From: an uncultured Geobacter sp.
Lineage (GTDB): Bacteria > Desulfobacterota > Desulfuromonadia > Geobacterales > DSM-12255
DNA length: 39,600 nt
NCBI GenBank assembly: GCA_937860145.1
Contig: CALMBF010000095.1
Coordinates: forward strand, 1 to 39,600
Reading direction: 5' to 3'
The notes below the pieces were generated by a model, which was not told the DNA's origin, searched no databases, and saw nothing but the letters and a program-made list of their open reading frames with translations. Every line of letters starts with the position of its first letter. The first letter of the stretch is position 1. Positions 1-39,600 of the stretch are shown here, piece after piece. The translations under genes and the position numbers were made by a program.

Positions 1-4
1 TATC

Positions 5-42
5 GCAAAAAGCCCCACCTCAGCCGAGGTGGGGCTTTTTGC
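5..42. terminator. Bidirectional rho-independent terminator
   Basis: A perfect 17-bp inverted repeat (5-21 and 26-42) closes a 4-base AGCC loop. The stem has a GC core (GCCCCACCTC) flanked by A5 on the left and T5 on the right, so it can terminate transcription from either side. The gene it serves on the left lies outside the window. Confidence 0.9.
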
Positions 43-208
43 TTTTGTTCCAGCCTTCGTTAGATTATCTGGTGATTCGCTTCTGTACCTTAAAAAGAAA
101 TAACCTCATTTCCTTGACTCCCCTGAAGCCGTGTATTAGGCTTACTATCTACTCTCAGTCGGTGATTTGCTCCTGACTGGTTTATATCTGCTTGTTCCTG
201 GAGGGGTC

Positions 209-1618
209 ATGTCACAAATTGCTTTCGGTACATCCGGATGGCGCGGCATTCTTTGTGAAGATTTTGTTTTTGATAATGTGCGTGTCGTTGTCCAGGCCAT
301 TGCTGACCATGTACAAGCAGGACCGGACCGCGACAAGGGCCTTATTGTCGGTTACGATTCGCGTTTCATGGGGGAATCCTTTGCCAGGGAGGCTGCGCAG
401 GTCCTGACGTCGTCCGGTATCAAGACGTTTCTCTGTACACGAGATACACCGACTCCGGTAATCTCGTACGAAATCCTCCATCGTGGTGCTGCTGGGGCTA
501 TCAATTTTACCGCCAGTCATAATCCGCCGGAATATAACGGCATAAAATTTTCTCCGTCATGGGGCGGACCGGCACTTCCCGCGACAACGAAAGACATCGA
601 GCAGCGTGCCAATGCCATGCTTGGACAGGTCTCTCCTGACAGGACGGCCGAGCGCCGTGACCTCCTTGAGGAAATAGACCCCAGGACCTCCTATCTCGCC
701 GATCTGGAAGCCAAAGTCGACTTTGACGCAATCAAATCTCTCGGGACAGTCGCCGTTAACCCGCTCTACGGGACTGGGCGCGATTACCTCGATGTGCCGC
801 TGCTGAAGCGCGGAGTCGACGTCCGCCTGATCAACGGCCACAGGGACCCGTATTTCGGAGGCTTCCCTCCCGAACCCGCTGAGAAGTACATTCAGGATTT
901 CATCGGCCTGGTTAAGAGTGACGAAAAGATTCGCCTCGGTATTGCCACCGATGGGGATGCCGACCGGTTCGGCATCGTGGATCACGACGGTACCTACATC
1001 GAGCCAAATTACATTATTGCCCTGCTTCTCGATTACCTGGTCAGGTACAGGAAGATGCAGGGTGGTGTGGCCCGCAGCGTGGCCACCTCTCATCTTGTCG
1101 ACGCAGTTGCACGTCATCACGGCATCGATGTGTACGAGACACCCGTCGGCTTCAAATACGTTGGCGAGCTGATAAGCCAGGATAAGATAATCATCGGCGG
1201 TGAAGAGAGTGCAGGACTTTCAATCAAGGGGCATGTCCCGGAAAAGGACGGAATACTCGCCTGTTTCCTCGTGGCGGAGATGGTAGCCAGGGAGGGGAAG
1301 CCGGTCGGCCAGCTTCTTGAGGAACTCTACCAGAAGGTAGGCCGGTTCATTACCAAGCGGGAGAATATTACCCTCTCTCCCAGTCTTGAAGAGTCGTTCC
1401 CCTCAAAGCTTGCCTCTATACCGGTTAACATCGCGGGAACAGCAGTGGCTGATGTGGTAAGGACAGACGGTACCAAGCTTATTCTTGCTGACGGCAGCTG
1501 GCTTTTGTTCCGCAAATCTGGCACCGAACCGGTGGTCCGGCTCTACGGCGAGGCACCTTCTGACGAGAAGCTTAAGCAGGTTATGTCTGCCGGAAGAGAC
1601 TTTATACTTAACCCCTGA
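209..1618 (+). CDS. Phosphoglucomutase/phosphomannomutase family protein
   Basis: This alpha-D-phosphohexomutase (469 aa) would interconvert hexose 1- and 6-phosphates (glucose and/or mannose) in the cytosol for glycogen, sugar-nucleotide and LPS synthesis. All four active-site blocks of the family are visible: the catalytic phosphoserine loop TASHNP (Ser103), the metal loop DGDADR (248-253), the sugar-binding loop GEESAG (331-336) and the phosphate-binding loop KSGTEP (about 436-441). Length is normal. I chose ATG 209 because GGAGGGG lies just upstream at 200-206; the frame stays open to 167 but that extension has no ribosome-binding site and no family similarity. Whether glucose or mannose is preferred cannot be told from sequence. 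It stands alone between the terminator at 5-42 and the nifU promoter. Confidence 0.93.
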   Translation: MSQIAFGTSGWRGILCEDFVFDNVRVVVQAIADHVQAGPDRDKGLIVGYDSRFMGESFAREAAQVLTSSGIKTFLCTRDTPTPVISYEILHRGAAGAINFTASHNPPEYNGIKFSPSWGGPALPATTKDIEQRANAMLGQVSPDRTAERRDLLEEIDPRTSYLADLEAKVDFDAIKSLGTVAVNPLYGTGRDYLDVPLLKRGVDVRLINGHRDPYFGGFPPEPAEKYIQDFIGLVKSDEKIRLGIATDGDADRFGIVDHDGTYIEPNYIIALLLDYLVRYRKMQGGVARSVATSHLVDAVARHHGIDVYETPVGFKYVGELISQDKIIIGGEESAGLSIKGHVPEKDGILACFLVAEMVAREGKPVGQLLEELYQKVGRFITKRENITLSPSLEESFPSKLASIPVNIAGTAVADVVRTDGTKLILADGSWLLFRKSGTEPVVRLYGEAPSDEKLKQVMSAGRDFILNP

Positions 1619-1688
1619 CGGTGTCATTGCCGTCTGCTGCTGCGCTTGAAGGGGAGTGTCCAGGTAAAGAAGATTAAAAATATCCTCT

Positions 1689-1716
1689 TTGCCTCACCTC
1701 TACTTTACGTTATAAT
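1689..1716 (+). promoter_or_regulatory. Likely sigma-70 promoter for the nifU operon
   Basis: TTGCCT (1689-1694) and a perfect TATAAT (1711-1716) are separated by 16 bp. Transcription would start near 1723, giving a leader of about 20 nt before the ATG at 1742. The -35 matches four of six consensus bases. Confidence 0.55.
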
Positions 1717-1741
1717 GAGAAAAAAATGCTCTGGAGGAATC

Positions 1742-2599
1742 ATGTGGGATTATACCGATAAGGTAAAAGAACATTTTATGAATCCACGCAACGTGGGTGA
1801 TATAGCCGATGCCGATGCGGTCGGTGAAGTTGGTAGTCTTGCCTGCGGCGACGCACTCAAGCTGTTCATCAAGCTCGATGAACAGAAGGAGCGAATCGTC
1901 GACGCCAAGTTCCAGACATTCGGCTGCGGCAGCGCCATTGCTTCTTCCTCTGCTCTCACCGAAATGATCAAGGGTAAAACCCTCGACGAGGCACTTCAGA
2001 TCACCAATCAGGAGATTGCCGACTTCCTCGGCGGGTTGCCGGAAGAGAAGATGCACTGTTCGGTCATGGGGCAGGAGGCTCTGGAGGTCGCCATCGCCAA
2101 GTACCGTGGCGGTCCGATCCCGACTCACGACCACGGTCACGAGCATGAGCAGGAAGGGGAGATCGTCTGCAAATGTTTCGGCCTTACCGATGGTTTTCTC
2201 AAGAAGGTCATCGCCCAGAACCGTCTGCATACGGCTGAGCAGGTAACCCATTTCACCAAGGCAGGTGGGGCCTGCGGTGGCTGCATACCCAAGATCAAGG
2301 AGTTGATAGCCGAGGTCCTCGGGGAGCAGCAGCAGCGGGAGCCGAAGCGCCCCGAGCGCCTCACCAATCTGCGCAAGATGCAGCTTATCCAGGAGGTGCT
2401 GGAGAACGACGTCCGCCCCCAACTCTGGGCCGACGGCGGAGATCTGGAACTGATCGATATCGCCGGAAGTGCCGTTCAGATCGCATTCCGCAAGGCCTGC
2501 GCCGGATGTGCCTCTTCCGGATACACCGCCCGTTTCGTGGAGCAGAAGCTGCGCGAACTGGTTGCCGAGGATATCACCGTTGAGGAGGTTCAGGGATGA
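1742..2599 (+). CDS. nifU: NifU, three-domain Fe-S cluster scaffold
   Basis: NifU is the scaffold on which iron and NifS-derived sulfur are built into [2Fe-2S]/[4Fe-4S] clusters. All three domains are present in 285 aa: an IscU-type N-terminal domain with its three cluster cysteines (Cys35, Cys62, Cys106); a central BFD-like [2Fe-2S] domain with CxC...CxxC (Cys143, 145, 178, 181); and a C-terminal Nfu domain with CAGC (Cys253, 256). A His-rich linker (HDHGHEHE, about 129-135) joins the first two. ATG 1742 follows GGAGGA; an in-frame start at 1646 would precede the promoter and is rejected. It overlaps nifS by 4 bp (ATGA), so the two are co-translated. No nitrogenase gene is nearby, so this pair probably serves general Fe-S assembly in an anaerobe. 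Confidence 0.95.
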   Translation: MWDYTDKVKEHFMNPRNVGDIADADAVGEVGSLACGDALKLFIKLDEQKERIVDAKFQTFGCGSAIASSSALTEMIKGKTLDEALQITNQEIADFLGGLPEEKMHCSVMGQEALEVAIAKYRGGPIPTHDHGHEHEQEGEIVCKCFGLTDGFLKKVIAQNRLHTAEQVTHFTKAGGACGGCIPKIKELIAEVLGEQQQREPKRPERLTNLRKMQLIQEVLENDVRPQLWADGGDLELIDIAGSAVQIAFRKACAGCASSGYTARFVEQKLRELVAEDITVEEVQG

Positions 2600-3768
2600 A
2601 AGAGATATACCTGGACAATAATGCGACCACCCGGGTTGACGATGATGTCTTCGAGGAGATGCGTCCCTATTTCTGTGAGCTGTACGGCAATCCCAGTTCA
2701 ATGCATTATTTCGGCGGCCAGGTGCAGAAGAAGGTGGACGAGGCTCGGCAGCGTGTGGCCGGCCTTATCGGTGCCCATCCTGAGGAGATCATCTTTACTG
2801 CCTGCGGGACCGAAAGCGACAATGCGGCCATCCGTTCTGCCCTCGAAGTATTTCCCAACAAGCGGCACGTGATAACGACCCGGGTCGAGCATCCGGCCGT
2901 CCTCACTCTCTGCCGTGGTCTTTCCAAGCACGGTTACCGCGTGACCGAGTTGAACGTAGATGGCGAGGGTCGTCTCGATCTCGATGAACTGCGCAGCGCT
3001 ATCGACGAGAACACCGCCATCGTCTCTGTCATGTACGCCAATAACGAAACGGGGGTCATCTTTCCGATCGAGGAGATCGGCCGCATAGTAAAGGAAAAGG
3101 GGGCGCTGTTCCATACCGATGCCGTCCAGGCGGTGGGGAAGATCCCTCTCAACATGGCCGAGTCGACCGTTGACATGCTCTCTCTCTCGGGACATAAGCT
3201 GCATGCCCCCAAGGGGATAGGTATCCTTTACGTCCGTAAGGGGGTACCGTTCAGGCCTCTTCTCGTTGGTGGCCACCAGGAAAAGAGCCGGAGAGCGGGG
3301 ACGGAGAACACCGCGTCGATTATCGCTCTCGGCAAGGCCTGCGAGCTTGCGGGAAGATACCTTGAGGATGAGAACACCAGGGTAAAGGCGATGCGTGACA
3401 GACTGGAGCGGGAGTTGCTCAGCCTGATACCGGCTGCACGGATAAACGGTGGCAAGGCAGACCGGCTGCCCAATACCCTTTCCATTGCGTTCGAATTCGT
3501 CGAGGGAGAGCTGATCCTGCTCTATCTTTCCGAACTAGGTATATGTGCTTCCTCGGGCAGCGCCTGCACTTCCGGCTCCCTCGAGCCGTCCCACGTGCTG
3601 CGTGCCATGGGGGTTCCGTTTACCTGTGCCCATGGCTCGATCCGTTTTTCCCTGTCCCGGTTCACCACCGACGGGGAGATCGATACGGTGATACGGGAAC
3701 TGCCCCAGATCATCCGGCGCGGCCGGGAGATGTCCCCCTTTGGAAGGGAACTCCTGCAGAAGTCCTAA
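2596..3768 (+). CDS. nifS: NifS cysteine desulfurase
   Basis: This PLP enzyme converts cysteine to alanine and passes a persulfide to NifU. In 390 aa it shows the N-terminal YLDNNATT motif, the PLP lysine in SGHKLHAPKG (Lys201) and the sulfur-carrying cysteine in ASSGSACTSGS (Cys324). The compact active-site loop with SACTSG is typical of group I NifS/IscS enzymes. The start is fixed by the 4-bp overlap with nifU, whose GAGGAGGTTCAGGG end supplies the ribosome-binding site. The next gene starts 9 bp after the stop. Confidence 0.95.
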   Translation: MKEIYLDNNATTRVDDDVFEEMRPYFCELYGNPSSMHYFGGQVQKKVDEARQRVAGLIGAHPEEIIFTACGTESDNAAIRSALEVFPNKRHVITTRVEHPAVLTLCRGLSKHGYRVTELNVDGEGRLDLDELRSAIDENTAIVSVMYANNETGVIFPIEEIGRIVKEKGALFHTDAVQAVGKIPLNMAESTVDMLSLSGHKLHAPKGIGILYVRKGVPFRPLLVGGHQEKSRRAGTENTASIIALGKACELAGRYLEDENTRVKAMRDRLERELLSLIPAARINGGKADRLPNTLSIAFEFVEGELILLYLSELGICASSGSACTSGSLEPSHVLRAMGVPFTCAHGSIRFSLSRFTTDGEIDTVIRELPQIIRRGREMSPFGRELLQKS

Positions 3769-3777
3769 GGGCTTATT

Positions 3778-4866
3778 ATGGATGAAGAACCGAGCCGGTA
3801 CTGCTTCGATCCTTCGAATTCTGCCGATTCCCTGACTACGGCAGCCCGCCTCATGAATGTGAGGCGCTTTACCGACGAGATGCTCTCCTGGGTCAGGGGA
3901 CGGGGAAAAGTCCTGATTATCATGCATGATAATCCCGACCCGGACTGCCTTGCTTCAGCAATGGCGCTCAGGCAGTTGTTTTTCACCAAGCTTGGACAGG
4001 AGTCGGTGATTGCCTTCTCGGGGATGATCGGCAGGAGCGAAAACCTGGTCATGGCCAGGGACCTCGATATTCCCCTTACTCCCCTCGAGATCATCGATTA
4101 TGACGACTACAGCGTTGTCTGCATGGTGGATACCCAGCCTGGCACAGGCAACAACTCGCTCCCCCCTGATGCTAGGGTCGATCTGGTCATAGATCATCAC
4201 CCGTTGCGGGGGGGCACCAGGGAGTGCCGTTGGCTGGATGTGAGAGAGGATTACGGTGTGACAGCCACAATCCTCTACGAATACCTGGTCGCCCAAGAGG
4301 TGAACATCAACGCCAAGCTGGCAACCGCCATTTTTTATGCGATCAAGTCGGATACCCAGGATCTCGGGCGAGAAGCAAATCGACCGGATCGCGAAGCATA
4401 TCTCCGGTTGTTCCCGCTGACCAACAAAAGGCTCCTGTATCTCATTACCAATCCGCGCCAGCCTGTCGAGTATTTTCGAACCATCAGGCGTACACTCGAC
4501 CGTGCGAAAATTTATGGGCACGTGATAGTTGTCAATATGCAGAAGGTGGCATTCCCCGAGCTGGTTGCGGAGATGGCTGACTTTCTGCTGAAGCTTGATG
4601 AGGTGGATACGGTACTGTGCATGGGGGAATACTGTACTGAAGTCAACCTTTCGCTTCGGACGGTCAGGCAGGATCTGAACTGTGGCGAGGTTGCAAAGAC
4701 GCTGGTAGCCGGTTATGGACTGGCCGGGGGCCATGCACTCATGGCCGGAGGCAAAATCGACCGGGTCATTGGTGATGCGTATGAAATGAATGCCCTGGAG
4801 GCTCTTCTGACCGAGCGCTTCCTGAAAGCGGTGGGGTGTCCTGCCGGGGACGGAAGGTATATCTAA
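3778..4866 (+). CDS. DHH-family phosphoesterase (NrnA-like)
   Basis: A 362-aa member of the DHH superfamily, which hydrolyses phosphodiester or phosphomonoester bonds of short oligonucleotides, pAp or cyclic-dinucleotide products. Visible motifs are HDNPDPDC (50-57), DTQPG (118-122), the DHH signature in VIDHHP (139-141) and a C-terminal DHHA1-type GGH (317-319). There is no signal peptide or membrane segment. The 9-bp gap from nifS implies co-transcription. Family resemblance is clear, but the substrate (nanoRNA, pAp or pGpG) cannot be assigned from sequence. A link to cyclic-dinucleotide turnover is possible given the GEMM riboswitch and GGDEF protein elsewhere in the window, but that is speculation. 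Confidence 0.8.
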   Translation: MDEEPSRYCFDPSNSADSLTTAARLMNVRRFTDEMLSWVRGRGKVLIIMHDNPDPDCLASAMALRQLFFTKLGQESVIAFSGMIGRSENLVMARDLDIPLTPLEIIDYDDYSVVCMVDTQPGTGNNSLPPDARVDLVIDHHPLRGGTRECRWLDVREDYGVTATILYEYLVAQEVNINAKLATAIFYAIKSDTQDLGREANRPDREAYLRLFPLTNKRLLYLITNPRQPVEYFRTIRRTLDRAKIYGHVIVVNMQKVAFPELVAEMADFLLKLDEVDTVLCMGEYCTEVNLSLRTVRQDLNCGEVAKTLVAGYGLAGGHALMAGGKIDRVIGDAYEMNALEALLTERFLKAVGCPAGDGRYI

Positions 4867-4894
4867 ATTTGACTGATTCGGAGACGTTCATCCT

Positions 4895-5611
4895 ATGAGA
4901 CATGATGGTAGAACTGCAGATACACTGAGGAATGTAGTGATCACCCGGAACTTTACCCGGTATGCCGAAGGCTCGGTGCTGGTGGAATTCGGCGATACGA
5001 AGGTCATCTGCACTGCATCCGTTGAAGAGAGCGTTCCCCCGTTTTTGCGGGGCAAGGGTGCCGGCTGGGTTACGGCAGAATATTCCATGCTGCCACGCGC
5101 AACCCACACCCGCTCCCCCCGTGAATCGTCAAAGGGGAAGGTCGGAGGCAGGACTCACGAAATCCAGCGCCTTATCGGCCGTTCCCTGCGTGCCGTGACC
5201 GACATGGCAGCTCTCGGGGAGAGGTGCATCCATATCGATTGCGACGTCATCCAGGCGGATGGCGGCACACGGACCGCTTCCATCACCGGTGCATGGGTCG
5301 CCCTTGCCGATGCGGTCAACGGCCTCGTGCAAAAGGGGGTTATCAGCGCCAACCCGCTCAAGGAAGGAGTTGCCGCGGTCAGCGTCGGCATCGTCGGGGG
5401 CGAGGCAGTGCTGGATCTTGACTATTCAGAAGACTCCGCCGCCGAAGTCGACATGAACTACGTCATGACCTCATCCGAACGGTTCGTCGAGGTCCAGGGT
5501 ACCGCTGAAAGCGAGCCGTTTACCCTGGCACAGATGGACGAGATGCGAGCCCTTGCGGTAAAGGGGATCAAAAAGCTGCTGCAGGCACAGCAGGAGGCAT
5601 TACGGGGATGA
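4895..5611 (+). CDS. rph: Ribonuclease PH
   Basis: RNase PH is a phosphorolytic 3'-5' exoribonuclease that trims tRNA 3' ends. The 238-aa length is standard. Seen in the sequence: the N-terminal [11 protein letters not shown], the phosphate-binding arginine in [16 protein letters not shown] (Arg86) and the acidic motif [16 protein letters not shown] (Asp180 and Asp186). It overlaps rdgB by 4 bp (ATGA). The rph-rdgB pairing is common in bacteria, joining RNA decay with nucleotide-pool cleaning. Confidence 0.96.
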
Positions 5612-6204
5612 AGGAACTGCTCGTGGCTACCGGCAATGCAGGCAAGGTAAGGGAACTGGAGGCTCTGCTGGAGGGGACGGGCATCACCCTGCGTTCCCTG
5701 CGGGATTTTCCCCACCTTCCTCCCACCGTGGAGGATGGAGACAGTTTCGAGAAGAATGCTATCAAAAAGGCACGTGAAGCCAGTGCGGGTACCGGCCTTC
5801 CCGTGATCGCCGATGACTCGGGCCTGCTGGTTGCCGCCCTGGACGGCAGGCCGGGGGTCTACTCAGCCCGCTATGCCGGTGATGGTTGCAGTGACGCGGA
5901 CAACAATCTCAAGCTGCTCGGCGAGCTTGTCGATGTACCCATGTCCCGCAGGGGGGCTGCCTTCCGTTGCGTGATTGCCCTTTGTTTCCCCGATGGAGGG
6001 TGCCGTACGTTTGGTGGTGAACTTCACGGGGTAATCACGGATGAACCTTCGGGGGATGGCGGGTTCGGCTACGATCCGCTTTTCATGGTACCGGAGTACG
6101 GCATGACCCTGGCTGAGTTGCCGCTCGAAGTGAAAAACAGGATTAGCCATCGTGGACGGGCCGTTGCCGCCCTCACGCAGTACCTTCTTGAAAATCCTTT
6201 CTAG
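5608..6204 (+). CDS. rdgB: XTP/dITP pyrophosphatase (RdgB/HAM1)
   Basis: Hydrolyses deaminated purine triphosphates (XTP, ITP, dITP) to monophosphates and so keeps them out of DNA and RNA. In 198 aa it shows the family motifs [10 protein letters not shown] (7-16), the catalytic ADDSGL (Asp69/70) and GFGYDPLF, plus SHRGRA near the C terminus. The start is set by the 4-bp overlap with rph. It is the last gene of the nifU-rdgB run. A 16-bp palindrome (6211-6226) follows the stop, but without a U-tract. Confidence 0.95.
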
Positions 6205-6645
6205 CCCGCGAACCGGCGTGCCGGTTGCCCGGAAGTTGTCGGTGCTTCTCCCCTGGTCATATTCATTTTCTGCCCATAGTAAAGCGCGTCCTGCGCTCAT
6301 GGCAAATCTCCCTTCAGGCTCGTCGTGTAATCGCCCTGCACTGCACTCATCGGAGCTCCCCGGCTAAAGGCATGTCTTCTTGCACGCCTCTCCTCTGCTT
6401 ACCCCTCTGATCAATTGTTATCAATCCTCGCGTCCAGATGTGTACACACGCTTGAAAAGAGTCGAACGTCTGATATATTAATATCTGATAATGTAATAAT
6501 GTTAATGTCAGTTGTTTTTCACTGTGTCCAGTGTGGAATGTTACTACTCCTTTTGGCAGGTGGGCGGAAAGCCAATCGGCGTATCAATTGATACCTTGCT
6601 ACACGAAATTGGCAGCAGTTGAAGCTAAACGAGTGGGGGGGATTT
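6205..6645. other. 440-bp intergenic region
   Basis: It begins with a palindrome (AACCGGC...GCCGGTT, 6211-6226) that could end the upstream operon, though no T-run follows. The second half is AT-rich and holds a likely promoter (6452-6479). A repeated TCTGATA appears on both sides of an imperfect GATAT/ATATC dyad around 6470-6490. I see no convincing coding frame; the short open frames here lack ribosome-binding sites. Confidence 0.5.
6452..6479 (+). promoter_or_regulatory. Likely sigma-70 promoter of the small secreted protein gene
   Basis: TTGAAA (6452-6457), 16-bp spacer, TATATT (6474-6479). It would leave a leader of about 160 nt before the ATG at 6646. Confidence 0.4.
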
Positions 6646-6957
6646 ATGGGGAAAATGGTTCTGATGGTGCTTCTGGCGATTCCGTGTTGGGCGTTTGCAG
6701 GGACAGAATGCAGGGTTTATGAGAATGCTGACCTCCAGAACATGTCTACCGGTGACTTGATAACCATACGTAATAAGTATGTTGGCGTTTCCTGGAAAAT
6801 AGGGGATAACGCACATGAATATTACGATTATAAAAAGTGCAGGAAGTCCGTAGCCCTTATGAATGAGGCTGATAATTGCAGAAGGCAGGCGGATCGTATC
6901 AGGTTGATAATCGAAGAGAAACAAAAGGCGAAGACGTTGCTGACAGCCCTCCAGTAG
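6646..6957 (+). CDS. Small secreted protein of unknown function
   Basis: I do not recognise the family. The 103-aa product has a clear signal peptide (MGKMVLMVLLAIPCWAFA, cleavage likely after Ala18), so the mature protein of about 85 aa should be periplasmic. The mature part has three cysteines (ECRV, KKCRK, DNCRR) and a charged helical C-terminal half rich in Arg, Lys and Glu. ATG 6646 is preceded by GGGGGGG (6635-6641); an in-frame TTG at 6619 has no ribosome-binding site and would put a hydrophilic extension before the signal peptide. The DNA is more AT-rich than the neighbouring housekeeping genes. It stands alone, with an unrelated gene on the other strand downstream. Confidence 0.6.
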   Translation: MGKMVLMVLLAIPCWAFAGTECRVYENADLQNMSTGDLITIRNKYVGVSWKIGDNAHEYYDYKKCRKSVALMNEADNCRRQADRIRLIIEEKQKAKTLLTALQ

Positions 6958-7069
6958 CTTCAAGGAAAGGCAGGCACGTCACTTCTTGATGATTTCATGT
7001 CTGCTCCGCTACTGCGGCGTAACGTTGTGGTAGCGATACCATGAAATCCGGCTGAAACGAAAAGACTGT

Positions 7070-7720
7070 TCAGAGATCATGCAAATCAATCATGGTGATA
7101 TCTGAGTTGTACCTGGTGGTCGAAGCTTTTGTCGCGGTGGCGAGTTTGCCCACAATGTTCTGGATTCGTTTCATCTCGCCGTGAAGGGTTGCAAAATATC
7201 CCTTTGTCGTTTCAGAGGCGTGAGCCAGCTCGTTTTGCAAGAGGTGGAGGCTGGCAAATACCGAGGTGAGGGGATTGTTTATTTCGTGGCTAACGGCAAC
7301 CGCCATCTCCTTGAAAACCGTCAATCGTTCCAGCTTCAGCGCCTGTACCCTGGCTCGGCGTGCCCCGAGGTGGGCGCTGACCCGTGCCTGCAGTTCCAGA
7401 GGGTAGAAAGGTTTCACCACATAATCATCCGCTCCGGCCTGAAAACCTTTGACCTTTTCGTCTCCGGAATCCACTGATGTCACGAAGATGATCGGAATCT
7501 CCCTGGTGTCATCTTCTTGCTTCAGAAGTCTGCATACCTCAAAACCATCAAGCCCCGGCATATTGACGTCCAGCAGGATCAGGTCCGGTTGTACCTCGCG
7601 GGCAGCCTTTACCCCTTCCGCACCATCATTCCTGAATTCCAGCTCATAGGTCGAGCTGAAGATCCCGGCGAGCAGGGCCTGGGCAACCCTGCTGTCATCG
7701 ATGACAAGAATCTTTTCCAT
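7070..7720 (-). CDS. Response regulator with HisKA domain but no ATPase domain
   Basis: A 216-aa cytosolic signalling protein. Residues 1-118 are a complete receiver domain: acidic pair in VIDDS, phospho-acceptor Asp51 in LLDVNMP, Thr81 and Lys103 in VKPF. Residues about 130-200 form a HisKA dimerisation/phosphotransfer helix pair with the H-box AVSHEINNPL (His145). The protein then stops after YNSDITMIDLHDL, so the N, G1 and G2 boxes of HATPase_c are absent. Downstream sequence (below 7070) shows no continuation, so this is not an obvious frameshift. It may act as a phosphorelay intermediate or regulate a partner kinase. GAGG precedes the ATG on the minus strand. The partner is not in this window. 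Confidence 0.85.
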   Translation of the reverse strand: MEKILVIDDSRVAQALLAGIFSSTYELEFRNDGAEGVKAAREVQPDLILLDVNMPGLDGFEVCRLLKQEDDTREIPIIFVTSVDSGDEKVKGFQAGADDYVVKPFYPLELQARVSAHLGARRARVQALKLERLTVFKEMAVAVSHEINNPLTSVFASLHLLQNELAHASETTKGYFATLHGEMKRIQNIVGKLATATKASTTRYNSDITMIDLHDL

Positions 7721-8120
7721 TCATACCTCGCACAGAAAATCGCTGTCTGTCATGTCTGGCCTGTCAGCACATGACGACCAGTAATTCTAATCGTAATTAT
7801 GATGCCGGCCGGGCCTCCTACCTGGAGCACTGCTCGGGCTTCCAGTGGATAATAAAATACCAGTTCTCATGTGTGCGGTCTATAAGGATATTTGCTGTGA
7901 AAGTAGTGCCGGGTAGTTAGATGGTGTCGTTACTGTAGTTGACGCCGGTTGAAATTTGACCATAGACCCGTGGAGATGGCGTTGAGTCCGTGTTGTGTGT
8001 TTATATCTGCCGAGAAACAGGGGTAGTTTCTCATGCATGTCCCGCGTTAGGACATGCTTGGTGATCTCTTTTGTCTCTTTGGGGCAATTGTGCTGCTCGA
8101 TCCAAAAACGGAAGCATGAT
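7721..8120. other. 400-bp intergenic region with one hairpin
   Basis: Between two minus-strand genes. It holds a perfect 8-bp hairpin, GCATGTCC (8035-8042) and GGACATGC (8050-8057), with a 7-base loop and no T-run. No convincing reading frame is seen. The upstream region of the 7720 gene must lie here, but no clear sigma-70 or sigma-54 promoter was found. Confidence 0.4.
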
Positions 8121-8159
8121 AAAAAAATGCTCCGGTCATAATAACCGGAGCATTTTTTT
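8121..8159 (-). terminator. Terminator of the multihaem cytochrome gene
   Basis: A perfect 16-bp stem (8121-8136 with 8144-8159) closes a 7-base loop. Reading on the minus strand it ends in T7, 24 bases after the cytochrome stop codon. Confidence 0.9.
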
Positions 8160-8182
8160 CTATCTGAACGTGTGCTGAATCT

Positions 8183-10069
8183 TTAGTACCAGTTCGGTGT
8201 CGCCGCATAGTGGCACATCAGGTTCGAACAGGTGATGTTGACGCCGGTTGTGCCGCTGACAACGGGGTTCGAGCCACCGAAGAGCAGGCTCATGCTGTTG
8301 GCGGTACCGCCTCCCATGGTGTTCGGATAGCTGCCGCCTGCTCCGAAGGTGATCTGCTTGGAGCCGTCGTTGTGCTGCGACAGTGTCGTGGTATGACACG
8401 TACCGCACACGGCAACGTTCTCGGCTGATGAACCGAAGGTCTGGCCGGTTACCGCAAGTGTGCCATATCCCACTCTGGTCTTGATGAAGGAGATGTGCTT
8501 GTAGTGGGCCAGATCGGTCCCACTGGTGTTCTGCCAGGCGTTGGTCCCGGTGATGTCGTACTTGTGGCAGCCGTTGCAATCGGTGGTGACGTTGATGCTG
8601 CCGTTCATGTGCAGGGACTTGTTGATGATCTTACCCGTCGCATCGACGACCATGCTGTGGCAGCCGACGCAGGAAGTGGTTGCCGCATAGCCGCTGTGGC
8701 TGGTTGCCGTGGTGCCGGTGGTCGGCGGGTTGCCGTGACAGGTGCTGCAGTCCGCACCGGGGGTGCCGGTCATAAGTGATGCCTGGTTCCACTGGGGACT
8801 TCTTGCGGTACCGCTGGTGTCACCCTTGGGCATTTTACCGCCGTGGCAGTAGGTCGTGGTACAGGTTGCCGCGGCAATATCAGTACCATCCGTTTTTGCC
8901 GTGGTGGTGCTGTTCTTGATGGCCGTGGATGCCTGGGCAAAGGTCAGGGTCTGGCTGTTGTAGCGCGGCACCGCCATGTGGGTCCCTTCGAAGGGGGTTG
9001 TCGGCACGCTGTGGCACTCGTTGCATTTGAGCTTCGGCATGTAGACGGAGGAGAGGTGGACGAAGTGGGCACCTACCCGCTTGTCGGTATTTACAGCAAC
9101 CTGATCGGTGCTGGTACCGGTCCCGCCCCAGCCGGGAGCCGCATTGTACTTGTCCGCACGGAGGGACGTCTGGCCGTCGACACCGTGGCAGTGGACGCAG
9201 GTGTGGTTGTTGTTCGTGGTGGCTGCCGACCAGGCACTACGCGACTTGCCGCCGTGACAGGAAACATTGTTGCAGGTCTTGGTGTTGCCGGCGGAGCCGA
9301 CTTCCGTGCTCTTGTACGAGGTGTAGGTGCCATAGGCAACCCCTGTAAAGGTGACGTCCCGTACGCCGTTGACGTGGCGTGTCGCAGCGGTATAGCTTTT
9401 CAGGGTGGCGGCATCGGTAGCGGTCTTGGAGTGACAGATCTGGCAGTTGATATTGGCTGCCGGGTACTTCAGGTGCTGGGAGTGGGTCGTTGAGAGGGTA
9501 AAGTTGCCGATGCTGCGCGCCGGTGCGCCAGTGGCGGAGAGACGGCCGGCATGGCAGCCACGGCACCCTTCAGAGCCGCCCCAGCGGGAAGAGCTGTACT
9601 GGACCATCCCCATGCCGGTAGCACGACCGGTACTGTGGCAGTAGATGTTGCCGCAGTTACCGAAGGCCGGGCTGTTGGTGTTGGCGATCTTTTTCCCGGC
9701 CGAGTAGCGGTTGCCGGGAAGACTGGCGCCGGTTATGTTCTTGAACCCGCTCTGGTGGGCGTTGGTGTAGCCGGCGCTCGGGTGACATTTGGTACAGGCA
9801 TACTGGTATTCACGCTTCGCCGACGAGGTCGAATACCCCGAGTGACGGGCATGGGTACCGAGGAACATGCCACTGGGCGTGTTCCGGGCCGTGCCATCCT
9901 GGACTTTGTTGTTGTTGAAGTGACATCCGGAAAGACCGTTGCTGCACGAGATGGTGGCAGCACCGACGTCACTCGGGCGAAGTAATCCGCCGAGTAATAA
10001 TGATGATAGTAACATGGTGCAGAATGCTGCCAAGCCGACCGCTTGACGTTTTGATTGCATGTGAGACAT
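8183..10069 (-). CDS. Secreted multihaem c-type cytochrome (CxxxxCH/CxxCH family)
   Basis: A 628-aa exported electron-transfer protein. I count nine classical CxxCH sites (CTKCH, CRGCH, CQICH, CVHCH, CNECH, CSTCH, CVGCH, CNGCH, CGTCH), four CxxxxCH sites (CGNIYCH, CNNVSCH, CTTTYCH, CSNLMCH) and one CSNGLSGCH (Cx6CH) at the start of the mature protein: up to 14 haem sites. Alternating CxxxxCH and CxxCH marks a cytochrome family known mainly from Geobacter. A signal peptide (hydrophobic AAFCTMLLSSLLLGGLL, cleavage near DVGAA/TISC) precedes it. The Ser/Thr/Gly-rich spacers suggest an extended, perhaps extracellular, protein. The start at 10069 follows GGAGGAACATC; a longer frame to 10147 lacks a site and would precede the signal peptide. 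A sigma-54 promoter lies upstream. It is likely involved in extracellular metal or electrode reduction (inference from family). Confidence 0.93.
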   Translation of the reverse strand: MSHMQSKRQAVGLAAFCTMLLSSLLLGGLLRPSDVGAATISCSNGLSGCHFNNNKVQDGTARNTPSGMFLGTHARHSGYSTSSAKREYQYACTKCHPSAGYTNAHQSGFKNITGASLPGNRYSAGKKIANTNSPAFGNCGNIYCHSTGRATGMGMVQYSSSRWGGSEGCRGCHAGRLSATGAPARSIGNFTLSTTHSQHLKYPAANINCQICHSKTATDAATLKSYTAATRHVNGVRDVTFTGVAYGTYTSYKSTEVGSAGNTKTCNNVSCHGGKSRSAWSAATTNNNHTCVHCHGVDGQTSLRADKYNAAPGWGGTGTSTDQVAVNTDKRVGAHFVHLSSVYMPKLKCNECHSVPTTPFEGTHMAVPRYNSQTLTFAQASTAIKNSTTTAKTDGTDIAAATCTTTYCHGGKMPKGDTSGTARSPQWNQASLMTGTPGADCSTCHGNPPTTGTTATSHSGYAATTSCVGCHSMVVDATGKIINKSLHMNGSINVTTDCNGCHKYDITGTNAWQNTSGTDLAHYKHISFIKTRVGYGTLAVTGQTFGSSAENVAVCGTCHTTTLSQHNDGSKQITFGAGGSYPNTMGGGTANSMSLLFGGSNPVVSGTTGVNITCSNLMCHYAATPNWY

Positions 10070-10156
10070 GATGTTCCTCCCCGCTGTCTTGAATTTATGA
10101 ACTAATTGGTACTGACTGTTACCCGGTCTTAAAATAATTAAAATCATGTCGATGTG

Positions 10157-10172
10157 AGCAAAATATGTGCCA
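10157..10172 (-). promoter_or_regulatory. Sigma-54 (RpoN) promoter of the cytochrome gene
   Basis: Read on the minus strand the bases are TGGCACATATTTTGCT, which matches the -24/-12 consensus (TGGCAC, five bases, TTGCW) at every fixed position. The start point would be near 10145, giving a leader of about 75 nt before the ATG at 10069. Expression would need RpoN and an ATP-dependent enhancer-binding protein; its sites should lie at about 10200-10350 but I could not identify them. Confidence 0.85.
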
Positions 10173-10418
10173 TGTGTGTGTGGTTTTAATTATAGAGCTA
10201 TTGTTGGCGCTTTCGCTGTGTTGAAGTAGGGAATGCTTGATTAGTATAAATTTTAATTAGAGTAATTGTTGTTAAATGGCTGAATCATCTGTCTTTTAAT
10301 GTGCTATCAGACGTACCGGTGAGTGATCAACCAAGTTCCTCTGAAAGCTGCGGCGTTTGAGCGCTCTTGAGAAGGCCTGCCCCTTCTGTTACAGGGTAGT
10401 TTGGCTGAGACCGCTCAA
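10173..10418. other. AT-rich divergent regulatory region
   Basis: This non-coding stretch lies between the sigma-54 promoter (minus strand) and the riboswitch promoter (plus strand). It is the expected place for an RpoN activator and for IHF bending, but no clear dyad or tandem repeat stands out. No reading frame is convincing. Confidence 0.45.
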
Positions 10419-10462
10419 ATATAAAGTCGATTCAAGTTCGTCGATTTATCTTGACTTTATAT
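10419..10462. repeat. 10-bp inverted repeat overlapping the riboswitch promoter
   Basis: ATATAAAGTC (10419-10428) and its exact complement GACTTTATAT (10453-10462) are 24 bp apart. The right arm overlaps the -35 box TTGACT, so this may be an operator. The spacer contains two copies of TCGATT. Confidence 0.5.
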
Positions 10463-10479
10463 GTAGATACGTTTTTACT
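10451..10479 (+). promoter_or_regulatory. Likely promoter of the riboswitch transcript
   Basis: TTGACT (10451-10456) and TTTACT (10474-10479) with 17-bp spacing. Transcription would begin near 10486, just before the aptamer. Confidence 0.5.
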
Positions 10480-10499
10480 GTAGCTGCGTGAGAAAGCGC

Positions 10500-10584
10500 A
10501 ACTCTCCGATACTAGCAAACCGGAAGCGATTCCGGGACGCAAAGCCACGGGCCCCACGCGGGTAGCCGGGTTGCCGAAGAGGGT
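10500..10584 (+). ncRNA. GEMM-I cyclic-dinucleotide riboswitch aptamer (A20, cGAMP-type)
   Basis: The conserved GEMM-I blocks occur in order: GCAAACC (10515-10521), a P2 hairpin CCGGAA-GCGA-TTCCGG with a GNRA tetraloop (10520-10535), GGACGCAAAGCC (10535-10546), and GGTAGCCGGGTTGCC (10561-10575). P1 can form between ACTCTC (10501-10506) and GAGGGT (10579-10584). The base just before GCAAACC, position 20 in the Vc2 numbering as I remember it, is A (10514) rather than the G of c-di-GMP aptamers. An A here is the reported mark of GEMM-Ib aptamers in Geobacter, which prefer 3',3'-cGAMP. Family identity is secure; ligand preference is inference. Confidence 0.9.
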
Positions 10585-10614
10585 CATATGCACCGTTGCT
10601 ACGCGTGTGTGTTT

Positions 10615-10649
10615 AGCCTGTCTTCTATTGGTAAAGGAGACAGGCTTTT
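10615..10649 (+). terminator. Riboswitch expression-platform terminator
   Basis: Stem AGCCTGTCTTC (10615-10625) pairs with GGAGACAGGCT (10636-10646) with one G-U, followed by T4. It lies 30 nt after the aptamer. The stretch GAAGA (10576-10580) at the base of the aptamer can pair with TCTTC (10621-10625) in the terminator's left arm, offering a possible antiterminator. The switching direction is not proven. Confidence 0.8.
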
Positions 10650-10880
10650 CTATTTGGGCTGCTCTGAATCCATGGCGGCGAGAGCTCGTTTCGGTCGGCG
10701 GAATGAGTTGAAAGTAAATAATGAATATAGAGATTGAAATTCGAGCTTCAGATTAGAGTAGCAAGAATACTGAAGTCGATTATGGTCACGGAAGGCACGA
10801 TGTCGTTACTCACTGTTATAGTTATAGAGTATAATAATAGTCAATACGTCAAGAGCAGTATCTAATTATTTGGTTTGATT

Positions 10881-11735
10881 ATGCTAAACATTGAGAAGCA
10901 CATCAAAGCATATCTGCACTACCTTGAACAGAAAGGCCAGGTATTTAATATCATATTGGGCCTCGTGTTCACTGTCCTTTTTGGCGTGTTGGATATTATG
11001 GCTCCAATCCAGTATTCTTTTATATTGTTGTACATATTCCCTGTCGCGCTGACAACATGGTTTGGACGGCGATCAGCCGGAATTGCAGTATCTATACTCT
11101 GTACCGCGTTTTGGACTTACACCAACCCACAAGTCGATATGCCATCATCAATATGGAATGTCCTTTCAACATTGATTATATTCATTGCGGTCTCAGTTAT
11201 GCTCAGAAAGATCCGCAGCATGTGGGAGAATGATATCGTCTTGTCGCGTACCGACCAACTGACTGGTGCCATGAACAGGCGGGCATTTGATGAAATAGTT
11301 GAATATGAGATGTTGAGACTTCAGCGGCAGAACAGCCCCTTCTCGCTCGCGTACCTTGATCTTGATAATTTCAAGAAAGTCAACGATTGCTTTGGTCATA
11401 AAAAGGGTGACGAACTTCTGAAAGCTGTGGTGGAATGTATTTCAAGCAATCTGCGAAGGACTGACGTGGTTGCACGTATTGGTGGAGATGAATTTACCAT
11501 TTTCTTTCCGGCGACAGACCAGAACTCAGTAAAACGTGTCATGGTGAAATTGAAGGAGCAGTTGCGATTGTTGTCTGAGAAGAACAACTGGCCAACAACG
11601 TACAGTATAGGTGTCATAACCTGTACAGATACTCAATGCGACCTTGAAAGATTGATATCACTTGCTGACAAATTGATGTATGAGGTCAAGCGCTCCGGTA
11701 AGAATGATGTCCATTACTTAACATACACAATCTAA
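10881..11735 (+). CDS. Membrane GGDEF protein (diguanylate cyclase)
   Basis: A 284-aa inner-membrane protein with about four N-terminal helices (23-39, 45-60, 64-80, 93-108) followed by a GGDEF domain (about 120-280). The catalytic loop is intact (GGDEF, 201-205), an inhibitory I-site RRTD (192-195) lies exactly five residues before it, and the guanine-binding Asn168 and Asp177 (KVND...GHKKGD) are present. Asp at the latter position is canonical for c-di-GMP synthesis; the Geobacter cGAMP-making Hypr enzymes have Ser there. The ATG at 10881 has no obvious Shine-Dalgarno. The gene lies 230 bp beyond the riboswitch terminator, so it is the likely regulated gene, though a TATAAT at 10830-10835 might give a private promoter. 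Codon use is AT-richer than its neighbours. Confidence 0.9.
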   Translation: MLNIEKHIKAYLHYLEQKGQVFNIILGLVFTVLFGVLDIMAPIQYSFILLYIFPVALTTWFGRRSAGIAVSILCTAFWTYTNPQVDMPSSIWNVLSTLIIFIAVSVMLRKIRSMWENDIVLSRTDQLTGAMNRRAFDEIVEYEMLRLQRQNSPFSLAYLDLDNFKKVNDCFGHKKGDELLKAVVECISSNLRRTDVVARIGGDEFTIFFPATDQNSVKRVMVKLKEQLRLLSEKNNWPTTYSIGVITCTDTQCDLERLISLADKLMYEVKRSGKNDVHYLTYTI

Positions 11736-11772
11736 CTGCAATGTATTGAATGAACATTTTAAGGAGCAGGAC

Positions 11773-12048
11773 ATGACTAAAGCAGACCTTGTCGAGCGCA
11801 TTTATTCCGCATCCGGTATGAACATGAAGGAATCAAAAGCAGTACTTGAGTCCGTATTTTCTCTTCTCAAGGATACTCTCGAATCTGGTGAGCAGATCAA
11901 GATCGCGGGGTTTGGCAACTTTGAGGTCAGGCACAAGAGTAACCGCAAGGGCAGGAATCCTCTCACAGGCGAGGCTATTACCATTGAGGCAAGACGTATT
12001 CTGACCTTTAAACCAAGTAAAATTTTGAAAGAGGATATAAACAGATAG
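11773..12048 (+). CDS. ihfA: Integration host factor, alpha-type subunit
   Basis: A 91-aa HU/IHF-family DNA-bending protein. The central GEQIKIAGFGNFEVR and the DNA-arm GRNPLTGEAITIEARR match IHF-alpha better than HU, including the arm-tip proline. IHF binds as an alpha/beta heterodimer and sharply bends DNA, often between an enhancer and a sigma-54 promoter. AAGGAG (11760-11765) precedes ATG 11773; upstream in-frame codons from 11746 are not needed. The gene lies 37 bp after the GGDEF gene on the same strand and may be co-transcribed with it. No partner beta gene is in the window. Confidence 0.85.
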   Translation: MTKADLVERIYSASGMNMKESKAVLESVFSLLKDTLESGEQIKIAGFGNFEVRHKSNRKGRNPLTGEAITIEARRILTFKPSKILKEDINR

Positions 12049-12379
12049 GCCCATATTATTGGGGACGCAGTGAAACCTGACACAAAACGGCTTGGAAAAC
12101 GTAAGTAACTACAAGCACACCACACATCATCGTCGATCAATGGTTGATTCATCAAAAACTCTCCTTTAGCCGCCTCCAGTATTCCTGTTACTCACAGATT
12201 TGATAAAAAATCTTCATAGTTACCGTCTTGAATGCTCGAGTTTAACGCTCGTCGCTCGTGGAATCCTCCTTCAGGAATATCGACACAACGAGGAGCGATG
12301 CATAGAACTTGTATTCAAGGCTTTTCAGGTTATAGTTGTGGATAAATATTGTTTAATCATGCGTGAATGGAGGGGGAGT
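12049..12379. other. 330-bp intergenic region
   Basis: No convincing gene. The frame of the downstream protein stays open back to 12200, but the extension has no ribosome-binding site and would bury the signal peptide. A likely promoter (TTGTAT 12309-12314, 16 bp, TATAGT 12331-12336) sits in the last third. Confidence 0.45.
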
Positions 12380-13393
12380 ATGATCGGGAGAGCATGCATA
12401 TTTTCTTTAGCGGTCATATTGCTTTCGTCGGTTGCGCCCCAGTTGTTGTTGGCAGATGAAATCACCCTCGACAACGGCAACCATGTTGCCGGAACCGTTA
12501 CTAGTCTCTCCGGAGATTATGTCACACTGACTTCCGATTATGCGGAGCCTATGAAGATCAGAAAAAAGAATATCACCAGAATATCAACCAATACTCCCGT
12601 GGAGTTACATCTTGCAACCGGAGAGGTGATCAAAGGGAAACTCAGAACCGGTGATGATGGGAAGATTACCGTCGATGAGGGGGATGGTAGGATCGCGTCA
12701 GGGATTGAGTTGAAGAGCGTGACGGCTATCAACCCGCCGCCAGTCGGGAAATGGCATGGCACTGTGAGCCTGTCCGGAAACCTGCAGGCAGGTAACACTG
12801 ATCGTAGCGGGTTGTCATTCGGTGCAGATGTCATGCGCAGGGGGGATCAGGACCGCTTCAGCATGCGATTCCTCTATAATATCGCCGAGGAAAATGACGC
12901 CATGACGACGCGCAATGCGTTTGGTGCTCTGCAATACGATTATTTCTTCACCAAGAAATTTTATGGCTACCTTGGGGTTGAACTCCTTAATGACACGTTT
13001 AAAGATCTCAAGCTGCGGGCAGTCGTTGGACCGGGTGCCGGGTACCAGGTATGGGATGATCCTGTAAAGGGGCTTTCCCTGGAAGCCGGCATTGCCTATT
13101 TCTCGGAGGATTATGAAGCGCAGGAAGATAAAAGTTGGATGACTGTTCGCCTTGCCGCCAATTACCGTTACAAATTGACCGATTGGCTCGAGTTTACCGA
13201 CAGGTTGGTCTTGTATCCTAGTCTGAAAAAAATGAGCGATTTCAACCTTCGCAACGAAGCGGCTCTCATGACCGCCATTGGTGCGGGCTGGTCCATGAAA
13301 TTGGCCGACATCCTTGATTTCTCAAACGAACCTCCGGTTGGCAAGAAAAGTACTGATTCACTCCTTACGGTCGGACTTCAGTATGCGTTCTGA
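12380..13393 (+). CDS. DUF481 outer-membrane barrel protein
   Basis: A 337-aa exported protein. A signal peptide (MIGRACIFSLAVILLSSVAPQLLLA, cleavage before DEITL) is followed by a small beta-rich domain (about 26-115) with repeated short strands such as LDNGNHVAGTVTSLSGDYV, and then a DUF481 domain (about 120-337) of alternating amphipathic strands. It ends in Phe (LQYAF), the usual signal of beta-barrel outer-membrane proteins. DUF481 proteins (YdiY/salt-induced type) have no settled function. ATG 12380 follows GGAGGGGGAG; earlier in-frame starts are rejected for lack of a site. It appears to be transcribed alone. Confidence 0.82.
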   Translation: MIGRACIFSLAVILLSSVAPQLLLADEITLDNGNHVAGTVTSLSGDYVTLTSDYAEPMKIRKKNITRISTNTPVELHLATGEVIKGKLRTGDDGKITVDEGDGRIASGIELKSVTAINPPPVGKWHGTVSLSGNLQAGNTDRSGLSFGADVMRRGDQDRFSMRFLYNIAEENDAMTTRNAFGALQYDYFFTKKFYGYLGVELLNDTFKDLKLRAVVGPGAGYQVWDDPVKGLSLEAGIAYFSEDYEAQEDKSWMTVRLAANYRYKLTDWLEFTDRLVLYPSLKKMSDFNLRNEAALMTAIGAGWSMKLADILDFSNEPPVGKKSTDSLLTVGLQYAF

Positions 13394-13524
13394 CGTAATC
13401 AAGGGAACAACGGATTCCCCTCACCGGTGCCGGCACAAGTGTGGTTCGCAACGGGGTGTAATGCATGAGGTCCGACCTTATCGACAATGATGCAATTCAA
13501 CTTTGCTGCTAGAGGAGGTTTGTC

Positions 13525-13962
13525 ATGTCTATGATGAAAGAATTCAAGGAATTTGCCGTAAAGGGAAATGTCGTTGATTTGGCTGTTGGTGTCATTATCG
13601 GCGGGGCCTTCGGTAAGATTGTCACCTCGTTTGTCAGTGACATTGTGATGCCGCCTCTTGGGATGGCCATGGGGAAGGTTAATTTCACTGATCTGTTCAT
13701 CGATCTGTCAGGAAAAGGCTTTACCTCTCTCAAGGCAGCAAAGGATGCCGGTGCCCCGGTAATAAGCTATGGAGTATTCATAAATACGGTCATCGATTTT
13801 ACGATCATTGCCTTCGTCATATTTCTCGTCATAAAACAGATCAACCGCCTGAAAAAAGAACCGACGCCTGCACCGCCAAATACAAAGGATTGCCCGTTCT
13901 GCTGTTCCCCTGTACCGATACCAGCACGGCGTTGTCCTCACTGTACGTCTGAGTTCCCGTAA
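13525..13962 (+). CDS. mscL: Large-conductance mechanosensitive channel with C-terminal zinc ribbon
   Basis: MscL opens under membrane tension to release solutes in hypo-osmotic shock. The 145-aa protein has the N-terminal amphipathic helix ([15 protein letters not shown]), the pore helix [18 protein letters not shown], the periplasmic loop and the second helix (about 82-103). The C terminus is unusual compared with the E. coli protein: instead of the plain helical bundle it ends in a zinc-ribbon motif CPFC...CPHC (Cys123, 126, 137, 140). From memory, such tails occur in some other MscL proteins. The start follows GAGGAGG. Confidence 0.93.
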
Positions 13963-14082
13963 GGTCCGCATCTCCTGCACGCGGCCCAGACTGGGCTGCC
14001 CTAGTTCTCTTCGCAGGGGCATTGCGTGCCGGTTACGTGTGGTCATACATCTGCTGCCAGTCGAGGCATGAAGAGATAACAG

Positions 14083-14421
14083 ATGATTGTTGACAAGGTT
14101 TCATCGGTTGGCGAATGCCTGGTTGTTGACGATGCCGCTCTTCGACGAGGGCTGAAGGCAATCCGAAGGCGTCGTTGGTGTCTCTGGACAATAATTCTGT
14201 CCTATATGCCGCTTATGATGCTCGCCATGAAGATGTTCAATGGTCACTTGGCCGCCGTGTTTGTCGGCTGGTTCGTCGTCATGTTTGCCATAGCTTTTTA
14301 TGCCGCCATTGCCAGGTGCCCAAGTTGTGGCAACTATTTCCACTTGCAGGGCATGACCCTGCTTTTCCTCCGGAAGTGCCTGCATTGCCAGTTGCATGTA
14401 AGTGCGGATAAGCGACTGTAG
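14083..14421 (+). CDS. Small membrane protein with zinc-ribbon cysteines
   Basis: A 112-aa protein of no family I recognise. It has two hydrophobic helices (about 33-51 and 56-77) followed by CPSCGNYF (Cys79, 82) and CLHC (Cys99, 102), the spacing of a zinc ribbon that would face the cytosol or the membrane surface. A weak GAAGAGA precedes the ATG. The composition and the paired CxxC motifs argue for a real gene. It follows mscL, whose tail also carries a zinc ribbon; whether this reflects shared biology is unknown. Confidence 0.6.
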   Translation: MIVDKVSSVGECLVVDDAALRRGLKAIRRRRWCLWTIILSYMPLMMLAMKMFNGHLAAVFVGWFVVMFAIAFYAAIARCPSCGNYFHLQGMTLLFLRKCLHCQLHVSADKRL

Positions 14422-14558
14422 CTTGGACCATGTTCTTCCTCCCGGTTTCAGCGAGGAGCATCCGAAAGAGGGATTCCACCGCGAACATGCAACGATTATT
14501 TCCTTTTCTGTCAAGCCTTTTACCACACCCACGGGGATTCACCCCGACCGCTTTCCCC

Positions 14559-14588
14559 TTGCGTTCAACAATCATTTCATGCTATACA
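14559..14588 (+). promoter_or_regulatory. Possible promoter of tRNA-Pro
   Basis: TTGCGT (14559-14564), 18-bp spacer, TATACA (14583-14588). The start point would fall a few bases before the tRNA 5' end. Confidence 0.4.
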
Positions 14589-14600
14589 AATTTTTTACGT

Positions 14601-14677
14601 CGGGGAGTAGCGCAGCCTGGTAGCGCACCTGCCTTGGGAGCAGGGGGTCGCAAGTTCGAATCTTGTCTCCCCGACCA
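14601..14677 (+). tRNA. tRNA-Pro (TGG)
   Basis: A 77-base cloverleaf. The acceptor stem is CGGGGAG/CTCCCCG, the anticodon loop CTTGGGA (stem CCTGC/GCAGG) gives anticodon TGG, the T-loop is TTCGAAT, and CCA is encoded (14675-14677). Confidence 0.97.
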
Positions 14678-14944
14678 ATTTTAATCTCCGTTCGTTGTTC
14701 AGGTGGATAGAACAGCGGTCAAGTTTTTTTGTGATTTTTCGACAATAGAGTGCAGTACAAAGGGGGGGTATGGAGCAATCTGTAGCCCCCCGTTCGTTTG
14801 CTGTGGCGACTAAATGTGCAGGAGGGTGCGCTGATGAAGGCCTGTCACTTCATGCGCTCAGGAGATGACGAGTCTACAGTTCAGCCCGGCAAGAAAAGTT
14901 CCTCTCCGGGCAAAAAACCACATGACACAAAAAATGCCACATGG

Positions 14945-14978
14945 TAAAAAAGGGTTAGACCATTATGGTCTAACCCTT
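14945..14978 (-). terminator. Terminator of tRNA-Arg
   Basis: A 13-bp perfect stem (14950-14962 with 14966-14978) with a TTA loop; read on the minus strand it ends in a T-run. It lies ten bases beyond the tRNA 3' end. Confidence 0.88.
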
Positions 14979-14987
14979 CGTTTTTAT

Positions 14988-15064
14988 TGGCGGGCGGCAT
15001 GGGATTCGAACCCACGACCCCAGGCTTCGGAGGCCTGTACTCTATCCATCTGAGCTAACCGCCC
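14988..15064 (-). tRNA. tRNA-Arg (CCG)
   Basis: A 77-base cloverleaf on the minus strand: acceptor GGGCGGT/GCCGCCC (one G-U), anticodon stem CAGGC/GCCTG with loop CTCCGAA (anticodon CCG), T-loop TTCGAAT, and an encoded CCA (plus strand 14988-14990). Confidence 0.97.
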
Positions 15065-15077
15065 TTTGAACTTTCAA

Positions 15078-15106
15078 TTAATACACTATTGGCAAGCTAA
15101 ACTCAA
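15078..15106 (-). promoter_or_regulatory. Promoter of tRNA-Arg
   Basis: On the minus strand: TTGAGT (15101-15106), 17-bp spacer, TATTAA (15078-15083), ending 14 bases before the tRNA 5' end at 15064. Confidence 0.6.
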
Positions 15107-15152
15107 GAACTTTAGTCGTGTCGGTTTATCTTGGCCTAACCTGGGAGACCCT

Positions 15153-16022
15153 ATGACATCCTTGGCGATTCTAAAGCGCACAGTGCGGGTTATCAGGCTG
15201 CTTCCGCTCCTCCTGTTGTACATGCCGTCGATGGTGGCTGCTGCCAATTACGAGATCAGCAAGATTTCCGATTCTGTCTATGCCGCAATTGCCCTGTCAG
15301 GGAGCAAGGCCGTCAGCAATGCCGTATTCGTCATTACCGGCCACGAGGTTATCCTTGTAGGAGCCCACTTCGTGCCGGAATGCGTGGATGAGCTGGTGAG
15401 GGAGATCGGCAAGCTGTCTCCACTCCCGGTCAGCCACGTGATCCTGACTCATCACCATCGTGGTTTCAATTACGTTGATTTCAATCTCCCCGAAAGGGCC
15501 GAGGTGGTGGCAACAACGGAGACCTGGAAGGAGTTGTCCGCAGAACTGCGTGAGTTCAAAAATCCGAATCTTGTGTTCGACGACACCCTGACGTTGAACA
15601 GGGGGGCGAGTTCCTTGGTGTTGTTGAATATGGGCAAGGGGCACAGTGGTGGAGACATGGTGCTCTACATGCCTAATGAGGGGATCTTGTTCGCTTCCGA
15701 CCTTGTCTTCAATGACATGGTCGGCTACATGGGGGAAGCATCGGTACTGGAATGGGGGGAGAATATCGAGCGTCTGGAGAACATCCCCGCACGGATCGTG
15801 ATCCCGGGGGTAGGTAAGGTTTCCGACGGGGGGGGGATCACACGCTTCAAGAAATTTTACCGGGCTTTCATGACTGAAGTGCTGAGAAATGTGGAAAAGG
15901 GGAATTCCTTGGCCCAGACCAGAAAGGAGTTTGCCCTTGATGCCTATAAAGACCTTCCCGGATACAGTACGTTCATCGAGGTAAATCTCGAACGGGCGTA
16001 TAAGCAGCTTAAAACGCGGTAG
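15153..16022 (+). CDS. Exported metallo-beta-lactamase-fold protein with degenerate metal site
   Basis: A 289-aa protein with a signal peptide (VRVIRLLPLLLLYMPSMVAA, cleavage near Ala30) and an MBL fold. The metal motif HxHxDH is altered: it reads HHHRGF (100-105), so the Asp and last His are Gly and Phe. GHSGGD (His164) and the bridging Asp of SDLVFND (Asp183) remain, but the usual PGHG near the C terminus is PGVG, removing another ligand. At most one metal site looks complete. It resembles exported quinoprotein- or sulfur-cycle-associated MBL proteins, but I cannot give a substrate. ATG 15153 follows GGGAGA. It is flanked by tRNA-Arg (divergent) and a promoter for the next gene. Confidence 0.8.
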   Translation: MTSLAILKRTVRVIRLLPLLLLYMPSMVAAANYEISKISDSVYAAIALSGSKAVSNAVFVITGHEVILVGAHFVPECVDELVREIGKLSPLPVSHVILTHHHRGFNYVDFNLPERAEVVATTETWKELSAELREFKNPNLVFDDTLTLNRGASSLVLLNMGKGHSGGDMVLYMPNEGILFASDLVFNDMVGYMGEASVLEWGENIERLENIPARIVIPGVGKVSDGGGITRFKKFYRAFMTEVLRNVEKGNSLAQTRKEFALDAYKDLPGYSTFIEVNLERAYKQLKTR

Positions 16023-16062
16023 AAATGGGCAGGGGCGATGAAATACCAGTTAGATTAATAGT

Positions 16063-16091
16063 TTGACAGAGTCTGCGCTTTCTGTTATAGA
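16063..16091 (+). promoter_or_regulatory. Sigma-70 promoter of the MJ0042/DUF3426 gene
   Basis: A consensus TTGACA (16063-16068), 17-bp spacer and TATAGA (16086-16091). The leader would be about 95 nt. Confidence 0.65.
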
Positions 16092-16193
16092 AAATGAAAA
16101 AAACATAACGGTATAGCAGGGTTAGATGCTTTCGCTGTCGTGGGTTCCTCTAACTGTCATGCCGTGCCCATGCAAATATCAGTGGAGAGTTGA

Positions 16194-17651
16194 ATGATTA
16201 TTCAGTGTGATCATTGCAGTGCAAAATTCAGGATGGATGATTCAAAGCTTGCCAATGGACCGGTAAAGGTCCGGTGTGCCAAGTGCAAGGAGGTCTTTGT
16301 CGTCCAGAGGGAAGAAGAGCCTGCTGATAGCTTCCAATTGCCCACGGATTTTGGTGTGACACCGGCTCCTTCGCCTGCAGAGGCAGGCGCGGGGGAGTCT
16401 CCGGTTCTTGCCCGGGAACCGGGCGGGGCGGATTCCGGCGGGTTCCCGGCTGATGGTGGCGAGTTTTCTTTCAATATGGATGAACCTCCTGCTGGCGGAG
16501 GGGGCGCAACGGCCGCGGTTCCCGCGGGATTTGAGGGTGCTGCCGATGAGTTCGATTTCAAGGATTCATCCGGCTTCGAAACGTCCGCCCCCCCGAGCGA
16601 ATTCGAACAGTCCGCCGCGACTGCCGGCGAGTTCGATTTCGGCGATATTCCCCTCGGTGAGCAGTCCACTCCTGCCCAGTCAGGGGCTGGCACTGTCCCG
16701 GGACAGGATGAATTCGCCGTCGATTTCGGTGAGGTTTCCTTCTCCGAGGCACCCGCTGCCCCGGAAGCACCAGCCCCCGCGTCGCTCGATTTTTCATTCG
16801 CACCCGAAACGGAAGCGGAGACCTCTTCCACGAGCGAAGCGGTAAGCGGTGGTACCGAAGATTTTGCTTTTTCGTTTACTCCCGAGACCCCTGTGGAGAC
16901 GGAAAACCCTCCGGTTGAAGGCAAAAAGACCGAAACCTCATTCGGAGATTTTACCTTCGCCGAGGCTCCGGTCAGCCAGGAAGAGAAGCCGTTTCCTGTT
17001 CCTGCAGCAGACCAGACGGGCCTAGCAGGGTTCTCCGATGAGTTTTCGGCCATGCCGGTTCCGGATGAAGAGCTCCCCCCCACGACCCTGACCACCCGGA
17101 AGAAGCGGGGCTCTTTGTTCCCGCTCTTTGTCATTGTCGGGGCAATACTGCTGATCGTTGCCCTCGCAGGTTCAGGTGTCTATTTCTTTGGGGGTCCGAA
17201 AGTATTTTCCAAGGTAGGTCTTGGTTTCCTTGTCGAGTGGTATGGACAAAAGGGTGGAGAGGAGGGTGAAATAACTCTCCGGAACGTCAAGGCCGAGTAC
17301 GCGATGAACAAGGAGGTCGGCGAGCTGTTCGTTGTCAGGGGGGAGGCTCTGAACAACTATAAAAAACCCCGGGCCTCGATCCAGATCAAGGTCTCCCTGC
17401 TGGGGAGTAACGGTGCGATGCTCAAGGCCAAGACGGCGTTCTGCGGCAATCCGTTGTCGAACGAGCAGCTCGCAACCATGCCGGCAGCCAAGATCGACGA
17501 GGTTATGAACAACCAGTTCGGGGATTCCCTGGCAAATCTGGGTGTAAAACCCGGTACTGCCATCCCCTTTGTGGTCGTAGTCAGCGGGATACCCAAGGAA
17601 ACGAGCGATTTCTCCGTACAGGTCAGCGGGTCGACCGTGGCCACCCAATGA
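16194..17651 (+). CDS. MJ0042 zinc-finger / DUF3426 membrane protein
   Basis: A 485-aa single-pass membrane protein. Residues 1-37 are an MJ0042-type zinc ribbon (Cys5, 8, 28, 31). Residues about 45-300 are an acidic, Pro/Ala-rich disordered region in which a short Phe motif recurs (EFSF, EFDF, EFDF, EFAVDF, LDFSF, DFAFSF, DFTF). A transmembrane helix (about 308-332) follows a KKR stop-transfer patch, and residues about 350-485 are a DUF3426 domain, outside the cytosol by positive-inside logic. Proteins of this build are common in delta-proteobacteria and uncharacterised. GGAGAG precedes the ATG. It is followed by a strong terminator. Confidence 0.85.
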   Translation: MIIQCDHCSAKFRMDDSKLANGPVKVRCAKCKEVFVVQREEEPADSFQLPTDFGVTPAPSPAEAGAGESPVLAREPGGADSGGFPADGGEFSFNMDEPPAGGGGATAAVPAGFEGAADEFDFKDSSGFETSAPPSEFEQSAATAGEFDFGDIPLGEQSTPAQSGAGTVPGQDEFAVDFGEVSFSEAPAAPEAPAPASLDFSFAPETEAETSSTSEAVSGGTEDFAFSFTPETPVETENPPVEGKKTETSFGDFTFAEAPVSQEEKPFPVPAADQTGLAGFSDEFSAMPVPDEELPPTTLTTRKKRGSLFPLFVIVGAILLIVALAGSGVYFFGGPKVFSKVGLGFLVEWYGQKGGEEGEITLRNVKAEYAMNKEVGELFVVRGEALNNYKKPRASIQIKVSLLGSNGAMLKAKTAFCGNPLSNEQLATMPAAKIDEVMNNQFGDSLANLGVKPGTAIPFVVVVSGIPKETSDFSVQVSGSTVATQ

Positions 17652-17664
17652 GCATTACATCAAC

Positions 17665-17716
17665 CGACAACAAAAAAAGGGCCGGTACATCTGTACCGGC
17701 CCTTTTTTTGTTGTCG
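17665..17716. terminator. Bidirectional terminator, 25-bp perfect arms
   Basis: A perfect inverted repeat (17665-17689 and 17692-17716) with GGGCCGGTACA core flanked by A7/T7. It separates the plus-strand DUF3426 gene from the minus-strand ferredoxin gene and can stop both. Confidence 0.95.
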
Positions 17717-17727
17717 TGCGGTGCTGC

Positions 17728-17895
17728 TTAGGCGCTGATTGCGCTTACCGGGCATGTGTCAACACATGCGCCGCAGTCGATGCAGGTATCTGCGTCGATT
17801 GCACGCTTGTTACCCTGCTCGCTGATGGCATTTACCGGGCAGGAGTCGTCGCATGCGCCGCAGTTGATGCACTCGTCGGAAATTTTGTGAGCCAA
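17728..17895 (-). CDS. 2[4Fe-4S] ferredoxin (TTG start)
   Basis: A 55-aa clostridial-type ferredoxin, a soluble low-potential electron carrier. Translation gives MAHKISDEC then two classic motifs, CxxCxxCxxxCP at Cys9, 12, 15, 19 and again at Cys38, 41, 44, 48, with the internal symmetry of the family. There is no ATG. TTG at 17895 sits eight bases after GGGGG and gives the usual N terminus; an in-frame GTG at 17904 abuts the ribosome-binding site and is less likely. In anaerobes such proteins serve pyruvate or 2-oxoacid oxidoreductases. It is read alone. Confidence 0.95.
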   Translation of the reverse strand: MAHKISDECINCGACDDSCPVNAISEQGNKRAIDADTCIDCGACVDTCPVSAISA

Positions 17896-18179
17896 AAGAT
17901 TCACCCCCTTTGCTAAAGATTTATAGAACTTTGTGTATTCAGCATAATCAAATTTTTTCTAGCACGTGTTTGTGCAAATGTCCAGAAGAAACCATTTCCC
18001 TTCGCACGACGACCGTCGAACGGCCAACAAATTACTTGAATTGACGGCATTACTCCGGTATTATAAAAAGCAGTTTTATTATGGCTGAATTTGTTGTTCC
18101 GCATATTTATTCATATCGAAAATAAACGTAATACTATAGGGTTAGGGTTACTATTCCGATTAATTAAAGGGGTTTCCGC

Positions 18180-19445
18180 ATGCAGATACTTGCTCTTAAT
18201 TGTGGTAGTTCTTCCGTCAAATATCAACTGTTTGACTGGAACAAGATGGAGGTGGTAGCCAAGGGGATGGTTGAGAGGGTCATCATTGGCGACTCCTTCA
18301 TTCTGCATGAGGTTCCGGGCCGGGAGGCTTACCGCTGCGAGTCCGACTGTCCCGATCACCAGGTGGCGATAGACCTGATCATCAGGACATTGACCGATCC
18401 CGAGCACGGCGTGCTCGAGGAGATCAGCGAGATCTCCGCAGTCGGTCACCGGGTAGTCCACGGCGGCGAAAAGTTCACCCGCTCGGTCATGATTGACGAG
18501 GCGGTGCTCGATGCCGTCAAGGAGGTGCAGCACCTTGCTCCTCTGCACAACCCGCCGAACATCTCGGGTATCGAAGCCGCCAAGGCGGTGCTTCCCGATG
18601 TCCCCCATGTCGCCATCTTCGACACCGCGTTCCACCAGACGATGCCGGAGCACGCATATCTGTACCCGGTTCCCTACGAGTGGTACGAGTTCCACGGTGT
18701 GCGCCGTTACGGTTTCCACGGGACATCCCATCTCTACGTCTCCAAGCGGGCGGCTGCGATCCTCGGCAAGAAGGCCTGTGAAACCAATATCATCACCATG
18801 CATATCGGTAACGGCGTTTCCCATTGTGCCATCAAGGGAGGTGTTTCCGTCGATACCACCATGGGGCTTACGCCGCTCGAAGGGGCGATGATGGGGACCC
18901 GCTGCGGGGATATCGACCCCGCCATTCCGGCGTTCATGATGCAGAAGGAGAACCTGTCCGCCAAGGAGATCGACGGGATTCTCAACAAGAAGAGCGGGGT
19001 TCTCGGGATTACCGGACGTTTCACCGACAGGCGTGACGTGATAGAACATGCCAATAACGGAGACAAGAGATGCAACCTTGCCCTTGAAATAGAAGCGTAC
19101 CGGCTGAAGAAGTATATCGGTGCCTACATGGCGATCATCGGCAGGCTCGATGCGGTTGTTTTCACCGCAGGGGTCGGGGAGATGGGGTGGCCGATCCGTG
19201 AAAAGGCAATCGAGGGGCTGGAGCATCTCGGGATCTGCCTGGACAAGGAGCGCAACAAGGGAGCAATGACCAGGAAGCGGGAAACCCTCATTACCACGGA
19301 CGATTCTCCGGTCAAGGTGTATGTGATCCCGACCGACGAAGAGCTCGTCTTTACCGAGGATGTGGCGGCAATCCTGTCCGGCACCTATACCGACCACATG
19401 AACTTCGAATATACCTTCTCCCGTCCGGACTTTGTCAGGAAGTAG
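18180..19445 (+). CDS. ackA: Acetate kinase
   Basis: AckA interconverts acetate + ATP and acetyl phosphate, the first step of acetate activation (or last of acetate production). The 421-aa sequence has the N-terminal MQILALNCGSSSVKY, the GHRVVHGG block, YGFHGTSH and the C-terminal phosphate-binding VFTAGVGE region. A slightly long C-terminal tail (about 15 aa) follows. AAAGGGG precedes the ATG. The partner pta is convergent, not in an operon with it. A TTGACG box is present at 18041-18046 but the spacing to TATAAA is only 15 bp, so the promoter is uncertain. Confidence 0.96.
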   Translation: MQILALNCGSSSVKYQLFDWNKMEVVAKGMVERVIIGDSFILHEVPGREAYRCESDCPDHQVAIDLIIRTLTDPEHGVLEEISEISAVGHRVVHGGEKFTRSVMIDEAVLDAVKEVQHLAPLHNPPNISGIEAAKAVLPDVPHVAIFDTAFHQTMPEHAYLYPVPYEWYEFHGVRRYGFHGTSHLYVSKRAAAILGKKACETNIITMHIGNGVSHCAIKGGVSVDTTMGLTPLEGAMMGTRCGDIDPAIPAFMMQKENLSAKEIDGILNKKSGVLGITGRFTDRRDVIEHANNGDKRCNLALEIEAYRLKKYIGAYMAIIGRLDAVVFTAGVGEMGWPIREKAIEGLEHLGICLDKERNKGAMTRKRETLITTDDSPVKVYVIPTDEELVFTEDVAAILSGTYTDHMNFEYTFSRPDFVRK

Positions 19446-19461
19446 TCAGGACGTCAGCAGT

Positions 19462-19509
19462 CAAACGAAGAAGGCCGCCGGTGATATCACCGGCGGCCTT
19501 CTTCGTTTG
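19462..19509. terminator. Shared ackA/pta terminator, 24-bp perfect palindrome
   Basis: A continuous 48-bp perfect palindrome centred on GATATC (19485/19486), with GGCCGCCGGTGAT arms and AAACGAAG/CTTCGTTT ends. It lies 16 bp after the ackA stop and 16 bp after the pta stop, serving both. Confidence 0.9.
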
Positions 19510-19525
19510 TTACGATGCGTATGGG

Positions 19526-20527
19526 CTAGCCCTGTGCCTGGACCGCAGTTATTGCCACCACGTTGACAATGTCGTCGACCGAACAGCCGCGGGAGAGGTC
19601 GTTAACGGGTTTGGCGAGCCCCTGGATGACCGGGCCGATGGCTTCGGCACCCGCGACCCGCTCTACCAGTTTGTAACCGATGTTGCCCGCATCGAGGTCG
19701 GGGAAGATGAGGACATTCGCCTTGCCGGCTACCTGGCTGCCGGGAGCCTTCTTCTCGCCGACCTTGGGAAGAAGGGCAGCATCAGCCTGCAGTTCTCCGT
19801 CGATCTGCAGTGTCGGGTCAATTTTCTTGGCAATCTCGATGGCGGCAAGCACCTTGTCGACATCGGCATGGGACGCGCTCCCCTTGGTGGAGAACGAGAG
19901 CATGGCCACCCGGGCATCCACATCGAGGAAAGATTTGCAGTTTCTCGCCGTGGCCACGGCGATTTCCGCCAGTGCCTGTGCGTCCGGATTGGGGTTGACG
20001 GCGCAGTCGGCAAAGAGGACGATGCCGTTTTCGCCGAAGGACGGGGTCTTGGTGATCATGAAGAAGTAGGAGGAGACGGTCTTGATCCCGGGAGCCGTGC
20101 CGACCGTCTGGAATGCCGCCTTGAGGACGTTGCCGGTAGTGCTGGTTGCCCCGGCCACTTCGCCGCCGGCATCCCCCTGCCGGACCATCATGCCGGCAAA
20201 GTAAAGGTTGTCACTATCCGTCAGAAGCTTTTCAGCATCCTGCCGCGACAGCCCCTTGCTCTTGCGCAGTTCGACCAGCGCATCGATGTATCCGGGGAGG
20301 CGGGGCGATGTGGCCGGGTTTTCGATCTCCACCCCGCTCAGGTTGATCCCCTTCTCCCTGGCTGCTGTTTGTACCGTATCCGCATCACCAAGAATGATGA
20401 TTTTGGCCAAACCCTGTTCCACAATTTTCTGGGCGGCAAAAAGCATCCTTTCGTCGTAGCTTTCCGGTAGCACGACCGTCTGGAGTTTTTTTGCTGCCTT
20501 TTCTTTAATGGCGTCCATCAGGTGCAT
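19526..20527 (-). CDS. pta: Phosphate acetyltransferase
   Basis: Pta interconverts acetyl phosphate and acetyl-CoA, completing the acetate-activation route with AckA. The 333-aa length is that of the short PTA_PTB form without the N-terminal DRTGG/regulatory region. The N terminus (VVLPESYDERML) and the conserved GSASHADVDKV, FPDLDAGNIGYK and PVIQGLAKPVNDLSRGCSVDD blocks are typical. GGAGGAAG precedes the ATG on the minus strand. Confidence 0.96.
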   Translation of the reverse strand: MHLMDAIKEKAAKKLQTVVLPESYDERMLFAAQKIVEQGLAKIIILGDADTVQTAAREKGINLSGVEIENPATSPRLPGYIDALVELRKSKGLSRQDAEKLLTDSDNLYFAGMMVRQGDAGGEVAGATSTTGNVLKAAFQTVGTAPGIKTVSSYFFMITKTPSFGENGIVLFADCAVNPNPDAQALAEIAVATARNCKSFLDVDARVAMLSFSTKGSASHADVDKVLAAIEIAKKIDPTLQIDGELQADAALLPKVGEKKAPGSQVAGKANVLIFPDLDAGNIGYKLVERVAGAEAIGPVIQGLAKPVNDLSRGCSVDDIVNVVAITAVQAQG

Positions 20528-20566
20528 GAATCTTCCTCCTCAGCGATATTCAAACAATATTATAGG

Positions 20567-20595
20567 GGTATAGCTCAATAGTCTGGGAGGGTCAA
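20567..20595 (-). promoter_or_regulatory. Sigma-70 promoter of pta
   Basis: On the minus strand: TTGACC (20590-20595), 17-bp spacer, TATACC (20567-20572). A TATAAT just downstream (20559-20564) has no matching -35 at normal distance. Confidence 0.55.
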
Positions 20596-20725
20596 GTAAA
20601 AGGTGAGCTGTCAAAGAATGCCCGAATACCGTGAAGAAAGTGGCTCTGGCCGTGGCTCATTTCGGTCATTTGACTGACATGCTCAGGTATAGATACGTCT
20701 CTACACGGAGATGGTAATGCCGGGA

Positions 20726-20917
20726 TTATTGGAGCTCTGCCGCGGCGATCAGCAGCGCGTCTGAAGGCTTTCCCCTGCAGCGTTCCAGGGAACGAAGAAA
20801 TCCCTGGGGTATGCCGAGTGATTCCGCAAAATCCTTCTGGGAGACCTCGTGTGTCTGGCTGTCCGGTCTGATGTCCTCCCCGGCATGGTTCGAGGTCGTG
20901 AGGGTCGACCGGAGACG
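20726..20917 (-). pseudogene. Remnant of an XRE-type HTH regulator
   Basis: Minus-strand frame with no ATG, GTG or TTG start after the upstream stop (20918-20920). From about 20860 to 20726 it encodes a good helix-turn-helix: VSQKDFAESLGIPQGFLRSL followed by ERCRGKPSDALLIAAAELQ and a stop. The upstream part (20917-20862) has no family resemblance. This looks like the decayed or start-less end of a small Cro/CI-like protein. A non-standard start codon or a frameshift from ATG 20886 is possible. Confidence 0.5.
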
Positions 20918-21081
20918 CTAGTATTAATTAATATCCTCATTATGGTACAGATATTGCTGTTTTAATCTTTCTGGGAAGTACTATAGCTTTGATTAATATT
21001 TCCGATAATAAAGCACACATTGAATGAATGTGAAATGTCTGCCGTGGTGGACCGGTTGTACGTATGGAATGGAGGCATGCT

Positions 21082-21510
21082 ATGAAGGTTGATATCTTGC
21101 TCGTTGAAGACAATTATGATGATGCCGCACTGGCCATGCGCATTCTGAAACAGGAGCACCCGACGGCTCATGTAGTGCTCCTGAGGGATGGCGCCGAAGC
21201 CTTGGAATACTTTTTCGATCCAACGAGCACCTTGAATCATCAACGACTTCCCAAAGTCATTTTTCTTGATATCAAGTTGCCGAAACTTACCGGCCCCGAA
21301 GTTTTGAAGAGGCTCAAGGCCCATTCAGTCACCAGGCGTATACCGGTTGTCGTCATGACGTCGTCCAACCAGCAGCGCGATGTAAGCGAATGCTATGAAC
21401 TGGGTGTAAACAGCTATCTGGTGAAACCGATCGATTTCCAGAGCTATCAATCCATGATCAGCACCTGCTCCAGGTATTGGCTTAACTACAATGTGACCAT
21501 GACGACCTGA
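21082..21510 (+). CDS. Single-domain response regulator (CheY/Rcp1-like)
   Basis: A 142-aa receiver domain with no output domain. It has the acidic pocket LLVEDNYDD, phospho-acceptor Asp63 in IFLDIKLP, Thr93 in VMTSSN and Lys115 in LVKPID. The long alpha2-beta3 loop (YFFDPTSTLNHQRLPK) resembles the Rcp1 group that pairs with phytochrome-like or PAS histidine kinases. ATG 21082 follows GGAGG. No kinase is adjacent. A terminator follows (21556-21595). Confidence 0.9.
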   Translation: MKVDILLVEDNYDDAALAMRILKQEHPTAHVVLLRDGAEALEYFFDPTSTLNHQRLPKVIFLDIKLPKLTGPEVLKRLKAHSVTRRIPVVVMTSSNQQRDVSECYELGVNSYLVKPIDFQSYQSMISTCSRYWLNYNVTMTT

Positions 21511-21555
21511 GGACATTTTGCCGGCATAGTCGTTTTCCCTGCTCGCGAGTATTTG

Positions 21556-21600
21556 CAGCTCGTCAACCTGTTGATATGGCAAGGTTGACGAGCTGTTTGC
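21556..21600 (+). terminator. Terminator between the response regulator and bioF
   Basis: A 14-bp perfect stem, 21556-21569 with 21582-21595, 12-base loop, followed by TTTGCGTTT. The T-run is interrupted, so it may be partial. Confidence 0.6.
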
Positions 21601-21645
21601 GTTTATGATACAACCGTGCGAATCCAGCACGTCAGGAACATTCAG

Positions 21646-22818
21646 ATGACTTTTATTCAGCAGGAACTGGACTCTCTTCGTCACAGAGGCCTGTACCGCT
21701 CCATGCGTCTGGTGGAGGGGGCCCAGAAGGGAAGGGTCGTTGTCGATGGCCGCGAGGTGCTTCTCCTCTGCTCCAACAACTACCTCGGTCTTGCCGATCA
21801 TCCGCGGTTGAAGGAGGCGGCGATCCGTGCCGTCGAGACCTGGGGGGTCGGTAGCGGAGCGGCGCGACTGGTCTCCGGCAACATGTCCCTGCACCGCCAG
21901 CTTGAAGAGCGCTTGGCCGAGTTCAAGGGGACGGAGGCGGCCATCCTGTTCAACAATGGCTACTCAGCCAACCTGGGGATAATTTCTGCCCTGGTCGGGC
22001 GGGGTGATACGATCTATTCCGACCGGCTCAACCACGCGAGCATCGTCGATGGTGCGCTTCTCTCCAGGGCCAAGTTCCTCAGGTATCCCCATAACGATGT
22101 CGACGGGTTGCGGCGCCTTATCGAAACCAACCGGGGGAGCGGCAGGCAGTTGATCGTGACCGACGGTGTGTTCAGCATGGATGGCGATATGGCACGCCTG
22201 CGGGAACTTGCCGACCTGAAAGAGGAATCCGACGCGCTCCTCATGGTTGACGATGCCCACGGCACCGCCGTGCTCGGCGAGCATGGGCGGGGGAGCGTGG
22301 AACTGAGCGGGGTCCCGGGTCGGGTCGATATACAGATGGGGACCCTGGGGAAGGGGCTCGGCAGCTTCGGTGCCTACGTGGCGGGCTCGCTCGAACTGAT
22401 CGAATACCTTCGGAACAGGGCACGTAGCTTCGTATTTTCCACATCCCTGCCTCCTGCAGTCCTGGCAGCCTCCCTGGCGGCCATCGAACTGGTATCCTCC
22501 CCTGAAGGGGCTGAGCTCCGGCAACGCCTGGCGGCAAACACCGCTCTTTTCTCCCGGGCATTGACAGGGAGCGGTTTTGATACCCTCGGCTCCACAACCC
22601 AGATAGTGCCGGTGCTGGTGGGGGGGGCTGAGCAGGTGATGGAGTTTTCTCGCAGGCTGTTGGAGGAGGGGGTGTTCGTCCAGGGCATCCGCCCGCCCAC
22701 GGTGCCGGTCGGCAGTTGTCGCCTGCGCTGCACGGTGATGGCAACCCATGACCCCGACGAGCTTGCGGACGCGGCGGCACGCATTGCTGCCATAGGGCGG
22801 GATATGGGGATTATCTGA
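21646..22818 (+). CDS. bioF: 8-amino-7-oxononanoate synthase
   Basis: BioF condenses pimeloyl-ACP (or -CoA) with alanine, the first step of the biotin bicycle. The 390-aa PLP enzyme shows [13 protein letters not shown], the [15 protein letters not shown] block and the PLP lysine in [13 protein letters not shown] (Lys236). ATG 21646 has AGGAA eight bases upstream; a GTG at 21616 in the same frame is less likely. It heads a bioF-bioH-bioC run with 1-bp spacing to bioH. Confidence 0.93.
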
Positions 22819-22819
22819 C

Positions 22820-23620
22820 ATGAATCGACCTTTTTCCGCCGGTGCTGCCGGCATGGCATATGACGACAGCGGTCACGGGCTCCCCCTGCTGTTTCTTCAC
22901 GGCTGGCTCATGTCGCGCCAGGTGTGGTGCTTTCAGGCTGGCCTGGCCGATTGCTTCAGGGTGATCGCCCCGGACCTGCCCGGTCACGGTGAGTCGGGTG
23001 GGGTCGATTTCAGCTATGCGGCCACTGTCGCCGATCTCGTTGAGTTTGTCGACCATCTCGGCCTGGAAAGACTGGTTATCGTCGGCTGGTCCATGGGGTC
23101 GCAGATTGCAGCGCTGCTGGCATCCCGGCTGAAGGAGAAGGTGACCGGACTGGTCCTGGTCGGCGGGACTCCCCGTTTTTGCCGGGAGGATGGGTACCCC
23201 CATGGGGTTCCCCTGGCGGAGGCCCGTTCCATGGGGGTCCGACTGCGCCGCAGTTTCAACGGTACTGCCGGAGAATTTTACCGGGGGATGTTTTCTCCAT
23301 CTGAAGTCGCGACGCTTGACATCAATGCCATGGCCAAGACCGTTGCTGGCCGTCTCCCACCTCCTTCCGTCGCGCTTGCAGCCCTCGACGAACTGATCCG
23401 TGCGGACCTGCGTGGCATGCTGGCCGGCCTGGCGGCGCCGGTCATGCTGATGCACGGAGATGCCGATCGGATCTGTCCCCCTGGCGCGTCACGATACATG
23501 CACGGGATCCTGCCCCACTCACAGCTGCACCTGTTCCCCGATACGGGCCATGCACCGTTTCTCACCAGGCCGGAAGAGTTCAATAGCCATCTGTCCCGGT
23601 TCTGCCAGGAGAGTGCATGA
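22820..23620 (+). CDS. bioH: Alpha/beta hydrolase, probable pimeloyl-ACP methyl ester esterase
   Basis: A 266-aa alpha/beta hydrolase. The nucleophile elbow is GWSMGS (Ser91), the acid is in HGDADRICP (Asp216) and the His in DTGHAPF (His244); oxyanion motif LHGW (27-30). In biotin synthesis BioH removes the methyl group that BioC adds, releasing pimeloyl-ACP. Position between bioF and bioC, with 1-bp and 4-bp junctions, is the main reason for the BioH call; on sequence alone it could be another carboxylesterase. Confidence 0.85.
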   Translation: MNRPFSAGAAGMAYDDSGHGLPLLFLHGWLMSRQVWCFQAGLADCFRVIAPDLPGHGESGGVDFSYAATVADLVEFVDHLGLERLVIVGWSMGSQIAALLASRLKEKVTGLVLVGGTPRFCREDGYPHGVPLAEARSMGVRLRRSFNGTAGEFYRGMFSPSEVATLDINAMAKTVAGRLPPPSVALAALDELIRADLRGMLAGLAAPVMLMHGDADRICPPGASRYMHGILPHSQLHLFPDTGHAPFLTRPEEFNSHLSRFCQESA

Positions 23621-24432
23621 CACAGATTGACAGAATCAAGGTGAGGCGGGCTTTCAGTGAAAAGTCGGGTAATTACGACGACCTCGCGGTGGTGCAGCAG
23701 CGCGTGGTGCGGCGGTTTCTCGATGGTATCCTTGCCAGCGGCAGTGAGCCGTCTGCTGTCCTCGACGTCGGCGCAGGAACCGGCAGGCTGCTTGAGTCCC
23801 TGCTCGTGCGGTTCCCGTCCCTGTTCGCCGTTGGCCTGGACATGGCCCACGGCATGGCGCGGAGTGCCGCCCGGCGGCTTCCCGCGGAGAGTGATGCCGC
23901 CCTGGTCTGCGCTGACGGCGAACATCTCCCGTTCAGGGACTGCAGTTTCGATACGGTCGTCTCAACCTCCACCTACCAGTGGCTGAACCCCCTTGACAGC
24001 GCCTTTGCCGAGGCGCTGAGGGTCCTCAAGCCGGGTGGCCGCTTCTGTTTCGCCATGTTCGGCGAATCAACCCTGTTCGAGCTGAAGGCGTCCTATCGCC
24101 AGGCGCTGCTGCTGCACGGCAGCAGTGCCGCTGACAGGAGTCACCGCTTCTCGTCACGCGCGGAAACCCTTGAGGCACTGGGACGGGCAGGTTTCACGGA
24201 GTGCAGGGTAACCAGCGAGACGGAAGTCGAACGGCACCGGGACGTTCCGGCGCTCCTTCGTTCGCTCAAGGGGATAGGCGCGGGCAATGCTGCTCCAGTT
24301 CAGGGGAAAGGGCTGGGAGGGCGGACCGTTACTGCTGCGATGATCGATCAGTACGAAAAAAACTACGGAGGAGACAGCGGTATTCCGGCAACGTACGAGG
24401 TTCTCTACGGTCAGGGGATAAGGCGGGGGTGA
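23617..24432 (+). CDS. bioC: Malonyl-ACP O-methyltransferase
   Basis: BioC methylates malonyl-ACP so that fatty-acid synthase builds the pimelate chain. The 271-aa protein has the class I SAM-binding motif VLDVGAGTGRLLE (48-60), the downstream STSTYQWLNP motif and LKPGGRFCFAMFGE, all typical of BioC. The start overlaps bioH by 4 bp (ATGA). It ends 10 bp from the stop of a convergent ArsR gene with no visible terminator between them. Confidence 0.92.
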   Translation: MTQIDRIKVRRAFSEKSGNYDDLAVVQQRVVRRFLDGILASGSEPSAVLDVGAGTGRLLESLLVRFPSLFAVGLDMAHGMARSAARRLPAESDAALVCADGEHLPFRDCSFDTVVSTSTYQWLNPLDSAFAEALRVLKPGGRFCFAMFGESTLFELKASYRQALLLHGSSAADRSHRFSSRAETLEALGRAGFTECRVTSETEVERHRDVPALLRSLKGIGAGNAAPVQGKGLGGRTVTAAMIDQYEKNYGGDSGIPATYEVLYGQGIRRG

Positions 24433-24442
24433 GGGCGGGGCA

Positions 24443-24721
24443 TCAGTCGGTCAGGATGGCGACGATTTTCTGGGCAAGGGGATGGATGACGGAGTAATAG
24501 ACCTCTGCGCCGTCTCGTTTCCCTTCGATAATCCCCTTGTTCTTCAGCAGTGCCAGGTGCTGTGACACGGTTGCCTGGGGGAGCCCAAGGCACTCCCAGA
24601 TGTTTTTCACGTTGCACTCTTTGGTGCAGAGGCCTGCAACGATCTTGAGACGCACGGGATGCCCCAGGGCTTTCAGGATCTCGGCTTCCTGGATAAAATT
24701 GCAATTTTTATCGAATGACAT
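24443..24721 (-). CDS. ArsR-family transcriptional regulator
   Basis: A 92-aa winged-helix repressor. The recognition helix is LPQATVSQHLALLKNKGII (about 47-65), typical of the family. Four cysteines (Cys7, 32, 36, 44) sit near the alpha-3 position where ArsR/SmtB proteins bind metals (LCTKECNVKNIWECL), so a metal, arsenite or redox signal is plausible, but the canonical ELCVCDL motif is absent. AAAGGA precedes the ATG at 24721; an earlier in-frame ATG (24745) has no site. No obvious target gene is adjacent; autoregulation is possible. Confidence 0.85.
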   Translation of the reverse strand: MSFDKNCNFIQEAEILKALGHPVRLKIVAGLCTKECNVKNIWECLGLPQATVSQHLALLKNKGIIEGKRDGAEVYYSVIHPLAQKIVAILTD

Positions 24722-24894
24722 GGCGAATCCTTTATCAGCATGCATGGTGACGTCTTTATCTAATTATTGTTTACTGCGTTTGTCAAATACTATTTGAAGC
24801 ATGGGGCATGGCTTCCCGGCGATTCGGGCCGGGAGGGGGTTATTGTCCTTGAATTCCCCAGCTTATTGTTTTATATATACTATCTGGTGAATTT

Positions 24895-25503
24895 ATGAAG
24901 AATTACAAACTTCACGCCATTCTGCTGCTTGCGGCCGGACTGCTGCTTACGTCCGGTGCTGCAGTCGCGGATATCTACAAGTATGAGGATACGGACGGGG
25001 TCGTGCACTTTACCGATGCCCCCACCGATCGTCGCTTCAAGATATTCATGCGTGACATCCAGAAGGACCGTCGCCTGAGAACAAATTTCGGCTTCGGCAA
25101 ACTGGCGCGTAACCCGGAGGAGTTCGATTCCATCATATCCTCCTGCTCCAGGGAGTTCGGTGTAGACAAGGCGCTGGTCAAGGCGGTCATTCACGCCGAG
25201 TCGGGGTACAACCCCAATGCCGTCTCTCGCAAGGGGGCGACAGGACTCATGCAACTCATGCCGAGCACTGCCCAGGGGTTGAAGGTGGCCGACTCGTTCA
25301 ACCCCGAGGATAACATACGCGGAGGCGTCCGCTATCTCCGTTTCCTCCTGGACACGTTCAAGGGGAACGTATCCCTTGCCCTGGCCGCCTATAATGCGGG
25401 GCTCACCAAGGTTGCCAAGTTCGGCGGCATCCCCCCCTACGAAGAGACGCGCAATTACGTAAGCAAGGTCCTCAACTACCAGAAGTCGTATCTGTCCAAT
25501 TAA
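24895..25503 (+). CDS. Exported lytic transglycosylase with DUF4124 domain
   Basis: A 202-aa periplasmic enzyme that cleaves peptidoglycan glycan strands. It has a signal peptide (HAILLLAAGLLLTSGAAVA, cleavage before DIYKY), a DUF4124 segment (IYKYEDTDGVVHFTDAP, 27-43) and an SLT domain (about 80-200) with catalytic Glu102 in HAESGYNP, GLMQLMPSTA and ALAAYNAG. This domain order is common in Geobacter and pseudomonads. The ribosome-binding site (GGTGA) is weak. A TATATA (24872-24877) 17 bp after TTGAAT (24849-24854) may be its promoter. Confidence 0.92.
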   Translation: MKNYKLHAILLLAAGLLLTSGAAVADIYKYEDTDGVVHFTDAPTDRRFKIFMRDIQKDRRLRTNFGFGKLARNPEEFDSIISSCSREFGVDKALVKAVIHAESGYNPNAVSRKGATGLMQLMPSTAQGLKVADSFNPEDNIRGGVRYLRFLLDTFKGNVSLALAAYNAGLTKVAKFGGIPPYEETRNYVSKVLNYQKSYLSN

Positions 25504-25541
25504 CTTTTACCTCTACCCGTCACCGGAACCGATCCCTACCG

Positions 25542-26141
25542 ATGTCAGAATCCGCGCACAAATCCAACCCGATCTGGAACATTCCCAACATCCTCACCCT
25601 CATGCGGATTGCGGCCATTCCCGTCATGACGGTACTCCTCATGTCCGGCTCACGGGAAACCTGCTTCTGGGCCGCAGCCCTCTTCTCCGCAGCCTCCTTC
25701 ACCGACTGGCTTGACGGCTACCTTGCCCGGCGCATGGGGATCGTCACCGTGTTCGGCAAGTTTCTCGACCCCATTGCCGACAAGCTGATCGTCATGGCGG
25801 CGTTGATCATGATCATCCCCTTCGGCCGGGCCCCGGCCTGGATGGTGCTGATCATCCTCAGTCGCGAGATCATCATTACCGGCCTGCGGGGGATCGCCTC
25901 CTCCGAGGGGATCGTCATCTCCGCCAGCGACCTGGGGAAATTCAAGACGATATTCCAGATAGTCGCCATCATCGCCCTGTTGCTCCACTATGACTACCAC
26001 TGGTTCTTCTCCGTCGACCACCCGCTCCTCGTCGTCAACATGCACAACGTGGGGATGTTCTACCTCTGGATAGCGTTCGTCATCACCGTCTGGTCGGGAG
26101 TGGACTATTTGGTCAAGTTCGTCCGGGTCATTGCCCGTTAA
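25542..26141 (+). CDS. pgsA: CDP-diacylglycerol-glycerol-3-phosphate 3-phosphatidyltransferase
   Basis: Inner-membrane enzyme that makes phosphatidylglycerol phosphate, the committed step of PG and cardiolipin synthesis. The complete CDP-alcohol phosphotransferase motif is visible with the right spacing: Asp55, Asp58-Gly59, Ala62-Arg63, Gly72, Asp76, Asp80. The 199-aa length and four or five hydrophobic helices fit PgsA. The N terminus WNIPNILTLMRI is typical. The Shine-Dalgarno is weak. A terminator follows at 26155. Confidence 0.93.
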   Translation: MSESAHKSNPIWNIPNILTLMRIAAIPVMTVLLMSGSRETCFWAAALFSAASFTDWLDGYLARRMGIVTVFGKFLDPIADKLIVMAALIMIIPFGRAPAWMVLIILSREIIITGLRGIASSEGIVISASDLGKFKTIFQIVAIIALLLHYDYHWFFSVDHPLLVVNMHNVGMFYLWIAFVITVWSGVDYLVKFVRVIAR

Positions 26142-26154
26142 AAAAAATGTGAAT

Positions 26155-26181
26155 AAGTGCTTGACGACGTCAAGCACTTTT
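26155..26181 (+). terminator. Terminator of pgsA overlapping the tRNA-Glu promoter
   Basis: AAGTGCTTGA (26155-26164) pairs with TCAAGCACTT (26170-26179), loop CGACG, then TTTT. The stem sequence also contains the -35 box of the next promoter. Confidence 0.7.
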
Positions 26182-26189
26182 GCTATAAA
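26161..26189 (+). promoter_or_regulatory. Sigma-70 promoter of tRNA-Glu
   Basis: TTGACG (26161-26166), 17-bp spacer, TATAAA (26184-26189): five of six matches in each box. Start near 26196, about 43 nt before the tRNA. Confidence 0.75.
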
Positions 26190-26238
26190 CCTTACTTCTT
26201 GGCGGCACCACCCGCTGCCACTGAAAACGACAGATTAC

Positions 26239-26313
26239 GGTCCCATCGTCTAGCGGTTAGGACACCGGCCTTTCACGTCGGTAACAGGGGTTCAAGTCCC
26301 CTTGGGATCACCA
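26239..26313 (+). tRNA. tRNA-Glu (TTC)
   Basis: A 75-base cloverleaf: acceptor GGTCCCA/TGGGATC (one G-U), anticodon stem CCGGC/GTCGG with loop CTTTCAC (anticodon TTC), T-loop TTCAAGT, and an encoded CCA (26311-26313). Confidence 0.97.
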
Positions 26314-26318
26314 ACTCG

Positions 26319-26352
26319 AAACAGTAACTCCCCCGGGAGTTACTGTTTTTTT
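26319..26352 (+). terminator. Terminator of tRNA-Glu
   Basis: Stem AAACAGTAACTCCC with GGGAGTTACTGTTT (26319-26332 and 26335-26348), followed by a T-run to 26352. Confidence 0.92.
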
Positions 26353-26422
26353 GTGCCCTCACTGCCTTGGTAAAACATTTCATTAATGAAGTGTCGGGTG
26401 GTTGTACCGGCGGAAAATTACC

Positions 26423-26451
26423 TTGACGCCGCCCCCATGCCGGTGTACTTT
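26423..26451 (+). promoter_or_regulatory. Possible promoter of the pyr operon
   Basis: TTGACG (26423-26428), 17-bp spacer, TACTTT (26446-26451). The -10 is weak, but the position is right for a leader starting near 26458, just ahead of the PyrR-binding hairpin. Confidence 0.45.
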
Positions 26452-26465
26452 GTTCCAGCATATTT

Positions 26466-26503
26466 ACCCTTTTAAGATAACCCTGTGAGGTTAGCAAAGG
26501 TGC
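26466..26503 (+). promoter_or_regulatory. PyrR-binding hairpin of the pyr attenuator
   Basis: AACCCTGTGAGGTT (26479-26492) matches the PyrR-binding RNA consensus ARUCCNGNGAGGYU, as I recall it, at 13 of 14 positions. It folds as an upper stem TAACC/GGTTA around the loop CTGTGA, with an internal bulge and a lower stem ACC(C)TTT/AAAGGT. Its 3' side (AAAGG, 26496-26500) can instead pair with CCTTT (26533-26537) of the downstream terminator. PyrR bound with UMP would stabilise this hairpin and so permit termination. Confidence 0.8.
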
Positions 26504-26527
26504 CCGATGAATTACCAAGACCATAAT

Positions 26528-26565
26528 AAAGGCCTTTCCGTATCTTTGGAGAGGTCTTTTTTTTT
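26528..26565 (+). terminator. Attenuator terminator before pyrR
   Basis: AAAGGCCTTTCC (26528-26539) pairs with GGAGAGGTCTTT (26548-26559), all 12 positions with two G-U, followed by Ts to 26565. It ends 18 bp before the pyrR start, so it can only be a regulated terminator. Confidence 0.85.
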
Positions 26566-26570
26566 ACTGA

Positions 26571-27119
<549 letters not shown>

Positions 27120-27132
27120 GAGGAGGAGGGGG

Positions 27133-28068
27133 ATGAAGAGTTTCAAGCATAAAGACATCATTGCACTCAGGGACCTGACCAAGGAAGAGATCGAACTCCT
27201 CATCGAGACCGCCGAGGGGATGCGGGAGATCAACAGTCGCGACATCAAGAAGGTGCCGACCCTTCGGGGCAAGACCATAATCAACCTCTTCTACGAGTCA
27301 TCCACCCGGACCCGCACCTCCTTCGAAATCGCCGGCAAGCGGCTCTCCGCCGACACCGTCAATATCACCCCCTCGTCCAGTTCCGCCACCAAGGGGGAGA
27401 CCCTGTCCGACACGGCCCTGAACCTCCTGGCCATGAAGCCGGACATCATCGTCATGCGCCACGCGGTTTCCGGCTCCCATTACTATCTTGCCGGGAAGCT
27501 GCCGAACTGCTCCATCATCAATGCCGGCGACGGTGCCCACGAGCACCCTTCCCAGGGGCTCCTGGACATGCTCACCATGAAGGACCGCTTCGGTCGCCTC
27601 GACGGCCTCAAGGTCGCCATCGTGGGCGACATCACCCACAGCAGGGTGGCCCGTTCCAACATCCAGGGGTTGACCAAGATGGGGTCGTCCATCTACCTGG
27701 CCGGTCCCCCGACCATGATGCCACCGGGTGTGGAAAGACTGGGGAACGTCACGGTCTGCGGTACCATGAAGGAGGCCATCCAGGACGCGGACGTGGTGAT
27801 GATGCTCCGGATCCAGCAGGAGCGCCAGGGGAAGACTCTCATGCCCAACACCCGGGAATACTCCCGCTACTTCGGCCTCAACCCGGACAACCTGAAGCTG
27901 GCCAAGCCCGATGCCATCGTTATGCACCCCGGTCCCATCAACAGGGGGGTCGAGATGTCCTCCTACGTGGTGGACGGGGACCAGTCCCGTGTCCTGAAGC
28001 AGGTGGAGAACGGCGTGGCAGTGAGGATGGCGATGCTGTACCATGTCGCCGGTGGCGAATTGGAGTAG
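27133..28068 (+). CDS. pyrB: Aspartate carbamoyltransferase, catalytic subunit
   Basis: PyrB joins carbamoyl phosphate and aspartate, the committed step of pyrimidine synthesis. Its 311 aa include the carbamoyl-phosphate site STRTRTSFE (57-65), HPSQGLLDM and the C-terminal [10 protein letters not shown]. No pyrI regulatory subunit is present, as expected when PyrR controls the operon. The start at 27133 follows GGAGGAGGGGG; the frame is open earlier but inside pyrR. Confidence 0.96.
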
Positions 28069-28080
28069 GAGAACGACCAC

Positions 28081-28177
28081 TTTTCCGCCAGCTCGGCGTA
28101 AGTCTTCGTGATCACTTGTGCGGCGTAGCGCTGCTACGCTTCCGCGCGATCCCTCGACAGCCTTGGTCTGGCGAAAA
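28081..28177. repeat. Palindromic intergenic element (REP-like) between pyrB and pyrC
   Basis: Outer arms TTTTCCGCCAG (28081-28091) and CTGGCGAAAA (28168-28177) enclose a perfect hairpin GCGTAGC/GCTACGC (28123-28129 and 28133-28139) and a GTGATCAC palindrome near 28109. No coding potential. The build is that of a dispersed REP-like element; copy number cannot be judged from this window. Confidence 0.55.
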
Positions 28178-28224
28178 ATTGACCGTTCAGGAATAGTTCA
28201 ATACTCTTTTAACGAGGTGATTAT

Positions 28225-29502
<1,278 letters not shown>

Positions 29503-29517
29503 ATTCAGAATCCTCTC

Positions 29518-29602
29518 ACCGCAAAGACGTAAAGGGCGCAAAGGAAATCGATGTGGAAACAAATAGGGTTTTCTTTGCGTACTTAGCGTCTTGAGCGAGC
29601 AC
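29518..29602. repeat. Imperfect inverted repeat between pyrC and carA
   Basis: The left arm holds AAGACG and CGCAAAG (29524-29543); the right arm holds CTTTGCG and CGTCTT (29573-29592), so the two ends fold back on each other. From memory, a palindrome with ACCGCAAAGACGCAAAG-like ends is a widespread intergenic repeat in several bacterial groups. No gene lies here. Confidence 0.5.
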
Positions 29603-29645
29603 AGCAAGCGGGCGGTTCAAAGATTTATAGAAAGGGTAAGAAAAG

Positions 29646-30770
29646 ATGAAAGCAATTCTTGCGCTCGCCGACGGGCGCATCTTCGAGGGTAAATCATTCG
29701 GCGCGGCCGGCGAGGCGAGCGGCGAAGTGGTGTTCAACACGGCCATGACCGGCTACCAGGAGGTCCTCACCGACCCCTCCTACAAGGGGCAGATGGTGAC
29801 CATGACCTACACCCAGATCGGCAACACCGGCATCAACCCGGAGGATATCGAGAGCCGCGGCCTGTTCCTCTCCGGGTTCATAGTCAAGGAGTATCAGGAC
29901 TGCTACTCCAACTGGCGCGCCACCATGAGTCTTGACAGTTACCTCAAGGAAAACGGCGTCGTCGGGATCCAGGGGATCGATACCCGGGCGCTGACCCGCC
30001 ACCTGCGGGACAAGGGGGCCCAAAACGGGGTCATCTCCACGAATGACCTGGACCATGCCAGCCTCGTCGCCAAGGCCAGGGCCGTTCCGAGCATGGCCGG
30101 CCTCGACCTGGCTAGCGGCGTCACCTGCGACAAGCCGTACCACTGGACGCAAGGGGTCTGGGACCTGGAGGGGGGGTACCCCCAGGTCGACCCGGCAACC
30201 CTGAAGTACAAGGTGGTGGCCTACGACTTCGGCATCAAGTACAACATCCTCCGCTGCCTGGTCTCCGCCGGCTGCGACGTGACCGTGGTGCCGGCGAATT
30301 TCCCCGCAGAGGAGGCACTGGCCATGAACCCCGACGGCATCTTCCTCAGCAACGGCCCCGGCGACCCGGAGCCGCTCGTGGGGGTGCAGGAGGAGATCCG
30401 CAAGTTCGTCGGCAAGAAGCCTGTCTTCGGCATCTGTCTCGGCCACCAGCTCCTCGGTCTCGCCCTCGGCGGCAAGACGGTCAAGCTCCCCTTCGGCAAC
30501 CACGGCTCCAACCTGCCGGTCAAGGACATGGTCTCGGGCCAGGTGGAGATCACCTCCCAGAACCACGGGTTCGCCGTCGACCTGGATTCCCTCGGCACGG
30601 TTGCCTGCCTCGGCCATGAGAACCTGAACGACCAGACAGTGGAGGGGATCCGCCACTGCGACCTCCCCATCTTCTCGGTGCAGCATCATCCGGAGGCGTC
30701 GCCGGGGCCCCATGATTCTCAGTACCTGTTCGGGCGGTTCGTCGATATGATGAAGCAGCACCGTAAGTAA
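29646..30770 (+). CDS. carA: Carbamoyl-phosphate synthase, small subunit
   Basis: The glutaminase subunit that supplies ammonia to CarB. In 374 aa it has the N-terminal CPSase domain (DGRIFEG...[18 protein letters not shown]) and a C-terminal class I amidotransferase with the nucleophile elbow FGICLGHQ (Cys264) and the [11 protein letters not shown] triad block (from about 347). GAAAGGG precedes the ATG. CarB is three genes downstream. Confidence 0.96.
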
Positions 30771-30807
30771 CCAGGAGTCGCAAGGAGTCGCAGTGAGCAC
30801 CTTCGGG

Positions 30808-30913
30808 CAATTTCGTCGTAATTCCTGGCGAAATGGAGCGGCCACAGCAGATATTGTCTGAGCGCAGCGAGTTTATCTGCTGTAGCGAAATGAGCCTGGA
30901 ATTACAGAAATTG
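30808..30913. repeat. Nested inverted-repeat element between carA and the radical SAM gene
   Basis: Outer arms CAATTTC...GTAATTCC (30808-30825) and GGAATTAC...GAAATTG (30898-30913) flank an inner perfect 10-bp stem ACAGCAGATA (30844-30853) and TATCTGCTGT (30874-30883). The whole 106 bp can fold into a two-tier cruciform or RNA hairpin. It is non-coding and has no T-run. Confidence 0.65.
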
Positions 30914-30973
30914 TCCGGCAGTGCGAACGCAGACTCATTGCGTCTCCTGCTGACGACGTAACGAAGTGCATTG

Positions 30974-31903
30974 ATGATGATTTACCTCGATCTTTACAAT
31001 TCTGGTGAACTGCTCCGGCGGGTGAAGGAAGCCTACGGCCGGCTGGCGGCTTGCGATCTCTGTCCCCACGACTGCGGGGTGAACCGGCTCAAGGGGGAGC
31101 AGGGGATCTGCCGTTCCGGCCTGAAACCGAAGGTGGCCTCGGCGAACCTGCACCGGGGCGAGGAACCCCCCATCTCCGGGACAAAAGGTTCGGGGACGGT
31201 CTTCTTCTCCGGCTGCACCCTCCGCTGCCCCTTCTGCCAGAACTTCCCCATCAGCCAGCTGGGGGCCGGGGAGGAGCTCACCACTGCCGCCCTGGCGGGG
31301 AAGATGCTGCAGCTGCAGAAGCGGGGAGCCCACAACATCAACTTCGTCACCCCGACCCACTTCCTTCCCCAGGTGCTGGCGGCACTCTGGCTGGCCATCC
31401 CGCAGGGGTTCCGCCTGCCGCTCGTCTGGAACTCCAGCGGCTACGAGAAGGTCGATGCCCTACGGCTTCTGGACGGGGTGGTGGCGATCTACCTCCCGGA
31501 CATGAAGTACGCCGACGAGCGGATCGCCCGGGAACTCTCCGCTGCCCCGGACTACCCGGCGCTGAACCGGGCGGCGGTGAGCGAGATGCTCCGCCAGGTG
31601 GGGCACCTGCAGGTTGATGACGACGGCATCGCGCAGCGCGGCCTGATCGTCCGCCACCTGGTGCTGCCGGAGGGGAAAGCGGGGAGCAGCGAGATTCTCC
31701 CCTGGATCGCCGCCAACCTGGGAACCGGGACCCACGTCGCCCTCATGAGCCAGTATTTCCCGGCGGGGAAGGCGGCCACCATCCCCGGCATCGACCGGCC
31801 CGTGAACCACGACGAGTACGATGCCGCCTGCGAGGCACTTGAGGAGGCGGGTCTGGAGAACGGCTGGGTACAGGAGCTGGACAAGGAGCGGGGGTCCGTA
31901 TGA
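30974..31903 (+). CDS. Radical SAM protein (PflA-like)
   Basis: A 309-aa radical SAM enzyme with the cluster motif CTLRCPFC (Cys81, 85, 88) preceded by an extra cysteine group (Cys27, 30, 34, 46 in CDLCPHDC...GIC), as in the PflA-like/PFLX family. Typical later blocks are FVTPTHFLPQV, LVWNSSGYE and YLPDMKY. The reaction of this group is unknown; it is not a proven glycyl-radical activase. Two adjacent ATGs (30974, 30977) are possible starts; both have a poor ribosome-binding site. It overlaps the next gene by 4 bp and sits between carA and carB, so it is expressed with pyrimidine genes. Confidence 0.88.
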   Translation: MMIYLDLYNSGELLRRVKEAYGRLAACDLCPHDCGVNRLKGEQGICRSGLKPKVASANLHRGEEPPISGTKGSGTVFFSGCTLRCPFCQNFPISQLGAGEELTTAALAGKMLQLQKRGAHNINFVTPTHFLPQVLAALWLAIPQGFRLPLVWNSSGYEKVDALRLLDGVVAIYLPDMKYADERIARELSAAPDYPALNRAAVSEMLRQVGHLQVDDDGIAQRGLIVRHLVLPEGKAGSSEILPWIAANLGTGTHVALMSQYFPAGKAATIPGIDRPVNHDEYDAACEALEEAGLENGWVQELDKERGSV

Positions 31904-32229
31904 GGACGGTCGGACTGCTGTTTCTCTCCAACATCTTCATGACCTTCGCCTGGTACGCCCACCTGAAGAACCTGAGCAGCCGCCACTGGCTGGTGGCGGT
32001 GCTGGTCTCCTGGGGGATCGCCTTCTTCGAGTACCTGGTCCAGGTGCCGGCCAACCGGATCGGCTACCACGGCAGCTTCACCCTGGCCCAGCTGAAGATC
32101 ACCCAGGAGGTGATCACCCTCTGCGTGTTCGTCCCCTTCGCGGTCTTCTACATGGGGACCCCGCTCAAGTGGGACTACCTGTGGGCAGGGTGTTGTCTGG
32201 CCGGTGCCGTCTATTTTATTTTTCGTTAA
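31900..32229 (+). CDS. DMT-family (DUF486) small membrane protein
   Basis: A 109-aa protein with four hydrophobic helices, matching the DUF486 group of the drug/metabolite transporter superfamily (TFAWYAHLK..., EYLVQVPANRIGY, KITQEVITLCVFVPFAVFYMG). Its substrate is unknown. It starts within the end of the radical SAM gene (ATGA overlap), so the two are translationally coupled, and carB follows 21 bp later. Confidence 0.88.
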   Translation: MRTVGLLFLSNIFMTFAWYAHLKNLSSRHWLVAVLVSWGIAFFEYLVQVPANRIGYHGSFTLAQLKITQEVITLCVFVPFAVFYMGTPLKWDYLWAGCCLAGAVYFIFR

Positions 32230-32250
32230 CTACACAAGGAGTTTTTAGAT

Positions 32251-35487
<3,237 letters not shown>

Positions 35488-35518
35488 TCGGCGCAACTTC
35501 ATTTATTATTCACCCGTA

Positions 35519-35556
35519 CCGGGGTGGCTGGTTTGCAGCCTCCCCGGCAGTTTTTT
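35519..35556 (+). terminator. Terminator between carB and greA
   Basis: CCGGGGTGGCTG (35519-35530) pairs with CAGCCTCCCCGG (35536-35547) with one T-T mismatch, loop GTTTG, followed by CAGTTTTTT. It lies 18 bp before the greA start, so some read-through or a greA promoter outside the obvious positions is expected. Confidence 0.75.
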
Positions 35557-35574
35557 GTAAGGAGCTTCACGTTA

Positions 35575-36051
35575 ATGTCCCAATCAGTACCCATGACAAG
35601 AGAGAGCCACGAAGCTCTGCAGGAAGAACTCAAGCGCCTCATCCGCGAGGAGCGCCCCAAGGTCATCCAGGACATCGCCGAGGCCCGCTCCCACGGCGAC
35701 CTGTCGGAGAACGCCGAGTACGATGCCGCCAAGAACCGCCAGGGGTTCATCGAGGGGAGGATCCAGGAACTCCAGGACAAGCTGGCCCGGGCCTACGTGG
35801 TCGACCTCACCAACCTCAAGCCGGACAAGGTGGTGTTCGGTTCCACAGTAACCCTCTACGACACCTCCAGCGAGGATGAGGTCCGCTACAAGATCGTCGG
35901 CGAGGAAGAGGCCGACATCAAGCTGGGGAAGATCTCCTGCACCTCGCCGGTGGGGAAGGCCCTCATCGGCCACAAGCTGGACGACACCGTCAAGGTCAAG
36001 GTCCCCTCGGGGCTCAAGGAGTACGAGATCATCGAAATCAGGTACGAATAA
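35575..36051 (+). CDS. greA: Transcription elongation factor GreA
   Basis: GreA rescues backtracked RNA polymerase by stimulating cleavage of the nascent RNA. At 158 aa it has the normal length. The N-terminal coiled coil carries the two acidic tip residues in the HGDLSENAEYDAAKNRQ block, and the C-terminal FKBP-like domain ends in ISCTSPVGKALIGHKLDD. AAGGAG lies ten bases before ATG 35575; an internal ATG (35593) is possible but would shorten the N terminus. Confidence 0.96.
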   Translation: MSQSVPMTRESHEALQEELKRLIREERPKVIQDIAEARSHGDLSENAEYDAAKNRQGFIEGRIQELQDKLARAYVVDLTNLKPDKVVFGSTVTLYDTSSEDEVRYKIVGEEEADIKLGKISCTSPVGKALIGHKLDDTVKVKVPSGLKEYEIIEIRYE

Positions 36052-36120
36052 TTCCGTTCCATTCGACGGCGCAGATGTGCGATACTATTACAGGCAGCAA
36101 TCAGTTATCGGAGGTATGAG

Positions 36121-36318
36121 ATGAGCGAGCGTTTCAACAAGGACATGACCTTTGCCCAGGCCCTGCAGACCAGCCCGGAAGTAGCCAGGGTGCTGCGCAA
36201 GTACAACCTGGGGTGCATCGGCTGCATGGGTGCCCAGAACGAGTCCCTGGAGCAGGGGTGCAATGCCCACGGTCTCGATGTGAACGAGATCCTCAAGGAC
36301 CTGAACGCCATCGAGTAG
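36121..36318 (+). CDS. DUF1858 redox-disulfide domain protein
   Basis: A 65-aa free-standing DUF1858 domain. The conserved cysteines are present: GCIGCMGA (Cys32, 35) and GCNAHGLD (Cys47). Such domains are often found next to or fused to hybrid-cluster proteins and other redox proteins in anaerobes; the precise role is not known. GGAGG precedes the ATG. A strong terminator follows. Confidence 0.85.
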   Translation: MSERFNKDMTFAQALQTSPEVARVLRKYNLGCIGCMGAQNESLEQGCNAHGLDVNEILKDLNAIE

Positions 36319-36342
36319 TCGGGGCGGTTACCACCGGATTCA

Positions 36343-36383
36343 GAAAAGAGAAAAGGCGCCACGTTGGCGCCTTTTCTCTTTTC
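36343..36383. terminator. Bidirectional terminator, 19-bp perfect arms
   Basis: GAAAAGAGAAAAGGCGCCA (36343-36361) and its exact complement (36365-36383) with a CGT loop. It separates the plus-strand DUF1858 gene from the minus-strand response regulator. Confidence 0.9.
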
Positions 36384-36427
36384 CGAACCATGGATATCTT
36401 GCTCCCGGCACCGTCGCTCTGGGCGAA

Positions 36428-36802
36428 TCAGCTGCAGTGTTTCTGTACGGCTTCTTTGAATTTGTCCGGGGTCAACGGCTTGATGATATAGCCGTCAGCG
36501 CCCGACTGGTCGCACAGCTCTTGCATCAGATCGTCCGGTTTGCTGGACATGAGCAGTATGGGTATGCCGGATGTCACATCCGTTCCCTTGAGCCGCCGTG
36601 CCGTCTTGTCACCGCTGAGCAGTGGCATTTCCACATCGATCAATACCATCTTAGGGAGTGGCTTGCTGAAAATATGCGCATTGGTTTCAATGCTGGTTTT
36701 GGCGGTAAAGGCGGTAAAACCGGCTCCCGTAATGATATCTTCCGCGATCTTGAGCATGAACGGGCAGTCATCCACCACGACAATTTTCATTTCACTGTTC
36801 AT
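36428..36802 (-). CDS. Single-domain response regulator (CheY-like)
   Basis: A 124-aa receiver domain with no output domain: acidic pocket VVVDDCP, phospho-acceptor Asp in LIDVEMP (about residue 61), Ser in LMSSKP and Lys in IIKPLT. The start at 36802 is chosen because AGGTG lies six bases upstream; ATG 36814 has none. No cognate kinase is nearby. It is divergent from the ECF sigma gene, with about 240 bp between. Confidence 0.9.
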   Translation of the reverse strand: MNSEMKIVVVDDCPFMLKIAEDIITGAGFTAFTAKTSIETNAHIFSKPLPKMVLIDVEMPLLSGDKTARRLKGTDVTSGIPILLMSSKPDDLMQELCDQSGADGYIIKPLTPDKFKEAVQKHCS

Positions 36803-37023
36803 AACACACCTCATTTGCAGTCACGTAACAGGTAAAGCATGAGCGTCACTAATGCGGCAGCCGTTCTATCTGATTGCCAAACATAGCAGATTCAGGGTAA
36901 TAATGCTCTCATAAAAATACTCGAATCTCATGTCCGTCGGGGGATATCCGACCGGATAACCTCTGTTGCCGTCTCCGGGGGAGAGTTCGTAAGAGATGCT
37001 GAACGGCATGCCGGAGCGGATCG

Positions 37024-37052
37024 GGAACTTTTTTCACACGGGAAATGTCACA
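37024..37052 (+). promoter_or_regulatory. Likely ECF-type autoregulated promoter of the sigma gene
   Basis: GGAACTT (37024-37030), 16 bp, GTCACA (37047-37052). The -35 is the classic ECF motif (GGAACTTTTT), and the same spacing recurs at 38700-38728. The match to the -10 (GTC) is partial. Confidence 0.5.
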
Positions 37053-37662
37053 TATCATGAGTGGTGCTGTGCACAAGACGGCTGGCGACGAAGAGTTGGT
37101 CGCGGCCTGCAGGAGAGGCGATGCCTCGGCCTTCGAAGGCCTGGTGCTGAGGCATCAGCGGATGCTGTTCAACGTCGCCCTGCGCATGACCGGCAGCCGG
37201 GAGGACGCCGCCGACATGGTGCAGGACGCCTTCATTGCCGCCTGGAAAAGGCTTGGGGAGTTCAGGGGGGAGGCGCGGTTCTCCACCTGGGTGACGGCAA
37301 TCGTCGTCAACCTGTCGCGCAACCGCATCCAGCAGAACAGCATCAGGGAAAAGCGCGTTGCCTATTCCCTCAATGCCCCGCTGCCGGACTGCGACGGGGA
37401 GATACACCCCGATCCCCCCGGCACGGGGCCAACGGCTCTGGAACAGCTGGAGGAGGCGGAGCTCAGGCAGATGGTGCAGCAGTGCATCGACAAGCTGGAA
37501 CAGGGGTTCCGCGAGGTCCTGGTGCTGCGGGACATGCAGGAGCTGTCCTATGAGGAGGTCGGGACGGCGCTGCAACTGCGGGAGGGAACGGTCAAGTCCC
37601 GCCTCTTCCGGGCCCGGGACGCGGTCAAGGAGTGCCTCAGGAGGGCGGTGGGGACGTCATGA
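37045..37662 (+). CDS. ECF-family RNA polymerase sigma factor
   Basis: A 205-aa extracytoplasmic-function sigma factor (RpoE/SigW-like). Region 2 (LVLRHQRMLFNVALRMTGSREDAADMVQDAFIAAW as the core) and region 4 (FREVLVLRDMQELSYEEV followed by the HTH) are both clear; there is no region 1 or 3. The start is uncertain: ATG 37045 lies inside the -10 of the proposed promoter, so translation may really start at ATG 37057 or GTG 37069, close to the first conserved block (DEELVAACRRGD). Its stop overlaps the anti-sigma start (ATGA). Confidence 0.9.
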   Translation: MSHIMSGAVHKTAGDEELVAACRRGDASAFEGLVLRHQRMLFNVALRMTGSREDAADMVQDAFIAAWKRLGEFRGEARFSTWVTAIVVNLSRNRIQQNSIREKRVAYSLNAPLPDCDGEIHPDPPGTGPTALEQLEEAELRQMVQQCIDKLEQGFREVLVLRDMQELSYEEVGTALQLREGTVKSRLFRARDAVKECLRRAVGTS

Positions 37663-38690
37663 ACGATCACAGCGACATGCAGGATAAACTTGCCGCGTAC
37701 GCCGGGGGCGACCTCGACCCGGCGCAGCGGCTGCAGGTCGAGGAGCACCTCGCCGGCTGCGCCTCGTGCCGGGCTGAGCTGGCCGACCTCCGGACCGCCT
37801 TGCGCCTGATCCGCACGACCCCCGAGGCGGAGCCGCCCCCCTGGCTGGCAGCGCGGATCATGGCACGGATCCGGGAAGAAGAGGGGCTCAAGAGGGGCTG
37901 GCTGCGGCGCTTCTTCTTCCCGCGGCAGGTCAAGCTGCCGCTGGAGGTTGCGGCGCTGCTGGTGGTCTGTGTCACCGGCTACTACCTGGCGCGCACCGTG
38001 GAAACCGACCTGCAGCAGCCGGTCGCTAGACAGGAGCTGCCGGCAGCAGCCCCGGAAACCGCCAAACCGGCTGTCGTCCCGGGGGGGGGAGCCCCTTCCA
38101 TGCCGTCCCCGGCTGCGCAGGAAGCCCCCGCGCCGGAGAAGTTGCCTCCTGCCCGTCCGGTTGCGCCGAAGGGTGCGAGCCCGTTCGCACCGCCACCGGC
38201 GACCGTGGAGGGCGGCCGGCCGGCGGTGCAACCACCTCCTGCCCCCTCGCCCCCGGCCATGAAGGTGGAGCGCATGGCTCCGGCGGCCGAGGTGCCGTAC
38301 GACAGTGTCCGCCCCTTTGATGCCCCCCCGCGGAGTGAAAAGAAGGCACAGCGCGCCGCCAAGATGCTTGCGCCGGAGCAGGGGGCGGAGTCGCAGGACC
38401 GGGCTGCGTCCGGATCAGCCGCCCCGTCTGCAGAGCTGGCGGTGCGACAGGTCCGGCTCCGCCTGGAGCGGATCGACACTGCCGCGGCGCCCGGCGCGTT
38501 CAGGGAGGCGGTCGTGCGTTCCGGAGGTTCAATCGTCGATGACCGCTCTCTGCGCACCACCCTCAGGGCCCGGATACCGTCTGCCCGCCTGGACGAACTG
38601 CTGGAGCGGCTGGGACGTCTCGCCACGGTCGTGGAACGGCCTTCGCCCAGGGGGATGCCCGGGGTGGTCGACATAGAAATCGTCTGGTAA
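37659..38690 (+). CDS. Membrane anti-sigma factor (zf-HC2)
   Basis: A 343-aa partner that would hold the sigma factor at the membrane. Residues 1-60 form an anti-sigma zinc-binding domain with the HxxxCxxC motif (His30, Cys34, Cys37). One transmembrane helix (about 94-111) leads to a long Pro/Ala-rich linker (about 118-245) and a periplasmic C-terminal domain (about 258-343, VRQVRLRLERID...GGSIVDDRSLRTTLRARIP) resembling the sensor parts (DUF2275-like or DUF4349-like) seen in related proteins. It overlaps the sigma gene by 4 bp. Release by regulated proteolysis or by redox change at the zinc is plausible but unproven. Confidence 0.85.
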   Translation: MNDHSDMQDKLAAYAGGDLDPAQRLQVEEHLAGCASCRAELADLRTALRLIRTTPEAEPPPWLAARIMARIREEEGLKRGWLRRFFFPRQVKLPLEVAALLVVCVTGYYLARTVETDLQQPVARQELPAAAPETAKPAVVPGGGAPSMPSPAAQEAPAPEKLPPARPVAPKGASPFAPPPATVEGGRPAVQPPPAPSPPAMKVERMAPAAEVPYDSVRPFDAPPRSEKKAQRAAKMLAPEQGAESQDRAASGSAAPSAELAVRQVRLRLERIDTAAAPGAFREAVVRSGGSIVDDRSLRTTLRARIPSARLDELLERLGRLATVVERPSPRGMPGVVDIEIVW

Positions 38691-38699
38691 TTTTTTTTC

Positions 38700-38728
38700 G
38701 GAACTTTTTCCCGGTTCCTCCTGTCTAA
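38700..38728 (+). promoter_or_regulatory. ECF-type promoter of the downstream secreted-protein gene
   Basis: GGAACTT (38700-38706), 16 bp, GTCTAA (38723-38728), an excellent ECF/sigma-E-like pattern with the same spacing as the site before the sigma gene. The start point near 38735 leaves a leader of about 30 nt carrying AAGGAGG. Confidence 0.75.
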
Positions 38729-38763
38729 GGGACAAAGAGACTTTATCCCAAGGAGGAACGATC

Positions 38764-39552
38764 ATGAAAACCATCGCAACGAGTATCCTGGCGGTCCTGC
38801 TATGCACGGTGAACGTCTGGGCGGGGAGTGTGGGGGAGAGCGTCGAGGTGCGCATCGTCACCGATGACGGGCGGACGCTCCCCACCTATCCGGTCAAGAC
38901 GAAACGCGCCCTGAAGAAGGTCTACGCCGAGGCGGTCAAGGGAGACCACTACCGCATCGAGGTCCGCAACCGGCTGAACCGTCGCGTCGGCCTGGTGATC
39001 GCCGTGGATGGCCGCAACATCATCTCGGGAGAGAAGTCCTGGCTGAAGAGCAGCGAGCGGATGTACATCCTGGAACCCTACGGCTTCGGGGAGTTCGCAG
39101 GGTGGCGCACCGGCCAGGACCGCATCAACCGCTTCTACTTCACCGACGTGCCGGACTCCTATGCCGCTGCCTTCGGCGACGAGAGCGCCATGGGGGTGAT
39201 TACCGTTGCGGCGTACCCGGAAGTGCGGCGCTATCTCCCCCCGGTGTCCCAGGCGGCCCCGTCCTTCCAGCGCCGCTATGAAGGGGGCGGCCCCGGGGCG
39301 GCGGACCGGGCTGCAGCGGCACCTGCCCCACCGGCAGCCAGGAGCGAGAAAAAGGCCGCCAAGGCGGAGCAGGCCCTGGAGAGCGCCGGCACCGGCTACG
39401 GCCACGAGGAGTACTCGCCGGTCGAAACGGTCGCCTTCGAGCCCGAGAGCAGGGCAGCCGAGACCATCCACCTCAAGTACGAATGGCGTAAGACCCTCTG
39501 CCGCCTGGGGGTCGTGAGGTGCGAGGCTCCCCCGTTCCGCCCCCCCAACCGC
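38764..39552 (+). CDS. Exported protein of unknown function (3' truncated by contig end)
   Basis: I do not recognise the family. There is a signal peptide (MKTIATSILAVLLCTVNVWA, cleavage near Ala20) followed by a beta-rich region with GLVIAVDGRNIISGE and MYILEPYGFGEFAGWRTG, then an Ala/Pro-rich stretch (about 155-205). Only 263 codons are genuine: from 39553 the reading frame runs into adapter sequence and the apparent C terminus LSLIHISEPTRPY is artefact. AAGGAGG precedes the ATG. The gene lies 73 bp after the anti-sigma gene behind its own ECF promoter, so it is a likely target of the sigma factor. Confidence 0.7.
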
Positions 39553-39600
39553 CTGTCTCTTATACACATCTCCGAGCCCACGAGACCGTACTAGATCTCG
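39553..39600 (+). other. Illumina Nextera adapter and index contamination
   Basis: CTGTCTCTTATACACATCT (39553-39571) is the Nextera mosaic end, CCGAGCCCACGAGAC (39572-39586) is the read-2 adapter arm, CGTACTAG (39587-39594) matches i7 index N702 as I recall it, and ATCTCG (39595-39600) begins the P7 tail. None of this is from the organism. Confidence 0.98.

Follow-up and report, generated by a model that had tools for sequence, protein, structure and literature searches.

The closest described relatives of the switch reported here are the GEMM-Ib (3',3'-cGAMP) riboswitches of Geobacter (pgcA, pilM; PDB 4YAZ), which have in common with it the GEMM-I fold, an A at position 20 and an intrinsic terminator. 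Our switch lies in a 39,600-nt stretch of DNA (hereafter the window), contig C95 of the 3.96 Mb draft genome of an uncultured Geobacter sp. The natural cGAMP aptamer of solved structure is of the A-C type, A14 being followed by C15 paired with G40 (PMC6274999), and pilM is described as an ON switch that recruits bases of the aptamer into its terminator (PMC9262584), whereas the window aptamer has G21-C22 and a separate terminator. The cGAMP switches described in PMC6456294 and PMC9262584 turn genes on and, according to the former, deletion of gacA in G. sulfurreducens lowered the transcription of all genes behind GEMM-Ib. Its authors also conclude that c-di-GMP inhibits GacA, an effect relieved by I-site mutation, and report that an A20G swap turned the tested Geobacter aptamer from cGAMP to c-di-GMP (PMC6456294).

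GacA is a Hypr GGDEF enzyme and shares its GGDEF domain with the protein encoded behind our switch; in the latter, the purine-reading site holds Asp instead of Ser. The window's pairing of A20 with a G21-C22 scaffold has a counterpart in PDB 4YB1, which we take to be Vc2 with that scaffold; it is a laboratory mutant, whereas the A20-GC aptamers of this survey are natural. This G20A mutant of a class I GEMM aptamer is reported to bind cGAMP (PMC6274999, PMC7288161). The c-di-GMP-I switch Cd1 of Clostridioides difficile, of the OFF type, is like the window in letting aptamer and terminator form side by side in competition with an antiterminator, but as described it carries G (G11 in the numbering of PMC9262584) in place of A20, and it belongs to other bacteria and other genes. 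Among the literature titles and abstract openings listed, none names an OFF-type or A20-GC member, which proves little.

A first-pass annotation of the window had placed a GEMM-I switch on the plus strand, with A at position 20, an intrinsic terminator behind it and a GGDEF gene next; all four elements were confirmed here (Table 1). The RF01051 (GEMM-I, c-di-GMP-I) alignment from cmscan over the whole window (E 6.4e-10) is above the gathering cut-off and full length with zero broken pairs, and the P1 span exceeds it on both sides. A10514 adjoins the first G-C pair on its 5' side and aligns with model position 11, which we take to be Vc2 position 20, so that the window has the A of GEMM-Ib (cGAMP) at this place. 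The layout traits of the characterised Geobacter members, namely C21 and an ON platform in which terminator and aptamer overlap, are absent: G21 pairs with C46 and the terminator begins 36 nt downstream of the aptamer. C21 and the ON platform may define the GEMM-Ib subclass or could be traits of the characterised members only; because of the G21-C46 pair and the separate terminator we use the label A20-GC rather than typical GEMM-Ib. The annotation's reading of A20 as the mark of Geobacter cGAMP aptamers thus stands for the base itself, but the aptamer is atypical beside the family's common C21-U22, ON-type switches, and its G21-C22 and separate terminator point to OFF. Upstream of the switch, at 10355-10421, an imperfect inverted repeat (TTTGAGCG...CGCTCAAA) is visible by eye; the Rfam scan of the window gave no family above cut-off at these positions.

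Table 1. Features of the switch locus, in window coordinates.
Feature	Position	Strand	Basis
P1 5' strand (ACUCUC), partner 10579-10584	10501-10506	+	growing-transcript folds
GEMM-I aptamer, RF01051	10504-10578	+	62.0 bits, gathering 35
Position 20 = A, the base behind the cGAMP versus c-di-GMP choice in one tested Geobacter aptamer	10514	+	model position 11; A20G swap as reported in PMC6456294
G21-C46 and C22-G45 pairs, P2 hairpin 10520-10535 (GCGA loop)	10515-10540	+	RF01051 alignment; P2 covariation, 25 A20-GC aptamers
P3 hairpin	10543-10572	+	RF01051 alignment, folds; pair counts, 25 A20-GC aptamers
GAAGAGGGU: predicted antiterminator strand, includes P1 3' strand 10579-10584	10576-10584	+	pairs with 10616-10625 at transcript ends 10627-10642, probability 0.56-0.94
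Intrinsic terminator: stem of 12 pairs with an 8-nt loop, followed by a T-rich tail to ~10654	10615-10646	+	terminator scan, folds
Leader, 226 nt, without further terminator-like site	10655-10880	+	terminator scan
TTGACT, possible -35 of the switch's own promoter; weak, without good -10	10451-10456	+	by-eye comparison of three copies
Candidate separate GGDEF promoter, TACTCA-17-TATAAT, 45 nt before ATG	10807-10835	+	promoter scan
GGDEF protein, 284 aa, GHKKGD, RRTD (I-site), GGDEF	10881-11735	+	Pfam GGDEF, 142.6 bits; motif reading
HU/IHF-type DNA-binding protein, 37 nt past GGDEF gene, possibly cotranscribed	11773-12048	+	Pfam PF00216, 109.8 bits

Covariation in 25 A20-GC aptamers supports both P2 and P3, as expected of GEMM-I: 93.3% of cells are paired and the score of 0.427, against 0.234 for shuffles, was reached by none of 500, while slid structures scored 0.03-0.13 in the same test. 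Less extreme measures gave pairs with two-sided changes that were reached by 12 of 500 shuffles and further pair types reached by 55 of 500.

The source genome holds 20 GEMM-I aptamers, 15 with A20 and five with G20. By positions 20-22 they comprise five A-GC (window included), ten A-CU and five G-CU/G-CC; the terminator stem starts inside the aptamer in all 15 A-CU and G-CU/G-CC members, and 17-36 nt past it in all five A-GC members. We extended the comparison to a family set of 145, made up of these 20 and 125 listed GEMM-I matches from 12 same-family relatives, and including two matches under the gathering cut-off, one of them A-GC. The types are ACU (95), GCC (18), GGU (13), AGC (9), GCU (7) and GGC (3), so that A20 sits on two scaffolds, the common A-CU and the rarer A-GC, the latter with the window site included. 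Terminators overlap the aptamer in 90 of 95 ACU members (none found in five), 17 of 18 GCC (none in one), all seven GCU and two of three GGC (downstream in the other), and the 13 GGU members have one overlapping, eight near the aptamer end, one downstream and three without; the terminator is wholly downstream in 9/9 AGC members. This layout difference is well supported, and we regard the combination of A20-GC with a downstream terminator as a new element.

An exact A20-GC pattern found 35 matches in 141 genomes (own included), 23 of them with aptamer spacing: five in the source genome and 18 in 14 others. Of the latter, 17 are among the best 150 RF01051 matches, the exception (L224) being without its 3' half by eye. 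Two orthologous GEMM-I switches in genomes G078 and G079, of one genus, differ as A20 (L221) and G20 (L272) while their flanks share 86.6% identity across 2.46 kb, a natural exchange of the specificity base; by eye, ribosomal protein genes follow the L221 switch.

Three copies of the aptamer-terminator cassette exist in the source genome, with unrelated flanks. Over query positions 1-149, the window cassette shares 87 and 92% identity with two A-GC copies located on contig C32. They lie at 18143-18290 and 18768-18915 (G000; loci L021, L002, L003), 625 nt apart, and enclose a 106-aa ORF that appears membrane-like by eye; the second reaches the contig end. In the first (C32a) the cassette ends ~40 nt before the ATG of this ORF, with a purine-rich stretch ahead. 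The segment 10576-10584 and the terminator 5' arm are identical in the three copies while the linkers differ, though these closest copies show little divergence and are not independent. Searching 57 relatives with the cassette DNA gave matches at E<=1e-6 in 11, all confined to the aptamer part of the query. By eye, TTGACT, TTTACT and TTGACG precede the aptamer by ~44-50 nt in the three copies, and in a sigma-70 scan of the sequence ahead of each aptamer the best score was reached by 486, 411 and 292 of 500 shuffles.

Between 10140 and 12200 we counted one terminator-like site against a mean of 1.5 in shuffles; with the count at shuffle level, the stem energy of -19.6 kcal/mol is the better argument for the terminator. 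From its tail to the GGDEF start is a gap of 226 nt, and the ORF listing has no plus-strand ORF of 100 aa or more between terminator and gene. The promoter candidate within this gap was equalled by 94 of 500 shuffles. Among GGDEF relatives that have no switch, promoter-like sequence ends 23-61 nt ahead of the start codon; it beats 95% of shuffles in two of eight GGDEF genes tested, the window gene being outside those two.

Folding of the growing transcript suggests how the switch may operate. P1-P2-P3 is seen when the transcript ends at 10588, a linker-P3 fold competes at 3' ends ~10612-10620, the antiterminator (with G10620 bulged in the terminator arm) is favoured over the range given in Table 1, and the terminator is favoured from 3' end 10645 with a probability of 0.76-0.98. 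Forcing aptamer and P1 at 3' ends 10627-10642 costs 4.5-10.3 kcal/mol, which a nanomolar ligand could, in our judgement, pay. In the full-length RNA the terminator wins even without ligand, so the OFF model is a kinetic one. Since P1 and the antiterminator share 10579-10584, a ligand-locked P1 should favour termination.

This sharing of strands with P1 and terminator is predicted by folding; it is supported across the A20-GC set and weakly at the window site taken alone. At the 24 A20-GC loci that have a terminator, pairing of the P1 3' strand averages -8.3 kcal/mol with the locus's own terminator arm and -5.3 with that arm reversed, the own arm giving the stronger pairing at 18 loci (Wilcoxon p 0.0004, uncorrected for relatedness); this set leaves out L320, a family A20-GC member missed by the expression, and L241 has no terminator by our finder. 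Arms exchanged between loci are hardly worse than own arms (-7.9 against -8.3), because many loci share AGAGGG and CCCUUC, and an earlier duplex test in which the P1 strand was poorly placed gave no gain for own over exchanged arms (A20 -10.1/-9.9, G20 -8.1/-8.4). P1-terminator pairing is weak in L005, L200, L213, L221, L222, L242 and L243. A clean P1-P2-P3 fold was obtained for 13 of the 21 A20-GC loci tried, and imposing it clearly reduced the terminator arm's pairing with upstream RNA at ten of these; the window site is one of the three exceptions, terminator-arm pairing moving only from 0.70 to 0.67. When the arm was shuffled, 36 of 200 shuffles paired as much as the window sequence, and p<=0.05 was obtained at 5 of 20 other A20 loci and 2 of 13 G20 loci, the P1 strand being misplaced in a few.

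The window GGDEF protein (P0001) has N-terminal hydrophobic stretches by eye and carries the features of a diguanylate cyclase, namely GG[DE]EF, the guanine-site Asp and an RxxD I-site. Given this canonical Asp it should make c-di-GMP, and we rejected its identity as a Hypr GGDEF (cGAMP synthase), which would have Ser at that position. The genome has 23 GGDEF matches, of which a motif scan read 17 (two being pieces of one protein) and left six without a reading; two proteins, L171 and L172, have the cGAMP-type Ser. With both Asp-type and Ser-type proteins encoded, the organism can plausibly make both cGAMP and c-di-GMP. On the other side of the switch, a multihaem cytochrome gene at 8183-10147 (-) is divergent from it, and shared intergenic control is possible.

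Named relatives of the GGDEF protein include Pelotalea chapellei (NCBI: Geobacterales), the basis on which the window is assigned to this order. The six closest (50-64% identity) have no same-strand GEMM-I in front, and across 18 relative loci scanned (L031, L032 and L112-L127, with L031/L032 the same places as L113/L116) a single GEMM-I passed the cut-off; it belongs to L114 and has the opposite orientation to the GGDEF gene. A search for conserved neighbours at ten loci (1.5-4 kb flanks) returned only 24-26% response-regulator matches in L032 and L112, and one for upstream DNA shared between the window and the GGDEF relatives only a reverse-strand match of 21 nt (L112) and chance matches of 9-12 nt. 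As far as searched, the pairing of switch and GGDEF gene therefore appears peculiar to the source genome.

The placement had been called unusual by the first-pass annotation, which is right for the family: with a home-made profile, GGDEF was detected in the downstream DNA retrieved for at least two of the 145 GEMM-I, the window and G010:C108, and similar EAL and HD profiles found none there; as this DNA spans a few hundred bases to ~2.5 kb per locus, these counts are lower bounds. For GEMM-I generally the claim does not carry over, c-di-GMP enzymes behind such switches being already known: many associated genes serve c-di-GMP production, degradation or signalling, according to a review (PMC7266159). 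At G010:C108 (L186) a G20 aptamer precedes a canonical GGDEF protein, preceded by a short ORF that looks exported by eye.

What lies behind other A20-GC switches was surveyed with Pfam in 20 downstream proteins from 17 loci, two of them in the own genome; genes behind L221, L222 and L224 were left out. HD_5, which covers HD-GYP phosphodiesterases, was found in L223 and in the response regulators of L232 and L234. Other signalling genes encode a chemoreceptor (L241), CheB-CheR (L227), FIST (L231) and, as second gene, a PAS/B12-binding sensor (L240); the L225 switch is, like that of the window, ahead of an HU gene, followed there by a response regulator-PAS protein. The remainder include an outer-membrane efflux protein (L005), ShlB (L242), Lcl_C (L212), RCC1 repeats (L213) and a kumamolisin pro-domain (L229), with sub-threshold cytochrome matches only, 0.8 kb away, at L230 and no Pfam match behind L008, L226 and L243. 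In genomes other than the own, the DNA behind 44 GC-scaffold pattern matches (19 A20, including two non-whole aptamers, L224 and probably L233, and 25 G20) was searched with profiles, and HD-type proteins turned up behind three, all A20, but GGDEF or EAL behind none.

Our best explanation, to which we assign a probability of roughly 0.45, is that this A20-subtype GEMM-I on a G21-C46/C22-G45 scaffold would be a transcriptional OFF switch, probably for cGAMP, repressing the gene of a canonical diguanylate cyclase; the explanations weighed here overlap in part and their confidences need not sum to 1. In the ligand-free state, 10576-10584 would pair with the terminator 5' arm and RNA polymerase would read on. 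P1 would be locked by a cyclic dinucleotide (3',3'-cGAMP probably, c-di-GMP being the next candidate), freeing the terminator arm so that transcription would stop before the membrane diguanylate cyclase gene; the HU/IHF gene behind it would probably be silenced too. The feedback or cross-talk role proposed by the annotation is a natural guess for an A20 GEMM-I with terminator ahead of a GGDEF gene, but we can only infer that the gene is transcribed through the switch and coupled to it, because 226 nt and a candidate promoter intervene and the nearest GGDEF relatives have no same-strand GEMM-I. Those same features, with the TATAAT close to the ATG, the upstream promoter-like sequence of switch-less relatives, the lack of upstream DNA shared between them and the window and the recurrence of the cassette in unrelated flanks, would suit a working switch uncoupled from a GGDEF gene with its own promoter, yielding a short regulated RNA or persisting as a duplication leftover. 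We consider this somewhat unlikely, as shuffles readily match the promoter candidate, the gap holds neither a further terminator-like site nor a sizeable plus-strand ORF, and the C32a cassette stands where a working leader would be expected, just before an ATG.

The ligand itself is best read as cGAMP or either dinucleotide, in each case with a diguanylate cyclase as the probable target of repression. That c-di-GMP is the relevant one, giving plain negative feedback, we hold to be unlikely, although the core, G21-C22 among it, matches the c-di-GMP-I consensus except at A20, c-di-GMP is the expected product of the downstream enzyme, and the L221/L272 orthologues raise the possibility that A20 is nearly neutral on the GC scaffold; against this, all five pattern-found GC-scaffold switches of the source genome have A20 and none G20, and A20G moved another Geobacter aptamer from cGAMP to c-di-GMP (PMC6456294). 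Switching ON, as is usual for Geobacter cGAMP riboswitches, would follow the known rule for A20, as exemplified by the gacA deletion (PMC6456294), and the linker-P3 alternative fold could in principle produce it. It is nevertheless very unlikely here, since the characterised ON terminator uses aptamer bases (pilM, as described in PMC9262584), while that of the window begins well past the aptamer, as do those of the other family A20-GC members. A decayed or non-functional copy would fit the nearest GGDEF relatives, which have no GEMM-I at the equivalent place, but is highly improbable given 62 bits without a broken pair, an intact terminator, and antiterminator and terminator strands unchanged between copies despite differing linkers.

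We thus return to the OFF switch as the preferred reading, with the locus a genuine member of a known riboswitch class, though of a less common form, that probably acts in the opposite direction. A broader proposal, distinctly unlikely at present, is that A20-GC GEMM-I form a cGAMP-repressed regulon in Geobacterales that includes many signalling genes, with cGAMP shutting off a c-di-GMP synthase in this genome and the two messengers mutually repressing. The interest of the locus is in the variant and its testable prediction rather than in the presence of GEMM-I: it offers a short, directly testable RNA for asking how ligand choice and switch direction depend on a single base and a single scaffold. 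If the reading is true, cGAMP repression of a c-di-GMP synthase would mirror the reported inhibition of GacA by c-di-GMP, and a natural A20 OFF switch ahead of such a synthase would link the two dinucleotide pathways transcriptionally.
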